A DNA stretch of 64,000 nucleotides. Source: Nitriliruptoraceae bacterium. Its GTDB lineage: Bacteria > Actinomycetota > Nitriliruptoria > Nitriliruptorales > Nitriliruptoraceae. This document shows, one piece after another, positions 1-64,000 of this stretch. The DNA lies in the NCBI GenBank assembly GCA_018401275.1, contig JAGYKW010000006.1:1-64000 (forward strand), read 5' to 3'. The notes beneath the pieces are model-generated. The model did not search any database and was not told the DNA's origin. It saw only the letters and a program-made list of their open reading frames with translations. Position 1 is the first letter of the stretch. Each line of letters opens with the position of its first letter. The translations under genes and the position numbers were made by a program.

Positions 1-1065
1 CTCGATGGCTACGCGGAACTGATGGCCGAGCTCACCGCTGCGGAGGTGGGCACGTGGCGACCCGGCGAGCAGCTGCTGCTCGGGCCGGCGATGATGCGCC
101 TCACCCTCGAGATCGTCGCGCGCTCGCTGTTCGGGACCGGTGCGGCTGACGACGCGGAGCGCATCGCGCACTCGATGGGCATCGCGATCGACCGCATCGA
201 GCGCACGATGCTGCCCGGGCTCGACCGTCTCGACGGGTCGGGGCTGCCATGGTTCCGAGCGTTCGGACGGGCCGCGGACGACCTCGCCGTCATCGCCGAG
301 CGGCTCGTCGCCGAGCGGCGTGCACGCGCGCGTGCCGGCGACGCGGCCCCGGTCGACGTCGCCACCGCACGGCGCGACGAGGACCTGCTCGGCCTGCTGC
401 TCGCACTGCGCGACGAGGACGGCAGCGCGTTCAGCGACGACGAGGTGCGTGACGAGGCGCTGACCCTGATCCTGAGCGGACACGAGACGACGGCCAACGC
501 GCTGACGTGGGCGTTCTCCTACCTCGCCGCCGAACCGGCGACGCGCGCGGCCCTCGAGGCCGAGGCGGACGCGCAGGCCTGGCTCGACGAGGGTCGCACG
601 CCCACCGTCGAGGAGCTCATGGCCGCGCCCTACGCCGGAGCGGTGCTCGACGAGGCGCTGCGGCTCGCGCCCCCCGTCTGGGTCGCGCCGCGCCGGGCGC
701 TGCATGACGTCGACATCGTCGGGGTGCAGGTGCCCAAGGGTGCGCACGTCGTGGTCAGCCAGTACGTCACGCACCGCGACCCCGAGCACTTCCCCGACCC
801 TGAGCGCTTCGACCCGTCACGCTGGCTCGACGGCCTCGAGCGGCGCCTGCCCCGAGGCACCTACGTGCCCTTCGGCGCGGGCACCCGACGCTGCCTCGGG
901 GACCGCTTCGCCATGCTCGAGGGCCGTCTCATCCTGCTCGCCGTCGCACGGCACCTGCGCCTCGAGCCCGTCGACGCGCGACGTCCGGTGCCGCGAGCAC
1001 AGCCGCGCGCGACCTACCGCCCACGCGGTGACGTACCGATGCGGGTCGTCGCGCGCACCGCCTGA
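1..1065 (+). CDS. Cytochrome P450 (5' end outside the window)
   Basis: Heme-thiolate monooxygenase; the first in-window codon (Leu at nt 1) is already inside the gene and about 354 residues are present. The oxygen-activating I-helix motif GHETT is encoded at nt 478-492, the K-helix ExxR (EALR) near nt 652-663, and the heme-binding loop FGAGTRRCLG at nt 871-900 with the ligand Cys codon at 892-894. The C-terminus is complete (TGA 1063-1065). The ATG at nt 22 is internal, because typical P450s have 50-100 more residues upstream. Substrate and redox partner cannot be inferred; no ferredoxin gene is adjacent in the window. The family call is secure. Confidence 0.93.
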   Translation, partial: LDGYAELMAELTAAEVGTWRPGEQLLLGPAMMRLTLEIVARSLFGTGAADDAERIAHSMGIAIDRIERTMLPGLDRLDGSGLPWFRAFGRAADDLAVIAERLVAERRARARAGDAAPVDVATARRDEDLLGLLLALRDEDGSAFSDDEVRDEALTLILSGHETTANALTWAFSYLAAEPATRAALEAEADAQAWLDEGRTPTVEELMAAPYAGAVLDEALRLAPPVWVAPRRALHDVDIVGVQVPKGAHVVVSQYVTHRDPEHFPDPERFDPSRWLDGLERRLPRGTYVPFGAGTRRCLGDRFAMLEGRLILLAVARHLRLEPVDARRPVPRAQPRATYRPRGDVPMRVVARTA

Positions 1066-1179
1066 GGCCGCGCGGGGCGCGCGGGGCGCGCGGGATCAGA
1101 CGCCCAGCGTCTCCGCGGCGAGGCGGGTGCCCTCGACGCGGGCACGGATCTTCGCGAACGCCAGCTCACGCGCCGCCGT
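1066..1179. other. GC tandem repeat and orphan minus-strand coding tail
   Basis: Directly after the P450 stop there is a short CGCGGGG-type tandem repeat (about 1068-1093). On the minus strand, from the stop at 1096-1098 back to 1179, an open frame reads RELAFAKIRARVEGTRLAA and ends ETLGV. It lies in frame just past the TGA (1180-1182) of the next minus-strand ORF, so it could be the severed C-terminus of another protein or an accidental extension. I do not recognise it. Confidence 0.3.
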
Positions 1180-1374
1180 TCAGCCGGCGACGATGCCGAT
1201 CCAGGTCGCGACGGTGACGACCAGCAGGTTCGAGGCCACGAGCACCGGGATGACCACCTTGAAGAGTCTGCTGGTCAGCTTCACGTCGAGCCGGTCGATC
1301 TTCGCGTCGAGTCGTTCGACCTTCGCATCGATCTCGTTGATGCGCCCATCGACCTGCGCGAAGCGGAGCAGCAT
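1180..1374 (-). CDS. Small coiled-coil protein with C-terminal membrane anchor
   Basis: A 64-residue ORF counted from the ATG at 1372-1374. Residues about 8-35 form a heptad-like coiled coil rich in D, K and R (repeated RLDAKIDRLDVK-type units), and residues about 38-62 form one hydrophobic segment (VVIPVLVASNLLVVTVATW). This arrangement is common in small bacterial membrane-anchored coiled-coil proteins of unknown role. The open frame continues upstream to about 2172, but that part is arginine/proline-rich and looks non-coding, so the true start is uncertain. No strong ribosome binding site is visible. A degraded partial copy lies at 2118-2195. Confidence 0.5.
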   Translation of the reverse strand: MLLRFAQVDGRINEIDAKVERLDAKIDRLDVKLTSRLFKVVIPVLVASNLLVVTVATWIGIVAG

Positions 1375-2302
1375 CTCGTCGGCCGCGTACCGAAGAAGTC
1401 GCCCGCGTGCAGGCGAAGAGCTCCTGGGGGGCCGTCGCTGCCGAGTCGCGGTCACCGCCCGGGCGAGTGGACCCCGAGCGTGACTGCTCGGCGAGGAAGG
1501 GTCGAGATTGTTGGAGTCGATGAAGCGTGCAGCAGCCGCTCGGGTCGACTCGACGGGCCTCGAGTCCATGCAGAGGCGGCCCCCGCGTTCGCGGTTCGGC
1601 CCCCGCGTCGACGGGTCGTCGAGGCTGCGCCGCGTCTCGACCCTCGCGGGTAGAGCAGACTGATCGCGGAGCAGAGTGACCGCCTGCATCGGTCGGTCAG
1701 TGCGCCTGCTCGCATAGGGGCGGGTGAACGTGCCGTGAAGCGGACCTGCGGTGAGTCGGGTTCGGCGCGTGTGGCCGACGATCCGACCGTGGGCGATGGG
1801 GCGCCAGTGTCGGCTGCTGTCTGCTCGCCGTCGGTGACCGGCGAGCCGTCGCCTCGAACAGCGTCGTTCAGCGGGTGTTGACGACGTCGTGGGCGACCGC
1901 CCGCGGCCATCAGGTAGTCCGCGTGGACGCAGCCACGGTTCTGTCGCGATCCCCATGTCGCCCCTGTCCGGTCTGCGGCTGTTCCGTTCGAGCCGGCGAG
2001 TTCCGGAGGTTCCGGCACTTCCGCGGAGCGTAGTGGAGACGCCGCAGGGTCCGGGACGACGCGCAGAGGTCGCGGTCCCTGGCTGTCGTGCGTCCGCGTC
2101 GGTGTCCGCCTCGCCGCGTTCAGCCGGCGGCGGATCGTCGCGACGGCGACGACCACGGTTCAGTCCGAGCACCGGGATGACCCCTGGGAAGCGTGCGATG
2201 CGGCCCTTGTCCAGGGCAGGTCGGGGAGGGACTCTTCATGGACGCGCACGAACGCACCCGCACACACGCGGCCGTGGGATCGCGCGACCCGAGGAGATCG
2301 AC
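1375..2302. other. Degenerate intergenic region without a convincing gene
   Basis: About 0.9 kb with long frames on both strands, but only low-complexity Arg/Ser/Pro translations, no domain signature and no ribosome binding site before an internal start. It contains the partial repeat at 2118-2195. It may be remnant DNA of a lost gene. I see no tRNA, terminator hairpin or insertion-sequence ends in it. Confidence 0.45.
2118..2195 (-). pseudogene. Degraded second copy of the coiled-coil/TM gene 3' end
   Basis: This stretch resembles 1179-1265, the TM-encoding 3' end of the small coiled-coil gene. Both contain GTTCAGCCGGCG, then a TCGCGACGG(T/C)GACGACCA block, then CGAGCACCGGGATGACC, in the same order with indels between. 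The copy at 2118 has lost the reading frame and the coiled-coil part, so it is read as a remnant of a tandem duplication. Confidence 0.45.
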
Positions 2303-3091
2303 ATGGCAGGCACACGGACGACGGTGGTGACCGGAGCAGCATCCGGGATCGGCGCAGCGACCGCACGGCTGCTGACCGCCCGCGGTGAGCGCGTGATCGG
2401 CGTGGACCTCGCAGGGTCCGACGTCGTCGCGGACCTCTCGACGCCTGAGGGACGAGCATCGATGGTCGATGCGGTCGCGAGACTCGCCGACGGACCGATC
2501 GACGCGGTCGTCGCGAACGCGGGCAGCGCCGCACCAGCACCGTTGACCGTGAGCATCAACTACTTCGGTGCCGTCGCCACGCTCGAGGGGTTGCTCCCGC
2601 TGATGGCCGGATCGAACGCGCCGCGAGCGGTGGTCACCAGCTCGATGGCGTCGTTCCAGCCCAACGACGAGCAGCTCGTCGCTGCGATGCTCGATGGGGA
2701 CGAGCCGGCCGCGCTGGCGCGCGCCCAGGCGCTCGTCGACGCGGGGGAGGAGTCGGCGCAGCTCATCTACGGCTCGACGAAGAACGCGCTCAGCCGCTGG
2801 ATGCGCACGGTCGCACCGACCGACGACTGGGCCGGCGCAGGCATCCCGATCAACGCGGTCGGCCCCGGTGTCATCGAGACGCCGATGACCGCGGGGTACA
2901 CGTCGACCGAGGAGGGGCGCGCGATGCTCGCGCAGATGGTCCCGATGCCGCTCGGTGGCTACGGCCAGCCCGAGGAGGTCGCGGAGCTCATCATCTGGCT
3001 CGCGAGCGCCGCGAACTCGAAGGCGACCGGCCAGGTCGTGTTCATCGACGGCGGCTCCGACGCGGTGCTGCGAGGCCCGACCGCGTTCTGA
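2303..3091 (+). CDS. Short-chain dehydrogenase/reductase, hydroxysteroid dehydrogenase-like
   Basis: 262-residue NAD(P)-dependent oxidoreductase. The Rossmann motif TGAASGIG is at residues 10-17, the NAG motif follows strand 4, candidate catalytic Ser is 113 or 114, and the Tyr-x-x-x-Lys pair is Tyr156/Lys160 (YGSTK). The N-terminal pattern (VDL then ADLSTPEGR) and the insertion before the YxxxK resemble bacterial 3-alpha-hydroxysteroid dehydrogenase/carbonyl reductases, but substrate is inference. The ATG at 2303 is chosen because GAGGAG lies at 2291-2296; the frame opens far upstream without coding character. It stands alone, followed at 62 nt by a CDGSH gene. Confidence 0.88.
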   Translation: MAGTRTTVVTGAASGIGAATARLLTARGERVIGVDLAGSDVVADLSTPEGRASMVDAVARLADGPIDAVVANAGSAAPAPLTVSINYFGAVATLEGLLPLMAGSNAPRAVVTSSMASFQPNDEQLVAAMLDGDEPAALARAQALVDAGEESAQLIYGSTKNALSRWMRTVAPTDDWAGAGIPINAVGPGVIETPMTAGYTSTEEGRAMLAQMVPMPLGGYGQPEEVAELIIWLASAANSKATGQVVFIDGGSDAVLRGPTAF

Positions 3092-3153
3092 GTGCTGGGG
3101 GCGGTCGAGGTCGGTACCGTGCCGGAGCGTCCAAGAGGCGAGAGGAGCGGCCC

Positions 3154-3384
3154 ATGACCGATGAGACCACCATCCGCATCACGAAGAACGGTCCGATGAT
3201 CGTGAAGGGCGCTGCGCGCATCGAGGGCGCGGACGGCGAGCCGTGGACCGACGTGCCGGCCGGCGGCAACGTCGCCCTGTGTCGTTGCGGGCTGTCTGAG
3301 GTCAAGCCGTTCTGCGACGGCAGCCACAACGCCGGTGGGTTCGACTCGGCACCGACCGCGACGGATCAGCCCTACCCCTGGTGA
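3154..3384 (+). CDS. CDGSH iron-sulfur domain protein
   Basis: 76-residue cytosolic protein with the mitoNEET-type [2Fe-2S] motif: Cys43, Cys45, Cys54 and His58 (CRC followed by KPFCDGSH) give the 3Cys-1His ligand set. Length is typical for single-domain bacterial CDGSH proteins, which are thought to act in redox or Fe-S handling. GAGGCGAGAGGAG precedes the ATG. A tandem repeat of a GCGGTGCC(C/T)TGGTGG unit follows the stop (3385-3423). Confidence 0.9.
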   Translation: MTDETTIRITKNGPMIVKGAARIEGADGEPWTDVPAGGNVALCRCGLSEVKPFCDGSHNAGGFDSAPTATDQPYPW

Positions 3385-3423
3385 GCGGTGCCCTGGTGGG
3401 CGGTGCCTTGGTGGGCGGTGCCG
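3385..3423. repeat. Gene-end tandem repeat, about 15-nt unit
   Basis: Nearly three copies of GCGGTGCCCTGGTGG-like sequence start at the stop codon of the CDGSH gene. It is one of several such arrays at gene ends in this window. Confidence 0.7.
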
Positions 3424-3438
3424 TCGTGGACTCGACCA

Positions 3439-3444
3439 TAGGCT
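3439..3444 (+). promoter_or_regulatory. Putative -10 box (TAGGCT) for a leaderless start
   Basis: TAGGCT ends 6 nt before the ATG at 3451, which would place transcription initiation at the start codon. No Shine-Dalgarno sequence is visible. The same geometry occurs at 51565-51570. Confidence 0.45.
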
Positions 3445-3450
3445 CAGCGC

Positions 3451-4404
3451 ATGCGCATCCACATCATCCATGAGAACGACGAGTGGCTGCCTCCGTTCGC
3501 GGCGGCCCTCGACGCCGCGGGACTGCCGTGGGAGGCCTGGCATCTCGACGGTGGGGTCCTCGACCTCGATGCCGTGCCACCGGAGGGCGTGTACTGGTCG
3601 CGGATGTCCGCGTCGTCGCACACACGCGGTCACCTCGTCAGCAAGGACCACACCCGCAGCGTGCTGTCGTGGCTCGAGAGCCATGGCCGCACCGTCGTCA
3701 ACGGCCGCCGGGTGCTCGAGCTCGAGGTCAGCAAGGTCGACCAGCATGCGGCGCTGCGAGCGGCTGGGTTCGACGTGCCGCGCACCTTCGCGGTCATCGG
3801 TGACCATGACCGCGCGCGCGAGGTCGCACGGCGCCTGCCCGTCCCGTTCATCAGCAAGGACAACCAGGGCGGGAAGGGTCTGGGCGTGCAGCGCTTCGAC
3901 ACGCACGAGGCGTTCGACCGCTACCTCGCCGACGGGTTCGTGCCGCCGGTCGACGGGACGCTGCTGCTGCAGGAGTACCTCCAGCCTGCTCTGCCCCGAA
4001 TCACCCGCGTCGAGATCGTCGGCGGCGAGTTCGTCTACGCGCTGACCGCTGACACCAGTGGGGGCTTCGAGCTGTGCCCGGCGGACGCCTGCGCGATCGA
4101 CGACGCGTTCTGTCCGACCGATGGCAGCGCGAAGTTCCAGCTGCGTCGTGACTTCACGGCGGTGGACGCCGCGCCGTGGGTCGCGTTCGCACGCACCTGG
4201 GGGATCGGCATCGGTGGCTTCGAGTTCATCGAGACGGTCGACGGACGCCGCGTCACCTACGACATCAACACGAACACGAACTACAACCCTGACGTCGAGG
4301 CGGAGGCGGCGGTGCCCGCAGCGACCGTCATCGCCGGCTACCTCGGGCGGCTGCTCGCTGCGGCCGGCTCGCACGCGACCGTCACGAGCTCGTCGAGGGC
4401 GTAA
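3451..4404 (+). CDS. ATP-grasp domain protein, RimK-like
   Basis: 317 residues. The N-terminal 90 or so form a pre-ATP-grasp domain, followed by an ATP-grasp fold: a lysine/glycine-rich ATP loop (ISKDNQGGKGLGV, about residues 134-146), an acidic motif near EYLQP, and a C-terminal metal-binding segment (FEFIETVDG then YDINTNTNYNP) whose Glu and Asn would ligand Mg2+. Such enzymes join a carboxylate to an amine with ATP; the substrate cannot be inferred. It is monocistronic, apparently leaderless, and its last 22 codons overlap a minus-strand gene remnant. Confidence 0.83.
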   Translation: MRIHIIHENDEWLPPFAAALDAAGLPWEAWHLDGGVLDLDAVPPEGVYWSRMSASSHTRGHLVSKDHTRSVLSWLESHGRTVVNGRRVLELEVSKVDQHAALRAAGFDVPRTFAVIGDHDRAREVARRLPVPFISKDNQGGKGLGVQRFDTHEAFDRYLADGFVPPVDGTLLLQEYLQPALPRITRVEIVGGEFVYALTADTSGGFELCPADACAIDDAFCPTDGSAKFQLRRDFTAVDAAPWVAFARTWGIGIGGFEFIETVDGRRVTYDINTNTNYNPDVEAEAAVPAATVIAGYLGRLLAAAGSHATVTSSSRA

Positions 4405-4514
4405 CGCTCCGTGCCGGACGGCGTGTCCAGCACGCCGTGCACCGGTCCCGTCCAGCCGACGGGGATCGTTGACGCTCCGGCGCGCGCCCCAGCGATCGCG
4501 CCGGCGACGGTCAG
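4338..4514 (-). pseudogene. Orphan C-terminal remnant of an ADP-ribosylglycohydrolase
   Basis: Read on the minus strand, an open frame ending with TAG at 4338-4340 encodes GLTVAGAIAGARAGASTIP then VGWTGPVHGVL. This is characteristic of the C-terminal helices of ADP-ribosyl-glycohydrolase (DraG/ARH) proteins (AxAGAxxGAxxIPxxW). An in-frame TAG at 4545-4547 cuts it off and no N-terminal half is present, so only about 58 codons survive. It overlaps the 3' end of the ATP-grasp gene. Confidence 0.6.
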
Positions 4515-4545
4515 GCCCGACTCCCTGCCAGATGGACCGCTGCGC

Positions 4546-4551
4546 TAGCGT
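4546..4551 (+). promoter_or_regulatory. Putative -10 box (TAGCGT) for fda
   Basis: TAGCGT lies 74 nt before the aldolase ATG. The same hexamer occurs before the phosphohexomutase (13719) and RmlC-like (26189) genes. Confidence 0.3.
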
Positions 4552-4625
4552 CGAGGGGACCGCGTCCTTCGAGGACGCCTCCAGAACTGGACCGAGAGCC
4601 GCACCGAGGGCAGAGGACCGACACG

Positions 4626-5516
4626 ATGACCGTCACCGACATGCTGGGCAAGGTCGCGACCGGACAGGGCTTCATCGCTGCCCTCGACCAGAGCGGCGGC
4701 TCGACGCCGAAGGCGCTCGCGCAGTACGGCGTCGCTGCGTCGGAGTACTCGGGTGACGACGAGATGTTCGACCAGGTCCATGCCATGAGGACCCGCATCA
4801 TGACCAGCCCGGCGTTCTCCGGTGAGCGCATCCTCGGTGCGATCCTCTTCGAGGGCACGATGGACCGCAGCGTCGAGGGCCTTCCGACCGCGACCTACCT
4901 GTGGCAGGAGCGTGGCGTCGTCCCGTTCCTCAAGGTCGATCAGGGGCTCGCTGATGAGCAGGACGGGGTCCAGCTCATGAAGGACATCCCGGGCCTCGAT
5001 GCGCTCCTCGCGCGTGCGCGTGATGCGGGGGTGTTCGGCACGAAGATGCGCTCGGTGATCAAGACGGCCGACCCCATCGGTGTGCAGCGGGTGGTCGACC
5101 AGCAGTTCGCCGTCGGACTGCGCATCGTCAACGCCGGTCTCATGCCGATCCTGGAGCCGGAGGTCGACATCAACGCGCCGGACAAGGCCGAGGCCGAGGC
5201 GATGCTGCGCGACGCGCTGCTCGCCGGGCTCGACGCCGTCCCCGCCAGCGCGAAGGTCATGTTCAAGCTGACGTTGCCGGATGAGGACGGCTTCTACGCG
5301 GCGCTCGTCGCACATCCTCGCGTGCTCCGTGTCGTCGCGCTGTCGGGCGGCTATGCGCGTGATGAGGCGAACGCGCGGCTCGCTCGCAACTCTGGCGTCA
5401 TCGCCTCGTTCTCGCGCGCGCTCGTCGACGGGCTCAGCGCACAGATGGACGACGCGGAGTTCGACGCGACCCTGGATGCGTCGATCGCCTCGATCCACGC
5501 CGCATCGATCACCTGA
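4626..5516 (+). CDS. fda: Fructose-bisphosphate aldolase class I
   Basis: 296 residues, the usual length of the bacterial class I (Schiff-base) enzyme that splits fructose 1,6-bisphosphate into DHAP and glyceraldehyde 3-phosphate. The N-terminus has the family hallmark AALDQSGGSTPKAL; Lys214 in VMFKLTLP is the candidate Schiff-base lysine, and the P-loop-like LSGGYARDEAN precedes the C-terminus. The ATG follows a purine-rich GAGGGCAGAGG stretch. The aldose 1-epimerase gene starts 2 nt after the stop, so the two probably form an operon for hexose metabolism. Confidence 0.93.
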   Translation: MTVTDMLGKVATGQGFIAALDQSGGSTPKALAQYGVAASEYSGDDEMFDQVHAMRTRIMTSPAFSGERILGAILFEGTMDRSVEGLPTATYLWQERGVVPFLKVDQGLADEQDGVQLMKDIPGLDALLARARDAGVFGTKMRSVIKTADPIGVQRVVDQQFAVGLRIVNAGLMPILEPEVDINAPDKAEAEAMLRDALLAGLDAVPASAKVMFKLTLPDEDGFYAALVAHPRVLRVVALSGGYARDEANARLARNSGVIASFSRALVDGLSAQMDDAEFDATLDASIASIHAASIT

Positions 5517-5518
5517 GC

Positions 5519-6586
5519 GTGGGGATGCAGGGCAGCGCGGACGTGCGCGCCTTCGGTGCGCTCGAGGACGGGCGGGCCACGCGGCTGTTCACGCTGCGCG
5601 CTCCAGGCATCGTCGCGACCGTCGGTGACTACGGCGCCACGCTCGTCGCCCTCGAGGTGCCCGACCGTGACGGCACGTCGGGCGGGGTCGTGCTCGGGTT
5701 CGACAGCGTCACCGGCTACGAGACGCGCACGAACAACCCCTTCATGGGCGCGAGCGTCGGGCGCGTCGCCAACCGCATCGCCGGCGCCCGGTTCACGCTT
5801 GACGGTGTCGAGCATGTCCTGCACGCCAACGAGGGGGACAACCACCTGCACGGTGGGCGGCAGACGTCGTTCGACCGCATGCTGTGGGACGTCGTCGAGT
5901 CGAGCGCCGATCGCATCGTGCTGCGTCACGTCTCGCCCGACGGCGACGCGGGCTACCCGGGGACGCTCAGCGTCGAGGCCGAGTACGCGGTCGGTCCGTC
6001 CGAGCTGCGCATCACGTACCGCGCGAGCACCGATGCGCGCACACCGGTGAACATGACGCAGCATGCCTACTTCAACCTCGCCGGCGAGCATGGCGTGACG
6101 ATCACCGACCATGTCCTGCGCGTCGACGCAGCCACCTGGACGCCGGTCGACGCTGCACTGATTCCGACGGGGGAGACGGTGGACGTGTCCGGCGGCCCGT
6201 TCGACCTGCGCGACGGGACGGTGCTCGGCAAGGGCATCGCGATGCTTGGCGAGGCCGGCTACGGCGACGGCTACGACCACAACCTGTGGCTCGGCGGCGA
6301 GACGGGCCGGCTGCGCGAGGTCGCCGAACTGAGCGATCCGGTCAGCGGGCGACGCATGGTGCTCGCCAGCGATCAGCCGTGCCTGCAGGTCTACACGGGC
6401 AACCGGCTCGGACGTGCGACGGGACGCGGTGGGGTCGTGTTCCCCGTCCACGGTGGGATCTGCCTCGAGCCGCAGCACGCACCCGACAGCGTGCACCGGC
6501 CGGAGTGGCCCTCGATCGTGCTCGACCCCGGCGAGGAGTACGAGCACCGCATCGCCTACCGCTTCTCGACCACGCGTTCCAGCTAG
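5519..6586 (+). CDS. galM: Aldose 1-epimerase (mutarotase)
   Basis: 355 residues from GTG 5519 (or 353 from ATG 5525). It interconverts alpha and beta anomers of aldohexoses in the cytosol. Family markers are GASVGRVANRIAGARF, the LHANEGDNHLHGG segment, NMTQHAYFNLAGE with the general-acid His, and the late GGICLEPQHAPDS segment carrying the catalytic Glu. It starts 2 nt after fda and ends tail to tail with icd: the palindrome CTAG at 6583-6586 is the stop codon of both genes. Confidence 0.93.
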   Translation: MGMQGSADVRAFGALEDGRATRLFTLRAPGIVATVGDYGATLVALEVPDRDGTSGGVVLGFDSVTGYETRTNNPFMGASVGRVANRIAGARFTLDGVEHVLHANEGDNHLHGGRQTSFDRMLWDVVESSADRIVLRHVSPDGDAGYPGTLSVEAEYAVGPSELRITYRASTDARTPVNMTQHAYFNLAGEHGVTITDHVLRVDAATWTPVDAALIPTGETVDVSGGPFDLRDGTVLGKGIAMLGEAGYGDGYDHNLWLGGETGRLREVAELSDPVSGRRMVLASDQPCLQVYTGNRLGRATGRGGVVFPVHGGICLEPQHAPDSVHRPEWPSIVLDPGEEYEHRIAYRFSTTRSS

Positions 6587-8058
6587 CCGTTGGCGCCCGA
6601 GGAGTAGCCCTCGGCGCCATCGACACGCTGCAGGACCTCGGTGCCGACGACCTCGATGCCCCCGCCCGCGAGCATGACCGGCACGGCGAGCGCCTCGCCA
6701 AGGGTGATCCTCGCGGCCGGGCCGCCCGCGACGGCTGCAGGGAGGAAGCGGCAGCGCCAGTGATCGGTCATCAGCGACTCGGAGTTCGTAGCGGGATGGA
6801 CCTCGACCCCGCGGTTCGTGATCAGCGTGAGCCGCAGGGGGCCGGACGCGACCGCCAGCTCGATCTGACGCGCGAGCACGGTCGCATCGCGACCGGTCTC
6901 GTCCCACCGCACGTAGACGTCGATGCCGGCGCGCTCGCGCACGACCACCGGTGCGACGGGCTCAGGCACGCTGATACGGCGCGTCTCGAACCTCGCCTCG
7001 CGCAGGCGTTCGGGACGTGCTCCGAGACGCTCGATGATCGCGTCGGTGAACTCGTCGCAGGTGACCTCGCGCTCGCTCAGGCCCTCGCGGTGCAGGTCGG
7101 CCGTGTGCAGGCCGCTCTCCAGCGTCGTGAGCCACGCGTTCGCGATGCGCTCCGCGACCGGCGCCTCGCCCAAGTGGACGAGCATCTGCACGGCCGCGTT
7201 GAGCAGCCCTGACGGGTTCGCGATGCCGCGTCCAGAGATGTCGGGCGCAGAGCCGTGGACGGCCTCGAACATGGCGTAGCGCGCACCGATGTTGGCCGAG
7301 CCCGAGATCCCGACGGAGCCTGCGACCTGCCCGGCGATGTCGGACAGGATGTCGCCGTAGAGATTGAGCGTCACGATGACGTCGAAGCGCTCGGGCTGGG
7401 CGGCGAGACGCGCGGCGCCGATGTCGACGATGTGATGCTCGGCGCGGATGTCGGGGTACTCGGCGGCGACCTCGTCGAACACACGGTGGAACATCCCATC
7501 CGTGTGCTTCATGATGTTGTCCTTCGTCATGCACGCGACCGAGCGGCGGCCGTGCGCACGCGCGTACTCGAACGCGTAGCGCACGATGCGCTCCGTGCCG
7601 GGGCGCGTGATGAGCTTGACGGACTTCGCGACCTCGGCCGTCGGCCGGAACTCGATGCCGGCGTACAGGTCCTCCTCGTTCTCGCGCACGATGACGAGGT
7701 CCATGCCGGGATGCATCGAGTGCACGAACGGGGCGTACGCGGACGTCGGACGCACGTTGGCGTAGAGGCCGAGCGTCGTGCGGATCGTCACGTTCAGCGA
7801 GCGGTACCCGCCACCCTGCGGGGTCGTGATCGGCGCCTTGAGGAACACCTCGTTGCGCCGGATCGTCTCCCACGCCTCGGGCGTGATGCCGGTCGTGTGG
7901 CCCTGTTCGTAGGCCGCGAGCCCGATCGTGATGGGCTCGAGCGTGAGCGGCGCGTCCGCGGCCTCGAGCACCCGCAGCGTCGCGTCCATCACCTCAGGGC
8001 CGATGCCGTCCCCACGTGCGATGGTGATCGTGTGGCGGGTCAGGCTCGAACTGGTCAT
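6583..8058 (-). CDS. icd: NADP-dependent isocitrate dehydrogenase, Thermus type
   Basis: 491 residues, matching the long Thermus-type isocitrate dehydrogenases (about 496) that carry an extra C-terminal domain of about 150 residues (here from about residue 345). The beta-decarboxylating fold shows RGDGIGPEV at the N-terminus, substrate-binding SLNVTIRTTLGLYANVRP, the metal-site NLYGDILSD and the cofactor loop HGSAPDISGRG. It converts isocitrate to 2-oxoglutarate in the TCA cycle. Its start overlaps the stop of the CLC gene, also on the minus strand, which therefore ends just downstream of nothing else: icd is the promoter-distal gene of the pair. The tail domain separates it from isopropylmalate dehydrogenase. 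Confidence 0.88.
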   Translation of the reverse strand: MTSSSLTRHTITIARGDGIGPEVMDATLRVLEAADAPLTLEPITIGLAAYEQGHTTGITPEAWETIRRNEVFLKAPITTPQGGGYRSLNVTIRTTLGLYANVRPTSAYAPFVHSMHPGMDLVIVRENEEDLYAGIEFRPTAEVAKSVKLITRPGTERIVRYAFEYARAHGRRSVACMTKDNIMKHTDGMFHRVFDEVAAEYPDIRAEHHIVDIGAARLAAQPERFDVIVTLNLYGDILSDIAGQVAGSVGISGSANIGARYAMFEAVHGSAPDISGRGIANPSGLLNAAVQMLVHLGEAPVAERIANAWLTTLESGLHTADLHREGLSEREVTCDEFTDAIIERLGARPERLREARFETRRISVPEPVAPVVVRERAGIDVYVRWDETGRDATVLARQIELAVASGPLRLTLITNRGVEVHPATNSESLMTDHWRCRFLPAAVAGGPAARITLGEALAVPVMLAGGGIEVVGTEVLQRVDGAEGYSSGANG

Positions 8059-10205
8059 GCGTGCTCCTCGGGCGCGGGTTCGCTCCGGGTGTCAGAACCG
8101 CTCACGGGCGTGCTCGGTCGGCGCAGCAGGTCGCGCAGTGCGTCGGGATCGCCGGTGAGCGCGACGATCAGGTCATCAGCGGTGAGCGCCGTGTCGCCGG
8201 TCGGCACGATCGCGGCGGTGCCGCGCTGCACGCCGGTGAGGATCGTGCGCTCCGGCCAGCGCACGGCGCGCACGGAGGCGCCGTCGACGGCTGATCCTCC
8301 AGCAACGACCAATCGGACGGCCTCGAGCCCCGTGACGTCACGCAGGCGGCCGGCGTCACGCGACATGCGGTCGGCGACGGTGCGCTCGATGCCGCGGTCG
8401 TAGGCGCGCACGACGTCGGCGCGGCGGAACACGCCGATGACCCGTCCCGTCGCGGGCTCGATGACGGGCAGTCGGCCCACGTCGAGGTTCGCCATGCGCT
8501 GCACGGCCCGGAACACCGGCTCGTCGGGCACGGCGGAGGCAGGTCGGCGGGTCGCGATGTCCGCTGCGGTCGCGTCGGGGTGCGCACCCGCCTCGCGGTC
8601 GAGGTCCGAGCGCGCAACGACGCCGACGAGCAGGCCGTCCGCATCGACCACGACCGTGCCGTGCAGGCTCTCATCGATGAAGTGTGCGCGCAGCGTGCTG
8701 ACCGGCGTGTCGGCCCGCACGGTCGCGTTCGGTGACTCGGCGGCGGTCATCACCTCGCGCACGGCGACCAGCTGGAGCACGTCGACGTCATCGGGACGCT
8801 CGAGCGTCACGCCGCGCCGGCGCAGACCCTCGACGTAGATGGAGCGCCACCCGAGCCGGTCCGCACCGAAGCTCACGATCCCCACGGCGAGCATCAGGGG
8901 GAGCACCAGCTCGTAGTCGCCGGTCAGCTCGAACACGAGAATGATCGCGGTGAGCGGCGCGCGCACCACCGCGGCGAACACCGCGGCCATCCCGACGAGC
9001 GCGAAGCCCGAGGCGCTGCGCACCCCGAGCACCTCGACGGCGACCGCGCCGACCGCACCGCCGAGCGCTGCGCCGGTGAACAGGCTGGGTGCGAGCGTCC
9101 CGACGGCCGATCCGGCACCGATGGACACCACGCTCGCGAACAGCTTCGCGACGAGCAGCACGAGCAGCGTGAGCGCGACCGACCACCCGCTTCCGAGCAG
9201 CCCGTCGAGCATCGCGCGGATGGGTTCGCGCGACGCGCCCGCCACGTTCGGAAGGTCCGCGCCCTCACCGAGGACCTCCGGGACGAGCAGCGCGGTCAGC
9301 CCGACGACCAGCCCTCCGATCGCGACGGTGATCGGCACACCGACGCGGGTGCGCACGCGCCCGAAGACACGCATCGCTATGTCCTCGCCGTGGCGGAATC
9401 CCGCCGCGACGAGCAGTGCGAGCAGCCCGAGCAGCGCGTAGACGAGCAGCTCGGTGGCGTCGCCGAGGCGTGCGCTCTGGGCGGGCTGGAACAGCGGTAG
9501 TCCCGGGCCGACGAGCTGGCGTGCTGTGACCGACGACACGACGGCGGCGACGACGATGGTCTGCAGCGCACCAGCGCGGCGCAGGCCACCCAGCAGCAGC
9601 TCGATGGCGAACAGCATCCCGCCGATCGGCGCGTTGAACGAGGCGGCGATGCCCGCCGCGACACCGGCAGCGACCAGCGAGCGGGTGCGGTCCTCGTCCA
9701 TGTTCCCAAGCCCAGCGATGAGCGACCCGACCGCGCCACCGAACAGCACGATCGGACCCTCGCGGCCTCCCGACGCGCCGGTCCCCAGCGCGACCGAGGT
9801 CGCGGCGACACCGGCGAGGGGCACGCGTCGGCGCAGGCGTCCGCGCTGGAGCGCCATCGCCTCCATCGTCGCCACGACACCGCCACCGGACACCTCCGGC
9901 ACGATGCGCCACACGAGCAGCCCGACGAACAGGCCGCCGAGCGTCGGGACCGCGACGACCTGCCAGGCCGGGACCGGGTCCGAGAACGCGATCCGCGCGA
10001 CGAGGTGGATGCCGCTGACGAGCGCCCACGCGACGACACCGGTCAGGAGCCCGACGATGCCGGCGAGGACGAGCTGCAGCCCATCGCGCGACGGATCGAG
10101 GGGAGGGAGCCGGTCGGTCAACCTCGCGACACGCCGCTGCACGGCCGCTGCGCGACCGCCGAGGGCGCGTAGGCCGCGGGCGCGACGCACATCCGGCAGC
10201 GGCAT
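8055..10205 (-). CDS. CLC-family chloride channel/transporter with CBS and TrkA_C domains
   Basis: 716 residues. The N-terminal about 430 residues are a CLC membrane domain with many TM helices; the conserved GREGP stretch (GASGGREGPIVLFGGAVG) supplies the external gating Glu found in H+/Cl- antiporters, and the GxFxP-like site is GTLAPSLF. The first selectivity motif is altered (SGGGV rather than GSGIP). A CBS pair follows (about 460-590) and the last about 80 residues look like a TrkA_C ligand-binding domain. It overlaps icd by 4 nt, suggesting cotranscription with CLC first. Chloride as the ion is inference. Confidence 0.88.
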   Translation of the reverse strand: MPLPDVRRARGLRALGGRAAAVQRRVARLTDRLPPLDPSRDGLQLVLAGIVGLLTGVVAWALVSGIHLVARIAFSDPVPAWQVVAVPTLGGLFVGLLVWRIVPEVSGGGVVATMEAMALQRGRLRRRVPLAGVAATSVALGTGASGGREGPIVLFGGAVGSLIAGLGNMDEDRTRSLVAAGVAAGIAASFNAPIGGMLFAIELLLGGLRRAGALQTIVVAAVVSSVTARQLVGPGLPLFQPAQSARLGDATELLVYALLGLLALLVAAGFRHGEDIAMRVFGRVRTRVGVPITVAIGGLVVGLTALLVPEVLGEGADLPNVAGASREPIRAMLDGLLGSGWSVALTLLVLLVAKLFASVVSIGAGSAVGTLAPSLFTGAALGGAVGAVAVEVLGVRSASGFALVGMAAVFAAVVRAPLTAIILVFELTGDYELVLPLMLAVGIVSFGADRLGWRSIYVEGLRRRGVTLERPDDVDVLQLVAVREVMTAAESPNATVRADTPVSTLRAHFIDESLHGTVVVDADGLLVGVVARSDLDREAGAHPDATAADIATRRPASAVPDEPVFRAVQRMANLDVGRLPVIEPATGRVIGVFRRADVVRAYDRGIERTVADRMSRDAGRLRDVTGLEAVRLVVAGGSAVDGASVRAVRWPERTILTGVQRGTAAIVPTGDTALTADDLIVALTGDPDALRDLLRRPSTPVSGSDTRSEPAPEEHA

Positions 10206-10349
10206 GGCAGCACCTCGGGTGGAGAGCGGACGGGCGAGGAGCGGACTCGCGCAGGGAAGTGCGCACGAGCGGCTCTGGAGAGGGCATCATCCCACATGAT
10301 GGGGGCCAGTGGGCGGAACGTCGGACGGTGGACGTGATGCTCCGTCACC

Positions 10350-10374
10350 GCGACCGACGAGCCTTCGGCGCCAC
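10350..10374. repeat. 25-bp direct repeat, copy 1 (5' flank of the M48 gene)
   Basis: Identical to 11659-11683. In the frame that reads on into the peptidase N-terminus it encodes ATDEPSAP, the same peptide that occurs at the C-terminus of the peptidase. Confidence 0.75.
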
Positions 10375-10386
10375 GCTCGCACGCTC

Positions 10387-11718
10387 GTGAGCGCGCCTGG
10401 TGGGTCGCAGCGGCCCTCGCCGCGACCTCGGCCACGGTCCTGCTCGTCGTCGGGCTGCTCCCAGCGTCCGACCAGACGCTGAACGGGCAGGGTGCAGGCC
10501 AGGCCGCGGGGCCGGGTGCTCCCGACCCGGTGCGCGAGGCGCGGATCGCCGAGGCGCTCACGTTCGACGATGGCCTGCTCGCCGACGTCGCCGCCTACCG
10601 CCAGCCGCGTCGCGCCCTCACGCTCGCCTCACGGGCGATCGGCGTCGGCGTCCCGCTCGCCATCGGGGTCGCGCTGCTCCGACGACCGCGCGGCGCACGC
10701 AGCTCGCGCGTGGTCGCCGCCGTCGCTCCGGGCTCTCGAGCGGCTCCCGAGCCTGCCCGTGCAGGTCGGCGCCGCCGCGAGCCTGGTCGTGCTCGCGACC
10801 GCGCTCGTCCGGCTGCCCGTGAGCGTCGCGGCCGGCGTCGTGCAGGACGGTGTCTGGGGCTTCCGGACCCGGTCCGTGCCCGGCTGGGCGCTCGACCACG
10901 CGTTCGTGGTCACCGGCCGTGCGTTGGGTGTCGGTCTGCTCGCGGCTGCGGTGAGCGCGCTGATGCTGCGCCACCCACGCACCTGGCCGGCGCGCGCGAC
11001 CGTGCTCGTCGCGCTCATCGGTCCGCTCGCGCTGCTGCTGCACCCGCTCGTCGTCCATCCGGTGCTGCTCCCGACAGGGCCTCTGCCCGACGGCGAGCAT
11101 CGAGATGCGGTCATCGCCGTCGTCGCCCGCAGCGGCCTCGACGTCCCCGTGCTGCTCGGTGAGGCCAGCCTGCGCACCACCCGGCGCAACGCGGTCGTCA
11201 CGGGGCTCGGACCGACGCAGCGCATCGTCCTGCACGACACGCTGCTGGAGCTCGGCCCGCGCGAGGTCGCCGCGATCGTCGCCCACGAGCTGGCTCACGT
11301 CGAGCGCTCCGACCCGCTGCGAGGAGTGCTCGCGCCCGTCCCGCTGGTGCTGGGGGTCGGCCTGCTGGCGCGGCGTCGGATCGCCGGGCGCGCAGACCTG
11401 CGTGGGGCCGCGATGGTCGTCGCATTCGTGCTCGCCGTCGAGGTCGCGCTGACGCCGGTGAGCGCCGGGGTGTCGCGCACGATCGAGCACCGCACCGATG
11501 TGCGCTCGGTCGCGCTCAGTGGTGACGCGGACGCGCACGTCCTGCTGCTGCGCACGTTCGTCAGCGACGGGTTGGCCGACCCCGATCCGCCCCGCTGGAG
11601 CGTGCTGCTGTGGGCGACGCATCCGGCGCCGGCGCGACGCATCCGTGCCGTGATCAGCGCGACCGACGAGCCTTCGGCGCCACTCCTGAACTCGCCGGCG
11701 TCCCACGCCACGCGCTGA
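10387..11718 (+). pseudogene. M48-family membrane metallopeptidase (Ste24/HtpX-like), frameshifted
   Basis: A CAAX-protease-like membrane peptidase split over two frames. Frame A (from about 10387 to about 10700) encodes a TM helix (AALAATSATVLLVVGLL), then the family-typical LTFDDGLLADVAAYRQPR and a second TM. Frame B (about 10700-11718) encodes further TM helices, the zinc motif HELAH in IVAHELAHVERSDPLR, and the downstream SRTIEHRTDVRSVAL, whose Glu is the likely third ligand. A one-base shift between about 10690 and 10740 would join them. No in-frame ATG precedes the first TM in frame A; the ATG at 10337 is in a third frame, so a second indel is possible. It is either broken or mis-sequenced. 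It ends convergently with a 65-bp overlap with the photolyase-like gene. Confidence 0.7.
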
Positions 11719-13009
11719 ACGACGACACCTTCGCGCCGTCCGGACGTCGCAGCCACGGCCACGGGTGACGCTCGACGACCGGGAGCAGCGCAGCACGCCG
11801 TCGCCAGCCCGGCACCGGCGCGGACGTGGCGGCGAGCGGACGTGCGGCCGCTCCGTCGGCCCCGAGCGTCGCAGCGACGTCGCCGCGCCACACCTCGACG
11901 TCACGCCGGGCCGCAAGGTCGCCGAGCGTCTCGGCGAGGAACACGAGTCGGCGCGGATGCAGCTGCAGGCGGGCGAGCAGTGGCGCGTCGAACACGAACA
12001 CCACGGGCAGCGACGGATGCGCGGCGAGCGCCGGGTCGGCGTCCCCGAGCGACTCGGCGGTCATCCACACCGCCTGCGGTGCGGGTGCGTCCGGAGCGCG
12101 CTCGACGCTCACCGGCCCTGCCGTCGCGGCGGGATCGGGGTCGTGGCGCAGGCGCGGGTCCGGTCCGACGGGGACGAGCGCCGGGTCCTCCGGCCAGTCC
12201 GCGATCGGGCAGTCGTGGCGCAGCAGGCAGGAGCCGCACAGGCCGGGGGCTCGCCGCTCGACCTGCGAGCGGGAGAACCCGTAGGGCCGGCCCGTCCCCG
12301 TGCCGACCGTCCACTGCCAGCCGAGCCGGTTCGCGGCGCGTGAGCCGTCGAGCAGCTCGCGGTAGAGGCGGTCCTCGCCGTCGCGCCAGTCCGCCCCACC
12401 ACGTACCGCCCAGTGCGAGGCGACCCACATGCGCGTCTGGTTCACGAGCCAGCCGTCCCGGTCGAGCTCGTCGAGCACGACGTCCATGCACGCCATGCCG
12501 TCGGTGCGGGCCGTCGTCCACGGGTCGCCGGTGGAGGTGGGCGGCGTCGGGACGCCGGCGAGCGCATGCCGCAGCGGCTGACGCGTGGCGGTCCCGAGCC
12601 GCGCGTACACGTGGCGCGCGTACTCCTGCCACAGCAGCTCATCGCGGAACTTGTCGCGGTCGCGCGCCGGAGCGTCGCCGGCGATGCGCCACAGGGTCGG
12701 CAGGTCGATGAGCCCGTGGCGCACGTAGGGCGACAGGCCCGTGGCGCCTCGCGCCGACTCGGGCAGGACCTCGCTGCGCTGTGACGCGTAACCGGTGAGG
12801 TCGAGGGTCGCGAGCGCGGCGTCGGCCGCACCCTGACCGCCACGGAATCGGCCGCTCGCGATCGGTGCACCATCGGGCACAGGTCGAGCGAGGTCGCCGA
12901 GGTGCGTGCGCGTCCACGCGACGACCGCATCGATGCCGCCGCTCGCCCCATCGCCCGGGTCGGGCGGCACGGGCAGGCGGGACGGGACGACGTCGACCGG
13001 GTCGCTCAT
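11654..13009 (-). CDS. Photolyase/cryptochrome-like protein with swapped domain order
   Basis: 451 residues from the ATG at 13007-13009 (a longer frame to 13093 only adds DEQP repeats). Residues about 50-240 match the FAD-binding domain of DNA photolyases: GRFRGGQGAADAAL (53-66), GLSPYVRHG (91-99), ELLWQEYARHVY (124-135), DGWLVNQTRMWVASHW (185-200) and ANRLGWQWTVGTGTG. Next comes CGSCLLRHDC (258-267), a possible Fe-S or zinc cysteine set. Only afterwards, at about 311-420, comes a segment like the photolyase N-terminal alpha/beta domain: VWMTAESLGDADPAL, PVVFVFDAPLL, RRLVFLAETLGDLAAR, VWRGDV. This order is the reverse of canonical photolyases. Light-driven repair or photosensing is inference. 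Confidence 0.75.
   Translation of the reverse strand: MSDPVDVVPSRLPVPPDPGDGASGGIDAVVAWTRTHLGDLARPVPDGAPIASGRFRGGQGAADAALATLDLTGYASQRSEVLPESARGATGLSPYVRHGLIDLPTLWRIAGDAPARDRDKFRDELLWQEYARHVYARLGTATRQPLRHALAGVPTPPTSTGDPWTTARTDGMACMDVVLDELDRDGWLVNQTRMWVASHWAVRGGADWRDGEDRLYRELLDGSRAANRLGWQWTVGTGTGRPYGFSRSQVERRAPGLCGSCLLRHDCPIADWPEDPALVPVGPDPRLRHDPDPAATAGPVSVERAPDAPAPQAVWMTAESLGDADPALAAHPSLPVVFVFDAPLLARLQLHPRRLVFLAETLGDLAARRDVEVWRGDVAATLGADGAAARPLAATSAPVPGWRRRAALLPVVERHPWPWLRRPDGAKVSSFSAWRGTPASSGVAPKARRSR
11659..11683. repeat. 25-bp direct repeat, copy 2 (inside the 3' overlap)
   Basis: Identical to 10350-10374. It codes ATDEPSAP in the M48 peptidase and, on the other strand, the C-terminal residues of the photolyase-like protein. 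Confidence 0.75.
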
Positions 13010-13010
13010 C

Positions 13011-13048
13011 GGCTGCTCTTCCGGCTGCTCATCGGGCTGCTCATCGGG
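13011..13048. repeat. Tandem 12-nt repeat upstream of the photolyase-like gene
   Basis: Three units of GGCTGCTC(A/T)TC(G/C)(G/C) lie between the divergent photolyase-like and SRPBCC genes. Read with the photolyase frame they would encode DEQP repeats, but a GGAAG ribosome-binding-like sequence inside the array favours the internal ATG at 13009. Confidence 0.6.
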
Positions 13049-13127
13049 GGAGCGTACGACGCTCGCTCTACGCTCCGAGGCGCCAGGAGCCATCGCTCAC
13101 GTGCTGCGTGAGCATCGAGGAGGCGTC

Positions 13128-13664
13128 ATGTCGGAGGAGCCGGAGGACGGGCGCGTCCACTATCGCCGTCATCGTGCCCGCCCGATCGACGCGCCGCCGG
13201 CTGCGGTGTGGCCGTGGCTCGTGCAGATGGGCTACGACCGCGGCGGCTGGTACGCGATCGACGTGCTCGAGAAGGCGTTCGGTGTCGGACGGTTCGCGAC
13301 CGGCTGGTCCGCTCGACGCGTCGAGCCCGACCTGCAGGACCTCGCCGTCGGCGACCGCATGCCGCTCACCGCGACGCGCTGGCTGGACGTGACCGTGATG
13401 GACGCGCCGCACGAGCTCGAGCTCGTGATGCCGCCGGGACTGCTGACCTGGACATGGCGGTTCACGCTGGAGCCGCTCGAGCCGCACTCGCAGCACGCGC
13501 ACGGCAGGACGCTGCTCGGCATCACCACCGAGTTGAGCGTGCGGGCGCGCAGCGTCCCGGCGCGTCTTGCCGCCCGGGTGGCGTTCGCCGCGTTCGACCT
13601 CGGCCACGGCCTGATGGAGGCCGTGCAGCTGCGCACGCTCGCACGCCGTATCCCTGCCGCCTGA
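13128..13664 (+). CDS. SRPBCC-family (START/Bet v 1-like) protein
   Basis: 178-residue soluble protein. The start ARPIDAPPAAVWPWLVQMGYDRGGWYAIDVLE is the typical opening of SRPBCC ligand-binding proteins (beta strand, then PxxxVWpWLxQ helix), and later strands follow (TATRWLDVTVMDAPHELEL, WRFTLEPL). The ligand is unknown. The ATG at 13128 is chosen for GAGGAGG at about 13117-13123. It is divergent from the photolyase-like gene, so shared control is possible. A GCGCCGGCCG(C/G)A tandem repeat follows the stop (13664-13695). Confidence 0.8.
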   Translation: MSEEPEDGRVHYRRHRARPIDAPPAAVWPWLVQMGYDRGGWYAIDVLEKAFGVGRFATGWSARRVEPDLQDLAVGDRMPLTATRWLDVTVMDAPHELELVMPPGLLTWTWRFTLEPLEPHSQHAHGRTLLGITTELSVRARSVPARLAARVAFAAFDLGHGLMEAVQLRTLARRIPAA

Positions 13665-13695
13665 AGCGCCGGCCGCAGCGCCGGCCGGAGCGCCG
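13664..13695. repeat. Gene-end tandem repeat, about 12-nt unit
   Basis: Two and a half copies of a GCGCCGGCCGCA-like unit directly after the SRPBCC stop codon, before the TAGCGT box of the next gene. Confidence 0.55.
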
Positions 13696-13718
13696 CTCGG
13701 AGGACCGACCCGTCGGGG

Positions 13719-13724
13719 TAGCGT
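13719..13724 (+). promoter_or_regulatory. Putative -10 box (TAGCGT) for the phosphohexomutase
   Basis: TAGCGT lies 46 nt upstream of the ATG at 13771. It is the same hexamer as before fda and the RmlC-like gene. Confidence 0.3.
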
Positions 13725-13770
13725 CGACAGCGAGCCCCGGCGCACGTCCGGCGGACGGCAGGGGGACGCG

Positions 13771-15522
13771 ATGGACCTCGACGCACTGCGCGAGCGTGCG
13801 CACGCATGGGCCGACGCTGACCCCGACCCCGTGATGCGTGCCGAGCTGGCCGGTCTCGCCGACACCGCCGACGCCGAGGTGCTCACCGAGCTCGTCGGGA
13901 GCGGGCTGACGTTCGGGACCGCCGGGCTGCGCGGCCGTGTCGGTCCGGGTCCGAACCGGATGAACCGCGCCGTCGTGATCCGTGCGACGCGTGGGCTCGT
14001 CGACCACCTGCTCGCGACCGATCCGACCGCCGCGCAGCGCGGCATCGTCGTCGCGTTCGACGCCCGGCACGACTCGGAGCGCTTCGCCCGCGACGTGGCT
14101 GCCGTGATCGCCGGCGCCGGCATGCACGTGCACCGCTTCCTCACCCACCAGCCGACCCCGGTCGGTGCGTTCGCGCAGAAGGCGCTCGATGCCGCTGCGT
14201 GCGTCGTCGTCACCGCCAGCCACAACCCGCCGGCCGACAACGGCTACAAGGTCTACGTCGAGGGGGCCGCGCAGATCGTCCCGCCGACCGACGTCGCCAT
14301 CGCGGCCGCGATCGACGCGGTCGGTCCCGCGGTCGACGTGCTCCGCATCGCGGATGACGCGCTCGACGCGGACCCGCACGTGCACGTGCTCGGGGACGAA
14401 CTGCTCGAGCGATACCTCGCCGCCATCCCGTCGGCCCGTCCGCTGCCGCATCCTGACGCGGCCGCGACCCCGCTGCGCATCGCCTACACGCCGCTGCACG
14501 GCGTCGGGCGTGACCTGGTGCTGCGTGCGCTCGCGCAGGGCGGGCACGACGACGTCCACGTCGCACCGACGCAGTCCGAGCCCGACGGGGACTTCCCGAC
14601 GGTCGCGTTCCCCAACCCCGAGGAGCCCGGCGCGCTCGACGCGGTGCTCGCACTCGCCCGCGAGGTCGGCGCGGACCTGGTGCTCGCCAACGACCCGGAT
14701 GCGGACCGTCTGGCTGTCGCCGTGCCTGACGGCGACGGCGACTTCGTGGCGCTGAGCGGCAACCGCATCGGCGTGCTGCTCGCGCAGCACTGCCTGGCCG
14801 GCATCGGTCGCGGCGTCGACGTGGGTGGGGCGATCCCGCTCATCGCGTCCTCGATCGTCTCGACGCCGATGGTGTCGGCGGTCGCCGCCGCGCACGGGGC
14901 GCGCAGCGAGGTCACGCTGACCGGCTTCAAGTGGATCTGCGCGGCCGCACGCGGGCTCGAGGCGCAGGGTCATCACCTCGTGTACGGCTTCGAGGAGGCG
15001 CTGGGCTCCGCGGTCGGTGGGGTCGTCGCGGACAAGGACGGCATCTCCGCCGCCGTCGCGTTCGCCGATCTCGCACGCGGGCTCAAGGCCGAGGGCCGCA
15101 GCGTGCTCGACCTGCTCGCGGACCTGCATCGCCGTCACGGGCTGTGGGTCAGCCACCAGCACTCGCTCGTGCACGAGGGGGCGGCCGGTGCGCGCCGGAT
15201 CGCTGACGCGATGGCGCGCATCGGGGACGCACCACCCACCGTCATCGCCGGCGCCTCCGTCACCGCGGTGACCGACTTCCGAACCGGTGCGCACGCACGC
15301 CCGTCGTGGCTGGGGGAGCACGACCTCGTCGCGTTCACCCTCGACGAGGGTCGCGTCATGATCCGTCCGTCCGGCACCGAGCCGAAGTGCAAGATCTACG
15401 TCGACGTCCGTGGCGAGCTCGCGCCGGACGCGTCGCTCGCGGACATCGCGGATGCGGAGCGCGCCCTGGCCGCGCGCGCAGCCGAGCTCGCCCTCGATCT
15501 CGCGCGCGTGGCCGGCCTGTGA
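13771..15522 (+). CDS. Phosphohexomutase (phosphomannomutase/phosphoglucomutase family)
   Basis: 583 residues, typical of the long PgcA/PMM-PGM group that interconverts hexose 1- and 6-phosphates. The four alpha-D-phosphohexomutase sites are visible: catalytic phosphoserine Ser150 in TASHNP, the Mg2+ loop DPDADR (308-313), the sugar-specificity loop GFEEALG, and the phosphate-binding loop RPSGTEPKCKIY. The N-terminal FGTAGLRGRVGPGPNRMN is also diagnostic. An AGGGGGAC sequence precedes the ATG. The stop is followed by a threefold repeat of about 15 nt and then a strong hairpin. Confidence 0.9.
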   Translation: MDLDALRERAHAWADADPDPVMRAELAGLADTADAEVLTELVGSGLTFGTAGLRGRVGPGPNRMNRAVVIRATRGLVDHLLATDPTAAQRGIVVAFDARHDSERFARDVAAVIAGAGMHVHRFLTHQPTPVGAFAQKALDAAACVVVTASHNPPADNGYKVYVEGAAQIVPPTDVAIAAAIDAVGPAVDVLRIADDALDADPHVHVLGDELLERYLAAIPSARPLPHPDAAATPLRIAYTPLHGVGRDLVLRALAQGGHDDVHVAPTQSEPDGDFPTVAFPNPEEPGALDAVLALAREVGADLVLANDPDADRLAVAVPDGDGDFVALSGNRIGVLLAQHCLAGIGRGVDVGGAIPLIASSIVSTPMVSAVAAAHGARSEVTLTGFKWICAAARGLEAQGHHLVYGFEEALGSAVGGVVADKDGISAAVAFADLARGLKAEGRSVLDLLADLHRRHGLWVSHQHSLVHEGAAGARRIADAMARIGDAPPTVIAGASVTAVTDFRTGAHARPSWLGEHDLVAFTLDEGRVMIRPSGTEPKCKIYVDVRGELAPDASLADIADAERALAARAAELALDLARVAGL

Positions 15523-15556
15523 CCCACGGCCTGTGACCCGCGGCCTGTGACCCACG
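15518..15556. repeat. Gene-end tandem repeat, about 15-nt unit
   Basis: Three near-identical copies of GGCCTGTGACCC(A/G)CG run from the last codons and stop of the mutase gene into the spacer. Each copy carries a TGA, so the stop codon itself is repeated. Confidence 0.8.
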
Positions 15557-15560
15557 GGAA

Positions 15561-15591
15561 CGGCCCGGCCCCCGTCGAGGGAGCCGGGCCG
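15561..15591. terminator. Bidirectional terminator hairpin between the mutase and potD
   Basis: A 9-bp perfect stem CGGCCCGGC / GCCGGGCCG (15561-15569 with 15583-15591) surrounds a 13-nt loop, between two convergent genes. There is no U-tract, which is normal in high-GC actinobacteria. Confidence 0.65.
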
Positions 15592-15620
15592 CTGGACGCC
15601 GTCCCGAGATGCGGCTGAGG

Positions 15621-16709
15621 TCAGCTGCGCGCTCGGGTGAACAGGTCCGTGAACAGGATCTCGGTCTCGCCGGTGTCCTGCAGGAACTGGAGCCGCTCGA
15701 GCGTCTCCGCATCGGGGTACACGGCCGGGTCCTCGAGGATCTCCGGGTCGATGAACTCCGCAGCGAACGCGTTGGGCGACGGGTAGTAGATGTAGTTCGT
15801 CAGGCGCGCGCCCTGCTCCGGACGCAGGATGAAGTCCAGGAACGTGTGGGCCGTGCACGGGTGGGGTGCGGTCGCGAGGATCGCGAGGTTGTCGGTCCAC
15901 AACGTCGCGCCCTCCTTCGGCACGACGTAGGCGAACCGCTCGTCGTCGCCGAAGGCGTCGAGGAAGTTCCCCGAGTAGCCGAGCGCGACGACGACCTCGC
16001 CCGAGATCAGCAGGTCCGCGTACAGATCGGAGTTGTACGCCGCGGTCCACTCGCCGGCAGCCTCGATCACGTCCGCTGCGGCCTGGAGCTCCGCCTCGTC
16101 GGTCGAGTTCGGGCTGAAGCCGAGCCAGCGCAGCGCGGCACCCATCGTCTCGCGAGCGTCGTCGAGGAGCAGGATCCGGCCGGGCAGCTGCCCTGCGACC
16201 TCGGGGTCGAACACCAGGGCCCACGACGGTTCGACATCACCGAGCAGCTCGACGTTCACACCCAGACCGGTCGTGCCCCACAGGAACGGCACGGAGAACA
16301 GCAGCCCAGGGTCGTAGGGCGGGTCGGTGAAGTCCTCGTCGACGTTCGCGATGTTGGGGATCGCCGAGCGCGTCAACGGCAGCAGGAGGTCGTCCTCACG
16401 CATGATCTCGATCATGTAGTCCGACGGGACGACGACGTCGTACTGCGCGCCACCTGCGACGACGCGTGCGAGCATCTCCTCGTTCTCGGGGTAGAAGTCC
16501 TCGACGACGCTGACACCGAACTCCGCCTCGAAGTCGGCGATGATGTCGGGGTCCATGTAGTCGTTCCAGTTGTACAGCAGCAGGTCCCCGTCGGTCTGGC
16601 CGGCGACGCAGTCGGCTGCGGGCGCGCCCGCGCTCGAGTCGTCGCCGCAGGCCGCGGCGGTCAGGGTCAGCGCGGCGATGGCCGCGGCGGTTCGGATGCT
16701 CGTGCGCAT
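15621..16709 (-). CDS. potD: Polyamine (spermidine/putrescine) ABC transporter substrate-binding lipoprotein
   Basis: 362 residues. The lipoprotein signal peptide ends in LTAAAC with acceptor Cys21. The mature part is a type 2 periplasmic-binding protein of the PotD/PotF group: it opens LLLYNWNDYMDPDIIADFEAEFGV, contains YDVVVPSDYMIEIM, and ends in the WxxxVYPD-like region EDPAVYPDAETLERLQF. It would capture polyamines outside the membrane and deliver them to PotBC. It is last in the minus-strand potA-potB-potC-potD order, with about 70 nt between it and potC. The exact ligand is inferred from family and operon. Confidence 0.9.
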   Translation of the reverse strand: MRTSIRTAAAIAALTLTAAACGDDSSAGAPAADCVAGQTDGDLLLYNWNDYMDPDIIADFEAEFGVSVVEDFYPENEEMLARVVAGGAQYDVVVPSDYMIEIMREDDLLLPLTRSAIPNIANVDEDFTDPPYDPGLLFSVPFLWGTTGLGVNVELLGDVEPSWALVFDPEVAGQLPGRILLLDDARETMGAALRWLGFSPNSTDEAELQAAADVIEAAGEWTAAYNSDLYADLLISGEVVVALGYSGNFLDAFGDDERFAYVVPKEGATLWTDNLAILATAPHPCTAHTFLDFILRPEQGARLTNYIYYPSPNAFAAEFIDPEILEDPAVYPDAETLERLQFLQDTGETEILFTDLFTRARS

Positions 16710-16779
16710 GGTGCACCTCCTGGTGGGGCTGTAGGGGTCGGGGTCCTGCGGGTAGTGCAGGTCGTGGGGGCGCCTGGGA

Positions 16780-17694
16780 TCAGGCGCTCGGGAGCGATCG
16801 CTGGCCGTCGCGTCGCCGTTCGCCGCCGGTCCGTCGTCCCTGGAGGGACAGCGACACGATGACCAGCAGCATCGAGCCGGCGAGCATGAGCACCGACACG
16901 GCGTTGATCAGGGGAGTCACACCGCGACGGACGAGGCTGAACACGTAGACGGGCAGGGTCGTCGAGCCGGGTCCAGCGACGAAGCTCGTGATGACGACGT
17001 CGTCGAGGGACAGGGTGAGCGCGAGCAGGGCGCCACCGGCGATACCCGGAGCGATCAGCGGCAGCGTCACGTGCCGGAACGACTGCCACGGGCTCGCGTA
17101 CAGGTCGGCAGCGGCCTCCTCGAGGACATGGTCCATCCCGGCGAGTCGGGCGCGCACCACGATCGCGACGAACGAGATGTTGAACGCGACGTGGGACAGG
17201 ATGATCGTCGTCAGGCCGAACGCACCGGTGATGCCGAGCATGTTGCCGGCGAAGCGGAAGACCTGGACGAAGAACAGCAGCATCATGACGGCCATCGTCA
17301 CGTCAGGGATGATGACGGGCAGGAACAGCATCCCGTCGAACGTGCGGCGGCCACGCCAGCGGAAGCGCTCGAGCGCGATCGCTGCGGCCGTGCCGAGCGC
17401 GGTCGCGACGACCGTCGAGGCGACCGCGACGATGAGGGAGTTGCGCAGCGCCGAGAGCACCGCGGCATCGCTCACGAGCTCGCGGTACCAGCGCAGCGAT
17501 GCGCCGCCCCAGACGCTCGCCAACCGGTTGTCGTTGAAGGACAGCACGACGAGCGCGATGATCGGCAGGTACAGGAACGCGAACACGAGCCAGGCGTTCC
17601 CCGCGAGCAACCGTTCGACAGCGCGCGTCGGCGCCAGCGTTCGAGGTGGACGTGGCCGTCGGAGGCGGGCCGTCGCGGCACCCAGCGCGCTCAC
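16780..17694 (-). CDS. potC: Polyamine ABC transporter permease
   Basis: 304 residues from a GTG that overlaps the potB stop (GTGA). About six TM helices; the ATPase-contact EAA loop is EEAAADLYASPWQSFRHVTLPLIAPGI, and the N-terminal YLPIIALVVLSFNDNRLASVWGG is typical of PotC/YdcV. It pairs with PotB to form the pore. The C-terminus after the last TM is a short basic tail. Confidence 0.9.
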   Translation of the reverse strand: MSALGAATARLRRPRPPRTLAPTRAVERLLAGNAWLVFAFLYLPIIALVVLSFNDNRLASVWGGASLRWYRELVSDAAVLSALRNSLIVAVASTVVATALGTAAAIALERFRWRGRRTFDGMLFLPVIIPDVTMAVMMLLFFVQVFRFAGNMLGITGAFGLTTIILSHVAFNISFVAIVVRARLAGMDHVLEEAAADLYASPWQSFRHVTLPLIAPGIAGGALLALTLSLDDVVITSFVAGPGSTTLPVYVFSLVRRGVTPLINAVSVLMLAGSMLLVIVSLSLQGRRTGGERRRDGQRSLPSA

Positions 17695-18560
17695 AGTGAA
17701 CGTCCGCCGGTCCGGAAGTACGCGGTGGTCGCGAGCAGCATGACGGCGAGGATCGCGACCGACAGCGCGGAACCGAACGGCCAGTCACGTGCGGAGAGGA
17801 ACTGGCGCACGACGTAGCTGCCGAGCATCGTGGTGCGTGAACCGCCCAGCAGCTCGGGGGTGACGTAGGCGCCGAACGCGGGGATGAACACGAGCACCGA
17901 GCCGGCGATGACGCCCGAGCGCGACAGCGGGAGCGTCACCGCACGGAACGCGCCCCAGCCGCTCGCGTGCAGGTCGCGCGCCGCCTCGATGAGCGTGTGG
18001 TCGATGCGCTCGATGGCGGCGTACAGCGGCAGGACCATGAACGGGAGGAACCCGTAGACGAGCCCCAGCACGATCGCGAACGGGGTGAACAGCAGCACGA
18101 CGTCGTCGATGCCGAGCGCACCGAGGAGCCTGACGAGCGGCCCGTCGGAGCCGAGCAGCACGCGCCAGGCGTAGGTCCGCACGAGGAAGTTCGACCAGAA
18201 CGGCAGCATGACCAGCACGAGCAGGACCGCGCGCACCCGTGGCGTGCGCGTCGCGAGGTGGTAGGCGAACGGGTAGCCGACGATGAGGCAGATGACGGTG
18301 GTGAGCAGCGCGTAGCCGAGCGAGCGCGACACGATCTCGAGCACCAGCGGGTCGGCGAGTCGCTGGTACGCCGACAGGTCGAGCGTCGAGAAGTCCGTGC
18401 GGCCCGTCCGCGTGCGGGTCCCGAACGAGTAGGCGACGACGATGATGAGCGGGATCGCGAACAGGACGGTCAGCGTCGCGATCGCCGGCAGGCCGATGAG
18501 GAGGCCGCGTCGTGCCTCCGCGCGCACCGCGTCCTGCTCGAGGCCGGTCGAGGTCGACAC
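17691..18560 (-). CDS. potB: Polyamine ABC transporter permease
   Basis: 289 residues from a GTG at 18558-18560, one base after the potA TGA (TGA-G-GTG), implying translational coupling; the open frame further upstream is only a shadow inside potA. Six predicted TM helices with the EAA-type loop LIEAARDLHASGWGAFRAVTLPLS; N-terminal GLLIGLPAIATLTVLFAIPLIIVV is the first TM. It forms the heterodimeric pore with PotC. Confidence 0.9.
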   Translation of the reverse strand: MSTSTGLEQDAVRAEARRGLLIGLPAIATLTVLFAIPLIIVVAYSFGTRTRTGRTDFSTLDLSAYQRLADPLVLEIVSRSLGYALLTTVICLIVGYPFAYHLATRTPRVRAVLLVLVMLPFWSNFLVRTYAWRVLLGSDGPLVRLLGALGIDDVVLLFTPFAIVLGLVYGFLPFMVLPLYAAIERIDHTLIEAARDLHASGWGAFRAVTLPLSRSGVIAGSVLVFIPAFGAYVTPELLGGSRTTMLGSYVVRQFLSARDWPFGSALSVAILAVMLLATTAYFRTGGRSL

Positions 18561-18561
18561 C

Positions 18562-19671
18562 TCAGTCCGCCAGCACGGTCGTGCTGTGCGGGTTCCAGCG
18601 CACGCGGACACGCTCGCCGACGCCGTAGTTCTCGATGCCGGGTGCGTTGCCCTGCCGGACCTCGATGAGCATGCCCTCGGTCCCGTCGAGCACGACGTCG
18701 TAGTAGATCGCGCTGCCCATGTAGAAGGCCTTGACGACGACCCCGTGCACCGCGTCGAGGTGCGCGTCGCGCGGCGCGTCCGCATGCCGGAGGTCGAGAT
18801 GCTCGGGGCGCAGCGCGATGGTGACGGTGGAGCCGACCGGTCGTCCCGCGGTGGCGCGTGCGATGCTGCCGTCCGCGAGGCGCAGCGCGCCGTCGTCGAC
18901 GACGGTGGCGGTGAGCAGGTTCGAGTCGCCGAGGAAGTTCGCGACGAAGCGGGTGTTGGGACGCTCGTAGACCTCGCCCGGTGTGCCGACCTGGACGAGC
19001 TCGCCGCCGTCCATGACGCCCAGCCGGTCCGACATCGCCAGCGCCTCCTCCTGGTCGTGGGTGACCAGGATGAAGGTGATGCCGACCCGCTCCTGCAGCG
19101 TCTTGAGCTCGAGCTGCATCGCCTGACGCAGCTTGAGGTCGAGCGCGCCGAGGGGCTCGTCGAGCAGGAGCACCTCGGGACGGTTGACCAGCGCGCGCGC
19201 GAGCGCGACCCGCTGCTGCTGCCCGCCGGACACCTGCGACGGCATGCGGTCCTCGCGGCCGGTCAGGCGCACCAGCTCGAGCGCCTCGGTGACGCGGCGG
19301 CGGATCTCGTCGGACGGGACGCGCTTCATGCGCAGCCCGAACGCGATGTTGTCCGCGATCGTCATGTGGGGGAACAGCGCGTACGCCTGGAAGACGGTGT
19401 TCACCGGACGGCGGTCGGGCGGCTCGAGGCCGACCTCACGACCGTTGATGCGCACGCTGCCGGACGTGGGGAACTCGAGGCCTGCGATGATGCGCAGCAA
19501 CGTCGTCTTGCCGCAGCCCGACGGGCCGAGCAGCGAGAAGAACTCACCGTCCGCGATGTCGAGGTCGACGCCCTCGAGCGCGACGGTGTCCTCAGCGCCC
19601 CGATGACCGGGGAACACCTTGCGGATCCCTCGCAGCGACACGGCGGGACCTACGCCCGCAGGGGCGCTCAA
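18562..19671 (-). CDS. potA: Polyamine ABC transporter ATP-binding protein
   Basis: 369-residue ABC ATPase energising PotBCD. Walker A GPSGCGKTT, Q-loop FQAYALFPHMT, signature VSGGQQQRVALARAL, Walker B VLLLDEPLGALD and the switch His in LVTHDQEEAL are all intact; the last about 110 residues form the TOBE regulatory domain (TVTIALRPEHLDL). The start is TTG at 19669-19671, overlapping the TGA of a 19-codon upstream ORF (TTGA), so initiation probably depends on reading that leader. It is first in the operon. Confidence 0.9.
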   Translation of the reverse strand: MSAPAGVGPAVSLRGIRKVFPGHRGAEDTVALEGVDLDIADGEFFSLLGPSGCGKTTLLRIIAGLEFPTSGSVRINGREVGLEPPDRRPVNTVFQAYALFPHMTIADNIAFGLRMKRVPSDEIRRRVTEALELVRLTGREDRMPSQVSGGQQQRVALARALVNRPEVLLLDEPLGALDLKLRQAMQLELKTLQERVGITFILVTHDQEEALAMSDRLGVMDGGELVQVGTPGEVYERPNTRFVANFLGDSNLLTATVVDDGALRLADGSIARATAGRPVGSTVTIALRPEHLDLRHADAPRDAHLDAVHGVVVKAFYMGSAIYYDVVLDGTEGMLIEVRQGNAPGIENYGVGERVRVRWNPHSTTVLAD

Positions 19672-19727
19672 CCGCGGGGCCTCGAGGTCGCCGCAGCGAC
19701 GGTCGTGAGCCGGAGTGGGGTTCGCAT
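19668..19727 (-). CDS. Putative 19-residue leader peptide coupled to potA
   Basis: The ATG at 19725-19727 is preceded by AGAGGAAG (complement of 19735-19742) at good spacing, encodes MRTPLRLTTVAAATSRPRG, and stops at TGA 19668-19670 inside the potA TTG. It is short, basic and has no domain. Its strong ribosome binding site and exact overlap suggest a translated leader that feeds ribosomes to the weak TTG start, possibly with a regulatory role for polyamine uptake. Function is inference. Confidence 0.5.
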   Translation of the reverse strand: MRTPLRLTTVAAATSRPRG

Positions 19728-19858
19728 GACGCGGCTTCCTCTGTCATCGCCCGGGGGCAAGGGTTGACGGAGAGAGGACGGCGGGCAGGGCCGGGCAGTG
19801 TGGACCGGGCTGAGGTGGTGCGGGTCGACGCCGGCGACGGACGTCCGCCGGGAGAGAC

Positions 19859-19864
19859 AGCCTA
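19859..19864 (-). promoter_or_regulatory. Putative -10 box (TAGGCT) of the pot operon
   Basis: GCGGTTAGGCTG on the minus strand gives a TAGGCT -10 about 130 nt before the leader ORF. Between them lies an imperfect inverted repeat (about 19836-19856) in the long 5' leader. Confidence 0.4.
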
Positions 19865-19933
19865 ACCGCATCTGCCGCGTCCGCGTGACGCCGACGGTCG
19901 GCGGTGCGGCCGTCCGGCCACCGGCCGAGCCGC

Positions 19934-21043
19934 TCAGGGGAGGTCGGGGAACGCGGCGGCGATCGCCGGGTGCACCATCTCGCCTGCGACGACGTTCGCC
20001 GCCTCGCTCACGCGCGGGAGCGCGAACGCGCGCTGCGGGTCATGGACCGTCCCGGCCTCGACATGACCGGCGAGCGCGACCAGTCGTGGGGCGACGGCAG
20101 CGGACAGTGCCGCGGACGCCGTGCGGGGGAACTGGCCAGGGACGTTCGTGACGCAGTAGTGGACGACCCCGTGCTCGACGTAGGTGGGCTCCGACAGGGT
20201 CGTGGGGCGAGCCGTCGCGATGCAGCCACCCTGATCGATCGCGAGGTCGAGGACGACCGATCCCGGACGCATCCGCGCCACCTGCGCCGCGGTGACGATC
20301 CGTGGTGCGCGTGCTCCGGGGACGAGCGCCGCACCGATCAGCACGTCCGCGTCGGCGATGAGTGCATCGAGCGCGTGCGGCTCCGACGCCTGTGTCGCAT
20401 CGAGCGTCCCGTCGAGACGGCGTTCGAGCAGCAGGCCGAGGTCGAGGTCGACGCCGGTCACGTGCGCGTCGAGTCCGCGCAGCCCGCGCGCCGCCATCGT
20501 GCCGGCGACGCCCATCCCGATGATGACGGCCCGTGCCGGTGGGACTCCGGCGGCGCCACCGACGAGCGTGCCCGAACCGTCACCGGCTGCCGAGAGCTGC
20601 CCGGCGGCGATGATGGCTGCGGCTCGGCCGGCGATCTCCGACATCGGGGCGAGCAGCGGGAGCGTCGTGTCGCGCAGCGTCTCGAACGCGAACGCGGCCG
20701 TCCCGGCGGCGATCAGCCGTGCCGTCAGCTCTGGCTCGGCGGCCAGATGCAGGTAGGAGAACACGGTGAGGTCGGACCGGAAGTGGTGGTACTCCTCGGT
20801 GATGGGTTCCTTCACCTTCACGACGATGTCGGCTGCCCACACCTCGGCGGCCTCGGTGACGATCTCCGCGCCGGCCGCGCGGTACGCGTCGTCGTCGAAC
20901 CCGGCCCCGAGGCCCGCACCGGCCTCCACCAGCACCCGATGGCCGGGAGCCGTGACGAGGGACACGGACGAGGGTGTGAGGACGATGCGTCGTTCGCGAT
21001 CCTTGCGCTCGCGTGGGACTCCGATGGTGATCCTGCCGGCCAC
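19934..21043 (-). CDS. ald: Alanine dehydrogenase
   Basis: 369 residues from a GTG at 21043, chosen because AGGAGG lies 6 nt before it; an in-frame ATG at 21058 (374 residues) would sit on top of that ribosome binding site. NAD-dependent, it interconverts L-alanine and pyruvate plus ammonium. Seen: N-terminal ITIGVPRERKDRERR, substrate-site VKVKEP, the YLHLA motif, the Rossmann loop IGMGVAGTMAARG, and C-terminal VAGEMVHPAIAAAF. Length matches the family. It stands alone, upstream of and opposite to nothing on the plus strand. Confidence 0.9.
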   Translation of the reverse strand: MAGRITIGVPRERKDRERRIVLTPSSVSLVTAPGHRVLVEAGAGLGAGFDDDAYRAAGAEIVTEAAEVWAADIVVKVKEPITEEYHHFRSDLTVFSYLHLAAEPELTARLIAAGTAAFAFETLRDTTLPLLAPMSEIAGRAAAIIAAGQLSAAGDGSGTLVGGAAGVPPARAVIIGMGVAGTMAARGLRGLDAHVTGVDLDLGLLLERRLDGTLDATQASEPHALDALIADADVLIGAALVPGARAPRIVTAAQVARMRPGSVVLDLAIDQGGCIATARPTTLSEPTYVEHGVVHYCVTNVPGQFPRTASAALSAAVAPRLVALAGHVEAGTVHDPQRAFALPRVSEAANVVAGEMVHPAIAAAFPDLP

Positions 21044-21098
21044 GGAGGACCTCCTCATCCGACGCTTCAGCGTCGTCTCGGAGGGTAGTGCCGTGGAC

Positions 21099-21718
21099 TC
21101 AGCCGTCCCGGTGGTCCGCGATCGTCCCGCGGTCGAGCGGCAGCGTGAAGTGCAGCTCGCACGTGCATGCCGGGTCGTTCAGCTCGCGGCTGGCTCCGCT
21201 CAGCCGGAAGCCGAGCGCGAGGTAGCGCGTGTGCGCGTCGACCAGCCGGGTGTCCGACCAGGCCTCGAGGGCCACCGCGCCGCAGGCGCGCGCCGCGTCG
21301 GCGATACCGGTGACGAGCGCTGTGGCCAGCCCGATCCCGCGCACGGCCGGGGCGAGGTAGAGCCGGTGGATCTCGCGGACCGGACGCCCGGCTCCATCCG
21401 CATGCAGGCCGCCGAGCGCGGCGGACGCGACGAGGGTGCCGCGCTCGGTCACGACCCACCAGTCCCGGCCACGCTCGGACGCGGCGGTGGCGGGTGCGGC
21501 GAGGTCGTCGTCGAACCCGGTGGGGTCGAGCGGCCCGCACGCGTATTCGTCGTACGCGGCGCCGATGAGCGCGGTGAGTGCTGGGCCGTCGGTGTCGCTC
21601 ACCGCGCGCAGCGTCAGGCCGTCGCGACCGAGCCGTGAGAACGCGGCCAGCACGTGTGCGGCAAGGACGTGTGCGGCCGGGACGTGCGCGGCTGCAGCGT
21701 CGCCCTGCGCCGCCTCGC

Positions 21719-21722
<4 letters not shown>
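21099..21722 (-). CDS. GNAT-family N-acetyltransferase
   Basis: 207 residues from an ATG overlapping the topoisomerase A-subunit stop (ATGA). The GNAT core is at about residues 40-180: the beta-4 strand [22 protein letters not shown] contains the acetyl-CoA pyrophosphate loop RGIGLA. The N-terminal 30 residues are an Ala/His-rich [10 protein letters not shown] repeat encoded by 15-nt tandem DNA units (about 21650-21710). Substrate is unknown. Position suggests it is carried on the topoisomerase transcript. Confidence 0.82.
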
Positions 21723-26187
<4,465 letters not shown>

Positions 26188-26188
26188 C

Positions 26189-26194
26189 TAGCGT
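26189..26194 (+). promoter_or_regulatory. Putative -10 box (TAGCGT) for the RmlC-like gene
   Basis: TAGCGT lies 23 nt before the GTG at 26218; TSS would fall just ahead of the AAGGA ribosome binding site. It is divergent from the topoisomerase B gene. Confidence 0.35.
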
Positions 26195-26217
26195 CCCGCG
26201 CGACGAAGGAGCGTGGT

Positions 26218-26769
26218 GTGACGGTCGAGCGGACAGCGATCGACGGGCTGTACGTGGTGCGCTGGGACACCCACGGGGACGAGCGCGGCTTCTTCCGTCA
26301 GACCTACCAGCGCAGCGAGCTGGAGGAGGCGCTCGGGGTGGCCCCGACGTTCCGGCAGGGCAACCACTCGCGCTCCGGGCCCGGCGTGCTGCGCGGCTTC
26401 CACGCCGAGCCGTGGGACAAGCTCGTCTACGTGGTCCGCGGCCGGGCGTTCTGCGCGATCGCCGACATCCGGCCCGACAGCGCGACGTTCGGGGAGGTCG
26501 CGGAGTTCACCCTTGGCGACGCACCGGGGGAGCGCATCCGGCTGTACGTGACCGAGGGGCTCGCGAACTCGTTCCTCACGCTCGACGACACCGACTACCT
26601 CTACGACGTCACCGACGAGTTCCGACCCGGGATGCTCAAGCCGTCGGTGGCGTGGGACGACCCCGACCTCGGGGTCGACTGGCCGGTGAGCGACCCGGTG
26701 CTCAGCGAGGCCGACCGGACCAACCCGACGCTGCGCGAGCTGTTCCCCGACCACCCACGCTTCGCCTGA
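26218..26769 (+). CDS. dTDP-4-dehydrorhamnose 3,5-epimerase-like cupin
   Basis: 183 residues from the GTG at 26218, with AAGGA about 9 nt upstream. RmlC fold: GDERGFFRQTY at the N-terminus, FRQGNHSRSGPGVLRGFH with the catalytic-type His, the conserved Lys in WDKLVYVVRG, and LYVTEGLANSFLTL. In authentic RmlC the motif is usually RGLHYQ; here it is RGFHAEP, so substrate may differ (other dTDP- or CDP-hexose epimerases). No other rhamnose genes lie nearby. Confidence 0.8.
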   Translation: MTVERTAIDGLYVVRWDTHGDERGFFRQTYQRSELEEALGVAPTFRQGNHSRSGPGVLRGFHAEPWDKLVYVVRGRAFCAIADIRPDSATFGEVAEFTLGDAPGERIRLYVTEGLANSFLTLDDTDYLYDVTDEFRPGMLKPSVAWDDPDLGVDWPVSDPVLSEADRTNPTLRELFPDHPRFA

Positions 26770-26772
26770 GCG

Positions 26773-27141
26773 TCAGTCCTGCGCGGGCGGCTGGTTCGCA
26801 TCGGACCTCGACCGGTAGTGGTCGGCGAGGTCATCGATGTGCGTCCCGACCCACAGTTGCGTCCCCGCGCGGTACGCGGCCCGACCGATGATGTGGCCCG
26901 ACACCGGCGCGGTCGCGAACTGGACGAGGATCGCCGCGCCGAGCGTCACGTACGCGCGCGTCGTGCCGATCTCGACCGCCGCACCGGCGAGCACGACCGC
27001 CAGGCCGAGTCCGGTCGCCTTGGTCGCGGCGTTGGCCCGGGTGAGCACGTCGGGGAAGCGGAGGACGCCGATCCCTGCGAGCAGGATCAGCGCACCACCG
27101 AGCCCGATGAGCGCCTGGGCGACGATGCTCGAGAGCGTCAT
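26773..27141 (-). CDS. mnhG: Mrp-type Na+/H+ antiporter subunit G
   Basis: 122 residues, last gene of the minus-strand Mrp operon. Three TM helices of the PhaG/MnhG/YufB family: LIGLGGALILLAGIGVLRFPDVLTRANAATKATGLG is recognisable by its RFPD and HAATKAxTLG-like motif (here NAATKATGLG). It is a small structural subunit needed for assembly. The start ATG overlaps the mnhF stop by 4 nt. Confidence 0.9.
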   Translation of the reverse strand: MTLSSIVAQALIGLGGALILLAGIGVLRFPDVLTRANAATKATGLGLAVVLAGAAVEIGTTRAYVTLGAAILVQFATAPVSGHIIGRAAYRAGTQLWVGTHIDDLADHYRSRSDANQPPAQD

Positions 27142-27392
27142 GATCCCCGCCTTCCGACGAGCAGGCTCAGTGCGACCGTCGCGAGGAACCCGAGCAGCGT
27201 CGCGACGAGCACGACGTCCATCAGCTCGTACGCCTGCTGGCGCAGCATGAGCACGGCGATCGCCGCGATCACGCCGTAGAGGGCGACGTCCGCGGCGATC
27301 GCCCGGTCGGCGACCGACGGGCCACGCAGGACACGGATCAGCGCCGCGCCGAACGCCAGCGCGATCGCGACCAGGGCGATGTCGAGCATCAT
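27138..27392 (-). CDS. mnhF: Mrp-type Na+/H+ antiporter subunit F
   Basis: 84 residues, three TM helices. LIRVLRGPSVADRAIAADV is the MrpF/PhaF signature (RxxxGPTxxDRxxAxD). The ATG at 27390-27392 overlaps the mnhE stop (ATGA); a second ATG follows immediately. It forms part of the membrane arm of the antiporter. Confidence 0.9.
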   Translation of the reverse strand: MMLDIALVAIALAFGAALIRVLRGPSVADRAIAADVALYGVIAAIAVLMLRQQAYELMDVVLVATLLGFLATVALSLLVGRRGS

Positions 27393-27763
27393 TGGGAGTC
27401 CTTCCCGCGCGGCCGCGTGATGTCGAGCACGAGGTCCTCGATGCGCGCGATGCTGCGGAGGAACTCGCTGCGGGAGCTGACGTAGAGGCCGTGCACGTAG
27501 AGCACGCGGTCCTGCTCGTCGACCTCGAGCGTCAGTGTCCCCGGGGTGAGCGAGATCGCGTTCGCCAGCAGCACCACCTCGAGCGGCGTGCGTGTCCGTG
27601 TCGGGACGCGCACGATGCCGGCGGTCATGCTGAACCCGGGGGCGAGGACCTCGATCGCGACGCGCAGGTTCGCCTTGATGAGCTCGAACAGGAAGATCGC
27701 CAGGGACCGCACGATGCGCAGCGGCCACAGCGCGGGCGACGGCGTGCGCGTGCGGACCGTCAT
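27389..27763 (-). CDS. mnhE: Mrp-type Na+/H+ antiporter subunit E
   Basis: 124 residues from an ATG overlapping the mnhD stop. The N-terminal TM and FLFELIKANLRVAIEVL, then a cytoplasmic domain containing LLANAISLTPGTLTLEVDE, match MnhE/MrpE (family motif NxIxLTPGT). It is essential for complex assembly in characterised Mrp systems. Confidence 0.9.
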   Translation of the reverse strand: MTVRTRTPSPALWPLRIVRSLAIFLFELIKANLRVAIEVLAPGFSMTAGIVRVPTRTRTPLEVVLLANAISLTPGTLTLEVDEQDRVLYVHGLYVSSRSEFLRSIARIEDLVLDITRPRGKDSQ

Positions 27764-29235
27764 CGTGACACCGCCGTCAGGTACGCCGTCGGGTCGACGA
27801 GCACGTCGGCCGCGGTCCCGGCGAGCGTGAGGAGTCCGGAGGCCCCGATGCCGAGCACGATCGTCGCGACACCGACCGCGAGCGGGAGGCCGACCATGAC
27901 GCGCGTGCGCAGCATGCTCGGCGCGGGGCGTGTCGGCGGTGCGACGTCCGGCCGCTCGCCCCAGAAGGCGCCGTTGAAGATCTTGATCATCGAGAGCAGC
28001 GTCAGCAGGCTGACCGCGATCGCGGTCGCGCCGGCCCAGAACGAGCCGGCCTCGAACGCGGCGCGCACGAGCAGGAACTTGCCGACGAAGCCCGACGTCG
28101 GGGGGATGCCGGCGAGCGCGAGCGCCGGGAGGAGGAACGCGATGCCCAACCAGAAGCGGCTGCGCATCAGGCCACCCAGGTCCGCGAGCTCGTCGCTGCC
28201 CTCCAGCCGGTCGACGGCCGCGGCGGTGAGCAGCAGGGCGCCCTTCACCGCCACGTACTGGAGCAGGTAGAAGATCCCGGCCGCGATCGCTGCGCGCGTC
28301 CAGAGCCCCAGCGGCAGCACGAGGTAGCCGACCTGGCTGACCATGTGGAACGTCAGGATGCTGCGCATGCCATGGCCGCCGACGGCGCCGAGGACACCCA
28401 CGACCATCGTGACCGCGGCGATGGCGATCGCGACGGTCGCGAACCCGTCGACGTCCACGAGCATCGTCGACGTCAGGCGGTACAGGACGTACACGCCGGC
28501 CTTCGTCAGCAGCGCCGAGAAGATCGCGGTGACCGCAGGGGACGCGTGGACGTAGGTGCGGGGGAGCCAGCCGTGGAGCGGGACGATGCTCGCCTTCGCG
28601 GCGACGGCGACGAGCAGCACGGTCAGGCCTGCGAGCGCGGCACGGTCCTCGGCGACCGCTGCGGCGACGCCGGCGAAGTTGACCGTGCCCGTCGCGCCGT
28701 AGATGAGACCGACCCCGATCAGGAAGATCGTCGAGGCGAGCAGGTTCGTCCCGACGTAGATCGCGCCGGCCCGCACCTGCTCCCGCCCGCCACGCAGCGT
28801 CAGCAGGACGTACGACGCGATCAGCATGACCTCGAAGGCCACGAACAGGTTGAAGAGGTCGGCGGTGACGAAGGCGAGCGCGACCCCGGTCCAGAGGAAC
28901 ATCACCAGCGGATGGAACAGCGGGTGCGCGTCCTCGCCGCTCGCCGCTGCGAAGGCGACACCGAGGAGGGTCATCACGGACCCGATCGTCAGCATCAGCG
29001 CGCTGAGGATGTCGACACCGAGCACGATCGCGAGTCCCCGCGGGAAGCCGCCGATGTCCACGGAGAACGCGGACGCGTCGGAGGTCCCGGCGACGAGTGC
29101 GACCGACGCTGCGATCACCGCGGCGAGCACGCCGAACGAGAGGGCGCGCTGCGCCGCGCGGTGTCGGTGCAGCAGCACGCCCAGCGCGCCGGCGGCGAGG
29201 GGTCCAGCGAACACGGCCACCGCGAGGCTGCTCAT
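27760..29235 (-). CDS. mnhD: Mrp-type Na+/H+ antiporter subunit D
   Basis: 491 residues, about 14 TM helices, NuoN/MrpD-like proton-translocating subunit. Charged membrane residues are present in the expected places (a Glu in FVAFEVMLIASYVLL and Lys residues in SALLTKAGVYVLYRL and YVAVKGALLL). Coupled by 4-nt overlaps to mnhC before and mnhE after it. Confidence 0.92.
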   Translation of the reverse strand: MSSLAVAVFAGPLAAGALGVLLHRHRAAQRALSFGVLAAVIAASVALVAGTSDASAFSVDIGGFPRGLAIVLGVDILSALMLTIGSVMTLLGVAFAAASGEDAHPLFHPLVMFLWTGVALAFVTADLFNLFVAFEVMLIASYVLLTLRGGREQVRAGAIYVGTNLLASTIFLIGVGLIYGATGTVNFAGVAAAVAEDRAALAGLTVLLVAVAAKASIVPLHGWLPRTYVHASPAVTAIFSALLTKAGVYVLYRLTSTMLVDVDGFATVAIAIAAVTMVVGVLGAVGGHGMRSILTFHMVSQVGYLVLPLGLWTRAAIAAGIFYLLQYVAVKGALLLTAAAVDRLEGSDELADLGGLMRSRFWLGIAFLLPALALAGIPPTSGFVGKFLLVRAAFEAGSFWAGATAIAVSLLTLLSMIKIFNGAFWGERPDVAPPTRPAPSMLRTRVMVGLPLAVGVATIVLGIGASGLLTLAGTAADVLVDPTAYLTAVSR

Positions 29236-29546
29236 CGGTCGTCCTCGAGGTCGTCGCTGCCGTTGACGTCACGACTGCGGAACGCGAGCGCGAGCAGGAA
29301 GGCGGTGATCCCGAACGAGATCACGATCGCGGTCAGTGCGAACGCCTGCGGCAGCGGGTCGGCCGCGTCGGCGCCTCCTCCGGCGAAGGGGACGCCGCGG
29401 GTCCCGACGCCGCCCGCGGCGATCAGGAGCGTGGTGGCCGCATGGCCGAGCAGGACGAACCCGAGCGCGGTCCGGACGATGCCGCGCTGGAGCACGAGGT
29501 ACGTGCCCCCTGCCGCGAGGAGTCCGACCATCACCGCGGAGCTCAC
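29232..29546 (-). CDS. mnhC: Mrp-type Na+/H+ antiporter subunit C
   Basis: 104 residues, three TM helices, NuoK-like. The core GFVLLGHAATTLLIAAGG and the conserved DPLPQAFALTAIVISFGITAFLLAL identify MnhC. The start is GTG at 29544-29546, overlapping the stop of the preceding large subunit (GTGA). Confidence 0.9.
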   Translation of the reverse strand: MSSAVMVGLLAAGGTYLVLQRGIVRTALGFVLLGHAATTLLIAAGGVGTRGVPFAGGGADAADPLPQAFALTAIVISFGITAFLLALAFRSRDVNGSDDLEDDR

Positions 29547-32368
29547 GCGACCACCTCCGGCGCATCGGCCGTGCTCGGCTCGCGCGGGCCGCCGCGCGCC
29601 GCGACCGGCTCGTCCTCGGCCAGCCCCTGGCCGAGATGGCGCAGCACGGCCACGACCAGACCGATGACGACGAGGAACACCCCGACGTCGAAGATGAGCG
29701 AGCTCGCGACGGTGAGGTCGCCGGGGAGGGTGAGCTTGCCGCCCGCGAGGAAGTTGCCCGACGTCGGCAGGCCGGCGAGGCCGTAGACCGCCGCGATGAT
29801 GAGCCCGCTCCCGACCGTGGGCATCGTGCGGAACCAGCGCGACTGCCACAGCCGCTGGTGGCCCTGGCTGAGGTAGAGGAGCACGGCCGCGGAACCGGCG
29901 GTGAGCCCGCCGATGAACCCACCGCCGACGGCGTCGTGCCCGCGCAGCAGCAGCCACAGGGAGGTCACGATCATCACCGGAGCGATGGCCGAGGTCATCA
30001 GCCGGAGGATCACGCTGTCGATGGCGCCGGTCCCGAGGTACTGGTCGCTCCTGCGCGCAGCGTCCGACGTCGCGCCCAGCGTTCGCGGTGGGCCGAGCGG
30101 ACCGAGCTCGGAGTGGCGCACGAGGGCGTAGATCCCGAGCGCGGCGATCAGCAGCACGCCGATCTCGCCGAGCGTGTCGAGGGCCCGGAAGTCCACGAGG
30201 ATGGTGTTGACGACGTTGTCGCCACCGGTGATCGGTTCGGCCTCGACGAGGAAGCGCGAGCCGACGTCGCTGCGTCCGTTGCGTCCGACCGTCAGCCAGG
30301 CGAGCGCACCCACGCCCGTGCCGACCAGTGCCGCTGTCGCCGCGGCGATGCGGCGTCGGATCCGACCGCTCCTCGCGAACGTGTCGGGGAGGCGCCGGAA
30401 CACGACGATGACGACGGCGACCGTGAGCGTCTCGACCAGCAGCTGGGTGAGTGCGAGGTCGGGAGCGCCATGCAGCGCGAACCAGCCTGCGATCAGGAAC
30501 CCGGTGAGGCCCAGGGCCGCGACCGCAGCGATACGGCTGCGTGCCTGCACCACGCCCGCGATCGCCCCGGCGATGAGCGCGATGAGCACCCAGTCGAGCG
30601 GCGGCGACACCGGCAGGACCCCGGCCGGCGTGACGGTCAGCAGCGATCGGCCGATCAGCACCAGCGCGACGGCCATCGGTGGGAGCAGGTAGGTGGCGAG
30701 CGCGTGCGAGGAGGCCGTCCTCCCCACGGACGCGCCGGTCCGGAGGACGCTGTCGTGGGCGCGGTCGAAGACGCGCTCGCCCGAGGGGCGGGCGAGGCCG
30801 TCGACGAGCGCCTCGATGCGCGGTCGGGCGCGCAGGGCGAGCAGACCGAGCGAGACGACGAGCACGCTCAGGCCGAGGGGGACGGTGAGCCCATGCCACA
30901 GGGCGAGCTTGACGCCCGGGCTCGCTCCGCCGAGCTGGATGCCGAGCACCTCGAGGAGCGGCGTGAGACGCGACGACAACGGTCCGAGCACGAGTCCCGC
31001 CACGGCCAGCAGGAGTGCGGGGAGCTCGAAGCCGACCGGAGCATGGTGGGCCTCGGTGCGCACCGGACCGAAGAACGTCCCGCTGACGTAGCGCAACGAG
31101 TAGGCGACCGTCCCGATGCTCGCGAGCACGATGAGTACGAGGCCCACCGTCCCCAGCCACGCGCTGCCCGGGACGCCCTTCACCAGCGCGGCGAGGGCCT
31201 CCTCCTTCGTGATGAATCCGAGCAGCGGGGGGAGGCCGGCCATCGACAGCGCGGCGAGCGTCCCGGCCGCAGCGGTGAGGGGGAGCGCATGCCGCAGGCC
31301 TCCGAGGCGATCGAGGTCACGGGTCCCGGTCTCGTGATCGACGATGCCGACCGTCATGAACAGCGCGGCCTTGAACAGCGCGTGGGCGAGGACGTGGATC
31401 GTCGCGATGCCGAGCGCGAGCGGTGTGCCGAGTCCCACGAGTGCGGTCATGAGCCCCAGCTGGCTGACCGTCGAGTACGCCATGAGCCGCTTGAGGTCGC
31501 GCTGCACGAGCGCCACCCACGCCCCCAGGACGGCGGTCGCGCCACCGATCAGGACGAGGCTGACGTGCCAGACCATGAACCCGTCGAAGGTGGGCGCCAT
31601 GCGGAGGAGCAGGTAGACGCCGGCCTTCACCATCGTCGCGGCATGCAGGTAGGTGGAGACGGGCGTCGGTGCGACCATCGCGCCGGGGAGCCAGAAGTGG
31701 AACGGGACCTGCGCGGACTTCGTGCCCGCGGCGAGCAGCAGGAGGATGACGGCAGGGACCGCGAGCGAGGAGCCCTGGACGGTGGCCGCCTGCGCGGTGA
31801 TCACGCTGAGCGTCGGGCTGCCCACGGCGGACTCGATGAGGATCGCGGCGGCCAGGAGTGCGAGACCTCCGATCCCCGTCACGAGCAGCGCTCGCGTCGC
31901 GCCCTTCGCGCCCTTCCCGGTCCCGCCGATGAGGAAGAAGCTCGTGATGCTCGTCAGCTCCCATGCGACGAACAGCAGGAAGATGTCGTCGGCGAGCACG
32001 ACGCCGAGCATCGCGCCCGCGAAGAGCGCGAGCAGTGCAGGGATCCGCACGGCGTCGGGATCGTCGTGGGCGAAGTACCGCAGCGCATAGGCCATCACCA
32101 GCACGCCGATGAGGGTGACGACGAGCGCGAACACGAGCGCGAGCGCGTCCAGGCGCAGGTCGAGCGACGGCCCGCTCGGGATCCAGGCCTGCGAGAAGGT
32201 CACGACCTCGCCGTCGAGCACTCCGGGCAGCTCGCGCAGCAGGACGACGACGAGGGCGAGGAGCACGAGCCCGTTGAACGCCGCCACGTTGCGACCGAGC
32301 CAGCGGCCCAGGACCGGAGTCAGTGCAGCAGCCACGATCGGCGCAGTGACGACCAGGGCGAGCAGCAC
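29543..32368 (-). CDS. mnhA: Mrp-type Na+/H+ antiporter subunit A fused to subunit B
   Basis: 941 residues from GTG 32368, preferred because GGGAGG lies 8 nt before it; in-frame ATGs at 32395 and 32401 give 950-952. Residues about 1-500 are the NuoL-like ion-translocating domain (MAYALRYFAHDD, LLFVAWELTSITSFFLIG, TKSAQVPFHFWLPGAM). MbhD/E-like helices follow, then about residues 790-930 match MnhB (FIGGLTAGSAAVLLYLSQG, GLAGLPTSGNFLAGG). No separate mnhB exists, so A and B are fused. With C-G it makes a complete Mrp antiporter for Na+ export and pH homeostasis. Confidence 0.9.
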   Translation of the reverse strand: MLLALVVTAPIVAAALTPVLGRWLGRNVAAFNGLVLLALVVVLLRELPGVLDGEVVTFSQAWIPSGPSLDLRLDALALVFALVVTLIGVLVMAYALRYFAHDDPDAVRIPALLALFAGAMLGVVLADDIFLLFVAWELTSITSFFLIGGTGKGAKGATRALLVTGIGGLALLAAAILIESAVGSPTLSVITAQAATVQGSSLAVPAVILLLLAAGTKSAQVPFHFWLPGAMVAPTPVSTYLHAATMVKAGVYLLLRMAPTFDGFMVWHVSLVLIGGATAVLGAWVALVQRDLKRLMAYSTVSQLGLMTALVGLGTPLALGIATIHVLAHALFKAALFMTVGIVDHETGTRDLDRLGGLRHALPLTAAAGTLAALSMAGLPPLLGFITKEEALAALVKGVPGSAWLGTVGLVLIVLASIGTVAYSLRYVSGTFFGPVRTEAHHAPVGFELPALLLAVAGLVLGPLSSRLTPLLEVLGIQLGGASPGVKLALWHGLTVPLGLSVLVVSLGLLALRARPRIEALVDGLARPSGERVFDRAHDSVLRTGASVGRTASSHALATYLLPPMAVALVLIGRSLLTVTPAGVLPVSPPLDWVLIALIAGAIAGVVQARSRIAAVAALGLTGFLIAGWFALHGAPDLALTQLLVETLTVAVVIVVFRRLPDTFARSGRIRRRIAAATAALVGTGVGALAWLTVGRNGRSDVGSRFLVEAEPITGGDNVVNTILVDFRALDTLGEIGVLLIAALGIYALVRHSELGPLGPPRTLGATSDAARRSDQYLGTGAIDSVILRLMTSAIAPVMIVTSLWLLLRGHDAVGGGFIGGLTAGSAAVLLYLSQGHQRLWQSRWFRTMPTVGSGLIIAAVYGLAGLPTSGNFLAGGKLTLPGDLTVASSLIFDVGVFLVVIGLVVAVLRHLGQGLAEDEPVAARGGPREPSTADAPEVVA

Positions 32369-32482
32369 GTCAGCGGCCTCCCGGTCGTCGTGCATCGCCA
32401 CGCGCTGGCGCGGCGCCGCGGTCCTGGACGCGGCAAGGTATCGCCCGCAGGAGGGGGCCCAGCGGCCGGGCCGCGGTGGCGG

Positions 32483-34465
32483 TCAGTCGCTCGCCGCGCC
32501 GTCCGCGAGGTAGCGGTCCTTGATCGCGTCGACGACGCTGGCGTCGGCGAGCGTCGTCGTGTCGCCCAGCTGCGTGTCCTCGGCGATGTCGCGCAGCAGC
32601 CGGCGCATGATCTTCCCCGAGCGGGTCTTGGGCAGGTCCGCGGTGAACAGCAGCGAGGCCGGCTTCGCGATCGGCGAGATCATGCGCGCGACATGCTCGC
32701 GCAGCTCGGTGGCGAGTGCGGCGTCACCGACGAAGCCCGCGCGCGGCGTGACGAACGCAGCGATGGCCTGACCGGTGGCCGCGTCGGCCCGGCCGATCAC
32801 CGCCGCCTCCGCGACGGACGGATGGCTCACCAGCGCCGACTCGACCTCGGTGGTCGAGAGCCGATGTCCGGACACGTTCATCACGTCGTCGACGCGTCCG
32901 AGCAGCCAGAAGCAGCCGTCCGCGTCACGCTTCGCCCCGTCGCCGGCGAAGTAGCGGCCGGCGAAGCGCGACCAGTAGGTCTCGCGGTAGCGGGCCTCGT
33001 CGCCCCAGATGCCGCGCAGCATCGCGGGCCAGGGCCGGTCGAGCACCAGGTAGCCGCCGCCGGGGACGGCGACCTCCTCGCCGCGGTCATCGACGATCGT
33101 CGCGGAGATGCCCGGGAGCGCGAAGGTCGCGGAGCCCGGCTTCGTCACCGTCGCGCCGGGCAGCGGGGCGATCATCATCGCGCCGGTCTCCGTCTGCCAC
33201 CACGTGTCGACGACCGGCGTGCGGCCGCCTCCGATGACGTCGCGGTACCACATCCAGGCCTCGGGGTTGATCGGCTCGCCGACGCTGCCGAGCACGCGCA
33301 GGCTCGACAGGTCGTGCCCGTCGGGGTGCTGGCGCCCCCACTTCATGAACGCGCGCACGGCGGTCGGTGCGGTGTACAGCTGCGTGACGCCGTAGCGCGC
33401 GACGATCTCCCAGAAGCGGTCCTCGCGCGGATAGTTCGGCGTGCCCTCGAACATGACCGACGTCGCACCGTTGGCGAGCGGCCCGTAGACGATGTAGGAG
33501 TGGCCCGTCACCCAGCCGATGTCGGCCGCGCACCAGTACACGTCGTGCGCCGCGTCGAGGTCGAACACGAGCCGGTGCGTGAACGACGCCTGGGTCAGGT
33601 AGCCGCCGGTCGTGTGCATGATGCCCTTGGGATGTCCGGTGGTCCCCGAGGTGTAGAGGAGGAACAGCAGGTCCTCGGCGCCCATCTCCGCTGGTTCGCA
33701 GGTCGCCGGCTGGGCCGGCACGAGCTCGTGCCACCACACGTCGCGTCCCTCACGCATCGCGACGTCCTCGCCGGTGCGGCGCACCACGAGCACGCGCTCG
33801 ATGGAGGCGGAGTCCTCGACCGCCTCGTCGGCCTGCTGCTTCAGCGGGAACGTCGAGCCGCGCCGGTGAGCGCCGTCCGCGGTGACGAGCACCCGGCACG
33901 CGGAGTCCTCGATGCGCTCGCGCAGCGCGTTCGCGCTGAAGCCGCCGAACACGACCGAGTGCACCGCACCGATGCGCGCGCACGCGAGCATCGTGATGGC
34001 GAGCTCGGGGATCATGGGCAGGTAGACGGCGACACGGTCACCACGCTCGACACCCAGCGCGAGCAGCGCGTTGGCTGCGCGCGACACCTCATCGAGCAGC
34101 TGCGAATAGGTGATGGTGCGCGTGTCGCCCGGTTCGCCCTCCCAGTGGAAGGCGACGCGGTCGCCGTGGCCGGCCGCGACGTGACGGTCCACGCAGTTCA
34201 CGCTCGCGTTGAGCGTGCCGTCGGCGAACCAGCGGGCGAAGGGCAGCTGCCAGTCGAGCACCTCGGTGAACGGCGTCATCCATGCGAGCTCGCGCGCCTG
34301 TGCGGCCCAGAACGCCTCCGGGTCGCGCTCGGCCGCCTCGTGCAGGGACCGGTCGGTGACCCCGCTGCGCGCGACGAAGCCCTCGGGCGGCGGGAAGCGG
34401 CGGTCCTCGACGAGCAGGCCCTCGATCGCGTCCCTGTCCCCGTGTTCGTCCCCGTGCTCGCTCAT
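32483..34465 (-). CDS. acs: Acetyl-CoA synthetase (AMP-forming)
   Basis: 660 residues from ATG 34463-34465, with GGGGAGG about 6 nt ahead; the much longer open frame upstream crosses rsgA and is a shadow. It activates acetate with ATP and CoA. Seen: AMP-binding P-loop YTSGTTGHPKGIMHTT, substrate-pocket WWQTETGAMMIAPLPG, hinge RVDDVMNVSGHRLSTTEVE, and the C-terminal PKTRSGKIMRRLLR whose Lys is the acetylation-controlled catalytic residue. Length and motifs match Acs rather than propionyl or medium-chain enzymes. It diverges from rsgA. Confidence 0.94.
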   Translation of the reverse strand: MSEHGDEHGDRDAIEGLLVEDRRFPPPEGFVARSGVTDRSLHEAAERDPEAFWAAQARELAWMTPFTEVLDWQLPFARWFADGTLNASVNCVDRHVAAGHGDRVAFHWEGEPGDTRTITYSQLLDEVSRAANALLALGVERGDRVAVYLPMIPELAITMLACARIGAVHSVVFGGFSANALRERIEDSACRVLVTADGAHRRGSTFPLKQQADEAVEDSASIERVLVVRRTGEDVAMREGRDVWWHELVPAQPATCEPAEMGAEDLLFLLYTSGTTGHPKGIMHTTGGYLTQASFTHRLVFDLDAAHDVYWCAADIGWVTGHSYIVYGPLANGATSVMFEGTPNYPREDRFWEIVARYGVTQLYTAPTAVRAFMKWGRQHPDGHDLSSLRVLGSVGEPINPEAWMWYRDVIGGGRTPVVDTWWQTETGAMMIAPLPGATVTKPGSATFALPGISATIVDDRGEEVAVPGGGYLVLDRPWPAMLRGIWGDEARYRETYWSRFAGRYFAGDGAKRDADGCFWLLGRVDDVMNVSGHRLSTTEVESALVSHPSVAEAAVIGRADAATGQAIAAFVTPRAGFVGDAALATELREHVARMISPIAKPASLLFTADLPKTRSGKIMRRLLRDIAEDTQLGDTTTLADASVVDAIKDRYLADGAASD

Positions 34466-34539
34466 GGCTGACCTCCCCGTCGTCACCGGGCCTGCTCGGA
34501 CCCTGCCCCGAACCTGGTCGTGGCTGCCCCGGAGGACCG

Positions 34540-34549
34540 ATGCTAGGCG
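34540..34549. promoter_or_regulatory. Overlapping divergent -10 elements between acs and rsgA
   Basis: ATGCTAGGCG holds TAGCAT on the minus strand (34540-34545, acs direction) and TAGGCG on the plus strand (34544-34549, rsgA direction), so the two promoters may compete for polymerase. Confidence 0.3.
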
Positions 34550-34588
34550 CATCCCGCGCTCCGGCCCCAGGGGTGGCAGGATGGGCGC

Positions 34589-35620
34589 ATGACGAGCATC
34601 GATATGGACGCCTTCGAGGACGAGTGGGACGACGACGTCGCCGTCGGACCGCGGGGACGCCAGCTCGCGTCGCCAGCAGCGCGCGCCGAGCGTGGCCGCC
34701 AGCGTCCCGGACGGGTCGTCGCGGTGGACCGCGGCCGCATCCGGGTCGTCCCTGACGGGGACGGGCCCGACGCGGTGATCGACGCCCGCTACGGCGGCGC
34801 GATGCGCGGACGACGCGTCGTCGTGGGGGACCGGGTGCGCCTCGCACCGGGGCAGCGGGACGAACCATCGCGCGTCGTCGAGCGGCTCGACCGCATCAGC
34901 TGGCTCGTGCGCACGGGTGACGACATCGACCATCACGAGCGCGTGCTCGTCGCCGACGCCGACGCGGTCGCAGTGATCGTGGGTGCGGACAACCTCGAGG
35001 CCGGGCTGCGCTTCGCTGACCGGGTCATCGTCGCCGCGACGACGGGCGGGCTCGCCACCGTGCTCGTGATCAACAAGTGCGACCTGCTTGCCGACGACGA
35101 CGCGCTGCAGCAGCTCGACGCAGCGCTCGTGCCCTATGCGGACGCGGTCGTCGACGTGCTGCGGGTGTCCGCGCAGACGGGCGACGGGATGGACGAGCTG
35201 CGTGCGCTGCTCACCGACCGTTGGACGGTGCTCACCGGACACTCGGGCGTGGGGAAGTCGTCGCTGACCAACGCGCTGCTGCCGGACGCGGACCTGCGCA
35301 CCGGTGCGGTCGGGCCGCGCGGAGGTCGGCACACGACCGTCGCGTCGCTCGCGCTCCCGCTGCCCGAGGGTGGCTGGCTGGTCGATACGCCGGGTGTGCG
35401 CTCGTTCGGTCTCGGCATGCTCGACCGCCGCGGTGTCGCGGCGGGCTTCCCTGAGCTCGTCGGTCTCGACTGCGGCCTGGACGACTGCAGGCATGACGGC
35501 GAGCCCGGCTGCGCGCTGCCCGCGGCGACGCTGCACCCGGTGCGCCGCGCCGCGTTCGAGCGACTCGCTGCTGCGGTGGAGGGGCGCGGGTCCGACGATG
35601 CACGCGTGTCCGAGGCCTGA
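34589..35620 (+). CDS. rsgA: Ribosome small-subunit biogenesis GTPase RsgA
   Basis: 343 residues. An N-terminal OB-fold is followed by a circularly permuted GTPase with G motifs in the order G4 (NKCD), G1 (GHSGVGKSSL), G3 (DTPG), the hallmark of RsgA/YjeQ. A C-terminal zinc knuckle has Cys, Cys, His and Cys in CGLDDCRHDGEPGC. It binds the 30S subunit late in maturation. The start ATG has GGCAGGA upstream. Just before tRNA-Cys on the same strand. Confidence 0.94.
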   Translation: MTSIDMDAFEDEWDDDVAVGPRGRQLASPAARAERGRQRPGRVVAVDRGRIRVVPDGDGPDAVIDARYGGAMRGRRVVVGDRVRLAPGQRDEPSRVVERLDRISWLVRTGDDIDHHERVLVADADAVAVIVGADNLEAGLRFADRVIVAATTGGLATVLVINKCDLLADDDALQQLDAALVPYADAVVDVLRVSAQTGDGMDELRALLTDRWTVLTGHSGVGKSSLTNALLPDADLRTGAVGPRGGRHTTVASLALPLPEGGWLVDTPGVRSFGLGMLDRRGVAAGFPELVGLDCGLDDCRHDGEPGCALPAATLHPVRRAAFERLAAAVEGRGSDDARVSEA

Positions 35621-35682
35621 CGAGCGCCGAGGGTCGGCCGAGGTCCTCACGATGACGCGGCTACCCTCCGCACCGCTGTCCC

Positions 35683-35753
35683 GGCGGGGTGGCCAAGTGG
35701 TAAGGCAGGGGACTGCAAATCCCCGATCACGGGTTCGATTCCCGTCCCCGCCT
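35683..35753 (+). tRNA. tRNA-Cys (GCA)
   Basis: 71-nt cloverleaf. The acceptor stem GGCGGGG (35683-35689) pairs with CCCCGCC (35746-35752), discriminator T. The anticodon stem GGGGA/TCCCC encloses the loop with GCA, and the T arm reads CGGGTTCGATTCCCG. CCA is not encoded. Confidence 0.96.
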
Positions 35754-35799
35754 CTTCACGGGGATGCCGTGCGCGGTCACGCGCGAGGAGGACACGCAG

Positions 35800-36990
35800 A
35801 TGGCGGTCGGGCTGGCAGGTCGTGATCCGTCCGGGGCCGAGGTGGTCGTCATCGGAGGCGGGGTGCACGGCGCCGCTGCGGCGTTCCATCTCGCCGAGCG
35901 CGGGGTCGATGTCCTGCTCGTCGAGCGTGACGAGCTGGCCGGCGGTCCGACCGGGCGCTCGAGCGCCATCTGCCGCGCGTACTACACGAACCCGTTCCTC
36001 GCGCGTGTCGCGCGAGAATCGCTCGATCTGCTCGGGTCGTTCTCGGAGCGGATGGGAGGACGTGACGCGGGCCACGTCATCACCGGCGGACTCTTCCTGC
36101 ATGGCCCCGAGGACGTCTCCGCGGTCACAGAGGCGGCGCGAGCGCTGACGGCGATCGGAACGACCACAGACGTGCTCGATGTCGCGGCCCTGTCCGATGC
36201 GTTCCCACGCTTCTCACCCGACGGGCTCGGTATCGCTGCTCACGAGCATGGGGCCGGCTACGCGGATCCGGTCGCGACCACGGTCGGGCTCGCTCATCGT
36301 GCGCGAGAACTCGGTGCGCGTCTGCGTCAGTACACCGCGGTCACCCGCCTCGAGGAGGGTCGTGGTGAGCGTCCCCATCGGGTCACGCTCTCCGACGGTG
36401 TCGTCATCGAGGCGCAGCGGATCCTGCTCGCTGCAGGCCCGTGGACGGGAGCGCTTGCGCGCCATGTCGGCGCCGAACTGCCGTTGACGATCGAGCGTCA
36501 CTTCGTCGCCACCTTCGCGTGGGGCGGGGCGACGGCGGTGCCTCACGTGTTCGCCGATGTCACGCAGGGCTACTACGCGAAGCCCGAGGCCTCCGGCGGC
36601 TTCCTGTGCGGTCCGCTCACGCCCGAGCCGGAGATCGACGATCCCGAGGCGTTCGAGCAGCGCATCCTCGACGCTGAGGTGGAACATCTCGCCGCCGGGA
36701 TCGTACGGCGGGTCCCCGACCTCGAGCGGATCGCCCCGCGCGGTGGTTGGGCCTCGCTGTACGACGTGAGCCCGGACTGGCAGCCCGTCATCGGGGAGAT
36801 TGCGCCACGCGTGTTCGTCGACGCCGGGACGTCGGGTCACGGCTTCAAGCTCGCGCCGGGACTGGGTCGTGAGGTCGCGGCGCTCGTGATGGGTTCGCCC
36901 GACCCCGGACTGTCGGACTTCGCCCCCGGCCGGTTCGCTGCCGATGCGCCGCTGACGGCGGGCTACGGGCAATCACGCATCCTGGGCTAG
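35800..36990 (+). CDS. FAD-dependent amine/amino-acid oxidoreductase (DAO family)
   Basis: 396 residues from ATG 35800, chosen for GAGGAGGA about 6-14 nt upstream rather than ATG 35764, which lies close to the tRNA. The dinucleotide-binding motif VVVIGGGVHGAAAAFHLAERG is near residues 15-36, and the C-terminus has the flavin motif SGHGFKLAPGLGREVA. This resembles sarcosine oxidase beta subunit or glycine-oxidase-like proteins that oxidise secondary amines. Codon use is slightly less GC-rich than its neighbours. The exact amine is unknown. The next gene, livF, converges on it. Confidence 0.82.
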   Translation: MAVGLAGRDPSGAEVVVIGGGVHGAAAAFHLAERGVDVLLVERDELAGGPTGRSSAICRAYYTNPFLARVARESLDLLGSFSERMGGRDAGHVITGGLFLHGPEDVSAVTEAARALTAIGTTTDVLDVAALSDAFPRFSPDGLGIAAHEHGAGYADPVATTVGLAHRARELGARLRQYTAVTRLEEGRGERPHRVTLSDGVVIEAQRILLAAGPWTGALARHVGAELPLTIERHFVATFAWGGATAVPHVFADVTQGYYAKPEASGGFLCGPLTPEPEIDDPEAFEQRILDAEVEHLAAGIVRRVPDLERIAPRGGWASLYDVSPDWQPVIGEIAPRVFVDAGTSGHGFKLAPGLGREVAALVMGSPDPGLSDFAPGRFAADAPLTAGYGQSRILG

Positions 36991-37002
36991 CGGGACCTGG
37001 CC

Positions 37003-37749
37003 TCAGGCGTCGGGGATCTCACCGAGATAGGCCTCGCGCATGCGCGGGTCCGCCTTCAGGGCCTCTGCGGTGTCCGACAGCACGATGCGTCCGGACTGCA
37101 GCACGTAGCCGCGGTCCGCGATCGACAGGGCCATGCTGGCGTTCTGCTCGACGACGAACACCGCGGTGCCGGCGGCGTTGATCTGCTCGATGATGGCGAA
37201 GTTCTGCGCCACGAGGATCGGTGCGAGCCCCATCGAGGGCTCGTCCATCAGGAGGACCCGCGGACGCGACATCAGCGCCCGACCGACGGCGACCATCTGC
37301 TGCTCGCCCCCGGAGAGCGTCCCCGAGGTCTGATTGAGACGTTCCTTGACCCGGGGGAACATCGTGAAGATGTGCTCGAGGTCGGCCTCCTTCTCATCAT
37401 CCTTACGCAGGTAGGCACCGATCTCGAGGTTCTCGCGCACGCTCATGCGTTTGAACAGGCGACGGTTCTCGGGCACCATCGAGACGCCCTGCGCGACCCG
37501 TTGCGCCGTCGTGAGGCCCTGCATGTCCTGCCCGTCGATCAGGACGGCGCCAGCGGTCGGTTCCACCATCCCGAGGATCGTGCGGAGCGTGGTGGTCTTG
37601 CCGGACGCGTTGCCGCCGAGCAGGCAGACGAGTTCGCCCGGGGCGATCGTGATGCTCACGTCGTGGAGGATCTGCACGGTCCCGTAGTGCGTATCGACGT
37701 TGCGGAACTCGAGGACGGGCGTGCTGTCCGTCGGGGATCGATCGCTCAT
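37003..37749 (-). CDS. livF: Branched-chain amino-acid ABC transporter ATP-binding protein LivF
   Basis: 248-residue intact ABC ATPase. Walker A GGNASGKTT, Q-loop VPENRRLFKRMSVREN (LivF style), signature LSGGEQQMVAVGRAL, Walker B VLLMDEPSMGLAP and the switch region VEQNA (Gln before Asn replaces His, as usual in LivF). ATG at 37747-37749 overlaps the stop of a livG tail (ATGA), so it was the last gene of a livG-livF operon whose upstream part is missing. Its livG partner is truncated, so its function here is doubtful. Confidence 0.9.
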   Translation of the reverse strand: MSDRSPTDSTPVLEFRNVDTHYGTVQILHDVSITIAPGELVCLLGGNASGKTTTLRTILGMVEPTAGAVLIDGQDMQGLTTAQRVAQGVSMVPENRRLFKRMSVRENLEIGAYLRKDDEKEADLEHIFTMFPRVKERLNQTSGTLSGGEQQMVAVGRALMSRPRVLLMDEPSMGLAPILVAQNFAIIEQINAAGTAVFVVEQNASMALSIADRGYVLQSGRIVLSDTAEALKADPRMREAYLGEIPDA

Positions 37750-37991
37750 GGGCTCTGCTCCGTGGTGGCTGGCCGGCCGAGGTACGCCTCGATGACACGC
37801 TCGTCGGTCGAGACGGTCGCGTAGTCCCCTTCGATGAGTTTGATGCCGTGGTCGAGGACGGGGGCGATCATCTTGCACGGACCGCACCACGTCGCCGTCA
37901 ACTTTAAAACCGTGTGGTTCGGCGTCTCGGCCAGATTCTTCAAGAACGCGACGCGATCGGTCGCGACGTGCTTGACACGAGTCAAAGACAT
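37746..37991 (-). pseudogene. Chimeric ORF: thioredoxin N-terminal half joined to a LivG C-terminal tail
   Basis: From the ATG at 37989-37991 the frame encodes a thioredoxin-like start with the active site TATWCGPCKMIAPVLD. At the codons for VLD (37851-37859) it passes without a break into the tail of a LivG ATPase (DHGIKLIEGDYATVSTDER then VIEAYLG), stopping at 37746-37748. Half of each domain is missing, so neither fold can be made. The thioredoxin part is visibly lower in GC than the surroundings, and the joint sits on codons both families share. It is either an illegitimate recombination joint or an assembly chimera. Confidence 0.75.
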
Positions 37992-38036
37992 TGGATGGGG
38001 GGGAGGGGGCTGTTTGAATCCTACCGAGATCCCCGC

Positions 38037-38768
38037 AGTCTCATCACGGGACTGATCGGACCGAACGGGGCCGGGCAGACCACGCTGTTCAACCTGCTCA
38101 CGGGCTTCGACCAGCCTGACGCCGGCTCCTGGACCGTTTCGACGGGACGTCCACGGCGGGCATCCCGGCCTACCGCGTCGCACGCGGCGGGATGGTGCGG
38201 ACCTTCCAGCTCACCAAGGCGCTGTCGCGCATGACGGTGATCGAGAACCTCATGCTCGGCGCGTCCGGGCAGCGTGGTGAGCGCCTCCTCACCGCGCTCG
38301 CGCCTGGCGGTGGAACGCGCAGGAGGAGACGATCCGCGTGCGTGCGGAGCAGCTCCTCGAACGCTTCAAGCTCAGCCACATGCGCGACCAGTTCGCCGGA
38401 CGCTCTCCGGTGGACAGCGGAAGCTGCTCGAGATGGCTCGCGCGCTCATGGTCGAGCCATCGCTCGTCATGCTCGATGAGCCCATGGCGGGCGTGAACCC
38501 GGCGCTGACCCAGTCGCTGCTGGGTCACGTCAAGGACCTGCGCGACGTCGAGGGTCGCAGCGTCGTCTTCGTCGAGCACGACATGGACGTCGTGTTCGAC
38601 ATCTCGACTGGGTCGTCTGCCTCGCGCAGGGCGCATCATCGCGGAGGGTCCACCGTCGTCGATCGGTGCGAACGCCGCCGTCATCGATGCGTACCTCGGT
38701 GCGACCCACGACCACAGCGCGCTGCGCGCCGAGCGGCGGCGCCGTCAGGCCGCGAGGGGGACGCATGA
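38037..38768 (+). pseudogene. LivG-like ABC ATP-binding protein, truncated and frameshifted
   Basis: Plus-strand LivG pieces occur in three frames: ITGLIGPNGAGQTTLFNLLTG (frame of 38037), GGMVRTFQLTKALSRMTVIEN (38190 on), then LSGGQRKLLEMARALMVEPS, LVMLDEPMAGVNP and VFVEHDMDVVFDIS. Shifts fall near 38136, 38303, 38399 and 38611-38640, most explained by one missing base in a C/G run. Walker A has Gln where the essential Lys should be (GAGQTT). The N-terminal about 30 residues are absent, replaced by the thioredoxin-bearing joint. A non-functional or mis-sequenced gene, different in sequence from the livG tail at 37746. Confidence 0.8.
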
Positions 38769-39487
38769 GCGGCACGGACCTGGTGCTCTGCGCGGAGGAC
38801 CTCGTCGCCGGCTACGTGCCGGACGTCGACATCCTCACCGGCTGCAACCTCACGCTCGAGCGCGGTGAGCTGGTCGGCATCATCGGTCCGAACGGGGCCG
38901 GGAAGTCGACCCTGATCAAGACGATGTTCGGGCTCGTGCCCGTGCGCTCCGGGAAGGTGCTGCTCGGCGACGACGACATCACGGGCCTGTCCGCGCACGC
39001 TCGTCTCGCGGGGTCGGCTACGTCCCGCAGACCCAGAACGTGTTCCCGAGCCTCACGATCCGCGAGAACCTCGAGATGGGGCTCTACCTGCGGTCCAAGG
39101 ACTGGGAGGCGAGGTCGGCCTTCGTGTACGACCTGTTCCCGCTGCTCTCCGACCGCGCGAACCAGCGTGCCGGCCTGCTCTCCGGCGGCGAGCGGCAGAT
39201 GGTCGCCATGGGCCGTGCCCTGATGATGGACCCGGAGGTCCTGTTCCTCGATGAGCCTTCGGCCGGGCTCGCCCGCGAACCAGGACGACGTCTTCCGGCG
39301 CATCGGGGAGATCAACGAGGCGGGCATCTCGATCGTCATGGTCGAGCAGAACGCTCGGACCTGCCTCGAGATCTGCGACCGCGCCTACGTCCTCGATCAG
39401 GGCCGCAACGCCTACACCGGGACCGGGAGGAGCTCCTCAACGACCCCAAGGTCATCGAGCTCTACCTGGGACGCTCGCCCGCGCGCG
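38765..39487 (+). pseudogene. LivF-like ABC ATP-binding protein, frameshifted
   Basis: The ATG at 38765 overlaps the livG end (ATGA). Walker A GPNGAGKSTLIKTMFG is intact. The frame then shifts near 39008 (before YVPQTQNVFPSLTIREN), continues with LLSGGERQMVAMGRALMMD and LFLDEPSAGL, shifts near 39270 (ANQDD region; then ISIVMVEQNARTCLEI), and shifts again near 39428 before LLNDPKVIELYLG. Restoring one base at each site would rebuild a normal LivF of about 240 residues. It is distinct from the intact minus-strand livF (37003-37749). Confidence 0.8.
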
Positions 39488-39508
39488 TGATCGATCGGAC
39501 GCATGAGG

Positions 39509-39534
39509 AAGGGCCCGCGGCCGGAGCCGCGGGC
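39509..39534. terminator. Bidirectional terminator hairpin
   Basis: A perfect 11-bp stem GGGCCCGCGGC / GCCGCGGGCCC with a CGGA tetraloop, flanked by GAA on the left and TCC on the right. It sits between the converging livF-like and livK-like genes. Confidence 0.8.
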
Positions 39535-39554
39535 CCTCCTTCATGTGGTGCGTG

Positions 39555-40783
39555 TCAGCCGACCAGGTCGCCTGCGACGGTGCCCGTCGAGACGAACTCG
39601 CCGCCCTTCCAGGTGCTGGTCTCGATGATGCCGCGCGACGGCTCGCCGCCGCCCTCACGGACCTCGATGAGGTTCAGCGGGCCACCGACCGCGCTCTGGT
39701 ACGCGATGGAGTCGCCAGCGTCGACGAACTCCATGCATTCCGCGAACGTGGTGCACGCGTTGTCACCGGTGGTGACCGCGATCATGTTGTCGCGGATCGA
39801 GGCCGAGGCCGTCGAACCGGACACCCGAAGCGGCCAGTGCCATCAGGTTGACGCAGTCGTACGCGTTGGGGGCGAACAGGAAGTCCACCAGGTTCGGGTT
39901 GAACGCGAGCAGACGGGCCTCGAACGACTCCGGCACGATGGCGGTCGGAGCGGTGAAGCGCATGCCCTCGAGCACGTCAGCCGACGGGAAGTTGTCGGCG
40001 AACGCCGCACCTGCGATGCCGTCCGCACCGAAGATCTCGGTCGGTGCGACGCCGGCAGCGAGCAGGCCCTGAACGATCTGCGCGCCCTCGACGAAGCTGA
40101 TGATGACGTCGCGTCCGCGCCCGAGCCGACCATCGCGTCGACGACGGAGTCGAACGTGCCAGCCTCGGGTCGTACGCCTCCTGAGCACGACGGTGGCGCC
40201 ACGTGCCTCGAGGCCCTTGACGGTCTCCTCGAGGAACGGCACGCCGTAGTCGTCCGCACGCGCGGCGACGGCGACCGAGGTGTAGCCGGCCTCGACGACG
40301 GGTCAGCGAGGACCGGTGCCTGGAGCACGTCGCTCGGTGCGGTGCGGAAGTAGTAGCCGCTGTCCGGGTAGGTCGTGAGGCCGATACCCGTGTTGGACGG
40401 CGAGCACTGGACGACACCGGCGCTCGTGATGTTGTCGATGACGGCCATGGTCATACCGGTCGCCGCAGCGCCGATGATGCCCTGCACGTCGCTCGCGAGC
40501 AGACGGCTCGCCTCCTCGGCGGCACGACCGGCGTCGCCGGCCTCGTCACCGCTGAGCAGCTCGACAGGGTTGCCGAGCACGCCACCAGCGGCGTTGATCT
40601 CCTCGACGGCGAGCTGCACACCCGAGGTCATCGGGGGCCGAGGAAGGCCAGCTGGCCCGTCTCCGGCAGCAGGTAGCCGAGCTTGAGGGCCTCAGCGTCG
40701 GATGAGTCGCTGCCGCAGGCGGCGGCGACGAGGGCGACCGCGGCGAGGGCCGTGGCGACCTTGGTGTTACGTCGGAACATCAT
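39555..40783 (-). pseudogene. LivK-like amino-acid-binding lipoprotein, frameshifted
   Basis: Type 1 periplasmic-binding protein. From the ATG at 40781-40783: a lipoprotein signal ending VALVAAACGSD, then LKLGYLLPETGQLAFLG. Further pieces lie in other frames: VQLAVEEINAAGGVLGNPVEL and YYFRTAPSDVLQAPVLAD (40300-40620), VPFLEETVKGLEARGATVVL (about 40200-40240), FNPNLVDFLFAPNAYDCVNL (about 39845-39900), and the C-terminus CTTFAECMEFVDAGD to the stop at 39555. Shifts fall near 40630, 40305, 40185, 40110 and 39830. Together they span a normal Leu/Ile/Val- or urea-type receptor of about 400 residues. Confidence 0.78.
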
Positions 40784-40919
40784 GGATGGCACTCCTTCTA
40801 GGGGGTTCGGGGGAAGCACCCGCGACGCGGACGATGGTCGCCCGATCCGAGTGATGTCCTGACCGCCGGCGGGTGAACGACTCCCGACACGACGATGGGC
40901 GCCTGTCGCGCCTCCCATC

Positions 40920-40925
40920 AGCATA
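40920..40925 (-). promoter_or_regulatory. Putative -10 box (TATGCT) before the livK-like gene
   Basis: Minus-strand TATGCT lies 136 nt upstream of the livK-like ATG in an otherwise empty 220-bp spacer. No -35 is clear. Confidence 0.25.
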
Positions 40926-40949
40926 GTAGGGATGCGGCCCGCGGGGGTG

Positions 40950-40998
40950 AAGGCGCAGCAGGGCGCGGCAGGGGGCGCAGCAGGGCGCGGCAGGGGCC
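40950..40998. repeat. Tandem repeat GCAGCAGGGCGCGGCAGGG
   Basis: Two and a half copies of a roughly 20-nt unit lie immediately after the stop codon (41007-41009, minus strand) of the second binding protein: another gene-end repeat. Confidence 0.65.
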
Positions 40999-41006
40999 AG
41001 AGCGCC

Positions 41007-42361
41007 TCAGTCGGCGAGTTCGGCCACGATCGGGAGGGCGTCGAACGCACCGATCGACGTCGTCGTGCGCACGGATGGCAATGCGACGCGGCGCGCAGTC
41101 CCCGAGCGGGCCGCAGACGACCTGGCCGGTCAGGCCGCCGAAGGTCGTCCGTCCCAGGGTGTCGCGCAGCTCGGAGCGGCTGATGACCAGCGTGCCGTCG
41201 ACGTCGATCAGCGACGTGTCCTCGAGCGCCTTGAGCAGCAACGTCGCGGCGTCGTAGGCGTACGCCCACCAGCCGGCCGGTGTCCGGACCCCCGACACGG
41301 CCGAGATGCGCTCCGACGTCTGCGAGGCGCTCATGCCGGTGACGGCGCTCACCGCGTCGGGGAAGTCCAGCACGGGTCCGGTCAGGAGGTGGCCCTGTGA
41401 GGCCCGTCGCCGAGGAACGCCTCGGTCCCCGCGCGGCTCGTCGTCAGGCGCGTGATGCCCGCCAGGCGCGAGCGACTCGACCATCCGTCAGCGAGGGCGA
41501 GCAGCATGTCGGTGGGCAGCGCCAGAACGCGACGTCGGTCTCGCCCGCCACCGCCGCATCGAGCACCGCGGTCATCGCCGGCGCCGAACGTTCCTCATCC
41601 TCGCTGGTCAGGTCCTCATCCACAGTCCGGTCCACCACGACGGTGCCGCCCAGCGACTCGAAGCGGGCTCGAACGGCGGTGGCCAGACCGGACGACTCGA
41701 TGCTGCCGTCGTGCAGTGTCACCGCACGGGTGAGTCCCAGTCCGTCGACGGCGTGCTCGGCCGCCGCCTCCGCCTCGCGCAGCAGCGACGGCGCGGTGCG
41801 CCACACCCCCTCGGCACGGTCCTGAGCGACCAGGCCGTCCGCACCCACGGTCAAGGTCAGGTCCGTCGGCCGGGGCGTCACCACCACGAGTCCCGCGTCG
41901 GTCACCGGTCCCTGCAGGCCCAGGAGCGTCGCGGTGCACTGTGGTCCGAGCACGCCGACGATCGAGTCCGCGTCCTCGCTGGCGAGCAGCGCAGCGGCGA
42001 CGCGCGTGCCGTCCTCCCGGTCGCACGTCGTGGTGATGACCGCACCGAGGTCGACGCGGAAGTCCTGGCGGACCGCGCCGAAGTCCTCGACCGCGGCTCG
42101 GAACGCGGCCTCGAGCACGGCAGCGAGACCCTCGGGATCCTCGTCCCCGTCGAGCACGATGCGCAGCGCGATGGGGGAGTCCGGTGCGATGCGCACGACC
42201 CCGAGGGAGGCGTCGACCTGGACGGGGGGTCGCTCGGGCCGCTGGTCCACGGCGTCGTCGACCGGGGCGCACGCGCTCAGCAGCAGGGTCACCGCCAGTC
42301 CGACGGTCCGCGCGGCGAGGCGAGGCGTCGGCCTGCGCGGACCCGTCAGCGACGCGTGCAC
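41007..42361 (-). pseudogene. Second amino-acid-binding-type lipoprotein, frameshifted near its 3' end
   Basis: GTG start at 42359-42361; lipobox VTLLLSAC. Residues 40-270 form a type 1 periplasmic-binding fold (VVRIAPDSPIALRIVLDG, SIVGVLGPQCTATLLGLQGP, GLVVVTPRPTDLTLTVGADG). The frame shifts near 41520 and 41408 (then GHLLTGPVLDFPDAVSAVTG, TPAGWWAYAYDAATLLLKAL) and near 41080, ending ALPIVAELAD at 41007. The first two thirds are uninterrupted. An AGCCTA (-10 TAGGCT on the minus strand) at 42433-42438 lies upstream. It may be a solute receptor for the broken liv system. Confidence 0.72.
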
Positions 42362-42387
42362 CGCTCTCCCATCCCCCTCGTCGTGCT

Positions 42388-42424
42388 CGTCGTGCCTGTC
42401 GTGCCTGTCGTGCCTGTCGTGCCG
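42388..42424. repeat. Tandem repeat TCGTGCCTG
   Basis: Four to five copies of a 10-nt TCGTGCCTGT-like unit in the 5' leader of the second binding protein gene. Confidence 0.7.
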
Positions 42425-42432
42425 TCGGCCCC

Positions 42433-42438
42433 AGCCTA
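42433..42438 (-). promoter_or_regulatory. Putative -10 box (TAGGCT), minus strand
   Basis: GGCGTTAGGCTGG on the minus strand, 72 nt ahead of the GTG of the second binding protein. It shares CGTTAGGCT with the boxes at 49353 and 60537. Confidence 0.4.
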
Positions 42439-42516
42439 ACGCCGCCCGCCAGCAGGAGCGGCCCTATCCTGCCGATGTCCGGACAGGTCATCCGGACGGG
42501 TCAGGGGTGCGACGCG

Positions 42517-43236
42517 ATGGCCGAGCCGTTCGTCGTCCAGGGCGCGGTGGTCGAACTCTTCGAGTCACTCGTCGACGTCATCTTCTGTGCCAAGGACACC
42601 GACCATCGCTACGTCGCGGTCAACCTCGCGTTCGTGCGCCGGACCGGTCGGCGGTCGCGCCGTGAGGTGCTCGGTGCGCGCGCAGCCGACGTGTTCGCGG
42701 CTGGACCTGCAGAGCGCTACGAGGAGCAGGACCGTCGGGTCCTCGCGACCGGCAGGCCCCTGCGTGACGAGCTGGAGCTCATCCGTCGACCGGACGGCAC
42801 GATGGGCTGGTACGTGACGACGAAGATCCCGGTCATCGACGACGGTCGCGTCACCGGGCTCGTGAGCCTCTCTCGCGACCTGCGTCGACCGAGCGAGGAG
42901 AGCGTGGAGGTCGCGGCGCTCTCCAGCGTCGTCCGCCTCGTCCGCGAGACCGACGAGGCGGTCCGTCCGCTGAGCGTGGCCGACCTCGCAGCCTCCGCCG
43001 ACTGCACCGTCGATCAGCTCCAGCGTCGCATGCGGCGCGTGTTCGGCATCTCGACGACGCAGTACCTGCTGCGTGAACGGGTCGACCGTGCGGCGCGTCT
43101 GCTCGCAGGGACCGACGATCCCATCGCGACCGTGGCCGCTCGGTGCGGGTTCTACGACCAGGCTCAGTTGACCCGTCACTTCGGGCGCTTCATCGGTCTC
43201 ACACCGGCCCAGTACCGCAGCGAGCAGCGCGGCTGA
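42517..43236 (+). CDS. PAS-domain AraC-family transcriptional regulator
   Basis: 240-residue DNA-binding protein. An N-terminal PAS domain (ELFESLVDVIFCAKDTDHRYVAVNLAF, then the beta strands MGWYVTTKIPVIDD) probably senses a ligand or redox signal, and a C-terminal AraC/XylS double helix-turn-helix follows (ATVAARCGFYDQAQLTRHFGRF then IGLTPAQYR). A likely -10 TATCCT at 42465-42470 makes ATG 42475 improbable, so ATG 42517 is used. It sits 80 nt before putA on the same strand and is a good candidate regulator of proline catabolism; that link is inference. Confidence 0.85.
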   Translation: MAEPFVVQGAVVELFESLVDVIFCAKDTDHRYVAVNLAFVRRTGRRSRREVLGARAADVFAAGPAERYEEQDRRVLATGRPLRDELELIRRPDGTMGWYVTTKIPVIDDGRVTGLVSLSRDLRRPSEESVEVAALSSVVRLVRETDEAVRPLSVADLAASADCTVDQLQRRMRRVFGISTTQYLLRERVDRAARLLAGTDDPIATVAARCGFYDQAQLTRHFGRFIGLTPAQYRSEQRG

Positions 43237-43315
43237 GCCATCCTTGGCTGCGACCGGTGGGCGCAGTGCTGTCCAGCGCCAAGACCGGTGCTCCCAGGCG
43301 CGCGATGCTGCGCTC

Positions 43316-45037
43316 ATGAGCGCCGACACCCCACCCGCACCCTCCACGGCCGGCCCCGCTGTCGATGGCGACCGAGTCGTCGAGGCCGCCGTGGCCACCG
43401 CTCGCCGCTGGCTGGACGCCGCCGACGACGTCACGCGCGCCGAGCGACGCACCGCGGAGCAGCTCGGCACGCTGCTCGCCGACGACCAGGGTCTCGACTT
43501 CGCGACGGGCTTCGTCGACCGCGTGATGCGTGCGGAGTCCGACGCGGTCGCTGCCACCGCACTGCGTCGGTTGGTCAGCGCCTCACAGGGGGATGCGGCG
43601 TTCCTGGGTCGCATCGACCGGGTGCTGCTCGGCGCCGGCGCGCTGCTCGCACCCGTCCTGCCCGGCATCGTCGTCCCGCTCGCACGTCGCCGGCTGCGCC
43701 AGCTCGTCGGCCACATGGTCCTCGATGCGACACCGCGCGACCTCGCACCGCAGCTCGCGGCCGCGCGCGAGGCGGTCGACGGCCAGCTCAACGTCAACCT
43801 GCTGGGTGAGGCCGTGCTCGGTGCGGACGAGGCCCGACGTCGTCGCGACACGACCATCGCGCTCGTCGCGCGCGACGATGTCGACTACGTGTCGGTGAAG
43901 CTGTCCTCCATCACCGCGCAGATCATGGTGTGGGACCTCGAGGCCGCGGCCGAGCGGATCGCGAGCGAGCTGCGCCCGCTCTACCGCGCAGCGATGAGCT
44001 CGACACCACCGACGTTCGTCAACCTCGACGTCGAGGAGTACCGCGACCTCGACCTCACCATCGCGGTCTTCACGCGCGTGCTCTCCGAGGACGAGTTCCT
44101 CCCGCTGCACGCCGGCATCGTGCTGCAGGCCTACCTGCCCGACGCGCACGGCGCGCTCGAGCACCTGCTCACGTTCGCGACCCGGCGGCACGAGCGCGGT
44201 GGCGCTGACATCCGCGTGCGTCTCGTCAAGGGCGCGAACCTGTCGATGGAGCAGGTCGAGGCGGAGCTGCGCGGCTGGGAGCGTGCGCCCTACGGCTCGA
44301 AGCACGAGACCGACGCGAACTACAAGCGCTGCGTCGACACGGCGCTCGATCCGGTACGGCTGGCCGGTGCACGCATCGGGCTCGCGAGCCACAACCTGCT
44401 GGACGTCGCGTGGGCGATCGAGCTCGCGCGCGAGCGTGGCGTGTCCGACCGGCTCGACGTCGAGATGCTGCAGGGCATGGCACCCGGGCCGGCGCGCATC
44501 GTGCGCGGTGAGACCGGGGGGCTGCGTCTGTACACGCCGGTCGTCGACCCGGACGACTTCGACGTCGCCATCTCCTACCTCGTGCGTCGCCTTGAGGAGG
44601 TCGCGAGCCCCGACAACTTCCTGCGCTCGTTCCTCGCCATGCGCGACGAGCCGGCGCTGTTCGATGCGGAGGTCGAGCGCTTCCGTGCGGCGGTCGCCGA
44701 CCGCCACACCGTGGCGATCGGGCCGCGCCGCACGCAGGACCGCCGTGCTGCGGCCCTCGACCCGTCGGCGCTGCGCACCAGCGAGGCGCAGCGCTTCGTC
44801 AACGAGCCGGACACGGACCCTGCGCTGACGGCGAACCGCGCCTGGGCGCGCGCGATCGTGGCCGCGCCCGCACCGGCGCCGCGCGCCGCGATCGTCACCG
44901 ACCCCGCCGAGGTGGATCGCCGCGTCGCGGCCGCTGTCGCGGCGGGGAGCGCTGGCGGCGTGTGCCGGCGACCGAGCGGCGTGACGTGCTGCGTCGCGTC
45001 GCCGACGTGCTGGCGGCACGACGCGGCGAGCTGCTGA
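43316..45037 (+). CDS. putA: Proline dehydrogenase half of a PutA-type protein (frame lost at its C-terminus)
   Basis: From ATG 43316. The FAD-binding PRODH barrel is complete: YVSVKLSSITAQIMVW, LNVDVEEYRDL-like LDVEEYRDLDLT, IVLQAYLPDA, VRLVKGANLSMEQVEAELRGW, and LASHNLLDVAWAI near the end. It oxidises L-proline to pyrroline-5-carboxylate. After about residue 545 the protein enters the linker to the aldehyde dehydrogenase half, but at about 44952 the frame breaks and this ORF ends in unrelated residues. One extra base there would fuse it to the next ORF, giving one protein of about 1140 residues. Confidence 0.85.
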   Translation: MSADTPPAPSTAGPAVDGDRVVEAAVATARRWLDAADDVTRAERRTAEQLGTLLADDQGLDFATGFVDRVMRAESDAVAATALRRLVSASQGDAAFLGRIDRVLLGAGALLAPVLPGIVVPLARRRLRQLVGHMVLDATPRDLAPQLAAAREAVDGQLNVNLLGEAVLGADEARRRRDTTIALVARDDVDYVSVKLSSITAQIMVWDLEAAAERIASELRPLYRAAMSSTPPTFVNLDVEEYRDLDLTIAVFTRVLSEDEFLPLHAGIVLQAYLPDAHGALEHLLTFATRRHERGGADIRVRLVKGANLSMEQVEAELRGWERAPYGSKHETDANYKRCVDTALDPVRLAGARIGLASHNLLDVAWAIELARERGVSDRLDVEMLQGMAPGPARIVRGETGGLRLYTPVVDPDDFDVAISYLVRRLEEVASPDNFLRSFLAMRDEPALFDAEVERFRAAVADRHTVAIGPRRTQDRRAAALDPSALRTSEAQRFVNEPDTDPALTANRAWARAIVAAPAPAPRAAIVTDPAEVDRRVAAAVAAGSAGGVCRRPSGVTCCVASPTCWRHDAASC

Positions 45038-46740
45038 GCGCGATGATCCACGAGGGCGGCAAGACGATCGGGGAGGCCGATCCCGAGGTCAGCGAGCTCA
45101 TCGACTTCGCCCGCTACTACGCCGACCGCGCGCTCGAGCTCGAGGACGTCGCGGGCGCGACGTTCACCCCGCACCGCCTCGTGCTGGTCGTGCCACCATG
45201 GAACTTCCCGGTCGCCATCCCCGGAGGTGGAGTGCTGGCCGCGCTCGCCGCCGGTTCCGCGGCCATCCTCAAGCCCGCACCGGAGACGCCGCGCTGCGCC
45301 GAGATCGTGTGCGAGGCCGCCTGGGAGGCGGGTGTCGATCCCGGACTGCTCGCGTTCCTCCGCGTCCCCGACGACGCGACCGGCCAGCACCTCGTCACCC
45401 ACCCCGACGTCGATGCGGTCGTGCTCACCGGATCGTTCGAGACGGCGCAGCTGTTCCGCGGCTGGCGGCCCGACCTGCGCCTGCTCGCGGAGACGTCCGG
45501 GAAGAACGCGCTGATCGTCACGCCATCGGCGGACCTCGACCTCGCAGTCGCGGACCTGGTGCGCAGCGCGTTCGGGCACGCCGGGCAGAAGTGCTCGGCG
45601 GCCTCGCTCGCGATCCTCGTCGGTGACGTCGCGACGTCACGGCGCTTCCTCGACCAGCTGGTCGACGCGACCACGACGCTCGCTGCAGGACCGTCGACCG
45701 ACCTGTCCACCCAGCTGAACCGGCTCATCGGCCCACCGCGCGGGCCGCTCGCACACCATCTCCATCAGCTCGACGACGGCGAGCAGTGGCTCGTCGCACC
45801 GCGCTGCGTCGACGAGGCCACGCAGCTGTGGAGACCTGGGATCAAGACCGGCGTGCGACCCGGATCGCACTTCCACACCCACGAGTGCTTCGGTCCCGTG
45901 CTGGGCATCATGGCCGCGGCCGACCTCGACGAGGCGATCGCGTGGCAGAACGCGACCGGCTACGGACTCACGGGTGGTATCCACTCCCTCGATCCCGACG
46001 AGGTCGAGCACTGGCTCGAGCACGTCGAGGTCGGCAACGCGTACGTGAACCGGCACATCACCGGCGCGATCGTGCAGCGTCAGCCGTTCGGCGGCTGGAA
46101 GCGCTCGGCCGTCGGTCCCGGTGCGAAGGCGGGTGGACCTGCCTACGTGGCGACGCTCGGCACCTGGGCGGATGCGGCCGACGTCGTGGTGCTCGACGAC
46201 GATGCATGGCTCGCGCGGGCGCTCGACGACGACGTGCGAGCGTGGCCCTTCTACGCCGCCGAGCACGACGAGACGGGACTCGACGTCGAGGCGAACGTGC
46301 TGCGCCACCGCCGTCACGAGGCGGTCCTCGTGCGCTGCCTGGCGGGCACGGCGACGCGCGACCTCGCGCGCGTGCTGGCCGCCGCGCGCACGAGCGCGAC
46401 GCCCGTGCGCGTGAGTGCTGCGCCCGGCTGCGGGATCGACGCGGCTGCCGTCACCGACGCCGCCCGTCGCGTCGGTGCGCACGTCCCCGGCCTGGTCGTC
46501 GAGGACGATGATGCGCTCGTCGCGCGGCTCGACGGGCTCGGTCAGGTGGTGGTGCGCGTGCTGGGCGGCGCTGCACGCGACGTCGTGGCCAGCGCACGGC
46601 TGCGGGCCGCCTGCGAGGAGGCGGGGCTGCGCTGCGACGAGGCACCCGTAGTGATGAGCGGCCACGTCGAGCTCGGACGCATCATGCGCGAGCAGGCCAT
46701 CAGTCGGACCCTGCACCGGTACGGGCGCGTGCTCAGCTGA
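44962..46740 (+). CDS. putA: L-glutamate gamma-semialdehyde (P5C) dehydrogenase half of PutA
   Basis: 592 residues from a GTG at 44962, but the homology begins earlier, so this is the displaced 3' half. The aldehyde dehydrogenase fold shows ERRDVLRRVADVLAARRGEL, VPPWNFPVAIP, the catalytic Glu in LLAETSGKNALIV, and the nucleophile Cys in FGHAGQKCSAASLAIL. About 150 extra residues follow the ALDH domain (from about residue 430), as in long PutA proteins. It oxidises glutamate semialdehyde to glutamate with NAD+. If the frameshift is real, the short N-terminus may impair folding. A tandem repeat follows the stop. Confidence 0.85.
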   Translation: MPATERRDVLRRVADVLAARRGELLSAMIHEGGKTIGEADPEVSELIDFARYYADRALELEDVAGATFTPHRLVLVVPPWNFPVAIPGGGVLAALAAGSAAILKPAPETPRCAEIVCEAAWEAGVDPGLLAFLRVPDDATGQHLVTHPDVDAVVLTGSFETAQLFRGWRPDLRLLAETSGKNALIVTPSADLDLAVADLVRSAFGHAGQKCSAASLAILVGDVATSRRFLDQLVDATTTLAAGPSTDLSTQLNRLIGPPRGPLAHHLHQLDDGEQWLVAPRCVDEATQLWRPGIKTGVRPGSHFHTHECFGPVLGIMAAADLDEAIAWQNATGYGLTGGIHSLDPDEVEHWLEHVEVGNAYVNRHITGAIVQRQPFGGWKRSAVGPGAKAGGPAYVATLGTWADAADVVVLDDDAWLARALDDDVRAWPFYAAEHDETGLDVEANVLRHRRHEAVLVRCLAGTATRDLARVLAAARTSATPVRVSAAPGCGIDAAAVTDAARRVGAHVPGLVVEDDDALVARLDGLGQVVVRVLGGAARDVVASARLRAACEEAGLRCDEAPVVMSGHVELGRIMREQAISRTLHRYGRVLS

Positions 46741-46771
46741 GCGCCCGGCTGAGCGCCCGGCTGAGCGCTCG
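46733..46771. repeat. Gene-end tandem repeat, 12-nt unit
   Basis: Three copies of CTGAGCGCCCGG start at the putA stop codon; each contains a TGA. Compare the array at 15518-15556. Confidence 0.8.
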
Positions 46772-46776
46772 GCACG

Positions 46777-47364
46777 TCAGATGAGTGGGTCCGCGGGCAG
46801 GGTGACGCCGGAGAGCCATCCGGCGCCGTCGATGCGCCAGCCGTCCGCCTCCTCCGAGAGGTCGTAGCGCAGCACGACCTCCCGGGCGCCGGAGCGGACG
46901 CCGACCAGGAGGAACGCGCGGCGGCTGCGGACGCGGCACTCGTCGAACCGATGGCCGCCGTTGCCGACGAGCTCGGGGTAGTCGGTGCGGATCATCGACT
47001 CGAAGTCGTCGGTGGCGAACACGAGTCGGAAGTAGGGGCTCGTCATGGCGTACGCGGCTTCGAAGTCCTCGCTCGCGAAGGCATCGAGTTGCGTGCTGAC
47101 CGTCGAGCCGATCGCCGCGCGGGTCGTCGGGTCGCAGTCGTCGGGTGATGATGGGTCGGGCACCGGGTCTGGCCGTGGCGCGAGGTCGGGCTCGGGTGCA
47201 TCGGGCGGGTCGACCGGCGTCGGGTCGACCGGCGTCGGGTCGGCCAGTACCGGGTCGGCCTGCATCGTGTCGGTCGCTGCTGGCGGTGTGCAGGCGGCCA
47301 CAGCCAGCGCGAGTGTCACGATCAGGGCACCGAGTCGACGCGTGGGCGAGGGGTCCGGGCTCAT
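46777..47364 (-). CDS. DUF4864-like lipoprotein with a Pro/Asp-rich linker
   Basis: 195 residues. A lipoprotein signal ends LALAVAAC (Cys25). Residues about 30-75 are a Pro/Asp-rich extracellular linker with PVDPTPVDP repeats encoded by a 15-nt tandem DNA repeat (about 47205-47250). The remaining 115 residues match the NTF2-like DUF4864 pattern (STQLDAFASEDFEAAYAMTS then YFRLVF, DGWRIDGAG). Role unknown. GGAGG lies 6 nt before the ATG. It converges on putA. Confidence 0.72.
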   Translation of the reverse strand: MSPDPSPTRRLGALIVTLALAVAACTPPAATDTMQADPVLADPTPVDPTPVDPPDAPEPDLAPRPDPVPDPSSPDDCDPTTRAAIGSTVSTQLDAFASEDFEAAYAMTSPYFRLVFATDDFESMIRTDYPELVGNGGHRFDECRVRSRRAFLLVGVRSGAREVVLRYDLSEEADGWRIDGAGWLSGVTLPADPLI

Positions 47365-47502
47365 GATCCGCCTCCTCCGAGCTGCCGCCCGCGGTGGGTG
47401 CGCCCCTCACCGGTCCCTCGCGGGCCCGTCGTGCGCAGGGACGAGCCGCGACGGTAGGGCGCGACGGAGGGTCGCGCGAGGCGCTACCGTTCCTCCCTGT
47501 GC

Positions 47503-47576
47503 GGGGCGTTAGCTCAGTTGGCTAGAGCGCTTGCTCGACACGCAAGAGGTCAGAGGTTCGAGTCCTCTACGCCCCA
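47503..47576 (+). tRNA. tRNA-Val (GAC)
   Basis: 74-nt cloverleaf. Acceptor GGGGCGT (47503-47509) pairs with ACGCCCC (47569-47575), discriminator A. The anticodon stem CTTGC/GCAAG has loop TCGACAC with anticodon GAC. D arm GCTCAGTTGGCTAGAGC and T arm AGAGGTTCGAGTCCTCT are typical. CCA is not encoded. Confidence 0.96.
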
Positions 47577-47605
47577 CGACACGCCCCCCGATCCCCAGGA
47601 GCACC

Positions 47606-48328
47606 GTGGCCGGGAGCGGCGTGATCCACGTCGACGACCTCGAGGTCGAGGTCACCGTCCGCCGCGTGAAGCGGATGAACCTCGGTGTCCATCCCCCCGA
47701 CGGACGCGTGCGCCTCTCGGTCCCACCGCGGACCTCCGAGCGTGCCCTGCGCCGCTTCGTGCGCGACAGCCGGGCCTGGATCGAGCAGCACCGGACCCGC
47801 ATCGCCGAGGAGGAGCGGGCTGCCGCGAGCCGTCCGACCCCTCGGGTCCGGCGTGGTGTCAGCGGCGAGGTGTGGTGGCGCTTCGGACAGGCGCTGCGGC
47901 TGGAGGTCGTCGCCGATGCCGGTCGGCCAGGGGTCGATCTGCTGCCCGATCATCGGCTCCGCGTCCGCGTGCCCGACCCGGGGCAGGCTGCAGCGGTGCT
48001 GGCCGCACTCGACCGGTGGGAGCGGCGCGAGCTGCGCGCCGCCGCCGAGCCGCTGCTGGCTCACTGGTGTGCGCGGATCGGTGTGCAGCATCAGTTCCTC
48101 GGTCTGCGCCGCATGACCACCCGATGGGGCACGTGCGTGCCATCGAAGGGGCGCATCTGGCTCAACGTGGCGCTCTTCCCCCGTCATCCCGCGCTGCTCG
48201 AGTACGTCATCGTCCACGAGGCGGTGCACCTCGCGGAGGGATCGCACGGCCCGCGCTTCCGTGCGCTGATGGACCTCCATCTGCCGGACTGGCGGGCGCG
48301 TCGCACGCAGCTCGACGCGACGACCTGA
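47606..48328 (+). CDS. YgjP-like (DUF45/M48-clan) metallopeptidase domain protein
   Basis: 240 residues from GTG 47606, with AGGA 5 nt upstream; the frame extending into tRNA-Val is spurious. The zinc motif is HEAVH in YVIVHEAVHLAEGSHGPRF with a third ligand His in SHGPRF, preceded by the family signature MTTRWGTCVPSKGRIWLNVAL. YgjP/SprT-like enzymes are cytosolic and poorly characterised. A CGGCGTCGTCTC tandem repeat (48328-48362) follows the stop. Confidence 0.85.
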   Translation: MAGSGVIHVDDLEVEVTVRRVKRMNLGVHPPDGRVRLSVPPRTSERALRRFVRDSRAWIEQHRTRIAEEERAAASRPTPRVRRGVSGEVWWRFGQALRLEVVADAGRPGVDLLPDHRLRVRVPDPGQAAAVLAALDRWERRELRAAAEPLLAHWCARIGVQHQFLGLRRMTTRWGTCVPSKGRIWLNVALFPRHPALLEYVIVHEAVHLAEGSHGPRFRALMDLHLPDWRARRTQLDATT

Positions 48329-48362
48329 CGACTCCGGCGTCGTCTCCGGCGTCGTCGCCGGT
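48328..48362. repeat. Gene-end tandem repeat, about 12-nt unit
   Basis: CTCCGGCGTCGT-like units repeated nearly three times, starting at the stop codon of the YgjP-like gene. Confidence 0.6.
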
Positions 48363-48491
48363 TCGTCCTCAGCACGGGCCGGTGTCGTCCCTGACCACTA
48401 CCGTCAGCGCCGTTCGGGGGGCGCGCGGATCCATCGGGTCCGGCGGGGGAGGCGCGTGCAGGAGACGCGCCGCGGTCATGGAGGTTCGCAC

Positions 48492-49154
48492 GTGAGAGGA
48501 CTTCCCGACGAGGTCGTCGACGTCCGGCGAACGGGTGGCGACGGCGCTGCGACGAGCGGTGAGCGGACGGTCGACGGGACGCGCGAGCGGGTCCTCGAAG
48601 CGGCGCTCGTCGTGCTGCGCGACGTCGGGTACGGGCAGTTCTCGGTGCAGAAGGTCGCCCGCGAGGCCGGCGTCTACCAGGGCAACATCACGTACTACTG
48701 GCCGCGCCGACGCGACCTCGTGCTGGCGCTCGCCGTGCGGATCGTCGACGATTACCGAGCGGCGTTCGTCGCGGGCTTCCACGGCATCGACGTGAGCGTG
48801 GACGGGTGGGCCGACTCGGTCGTGCGCGCCATCGTCGACGACGCCATCTCCGAGGACCGTGTCCGCCTGCTGCCTGAGCTGTGGTCGATGGCGAACTCGG
48901 ATCCGGAGATCGCGGACGTGGTCCGGCGCGTCTACGAGGACGTCCCGGGCGCGCTGCTCGACGCGCTGGGGATCGCGCCGGAGCATCCGCGCCGCGAGAC
49001 GGTCCGTGCGGCCCTGGCCTTGATCTGCATGGCCGCCCAGGGCCTCACCGCGGTCCACGGTCACCGCGGCAGCGAGGACCCGCGCATCCCTGAGGTGCGC
49101 GAGGCGCTGGTCGCACTGCATGCCCCGGTGATCGCAACCGCGCTCGGCGGCTAG
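48492..49154 (+). CDS. TetR-family transcriptional regulator
   Basis: 220 residues from GTG 48492, chosen for GGAGG about 7 nt upstream (GTG 48456 is an alternative). The HTH is at about residues 30-80: TRERVLEAALVVLRDVGYGQFSV then VAREAGVYQGNITYYWPRRRDLV. The C-terminal ligand/dimer domain is helical and unassigned. Target genes are unknown; a 30-codon membrane peptide gene follows at 61 nt and may be coregulated. Confidence 0.87.
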   Translation: MRGLPDEVVDVRRTGGDGAATSGERTVDGTRERVLEAALVVLRDVGYGQFSVQKVAREAGVYQGNITYYWPRRRDLVLALAVRIVDDYRAAFVAGFHGIDVSVDGWADSVVRAIVDDAISEDRVRLLPELWSMANSDPEIADVVRRVYEDVPGALLDALGIAPEHPRRETVRAALALICMAAQGLTAVHGHRGSEDPRIPEVREALVALHAPVIATALGG

Positions 49155-49215
49155 CGTTAGGGCACAGGCGCGGTGTCATGACGTCACCGGGCGCGACTCC
49201 GACGGAGGCTCGACG

Positions 49216-49308
49216 ATGAAGAAGCTCCTCGACTCCTGGGCCGGCATCGGCCTCGTGTTCGTCGTCCTGGCCGTGCTCGGGGCCCTCTGGGCGTCGACCA
49301 CGGTCTGA
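49216..49308 (+). CDS. 30-residue single-span membrane protein
   Basis: Short ORF with an excellent GGAGG ribosome binding site 8 nt before ATG 49216: three basic/polar residues (MKKLLDSW), one hydrophobic span AGIGLVFVVLAVLGALWA, and a short STTV tail, stop TGA 49306-49308. Composition and initiation signal argue that it is translated. It may be a small membrane regulator or toxin-like peptide; nothing further can be assigned. Confidence 0.6.
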   Translation: MKKLLDSWAGIGLVFVVLAVLGALWASTTV

Positions 49309-49352
49309 CGCGGATCTGACCGGTCCTCCCTCCGCCGCGCCAGCGGCAGCGT

Positions 49353-49358
49353 TAGGCT
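49353..49358 (+). promoter_or_regulatory. Putative -10 box (TAGGCT)
   Basis: The block AGCGTTAGGCTCTCG contains TAGGCT 60 nt ahead of the ATG at 49419. The complement of the same 14-15-nt block occurs at about 60532-60546 before another gene. Confidence 0.45.
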
Positions 49359-49418
49359 CTCGTCCGCGTCCGTCGCGCTGCGGCGGGCGGTCGGACCGAC
49401 GTCGCCCCGGAGGCACCC

Positions 49419-49811
49419 ATGTCCCTGATCCGCATCCCCGTCCTGCTCGCCATCCTGGTCGCCTCGGGTCCGCTGCAGTGGCGCTACGCGCAGCAGCGCT
49501 TCGTGTTCACCGCGGACGGTGCTGTCGCATCGGTCCCGCCGTGGCTCGCACTGATGGCCGTGGCCGTCGTGTTCATCCTCGCCGCGGGCTACCGCCGCGA
49601 CCAGCGTCATGCCACGGTGCTGCTCATCGGTGAGGCGCTCATCGCGCTGATCATCGCGCTGGTCCCGCCGCTGATCTGGGCCCAGGCGACCGGCAGCGTC
49701 TGGACCGAGGCGATGGGCGGGACGACCGGTGCGTCGTACGCGCAGATGCTCGCCCTCGTCTGGCTCCTCATCGCGCTGCGCACGCTGCGGGCGCAGCGCC
49801 GCAGCGCCTGA
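49419..49811 (+). CDS. Small polytopic membrane protein of unknown function
   Basis: 130 residues with three to four predicted TM helices: residues 5-17, about 43-58 (WLALMAVAVVFILAAGY), 65-85 (VLLIGEALIALIIALVPPLIW) and 105-123. Loops are short and no catalytic motif is visible. I do not recognise the family. Clear -10 box and start; followed on the same strand at 100 nt by another membrane protein. Confidence 0.7.
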   Translation: MSLIRIPVLLAILVASGPLQWRYAQQRFVFTADGAVASVPPWLALMAVAVVFILAAGYRRDQRHATVLLIGEALIALIIALVPPLIWAQATGSVWTEAMGGTTGASYAQMLALVWLLIALRTLRAQRRSA

Positions 49812-49911
49812 TCCGACCGGCGGCCGGACGAGGCGGAATGCCCCGCACGGCGGCGGCGTTGGAACGGGGGAGGCACTCGGGGACATCCCGGCGTCGTCCG
49901 AGGAGGTCCGT

Positions 49912-50418
49912 GTGAGCGCGCTGCAGGCACTGAGCGCATGGCCGCTGCGTCGCTGGATCGCGGCCGCGGTCGCCAGCGCCGGCTCGTTCGTCCTGCTCGG
50001 CATCCCGACCGCGATGATCCCCAACCCCGTGTTCGCCCGCAAGATCGAGGCGCCGGCGTGGACCTACCCGTCACTCGTCGTCACCGCGCTGCTCGCAGGA
50101 CTCCTGCTCGCCAGCTACGTCCGTGCGTCAGGACGCGCAGCTGGCGAGGACGGTGAGCGACTCGACGAGGCGTCCCCGGAGGAGGCCCGGTCGTTCACCG
50201 TCGGAGGCCTGCTCACGTTCTTCGCGATCGGCTGCCCGACCTGCAACAAGCTCGTCCTGATCGCGCTGGGTTCGAGCGGGGCGATCACCTGGTTCGAGCC
50301 CGTCCAGCCCGTGCTCGCAGTCGCCGGCATCGGCGTGCTCGTGTGGGCGCTGCACCGGCGACTCACGAGCGAAGTGGCCTGCCGGGTGCCCGCCGGTCGA
50401 GGTCAGGCGTCCGGCTGA
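49912..50418 (+). CDS. Membrane protein with an intramembrane CPTC motif
   Basis: 168 residues from GTG 49912 with AGGAGG 5 nt upstream (49901-49906). About four TM helices; the third begins GGLLTFFAIGCPTCNKLVLIALG, placing a CxxC pair at the membrane face. Such CPTC/CPVC membrane proteins suggest thiol redox or metal handling, but no assigned family is recognised. The last 16 bp overlap the K+ channel gene, which converges. Confidence 0.7.
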   Translation: MSALQALSAWPLRRWIAAAVASAGSFVLLGIPTAMIPNPVFARKIEAPAWTYPSLVVTALLAGLLLASYVRASGRAAGEDGERLDEASPEEARSFTVGGLLTFFAIGCPTCNKLVLIALGSSGAITWFEPVQPVLAVAGIGVLVWALHRRLTSEVACRVPAGRGQASG

Positions 50419-51500
50419 CCGTGCTCGTCGCCGTGCCCGCCGCCGTTGATGCGCGCGCGCGTCTCCGCCGCCGCTCCGGCGAGCGAGACCAGCAGGTCGC
50501 CCTCGCGCAGCGGCATGCAGTCCGGATCGTCGATGCGGACCAGGCGGCCGGACCGCAGCACGGCGACAGGCACCTGTCCGCGGGTGACCCCGGCCGCGCG
50601 TCCGACCTCCATGTCGCTGACCTCCCGCTCGACGAGCATCAGGCCGTGCGCGGTGTCGAGCAGGTCCTCGACGACCCGCGCCGCATCCGGATGACGACTG
50701 GTCACGCCGAGGAGTCGGCCCGCCGTCTCTGACGACGTGACGACCGACGTCGCACCCGACTGCAGCAGCAGGCTCCGGTTCTCCTCCTCGCGCACGGCCG
50801 CGACGATCGACGCGTTCGGAGCGAGCTCGCGGGCGGTCAACGTCGTGAGGACCGCGCTCGCGTCACGGTCGGTCGCGACGATGACGGTCCGGGCCCGGTC
50901 GACACGCGCCTCGCGCAGCGTCGCCGTGCGAGTCGAGTCCCCGAGCACGACGGTGTAGCCGTCGCGCGAGGCCTCGCCGGCGATCACCGGGTCCGGCTCG
51001 ATGATGGTGATGATGTCGATATCGACCCCGTCGTCGCGGATCGCGCGGGCAGCCGCACGACCCTTCACGCCGTAGCCACAGATCACGTAGTGGTCATCCA
51101 CGTCGCGCCTCCACCGGCGTCGCCGGTACTCGTCCCGCCAGCGCTCCGTCAGCAGCTCGATGGTCGTCCCGAGCAGCAGGAGCAGGAACAGGATCCGGGC
51201 CGGTGTGACGATCAGGATCGTCGCGAGCCGGGCCCCGTCCGTCACCGGGGTGATGTCGCCGTACCCGGTGGTCGTCACGCTCACCGAGGCGTAGTAGAGG
51301 GCCGCCAGGAAGGTGACCCGCTGTCCGGTGGCGTCGACGTAGCCGTCGCGCCCGATCCACACGGTCAGCGCGACGATCAGCAGCAGGATCGCCGCAAGGC
51401 CCGCACGGCCGAGCAGCTGGCCGAGCGGGCCACGCTGTGGACCGCGCCGACCCACGAGCACCGAACTGTCGACGGCGGTCGACCTCGGCCCCTCGATCAC
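50403..51500 (-). CDS. Potassium channel with RCK (TrkA-N/TrkA-C) domains
   Basis: 365 residues from the GTG at 51498-51500 with GGGAGG upstream; the longer frame to 52187 is a shadow of nfeD. Two TM helices flank a pore loop with the K+ filter TTTGYGDI. The cytoplasmic RCK domain begins DDHYVICGYGVKGRAAARAI (NAD-binding loop) and a TrkA_C domain ends the protein. The layout equals MthK/Kch-type ligand-gated channels. It diverges from the nfeD operon. Confidence 0.9.
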   Translation of the reverse strand: MIEGPRSTAVDSSVLVGRRGPQRGPLGQLLGRAGLAAILLLIVALTVWIGRDGYVDATGQRVTFLAALYYASVSVTTTGYGDITPVTDGARLATILIVTPARILFLLLLLGTTIELLTERWRDEYRRRRWRRDVDDHYVICGYGVKGRAAARAIRDDGVDIDIITIIEPDPVIAGEASRDGYTVVLGDSTRTATLREARVDRARTVIVATDRDASAVLTTLTARELAPNASIVAAVREEENRSLLLQSGATSVVTSSETAGRLLGVTSRHPDAARVVEDLLDTAHGLMLVEREVSDMEVGRAAGVTRGQVPVAVLRSGRLVRIDDPDCMPLREGDLLVSLAGAAAETRARINGGGHGDEHGQPDA

Positions 51501-51564
51501 CGTGCCTCCCCGACCCTCTGCGGCGACGCTACCCCCGACCTGCGCCGGCGTCGCGTCGCCCCCG

Positions 51565-51570
51565 TACCCT
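51565..51570 (+). promoter_or_regulatory. Putative -10 box (TACCCT) for a leaderless nfeD start
   Basis: TACCCT ends 6 nt before ATG 51577, the same spacing as at 3439-3444, and no ribosome binding site is visible. Confidence 0.35.
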
Positions 51571-51576
51571 GCGGGC

Positions 51577-53076
51577 ATGACGCGAGCTGCGCACGAGGAC
51601 CGTCCGACTCCCCGTATCGCGCGCCGTATCGCGCGCCGTGTGGTGGCCGGAGCGCTGCTCGGCCTCGGAACGCTCGGCCTGGTCGTCCCCCCGGGGACAG
51701 CCGGCGCGCAGGGCGCCGAGGGCGTGGCGCCCGTGCACATCGTCGTCGTCGACGGCGAGATCGACCTGGGTATCGCCGCGCTGCTCGAGCGCGCCGTGCG
51801 CGAGGCCGAGGCCGCGGACGCTGCCGCGCTCATCGTGCGCGTCGACACGCCCGGCGGGCGCCTCGACGCCGTGCTGCGGATGCGCGACGTGCTGCTCGGG
51901 AGCGATGTCCCGACGATCGCGTTCGTCGACCGCGACGCCTTCAGCGCCGGCGCACTCGTCGCGATCGCGGCCGAGCAGCTGTGGCTCGCACCGGGCGCGG
52001 TCATCGGCGCAGCGACACCGGTCCAGGGGGACGGCTCGGCGACGGACGAGAAGACGATCTCCGCGGTCCGCGCCGTGTTCCGGGCCACCGCGAGCGAACG
52101 CGGTCGTGATCCGATCGTCGCCGAGGCCATGGTCGATCCGGCGATCGTCGTCGACGGGCTCATCGGCCGGGGGAAGCTGCTCACCATGGACGTCGCGCAG
52201 GCGACGGAGCGCGGCTACGCCGATGGGATCGCCGCGGACCTCGACGCGCTGCTGGTCGCACTCGAGCTCGACGGCAACCCGCGGGTCGACGTCGAGCCGG
52301 CGCTCGCCGAACGTCTCGTCCGCGTGCTGACCAGCGGACTGGTCGCCGGCCTGCTGCTCACCGTCGGCATCTGGCTGCTCGTCGGCGACGTGCTGGGCGG
52401 CGGTGGGGTCGGTCTCGGCGCGGCGCTGGGTGCGTCGTCGATCGGGCTGTTCCTCTTCGGTCACCTGCTCGCCGGGCTCGCTGGCATCGAGTCGGTGCTG
52501 CTCATCGTCCTCGGTATCGTCCTGATCCTCGTGGAGGTGCTCGTGCTGCCAGGGGTCGGCATCGTCGGCGTGTCCGGCGTGTTCGCGCTGCTCGGCGGGG
52601 CGACGCTCGCGATGGTCGATCGTGACGTCGAGATCGTGCCGCGAGCGGCCTTCATCGCGGCCTTCAACGTCGCCGGACTCGCGTTCCTCGCGGCCGTCGG
52701 TCTGCTCGTCGGCCTGCTCGTGCTCCTCGGTCGCAGCACGCGCATGCGGACCGAGGGCGGCGCGCGGCTGAGTCGACGGGGCAACCGACTGGTCCTGTCC
52801 ACCGACGTCGGTGGAGCGCATGCGGACGGTCTCCTCGGTGCGCACGGGGTGGCACTGACCGACCTGCGTCCGGCCGGCGCTGCCGACATCGATGGTGCGC
52901 GCGTCGACGTCGTCGCAGAGGCCGGCTACCTCGCAGCCGGTACGGCCATCGAGGTCGTCGTCGACGAGGGTTACCGTCGGGTCGTGCGTGCGCGGCGCGC
53001 GAGCCCCACCAGCGACGCTGCGGCCGGTGACACTACGGCCGACGACGCTGCAGCCGACGACCCTGCAGACCTGTGA
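51577..53076 (+). CDS. nfeD: NfeD-family membrane-bound ClpP-class serine protease
   Basis: 499 residues from ATG 51577 (frame open from 51502). An N-terminal signal/TM helix precedes a ClpP-class protease domain (HIVVVDGEIDLGIAALLERAV, VDTPGGRLDAVLRM, candidate nucleophile Ser in DAFSAGALVAIAA, Lys in TDEKTI). Four to five TM helices follow, and a C-terminal OB-fold NfeD domain (GAHGVALTDLRPAGAADIDG) ends in a DADD-rich tail. NfeD partners flotillin-like FloA, encoded next. Some long NfeD proteins cleave stomatin-type partners. Confidence 0.88.
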   Translation: MTRAAHEDRPTPRIARRIARRVVAGALLGLGTLGLVVPPGTAGAQGAEGVAPVHIVVVDGEIDLGIAALLERAVREAEAADAAALIVRVDTPGGRLDAVLRMRDVLLGSDVPTIAFVDRDAFSAGALVAIAAEQLWLAPGAVIGAATPVQGDGSATDEKTISAVRAVFRATASERGRDPIVAEAMVDPAIVVDGLIGRGKLLTMDVAQATERGYADGIAADLDALLVALELDGNPRVDVEPALAERLVRVLTSGLVAGLLLTVGIWLLVGDVLGGGGVGLGAALGASSIGLFLFGHLLAGLAGIESVLLIVLGIVLILVEVLVLPGVGIVGVSGVFALLGGATLAMVDRDVEIVPRAAFIAAFNVAGLAFLAAVGLLVGLLVLLGRSTRMRTEGGARLSRRGNRLVLSTDVGGAHADGLLGAHGVALTDLRPAGAADIDGARVDVVAEAGYLAAGTAIEVVVDEGYRRVVRARRASPTSDAAAGDTTADDAAADDPADL

Positions 53077-53129
53077 ACGTGTCCCCGAACGCCCTCGATC
53101 CCGTCACTCGCTGACCGGAAGGCATCCCC

Positions 53130-54086
53130 ATGAGCGATCTGCTCGTCGCCGCACCACTGCTCATCATCGTCGCCGTCGTGGCGCTCCTCTTCTACGTCGT
53201 CCCGGTGGGGCTGTGGATCACCGCGCTGTTCAGCGGCGTCCGCGTCTCCCTGCTGACGCTGGTCGGCATGCGCCTGCGCAAGGTCGTGCCCGCCGAGATC
53301 ATCCGTCCGCTCATCAGCGCGACGAAGGCCGGCATCCAGCTCGACGTCGGCCAGATGGAGGCGCACACGCTCGCGGGCGGCAACGTCGGCCGGGTGGTCG
53401 CTGCGCTCATCAGCGCCGACCGCGCCAACATCGAGCTGCCATGGAAGCGCGCGACCGCGATCGATCTCGCTGGACGCGATGTGCTGCAGGCCGTGCAGGT
53501 CAGCGTGAACCCGAAGGTCATCGAGACGCCGCGCATCGCGGCCGTGGCGAAGGATGGCATCCAGGTCATCGCGATCGCGCGCGTGACCGTGCGTGCCAAC
53601 ATCGAGCGCCTCGTCGGTGGTGCAGGTGAGGAGACCATCATCGCCCGCGTCGGCGAGGGCACGGTGTCGTCCATCGGTTCGGCGGAGAGCCACAAGGACG
53701 TGCTCGAGAACCCGGACGGCATCTCGCGTCGCGTGCTCGAGCGTGGACTCGACGCGGGCACGGCGTTCGAGATCCTCTCGATCGACATCGCCGACGTGGA
53801 CGTCGGCCGCAACATCGGTGCCGAGCTGCAGACCGACCAGGCCGAGGCGGACAAGCGCATCGCGCAGGCGAAGGCGGAGGAGCGTCGTGCGATGGCGGTC
53901 GCTCGCGAGCAGGAGATGCGCGCGGCCGTGGTCGAGGCCGAGGCTCAGGTCCCGCTCGCGCTGGCCGAGGCGCTGCGCGCAGGCCGGATCGGCGTGATGG
54001 ACGCCTACCGGATGGAGAACATCCAGGCGGACACGCGCATGCGCGGCGCGATCGGTGGCGGCGAGGCGCAGGAGATCGAGGGTTGA
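53130..54086 (+). CDS. floA: Flotillin-like protein FloA
   Basis: 318 residues. An N-terminal membrane hairpin ([23 protein letters not shown]) precedes a PHB/SPFH domain with [22 protein letters not shown], the family block [21 protein letters not shown], and a coiled coil ([24 protein letters not shown]) with EA repeats. FloA scaffolds functional membrane microdomains. GGAAGG lies before the ATG. It overlaps the next ORF by TTGA and follows nfeD at 53 nt, forming an nfeD-floA-orf operon. Confidence 0.92.
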
Positions 54087-54574
54087 GCGACGGCCCGGGC
54101 ATCCCACGGCTGCTCGCGAGCATGCTCGGTGTCGAGCAGTCGCGGGCCGCGCGGCCCGGCACGGTGCCACCGCAGGGTCCGCCCCGGCAGGCCGCACCAC
54201 GGGTGCCCGCATCAGCGGCGCCCGCGCCGCAGCAGTCCACGTCCGGCGGCGGGCTGCAGCCACCTCCGAGGCTCGCCCCGCCGGAGCGGCTGCAGCCGCG
54301 CCGTGAGCGTGTGCCGTCGCATCGGCAGTCGCAGCGGGGCCGGCCGGCTGCGGCGACCGCAGCGGAGCCCGCGTCCACGAACCCGGTCCGACGTCCACGT
54401 CCCGATCATGGGGACACCGGTGCTGCCTACGTGCTCCCGGCGGCGGGCGATGCGGCGATGACACGGGCTGCGCTGCGCGAGGTGCTGCGCTCGCCGGCAC
54501 ATGCGCGCACGGCCGTGCTCGCGGCTGAGGTGCTCGGGGCGCCGCGGGGTCTGCGCCCCTACGGGACGGACTGA
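54083..54574 (+). CDS. Pro/Arg/Ala-rich protein coupled to floA, unknown function
   Basis: 163 residues from a TTG that overlaps the floA TGA (TTGA). The first 120 residues are disordered (Pro, Ala, Arg and Gln rich; [17 protein letters not shown]-type). The last about 35 residues form an ordered helix-like tail, [19 protein letters not shown] then [15 protein letters not shown], that looks conserved and could be the functional part, for example a FloA- or membrane-docking motif. Both disorder and function are inference from composition. Confidence 0.6.
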
Positions 54575-54587
54575 GCCGGGGAACGGG

Positions 54588-55823
54588 TCAGCCCGGTCGA
54601 CTGACTTCGCGCGTGAGCGTGGGTCGCGAGACGACCGCACCGAGCAGGATGATCGCGGTGGCCGTGAGCAGGGCGACGTCCTCGCTGAACGTGTCGGAGA
54701 GCAGGCCCGACAGCGCAGCGGCGACCGGTCGTGATCCGAGGAACGCGATCGACCACAGCGCCATGACGCGTCCCCGGAGCGCGTCGGGGACGCGCTGCTG
54801 GATCGCGGTCGTGAACGCGGTGAGCGACAGGGTCATGCCCGCACCCGCCACGATCATCGTGAGCGCGGCGAAGGTCGCGGTGGTCGCGAGCACCAGCGGG
54901 CCGAGTCCAGCAGCGAGCACGATGAGTCCGATCGTCCCGGACCGTTCGATGCCGAGTCGACGACGCATCCGTGGCTGGACGATGAAGCCCAGGATCGCGC
55001 CGACGCCGAACGCGGACGTGATCAGCCCGACGAGGTCCCCACCACCGCCGAGTCCGTCGGCGAACGCGGGTGCGAGCGTGATGACGGGGTCGACACCGAG
55101 TCCGACGACGGTCACCCCGACGAGCAGGAAGCCGACAGGACGGTCGCGTCCGAGGTAGGCGACGGCGGCGAGGATGCGCGTGTCTCGCCGGGCCACGTGC
55201 GACGCGGTCGCGGTCCTTCGGAACATCATGAGGCCGTACGTGGCCTGAAGCACGGTGGTGATGGTGAACGTCACGGTCGGACCGGCGGTCGTGACGAGCA
55301 GGGCCCCGACCGCCGGTCCGAGCGCGCGAGCGACGGTCATGGGCACGGACGAGAGCGTGATCGCGGTCGGCAGCTCCGTGCGGCGCACGAGCGAGGGCAG
55401 CAGCGCCTGCGAGGCAGGACCACCGATCGCGAAGCCGATCCCGACGACCGTCGCACCGAGGACGACCGCGTACGCCCCGGACGTCCCGACGAGTCCGGGA
55501 CCCGCCGACCACAGGGCGAGCAGCCCCGTACCGGTCGCGGTGATCACCGTGCCGACGACGAGCTGCCGACGACGGTCCGCACGGTCCGCACGGGCACCGC
55601 TCCACGGGGTGAGAAGGATCTGCGGGGCGAACTGTCCGATGGTGATCGCGGCGACGAGCGTCGTCGAGCGGGTGAGCTCCCACACGACGATCGCGGCGGC
55701 GACGTTGTGGATCCACACGCCCATGTTCGCGACGATCTGGCCGATGAAGAAGGGACCGAAGGTGCGATCGCGCAGCAGCTCGGGGACGCGTCGGGCTGCG
55801 AGCGGTGGCGAGGTCTCAGGCAC
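54588..55823 (-). CDS. MFS transporter, EntS-like exporter
   Basis: 411 residues, about 12 TM helices. The cytoplasmic loop 2-3 motif reads WSGARADRADRRRQLV (GxxADRxxRR form), as in EntS/drug-efflux MFS proteins. Start FGPFFIGQIVANMGVWIHNVA. It follows the marR gene on the minus strand with an 8-bp overlap, so the regulator and transporter form one operon; multidrug or siderophore export is possible but not shown. Confidence 0.88.
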   Translation of the reverse strand: MPETSPPLAARRVPELLRDRTFGPFFIGQIVANMGVWIHNVAAAIVVWELTRSTTLVAAITIGQFAPQILLTPWSGARADRADRRRQLVVGTVITATGTGLLALWSAGPGLVGTSGAYAVVLGATVVGIGFAIGGPASQALLPSLVRRTELPTAITLSSVPMTVARALGPAVGALLVTTAGPTVTFTITTVLQATYGLMMFRRTATASHVARRDTRILAAVAYLGRDRPVGFLLVGVTVVGLGVDPVITLAPAFADGLGGGGDLVGLITSAFGVGAILGFIVQPRMRRRLGIERSGTIGLIVLAAGLGPLVLATTATFAALTMIVAGAGMTLSLTAFTTAIQQRVPDALRGRVMALWSIAFLGSRPVAAALSGLLSDTFSEDVALLTATAIILLGAVVSRPTLTREVSRPG

Positions 55824-56295
55824 GGTCGGGCTCCTCGAGGATCGCGAAGTCGGTGGTCAGGCGCAGCAGCAGCCGCTCGAGCGCGACGATGTCCGCGCTC
55901 GTCCAGTCCGCCGTGACCTCCTCGAGCATGGTCGTGCGCGACGCGGCGAGCTCATCGAGCAGGGCGCGTCCGGCCGGTGTCAACGCGAGCACGAGGCGGC
56001 GACGGTCGTCGGGGTCAGGGGAGCGGCTCACCAGCCCCTCGGTGACGCGTTGGTCGACGAGTCGTGAGGCGGTCGACGGGTCGATCGCGAGCGTCGCGGC
56101 CACCGTCCCGATGCTGGGTGGTGCGGGGGCCTGGTCCACGGCGTGGAGGACCCGGACCGTCGAGAGCTCGATGCGTCGACCCAGCGGGCCGAGGAGCCGC
56201 CGGCGGTAGCCGGGCCGGTTCACGAGCCGACGGACCTCGAGCAGCGCGCGGTCAAGGCCGATGAGCCGGTGTGAGGGGGTGCCCTGGGATGCCAT
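55816..56295 (-). CDS. MarR-family transcriptional regulator
   Basis: 159 residues, winged helix-turn-helix. LSTVRVLHAVDQAPAPPSIG, then the recognition-helix ATLAIDPSTASRLVDQRVTEG and the wing RSPDPDDRRRLVLALTPAG. Encoded immediately before the MFS gene. The start codon abuts a perfect 7-1-7 palindrome (56297-56311), so autorepression with release by a ligand the MFS protein exports is the natural model. No ribosome binding site fits, consistent with a leaderless mRNA. Confidence 0.9.
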   Translation of the reverse strand: MASQGTPSHRLIGLDRALLEVRRLVNRPGYRRRLLGPLGRRIELSTVRVLHAVDQAPAPPSIGTVAATLAIDPSTASRLVDQRVTEGLVSRSPDPDDRRRLVLALTPAGRALLDELAASRTTMLEEVTADWTSADIVALERLLLRLTTDFAILEEPDRA

Positions 56296-56296
56296 A

Positions 56297-56311
56297 TGTA
56301 TGCAGCATACA
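56297..56311. promoter_or_regulatory. MarR operator palindrome overlapping a leaderless promoter
   Basis: TGTATGCAGCATACA is a perfect inverted repeat with a one-base spacer, beginning 2 nt from the marR ATG. Minus-strand TATGCT (56304-56309) inside it can serve as the -10 box. Confidence 0.75.
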
Positions 56312-56356
56312 CAGAAAGAGGCCGCCGTGCAGGACCCTCGACGTCCGAAGGGCGGT

Positions 56357-56860
56357 CTAGCCCCGGGGCTCGTCGCGCTGCAGGGTCGCGTCCTTCGCGC
56401 GGGACAGCTCCGTCAGCGCCGCACGGTGCGCATCGAGCGCAGCCGTGAGCGCGGCGTCGCCACGCGCGAGGATGCGGATCGCGAGCAGGCCCGCGTTGTG
56501 CGCGGTCCCGATGCCCACGGTCGCCACCGGCACGCCGGCAGGCATCTGCACGATCGAGAGCAGCGCGTCGAGGCCGTCGAGCCGACCTGACGGCACCGGG
56601 ACGCCGATGACCGGCAGCGCCGTCACGGAGGCGAGCATCCCCGGCAGGTGCGCAGCCCCGCCGGCACCCGCGATGAGCACCTCCAGGCCGCGCCCCGACG
56701 CCTCACGGCCGTAGGCGAGCATGCCCTCGGCGTCGCGATGCGCCGAGACGACGCGGACCTCGTGGGCGACACCGAACTCCTCGCACACGTCCGCGGCAGC
56801 GCGCATGACCCCGAGGTCCGAGTCGCTGCCCATCACGATGCCGACCCGTGCACCCATCAT
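56357..56860 (-). CDS. purE: N5-carboxyaminoimidazole ribonucleotide mutase
   Basis: 167 residues, class I Pur[13 protein letters not shown] at the N-terminus, SAHRDAEGM, the [24 protein letters not shown] core, and [16 protein letters not shown]. It converts N5-CAIR to CAIR in purine synthesis. ATG overlaps the purK stop; purK is the upstream gene of the pair. Confidence 0.95.
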
Positions 56861-58020
56861 CGACCTCCGGTCCCGTCTCCGCCCGTGCCGTTCCCACCCG
56901 TCGCGGTCAGGGCCGCAGCAGCGCGCCGTGCGGCGACCAGCGCGACGTCGGGGTCGTGACCGAGCACGGTCACGTGCCCGATCTTACGGCCCGGCCTCGA
57001 CGCCTTCCCGTACAGGTGCACGCGTGCGCCCTCGACGGCGAGCGCGGCCGGCACGCGCGCCGCGACGTCCGAACCGTCGACGCCGAGCACGTTCACCGTC
57101 ACCGCGCAGCCGGCCAGCATCGTGGTCGGCCCGAGCGGCCAGTCGAGCACCGCACGCAGGTGGTTGGTGAACTGCGAGGTCGCGCAGCCCTCGATGGTGG
57201 CGTGCCCGGAGTTGTGCGGCCGCACGGCGATCTCGTTGACCAGCACCTCGCCCTCGGGTGTCACGAACTGCTCGACGGCGAGGATGCCGACGGCGTCGAT
57301 GCCGTCCGCGATGGCGTGGGCGATCGCGATCGCCCGGTCCGCGACGTCCGCGCCGATGCGGGCCGGCATGACCAGCTCGTGGCAGATCCCGTCGCGCTGC
57401 AGCGTCTCGACCACCGGGTAGACGACGCTCTCGCCGCCGGGACGACGCGCGACCAGCACCGCGAGCTCGAGCGCGATCGGGATGCGCTGCTCGACGATCC
57501 ACTCGCCGCCACGGGCGAGCACCGCGTCGAGGGCGGCGTGATCCGCGACGACCTCGACCCCGCGCCCGTCGTAGCCACCGGTCCGCGCCTTCGCGACCAG
57601 CGGCCAGCCGTGAGCGGCTGCGAGCTCGTCGACGCCGTCCGCGTCGGAGGCGACCACATGGGCCGGGCCGGGCAGCCCGAGCGCGGCGAACGTCTCGCGG
57701 GCGACGAGCTTGTCCTGTGCGACGCGCAGTGCGCGGGCCGAGGGACGCACGGGCACGCCCTGCGCCTCGAGCGACGCGAGCGTCGCCGTGTCGACGAGCT
57801 CATGATCGAGCGTGATGACGTCGACCTCGGACGCCAGGGCGCGCAGGGCAGCGGGGTCGTCGGCCGCACCGAGGCGATGGAGCGCGCCGGCGCTCACGGC
57901 CGGCTCGTCCGGTCCCGTGGCGAGCACCGTCAGGTGCACCCCGAGGTCGATCGCGGCACGCTGGGTCATGCGTGCGAGCTGTCCTGCCCCGACCATGCCG
58001 ACGCGGCCGGATGCGCTCAC
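56857..58020 (-). CDS. purK: N5-carboxyaminoimidazole ribonucleotide synthase
   Basis: 387 residues. ATP-grasp fold: [21 protein letters not shown] at the start, [15 protein letters not shown] as the ATP loop, [17 protein letters not shown], and [22 protein letters not shown] at the metal/substrate site. It makes N5-CAIR from AIR, ATP and bicarbonate. The start overlaps the stop of the upstream HAD gene by 4 nt, so HAD-purK-purE are one unit. Confidence 0.95.
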
Positions 58021-58712
58021 GCGATCGAGGTGGCGGGGGTCGTGGACGGGACCGCGGCGACGAGGGCGGGCTCGAGGACGTCGAGCACGAGCTCGCGCGT
58101 CGTGTCGACCCGGACGTGCGCGCGGCCGACACGCTCCTGCGGGCCGACGCCGATGACGCGCATGCCGGCCGCCAGCCCCGCCTCGACCCCCGACCCCGCG
58201 TCCTCCACGACGACGCAGGCGGCCGGCGCGACGTCGATCATGCGGGCCGCTGCGAGGAAGATGTCGGGTGCAGGTTTCGGGTCGCCGCTCTCGCCGTCCG
58301 CGACGGCATCGAACAGGTCGGTGATCCCCATGCGGTCGAGCACGCGCGCAGCGTTGCGCGATGACGATCCGATCGCGACCTGCCAGTGCCGTGACTCGGC
58401 GGCGAGGAGCAGGTCGAGCACGCCGGGCAGCAGATCGCGCAGCGTCAACGCGTCGAGCGCCTCGAGGTAGCGCGCGTTCTTCTCCTCGAGGATCGCCATG
58501 AACGCGGTCTCGTCGACCTGGTGGTCACCGAGCAGGACGCGCAGGGAGTCCTCGCGGGAGCGGCCCCGGGTGCGCTCGTAGGCCGACAGGGAGAAGGGGA
58601 GGTCATGCGCCTCGAGCACGGTGCGCCAGGCCGTCTGATGCTGCGACGCGGTGTCCGTCACGACCCCATCGAGGTCGAGGATCAACGCTGCGGGCGGGGG
58701 CACGGTCGTCAT
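58017..58712 (-). CDS. HAD-superfamily hydrolase, beta-phosphoglucomutase-like
   Basis: 231 residues. The nucleophile motif is LILDLDGVVTDTA (Asp and the acid-base Asp), with a helical cap and then SSSRNAARVLDRMG, motif III GDPKPAPDIFLAAA and motif IV ACVVVEDAGSGVEAGLAAGM. Closest style is beta-phosphoglucomutase/phosphatase; the opening and cap resemble enzymes acting on glucose or trehalose phosphates, but substrate is open. RBS AGGA precedes the ATG. Confidence 0.85.
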   Translation of the reverse strand: MTTVPPPAALILDLDGVVTDTASQHQTAWRTVLEAHDLPFSLSAYERTRGRSREDSLRVLLGDHQVDETAFMAILEEKNARYLEALDALTLRDLLPGVLDLLLAAESRHWQVAIGSSSRNAARVLDRMGITDLFDAVADGESGDPKPAPDIFLAAARMIDVAPAACVVVEDAGSGVEAGLAAGMRVIGVGPQERVGRAHVRVDTTRELVLDVLEPALVAAVPSTTPATSIA

Positions 58713-58777
58713 GGCGGGTCCTCGTCGGGATGCTCGGGGGAGTCTGCCACACCGTCCGACGGGTGCTGCGGTCCTGA

Positions 58778-59836
58778 TCAGATCGCGGGCGTGGCGCCCG
58801 CGCGGGCATGTGCTGCGCGCATCGACGGCGAGGTGCCCGTCGTGAGGCGCATCACCCGCAGGGTCATCGCGGCCTGCGCACGCATCGCCGGTGCGAGGCG
58901 CGTCGTGCGGTCGAGCTCCAGCGCGTGGCGCAGCTCCGGGGTCAGCGAGCCGATCGCTCCCAGCAGCAGCGACTGGTACCCGCCACGGGCGACCTTGGGG
59001 ATCGGTGGCCAGCGCAGGAAGCTCATCGCGTCACGGCCCTGGAAGTTGATGCCGATCTCGGAGTGGAAGCTCGCGAGCACGTCGTCGAGCTGGCGCGAGG
59101 ACATCGGGAGCATGTCGGGTCCGATGAGCCGCAGCTCGCCGTCGAGCTCGCCCGCGCGGAAGGCGTCGCGCGTCGTCGCGTCACGCAGCATGCGCAGGTC
59201 GACCTCGGGGTCGAGCAGCGCACCGATACGGGACTGCTCGGCGACGAAGCGGTCCTCCTCGGCGGGCGTGAGCACGTCAGGGGCCCACAGACGGTGCGCG
59301 GTCAGGAACGACGAGGTCAGCGCGATCGAGACCCACACGAGCAGGCGTGGGTCGTCCGCGCGGTAGGGCCGGCCGTCCGGTGCGGTGCCCACGACGCGCG
59401 GGTGCACGGCGCGGACACGCCCGGCGACCGCGATCGCCTCGGCGGTCGAACCGAACGTCGAGGTCGTCACGTACGCCGAGGTCCGCTGCAGCCGTCCGAG
59501 CGGGTCCTCGCGGAACGCCGAGTGGTCGAAGACGCCGGCCATCGCGAGCGGGTGGCTGACCTGGGTCAGCAGGCCGCGGATGCCACCGGCGATCGCGGCC
59601 GGCTCGCCGATGACGCGCCAGGAGGGGGAGTCGGGACCGGTCAGCCCCGGGTCACCGGGGTCGCGGTTGGGGTCGAAGGGCGGAGGGCCGAAGAGCCGGG
59701 TCAGCACGCGACGCACCGCGTCGCGGACGACGGGGAGTCCCGGAGCGCCCGGTTCGCCGCGGCCGCCCGCGCTTCTGCCGTCGCCTCCCCGGTCACGTTC
59801 CGGGTCACGTTCCGGGCTCGTCAGCGTGTCACCCAT
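58778..59836 (-). CDS. DUF2236 (MpaB/rubber-oxygenase-like) protein
   Basis: 352 residues from ATG 59834-59836; the first 40 residues are a low-complexity Glu/Arg/Gly stretch. The DUF2236 core is seen in QVSHPLAMAGVFDHSAFREDP then RLQRTSAYVTTSTFG, with conserved His/Arg residues of the family typified by fungal MpaB and Latex-clearing-protein oxygenases, and a later H-E-helix EIGINFQGRDAMSF. Members bind heme b in characterised cases. Role here is unknown. The start lies in a GTCACGTTCCGG repeat (59789-59817). Confidence 0.75.
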   Translation of the reverse strand: MGDTLTSPERDPERDRGGDGRSAGGRGEPGAPGLPVVRDAVRRVLTRLFGPPPFDPNRDPGDPGLTGPDSPSWRVIGEPAAIAGGIRGLLTQVSHPLAMAGVFDHSAFREDPLGRLQRTSAYVTTSTFGSTAEAIAVAGRVRAVHPRVVGTAPDGRPYRADDPRLLVWVSIALTSSFLTAHRLWAPDVLTPAEEDRFVAEQSRIGALLDPEVDLRMLRDATTRDAFRAGELDGELRLIGPDMLPMSSRQLDDVLASFHSEIGINFQGRDAMSFLRWPPIPKVARGGYQSLLLGAIGSLTPELRHALELDRTTRLAPAMRAQAAMTLRVMRLTTGTSPSMRAAHARAGATPAI

Positions 59837-59924
59837 GCATGTCCCCACCGGCTGGAGCGTGGCTCGCCGCTGACGCGGCGCGAGCAGCGCGGGAGCGGCT
59901 GCCCTTCGAGGGTACGGAGCCGCG

Positions 59925-60515
59925 TCAGGCGTCCGTGACGTCGCCGTAGCCGGCGAGGATGTCGACGAGTCGCAGCTGCAGCGGGACGGTCGCGGCGAGT
60001 TCGTCGCCGACGTTCGGGTCGGATCGACGCTCGTCGCTGTCGCGTCCGGTGAGGTGGGTCCACCACCAGCGCATGCCTCGCGGTGCCGAACGCACACCGA
60101 GCTCGTGCAGTGGGACATCGAGGCGGCCGAGGAACGCGACGTCGGCGACGACCGCATCGACGGTGGCGCGCAGGGTCGTGTCCTGCGGGTAGTCGGAGCG
60201 CAGCGCAGCGATGCATCCCGCGCGGGTATCGAGCGCGACGTAGTCGCGCTTCCCGGCGCCATCACCCGTCGACGTGCTCGCCCGGTGCGCAGCAGTGCTG
60301 CCCAGCAGCAGGTCCGGGTGGTCGGCCGACCAGTCAGGGACGTCGCCGATCCGTCCGTCGGCGGGACGCTTGCTCAGGGGAGCGACAGGCTCGGCTCCGT
60401 GCCCCGCTCCGTACCCCGCGGCGATGAGCCCACGTCGGATCTCGCGCCAGACGAGGCGCTGCCGTGCGAGCCAGTCCCAGGCGTGGGCAGGAGGAGCATC
60501 GAGCGTCATGCACAC
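59925..60515 (-). CDS. Conserved-type protein of unknown function
   Basis: 196 residues from ATG 60515 (alternative ATG 60509). Soluble, Trp-rich at the start (AWDWLARQRLVWREIRRGL), with DVPDWSADHPDLLLGS and LRSDYPQDTTLRATVDAVVADV. No membrane span or familiar catalytic motif. I do not recognise the family. It diverges from the iron ABC operon and has its own TAGGCT -10 close to the start. Confidence 0.6.
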   Translation of the reverse strand: MCMTLDAPPAHAWDWLARQRLVWREIRRGLIAAGYGAGHGAEPVAPLSKRPADGRIGDVPDWSADHPDLLLGSTAAHRASTSTGDGAGKRDYVALDTRAGCIAALRSDYPQDTTLRATVDAVVADVAFLGRLDVPLHELGVRSAPRGMRWWWTHLTGRDSDERRSDPNVGDELAATVPLQLRLVDILAGYGDVTDA

Positions 60516-60536
60516 CCCTGTCTGTGCGGTCGCGAG

Positions 60537-60542
60537 AGCCTA
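60537..60542 (-). promoter_or_regulatory. Putative -10 box (TAGGCT), minus strand
   Basis: Lies 21-27 nt before the unknown-function gene and is part of the CGTTAGGCTCTCG block also seen at 49351-49361. Transcription would start very close to the ATG. Confidence 0.4.
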
Positions 60543-60584
60543 ACGCTGCGCGTGCGTCCCGTCCGGACCGTTTGACGGCATCCT

Positions 60585-60603
60585 GCAGGTTAGGCTAACC
60601 TTA
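60585..60603. promoter_or_regulatory. IdeR/DtxR iron box
   Basis: GCAGGTTAGGCTAACCTTA matches the IdeR/DtxR consensus (TTAGGTTAGGCTAACCTAA) at 16 of 19 positions, including the whole central palindrome. It lies 84 nt before the Fe3+-binding protein gene, so the transporter is predicted to be repressed by iron-loaded IdeR. Confidence 0.85.
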
Positions 60604-60686
60604 CCTGGCGCACCGCTCCCGTCCGCTCGTCCGCTCCAGCGCCGCTCCCGTCCGCCCGTCCGCCCGTCAGGGGCCCGGAGGTCTCG

Positions 60687-61766
60687 ATGACCCGCTCCCG
60701 TCCGATGCGCACCGTCATGCTCGTGGTCGTCGGCCTGGTGCTCGCCGCGTGTGGCGGTGGAGGCGCCGACGCGCCCGCTCCCGACGCGCCCTCGCCCGAC
60801 GCGTCCGCGGCACCGGGTGCCGCCGTCCCGGATGCGGCGGGCCCGCTCGTCGTGTACTCCGGTCGCAACGAGAACCTCGTGGCGAGCGTGTTCGCCGACT
60901 TCACGGCGCTCACGGGCATCCCGGTCGAGGTCCGCTACGGCGACACGGCCGAGCTCGCCATCCAGATCCTCGAGGAGGGGACACGGTCACCGGCCGACGT
61001 CTACTTCGGTCAGGACGCGGGTGCGCTCGGTGCCCTCGAGGCGCAGGGCAGGTTCGCGGCGCTGCCCGACGACGTGCTGGCGCTCGTCGATCCGCGCTAC
61101 CGCTCGCGCGATGGTCGATGGACCGGGGTCACCGGTCGCTCGCGCAACCTCGTGATCAACACCGACCTCGTCGATGCGGTCGCACTCCCTGCGAGCGTGT
61201 TCGGGCTGGTCGAACCGGCCTGGAGCGGTCTCGTCGGCTGGGCGCCGACCAACGGTTCGTTCCAGGCGTTCGTGACCGCGATGCGGCTGATCGAGGGCGA
61301 GGCTGCGACGCGCGCCTGGCTCGAGGGCATGCTCGCCAACGGCGTCGTCCCCTACCGCAACAACACCGCCATCGTCGAGGCCATCGGTCGCGGTGAGATC
61401 GCGGTCGGGCTGACCAACAACTACTACCTCCCACGCTTCGTCGCGGAGGATGCGAGCTTCCCCGCCGAGAACGTCTACCTGCCGGGGGACGTCGGAGGCA
61501 TCGTGAACGTCGCCGGTGTCGGCGTGCTCGCCACCTCGTCACGTCCGGCCGCCGCGATCGCGCTCGTCCGTCACCTGCTGTCGGTCGAGGTCCAGACCGC
61601 GTTCGGTTCGCGCGTCGACGCTGCCGAGTTCCCGCTGCGCGAGGGTGTCGACTCGACGCTCCTGCCGGCGCTCGACTCGCTGGGCGCGCCCGACCTCGAC
61701 CTGTCGCAGCTCGAGGACCTGCAGGGCACACTCACGCTCCTCGAGGACGTCCGCGCGTTCGAGTGA
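60687..61766 (+). CDS. Iron(III) ABC transporter substrate-binding lipoprotein
   Basis: 359 residues. Lipoprotein signal ending VGLVLAAC, then an Ala/Pro/Asp linker. The FbpA/FutA-type fold starts LVVYSGRNENLVASVFADF and contains VYFGQDAGALGALEAQG, GVTGRSRNLVINTDLV, WAPTNGSFQAFVTAMRL and TNNYYLPRF, whose adjacent tyrosines are typical Fe3+ ligands. Iron uptake is further supported by the iron box upstream. CGGAGGT precedes ATG 60687. The permease gene starts 13 nt after the stop. Confidence 0.92.
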   Translation: MTRSRPMRTVMLVVVGLVLAACGGGGADAPAPDAPSPDASAAPGAAVPDAAGPLVVYSGRNENLVASVFADFTALTGIPVEVRYGDTAELAIQILEEGTRSPADVYFGQDAGALGALEAQGRFAALPDDVLALVDPRYRSRDGRWTGVTGRSRNLVINTDLVDAVALPASVFGLVEPAWSGLVGWAPTNGSFQAFVTAMRLIEGEAATRAWLEGMLANGVVPYRNNTAIVEAIGRGEIAVGLTNNYYLPRFVAEDASFPAENVYLPGDVGGIVNVAGVGVLATSSRPAAAIALVRHLLSVEVQTAFGSRVDAAEFPLREGVDSTLLPALDSLGAPDLDLSQLEDLQGTLTLLEDVRAFE

Positions 61767-61779
61767 GGCGGGGAGCCGC

Positions 61780-63369
61780 ATGAGCACGTCCAGGTCGGTC
61801 CCGCTCGGCGTGCGCCTCCCGGCGCTGCTCGTCGCTGCCGCGATGCTCGTGCCGGTCGGCTACCTCGTCGCGGTCGCTGCGACGCTGACACCGGGACGTG
61901 CGCTCGAGATCCTGCGGGCGCCAGCCACGCTCGAGCTGATCGGACGCACGCTCGCGCTCGCGGCGACCGTGACGATCGCGAGCATCGTCATCGCCGTACC
62001 GATCGCCTGGTGCACGGAGCGGACCGACATGCCCGGGCGCCGGCTGCTCTCGCTGAGCTCGGCGCTGCCGCTCGTGATCCCGACCTACGTCGGTGCGTTC
62101 GCGCTCGTGTCCGCGCTCGGTCCGGGGGGACTCGTCGCCTCCGTGACCGGTTGGACACCGCCCTCGCCCTACGGCTTCCGCGGTGCTGCTGTCGCGCTCA
62201 CGCTGTTCTCCTACCCGTACGTGCTGCTGACGGTTCGCGGTGCGCTGCGAGGTCTCGACCCGGCGCTCGAGGAGGCATCGCGCTCGCTCGGCCGTGGACC
62301 GGTGGTCACGCTGCTGCGCGTGGTGCTCCCGCAGCTGCGCCCCTCCATCGCGGCCGGCAGCCTGCTCGTGTCGCTGTACGTGCTCAGCGACTTCGGTGCG
62401 GTCACGATGCTGCGGACGCAGACGTTCACGCGCGCGATCTTCCTCCAGTACCGCATCGCGTTCGATCGGGCACCCGCCGCGCTGCTCGGACTGCTGCTGG
62501 TCGTGCTGACCGTGACGGTGCTCGTGCTCGAGGCCCGTGTCGGACGGGGACGCAGCGGCACGCTCGCCCGCAGCGGACCGGTGCGTCCCGCGGGCGTGGT
62601 CACGCTCGGCCGCTGGCGCTGGCCGGTCACGCTCGCCATCGGCGCGTTCCTCGCGCTCGCACTCGTGCTCCCGATGATCGTCGTCGTGTGGTGGCTCGTC
62701 CGAGGCATCGCGGCCGGGCAGGCGTTCGACCCAGCGCTGGGTGCAGCGGCACGCACGCTCGCCGTCGCCGCCGGCGGGGCGGTCGTCGCCACCATCGCCG
62801 CACTCCCGATCGCGCTGTGGTCGGCGCGCGACACGTCGCGCCTCGCCCGCCTGACCGAGCGCACGGCGTACCTCGGGTACGCGCTGCCCGGGATCGTCGT
62901 CGCCTTCGCGCTCGTCTACGTCGGCATCCGCGCGGTCCCGTTCCTCTACCAGACGGTCGGGATGCTGCTCGTCGCCTACGTCGTGCTGTTCCTGCCCCAG
63001 GCCATCGGGGCCCTCCGGACGTCGTTGCTGCAGGTCGACACCGACGTCGACGCGGCCGCACGCACGCTGGGTGCGAGCCGTTGGGAGGTGGTGATGCGCG
63101 TGCTGCTGCCGCTCAGCCGCGGGGGCGCGGTCGCGGGCGCGACGCTGGTGTTCCTCACCATCGTCAAGGAGCTCCCGGCGACGTTGCTGCTCGCGCCGAC
63201 CGGCTTCGAGACGCTCGCGACGCGGGTGTGGTCAGCCACCGAGGAGGCGTTCTACGCGCGTGCCGCGCTGCCTGCGCTGCTGCTCGTGCTCGTCGGTTCG
63301 CTGCCGCTGGCGGTCTCGATGGTCAGGCAGGAACGGCGTCGGGGGAGCGCGACCGACGCGGGAAGGTGA
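61780..63369 (+). CDS. Iron(III) ABC transporter permease (FbpB type, fused double domain)
   Basis: 529 residues with two copies of the BPD permease domain, as in FbpB/SfuB. Two EAA loops are visible: EEASRSLGRGPVVTLLRVVLPQLRPSI in the first half and AARTLGASRWEVVMRVLLPLSRGG in the second. GGGGAG precedes ATG 61780. About 12 TM helices. It would carry Fe3+ with the upstream binding protein. Its 3' 47 bp overlap the ATPase gene, which is on the other strand. Confidence 0.92.
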   Translation: MSTSRSVPLGVRLPALLVAAAMLVPVGYLVAVAATLTPGRALEILRAPATLELIGRTLALAATVTIASIVIAVPIAWCTERTDMPGRRLLSLSSALPLVIPTYVGAFALVSALGPGGLVASVTGWTPPSPYGFRGAAVALTLFSYPYVLLTVRGALRGLDPALEEASRSLGRGPVVTLLRVVLPQLRPSIAAGSLLVSLYVLSDFGAVTMLRTQTFTRAIFLQYRIAFDRAPAALLGLLLVVLTVTVLVLEARVGRGRSGTLARSGPVRPAGVVTLGRWRWPVTLAIGAFLALALVLPMIVVVWWLVRGIAAGQAFDPALGAAARTLAVAAGGAVVATIAALPIALWSARDTSRLARLTERTAYLGYALPGIVVAFALVYVGIRAVPFLYQTVGMLLVAYVVLFLPQAIGALRTSLLQVDTDVDAAARTLGASRWEVVMRVLLPLSRGGAVAGATLVFLTIVKELPATLLLAPTGFETLATRVWSATEEAFYARAALPALLLVLVGSLPLAVSMVRQERRRGSATDAGR

Positions 63370-64000
63370 CGACGGGGCCGGTGACCGTCGTGCGGACGCG
63401 GTCCCCGCGAACAAGACCCGCGCCCGGACCCGAGCGTGAGCGCAGCGTCGTCCCGTCATCGAGCACGACCGCGACGAGCGCGTCATGGCCGAAGAAGGTC
63501 ACGTGGCGCACCGTCGCACCACCGTCCTCCGCCGCACGCAGGGTCACGTTCTCCGGTCGGACGACGACGGTGACCTCGTCGGACTCGACCGGACCGACCG
63601 TCGCGAGGCGACCGAGCGGGGTGTCGACCATGAAGCTCGCTGCACGAGCGCCGTGGACGAGGTCCGCGTCGCCGACGAACGCGGCGACCTCGCGCGTCGC
63701 AGGCTCGCGGTAGAGCGTCTCCGGGTCGGCGAGCTGGTGGAGCCGTCCGTCGAACATCACGGCGACGCGGTCGGTGATCGACAGCGCCTCCTCCTGGTCG
63801 TGCGTGACGAGCAGCGCGGTCTGGCCCGCATCATGGAGGATGCTGCGGACCTCCTCGCGCACGCTCGCGCGCAGCGCGGCATCGAGCGACGAGAACGGTT
63901 CGTCGAGCAGCAGCAGGCTCGGTCGCGGAGCCAGCGCACGTGCGAGCGCGACGCGTTGCTGCTGGCCGCCCGACAGCTCCGACGGCATGCGCTGCTCGAG
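63323..64000 (-). CDS. Iron(III) ABC transporter ATP-binding protein (N-terminus outside the window)
   Basis: The C-terminal 225 residues are present. Signature LSGGQQQRVALARALAPR, Walker B LLLLDEPFSSLD, switch His in LLVTHDQEEAL, then a TOBE domain (VTVVVRPENVTLR). Resembles FbpC, the ATPase for the neighbouring binding protein and permease, but it is encoded convergently on the minus strand. Walker A lies beyond 64000. It cannot share the iron box at 60585 unless it has its own promoter further right. Confidence 0.88.
   Translation of the reverse strand, partial: LEQRMPSELSGGQQQRVALARALAPRPSLLLLDEPFSSLDAALRASVREEVRSILHDAGQTALLVTHDQEEALSITDRVAVMFDGRLHQLADPETLYREPATREVAAFVGDADLVHGARAASFMVDTPLGRLATVGPVESDEVTVVVRPENVTLRAAEDGGATVRHVTFFGHDALVAVVLDDGTTLRSRSGPGAGLVRGDRVRTTVTGPVVTFPRRSRSPDAVPA

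Follow-up and report, generated by a model that had tools for sequence, protein, structure and literature searches.

A photolyase-type protein from Nitriliruptoraceae with its FAD domain first and a shortened alpha/beta domain last, a probable CPD photolyase

The locus and its relatives

The window considered here is the whole stretch of DNA that was analysed, 64,000 nucleotides from a contig (JAGYKW010000006.1) of a Nitriliruptoraceae bacterium (GCA_018401275.1). The gene of interest lies on the minus strand, runs from an ATG at 13009 to a stop codon at 11654 and encodes a photolyase-type protein of 451 amino acids (Table 1); translation might alternatively begin at an in-frame ATG upstream, at 13093. 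The 3' ends of this gene and of a convergent Peptidase_M48-type gene (10492-11718, plus strand) overlap by about 65 bases (11654-11718). Divergent to the photolyase gene is an open reading frame of 178 amino acids (13128-13664, plus strand), which has no Pfam match and is conserved beside the photolyase gene at the related loci L001, L003, L004, L014, L131, L132 and L138.

A scan of GTDB species genomes yielded 246 stretches that encode relatives. The best 80 of these were retained; they are mostly actinobacterial, with one from Myxococcota. Among these best 80, complete and intact homologues with 52-69% whole-protein identity occur at 76 loci, and together with the window protein they make up the family alignment of 77 sequences used below; their C-terminal parts were also aligned separately.

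Table 1. Features of the photolyase gene and related genes. Coordinates are positions in the window unless preceded by a genome or locus label.
Feature	Coordinates	Strand	Evidence or remark
CDS, reversed-order photolyase, 451 aa	11654..13009	-	ORF list and translation
N-terminal FAD (catalytic) domain, residues about 50-275	12185..12862	-	Pfam, PDB and profile matches
Interdomain linker, residues about 276-311	12077..12184	-	Low conservation in family alignment
Shortened alpha/beta (DNA_photolyase/antenna-type) domain, residues about 312-436	11702..12076	-	hhalign, PF00875 in relatives, fold search
C174, fourth putative Fe-S ligand	12488..12490	-	Conserved in 77/77; column of first FeS-BCP ligand
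C258-x2-C261-x5-C267, three putative Fe-S ligands	12209..12238	-	100% conserved; align with FeS-BCP C-x2-C...C
Class I photolyase, same genome	G000:C1:183100-183567
FeS-BCP, same genome	G000:C1:331958-332491
FeS-BCP gene beside family gene, Myxococcota	L023:2452-4071	-
FeS-BCP gene beside family gene, Cellulomonas	L032:1525-3006	+
FeS-BCP gene beside family gene, Acidimicrobiales	L059:2-322	+
FeS-BCP gene beside family gene, member of the window's own family	G005:C25:32715-33332	-

Domain order

A preliminary description of this gene had placed FAD-domain motifs in the N-terminal part of the protein and, after about residue 310, a stretch resembling the alpha/beta domain found at the N-terminus of canonical photolyases. 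The FAD-domain motifs are indeed present. FAD_binding_7 (PF03441) matches residues 121-240 (12290-12649) at E 1.9e-16, above the curated Pfam cut-off, and the photolyase models of NCBIfam match there too. Residues 75-239 match the FAD domains of class I photolyases in the PDB (E 3e-16), and the profile match for the domain reaches E 9e-24.

The C-terminal half is more divergent. In a single-sequence scan, this half of the window protein had no Pfam or NCBIfam match, and the N-domains of PDB cryptochromes were matched by sequence profile at E 0.11 only, as might be expected if the stretch were unrelated and the reversal a chance reading of motifs. Such an explanation is, however, extremely improbable in light of the family as a whole. 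A profile of the 77 C-terminal sequences aligned to the N-terminal domains of 25 canonical photolyases taken from related genomes with an hhalign probability of 96.6 (P 5.1e-10), against a probability of at most 0.7 in the controls (the profile reversed, eight profiles with shuffled columns, and the FAD domains of canonical photolyases). The full family profile, aligned to full-length canonical photolyases, produced two local alignments, both significant and in exchanged order: query positions 19-221 fell on 375-580 of the template, and 287-398 of the query on 202-337. PF00875 was weakly matched by the C-terminal parts of 22 of the 77 members (at best E 0.0041, which does not reach the curated cut-off), while every other Pfam family was matched by one of the 77 at most, and relatives from Deinococcus match PF00875 in the same place at E 7e-4 and 1e-3. 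AlphaFold produced a confident model of the whole protein (pLDDT 93.7, pTM 0.93) and modelled the C-terminal domain alone at pLDDT 86; in a Foldseek search with this lone domain the 19 best PDB matches, none of them below E 0.001, were all photolyases or cryptochromes.

Because the profile comparison, the swapped alignments, the family-wide Pfam matches and the fold evidence agree, the reversed domain order is real: the FAD domain comes first and the photolyase alpha/beta domain last. The stretch after about residue 310 is thus a relative of the photolyase N-terminal domain, as the preliminary description had supposed, although the DNA_photolyase match anticipated there failed to appear in the single-sequence Pfam scan of the window protein and emerged only at the level of profile, fold and family. 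The circular permutation considered there would be one possible description of such a transposed domain, if the two domains pack against each other as they do in canonical enzymes. The same order, sought in other genomes, is shared by at least 76 intact relatives from independent genomes, and a frameshift or assembly artefact fusing two genes was therefore excluded.

Four cysteines and a putative Fe-S cluster

The cysteines C174, C258, C261 and C267 are present without exception in the 77 aligned proteins. An earlier suggestion that a set of cysteines might hold a cluster is supported by the family alignment, but its count of three was wrong, as C174 had been missed. In a profile alignment to the catalytic halves of FeS-BCP proteins, all four stand opposite the FeS-BCP [4Fe-4S] ligands. 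In a joint alignment, cysteine occupies the four ligand columns in 20/20 sampled family members, in both Deinococcus sequences and in all 12 FeS-BCP sequences; it is absent from them in the 14 class I photolyases and the two alphaproteobacterial inverted relatives. From these equivalences we infer that the window protein carries a [4Fe-4S] cluster, with C174, C258, C261 and C267 as its putative ligands.

Substrate site and electron-transfer residues

The roles of the lesion-contacting residues, the flavin-facing asparagine and the electron-transfer tryptophans are established for class I enzymes. Site residues in the window protein were mapped through the A. nidulans enzyme (1owl) and the joint alignment. 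The lesion-contacting residues are of the CPD type: E124 (E. coli E274), W127 (W277), N190 (N341) and M194 (M345). They are invariant in the 77 proteins, which come from many actinobacteria and one Myxococcota genome, and N190, M194 and E124 form the class I CPD pattern in every family row examined. The flavin-facing asparagine is also kept, as N227 (E. coli N378). In FeS-BCP sequences, the residues in the columns of E124, W127, N190, M194 and N227 are Q, W, H, L and N, respectively.

Two tryptophans of the classical electron-transfer chain are kept (W231 and W208), but the third (W314, E. coli W306) is replaced by T155, and the electron-transfer chain must therefore differ. A further change concerns S223 (codon 12341-12343), which is serine in 77/77 and corresponds to the FAD-contacting Asp382 of the A. 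nidulans enzyme; this column holds aspartate in class I photolyases and in the Deinococcus and alphaproteobacterial relatives.

Distribution, gene neighbours and phylogeny

In a sample of the phylum, the family was present in 19 of 296 genomes, so its distribution is patchy. An FeS-BCP gene adjoins the family gene in four genomes of different lineages (Table 1), an arrangement consistent with a role in photorepair; none of the flanks of these four loci contained a class I photolyase gene. Phage copies were limited to distant matches restricted to the FAD domain.

More distant relatives were found in Deinococcus and alphaproteobacteria. Two plasmid-borne Deinococcus genes (L140:1453-2823 and L143:1306-2679) encode reversed-order photolyases with the four cysteines, and their C-terminal domain aligns over nearly the whole of the canonical alpha/beta domain, which is shortened in the window family. 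Among seven alphaproteobacterial sequences, no homology of the C-terminal domain to that of the window family or to the canonical alpha/beta domain was detected.

In an unrooted tree, the window family, the class I photolyases, the Deinococcus sequences and the alphaproteobacterial sequences each form one clade, and the FeS-BCP branch is long and distant from the family. The deepest split separates Deinococcus and alphaproteobacteria from the window family and class I. Inverted copies thus lie on both sides of this split, which in an unrooted tree is compatible with a polarity in which the reversed order came first. That the reversed, Fe-S-bearing order is indeed the older, and that the class I order arose by movement of the alpha/beta domain to the front, nevertheless seems rather unlikely.

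Comparison with known photolyases

The preliminary description correctly noted that canonical photolyases have the opposite order, yet its implied claim of novelty is not supported. The architecture is not new because enzymes of inverted topology have been published since 2020, and the window protein is a further actinobacterial case of the architecture reported as NewPHL (2020), SPL (2021) and Phr4-5/Phr6 (2022). NewPHL and SPL enzymes are described as having an inverted topology and repairing CPDs in single-stranded DNA (PMC13274461).

By published cysteine positions and spacing, the closest published architecture appears to be that of Phr6 and the split Phr4/Phr5 of Cyanobium and marine Synechococcus, which have the same FAD-first order with the photolyase domain second, together with four cysteines (PMC9426592). 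The cysteines of Phr4 from Synechococcus RS9916 (C169, C254, C257 and C263; PMC9426592) are spaced almost identically to C174, C258, C261 and C267 of the window protein. Phr4/Phr5 were suggested to repair (6-4) lesions, and phr4/phr5 improved the UV-C survival of E. coli, although the light dependence was not significant (PMC9426592). In contrast to these proteins, the window protein is a single fused actinobacterial reading frame with a shortened C-terminal domain and CPD-type residues.

NewPHL (Emmerich et al., 2020, doi 10.1093/nar/gkaa1147), as described in citing papers, resembles the window protein in its inverted topology, its length of about 400 amino acids and its CPD-type FAD domain. 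A difference from the window family is that the alphaproteobacterial relatives examined here lack the Fe-S cysteines and have a C-terminal domain without detectable similarity. The short photolyase-like proteins (SPL; Xu et al., 2021, doi 10.1093/molbev/msab191) are described in PMC9649867 as having no alpha/beta domain, whereas the window protein has one at its C-terminus. SPL and the window protein nevertheless probably share a family, which is also present in Williamsia, a genus near Rhodococcus (L045, L051 and L065). Some SPLs also carry four Fe-S cysteines, and the SPL of Rhodococcus fascians reportedly has FAD, Fe-S and CPD activity.

The FeS-BCP or prokaryotic (6-4) photolyases (PhrB, CryB) share four cluster cysteines at equivalent positions but have the opposite domain order and His-type substrate residues in place of the Asn/Met type of the window protein. 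Membership in this group was rejected: in the window protein Pfam finds FAD_binding_7 alone, with no N-terminal PF04244 domain, and the lesion site lacks the histidines of the HHIQR motif (N190 and M194 in place of H and L). With class I CPD photolyases (E. coli PhrB, A. nidulans 1owl) the window protein shares the FAD domain and the lesion-contacting residues, while class I enzymes differ in their opposite order, their lack of Fe-S cysteines, their complete alpha/beta domain and their third tryptophan.

Proposed function

Domain identity and order, conservation, the equivalence of the cysteines and the CPD-type site residues were established by computation. As read from these sequence features, the window protein is quite probably a light-dependent CPD photolyase that belongs to the inverted NewPHL/SPL/Phr6 kind and contains FAD and an Fe-S cluster; the light-dependent flavoprotein of the preliminary description is likewise supported as probable by the photolyase FAD domain (E 1.9e-16). 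The N-terminal domain would bind FAD and a flipped-out pyrimidine dimer, and upon absorption of blue or near-UV light the reduced flavin would donate an electron to the dimer, which would then be split. The four cysteines of the FAD domain would bind a [4Fe-4S] cluster, probably with a structural function, where bacterial (6-4) photolyases have theirs. The shortened C-terminal alpha/beta domain would probably cover the FAD domain and may or may not carry an antenna pigment. Counting against this reading are the changes at the third tryptophan and at the FAD-contacting Asp382, the (6-4) repair proposed for Phr4/Phr5, and the lack of a significant light dependence in E. coli with phr4/phr5.

That the protein is instead a (6-4) photolyase, as proposed from the four cysteines for cyanobacterial Phr4, Phr5 and Phr6, appears improbable. 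The cysteines do occupy the FeS-BCP ligand columns, the same residues from which that proposal was argued, and loss of Phr4/5 was more harmful after UV-C than after UV-B (PMC9426592). However, (6-4)-type residues are absent from the window protein, where N190 and M194 replace His and Leu and E124 replaces Gln; an FeS-BCP is already encoded in the genome, and SPLs are described as CPD enzymes (PMC9649867). It is likewise improbable that the protein descends from photolyases but has no repair activity and serves as a cryptochrome-like light sensor or as a redox protein. The missing third tryptophan, the change in one FAD-contacting residue and the divergence of the C-terminal domain would fit such a protein, but the lesion-contacting residues are invariant in the 77 proteins, the gene adjoins an FeS-BCP repair gene in four genomes and CPD repair is reported for related NewPHL/SPL members.

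A CPD photolyase of the inverted kind can also be placed alongside the other photolyases of this organism. The 1.73 Mb genome has three photolyase-type genes, and since two of these encode a class I photolyase and an FeS-BCP, the reversed-order protein is a third, distinct enzyme. With candidates for duplex CPD and (6-4) repair already present, the reversed-order enzyme would have a role of its own if it preferred single-stranded DNA, as NewPHL/SPL are reported to do. We infer such a preference, along with FAD occupancy, CPD repair and the role of the C-terminal domain.

Meaning for the photolyase family

In the literature, one subset, SPL, is described without an alpha/beta domain and another, Phr6, with a reversed one (PMC9649867; PMC9426592). 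The present comparison suggests that the Fe-S-bearing members of the SPL and Phr6 types form one architecture, in which the alpha/beta domain was moved rather than lost. New here are the support that profiles and structure give to the relocated domain in both actinobacteria and Deinococcus, the near-complete form of that domain in Deinococcus, the prediction of CPD rather than (6-4) repair from site residues and the FeS-BCP gene neighbourhood. For the Fe-S members, CPD and (6-4) repair now stand as two predictions open to test. More broadly, inverted photolyases matter for the question of whether, in the photolyase/cryptochrome family, the antenna-type domain and the Fe-S cluster are ancestral or were acquired.
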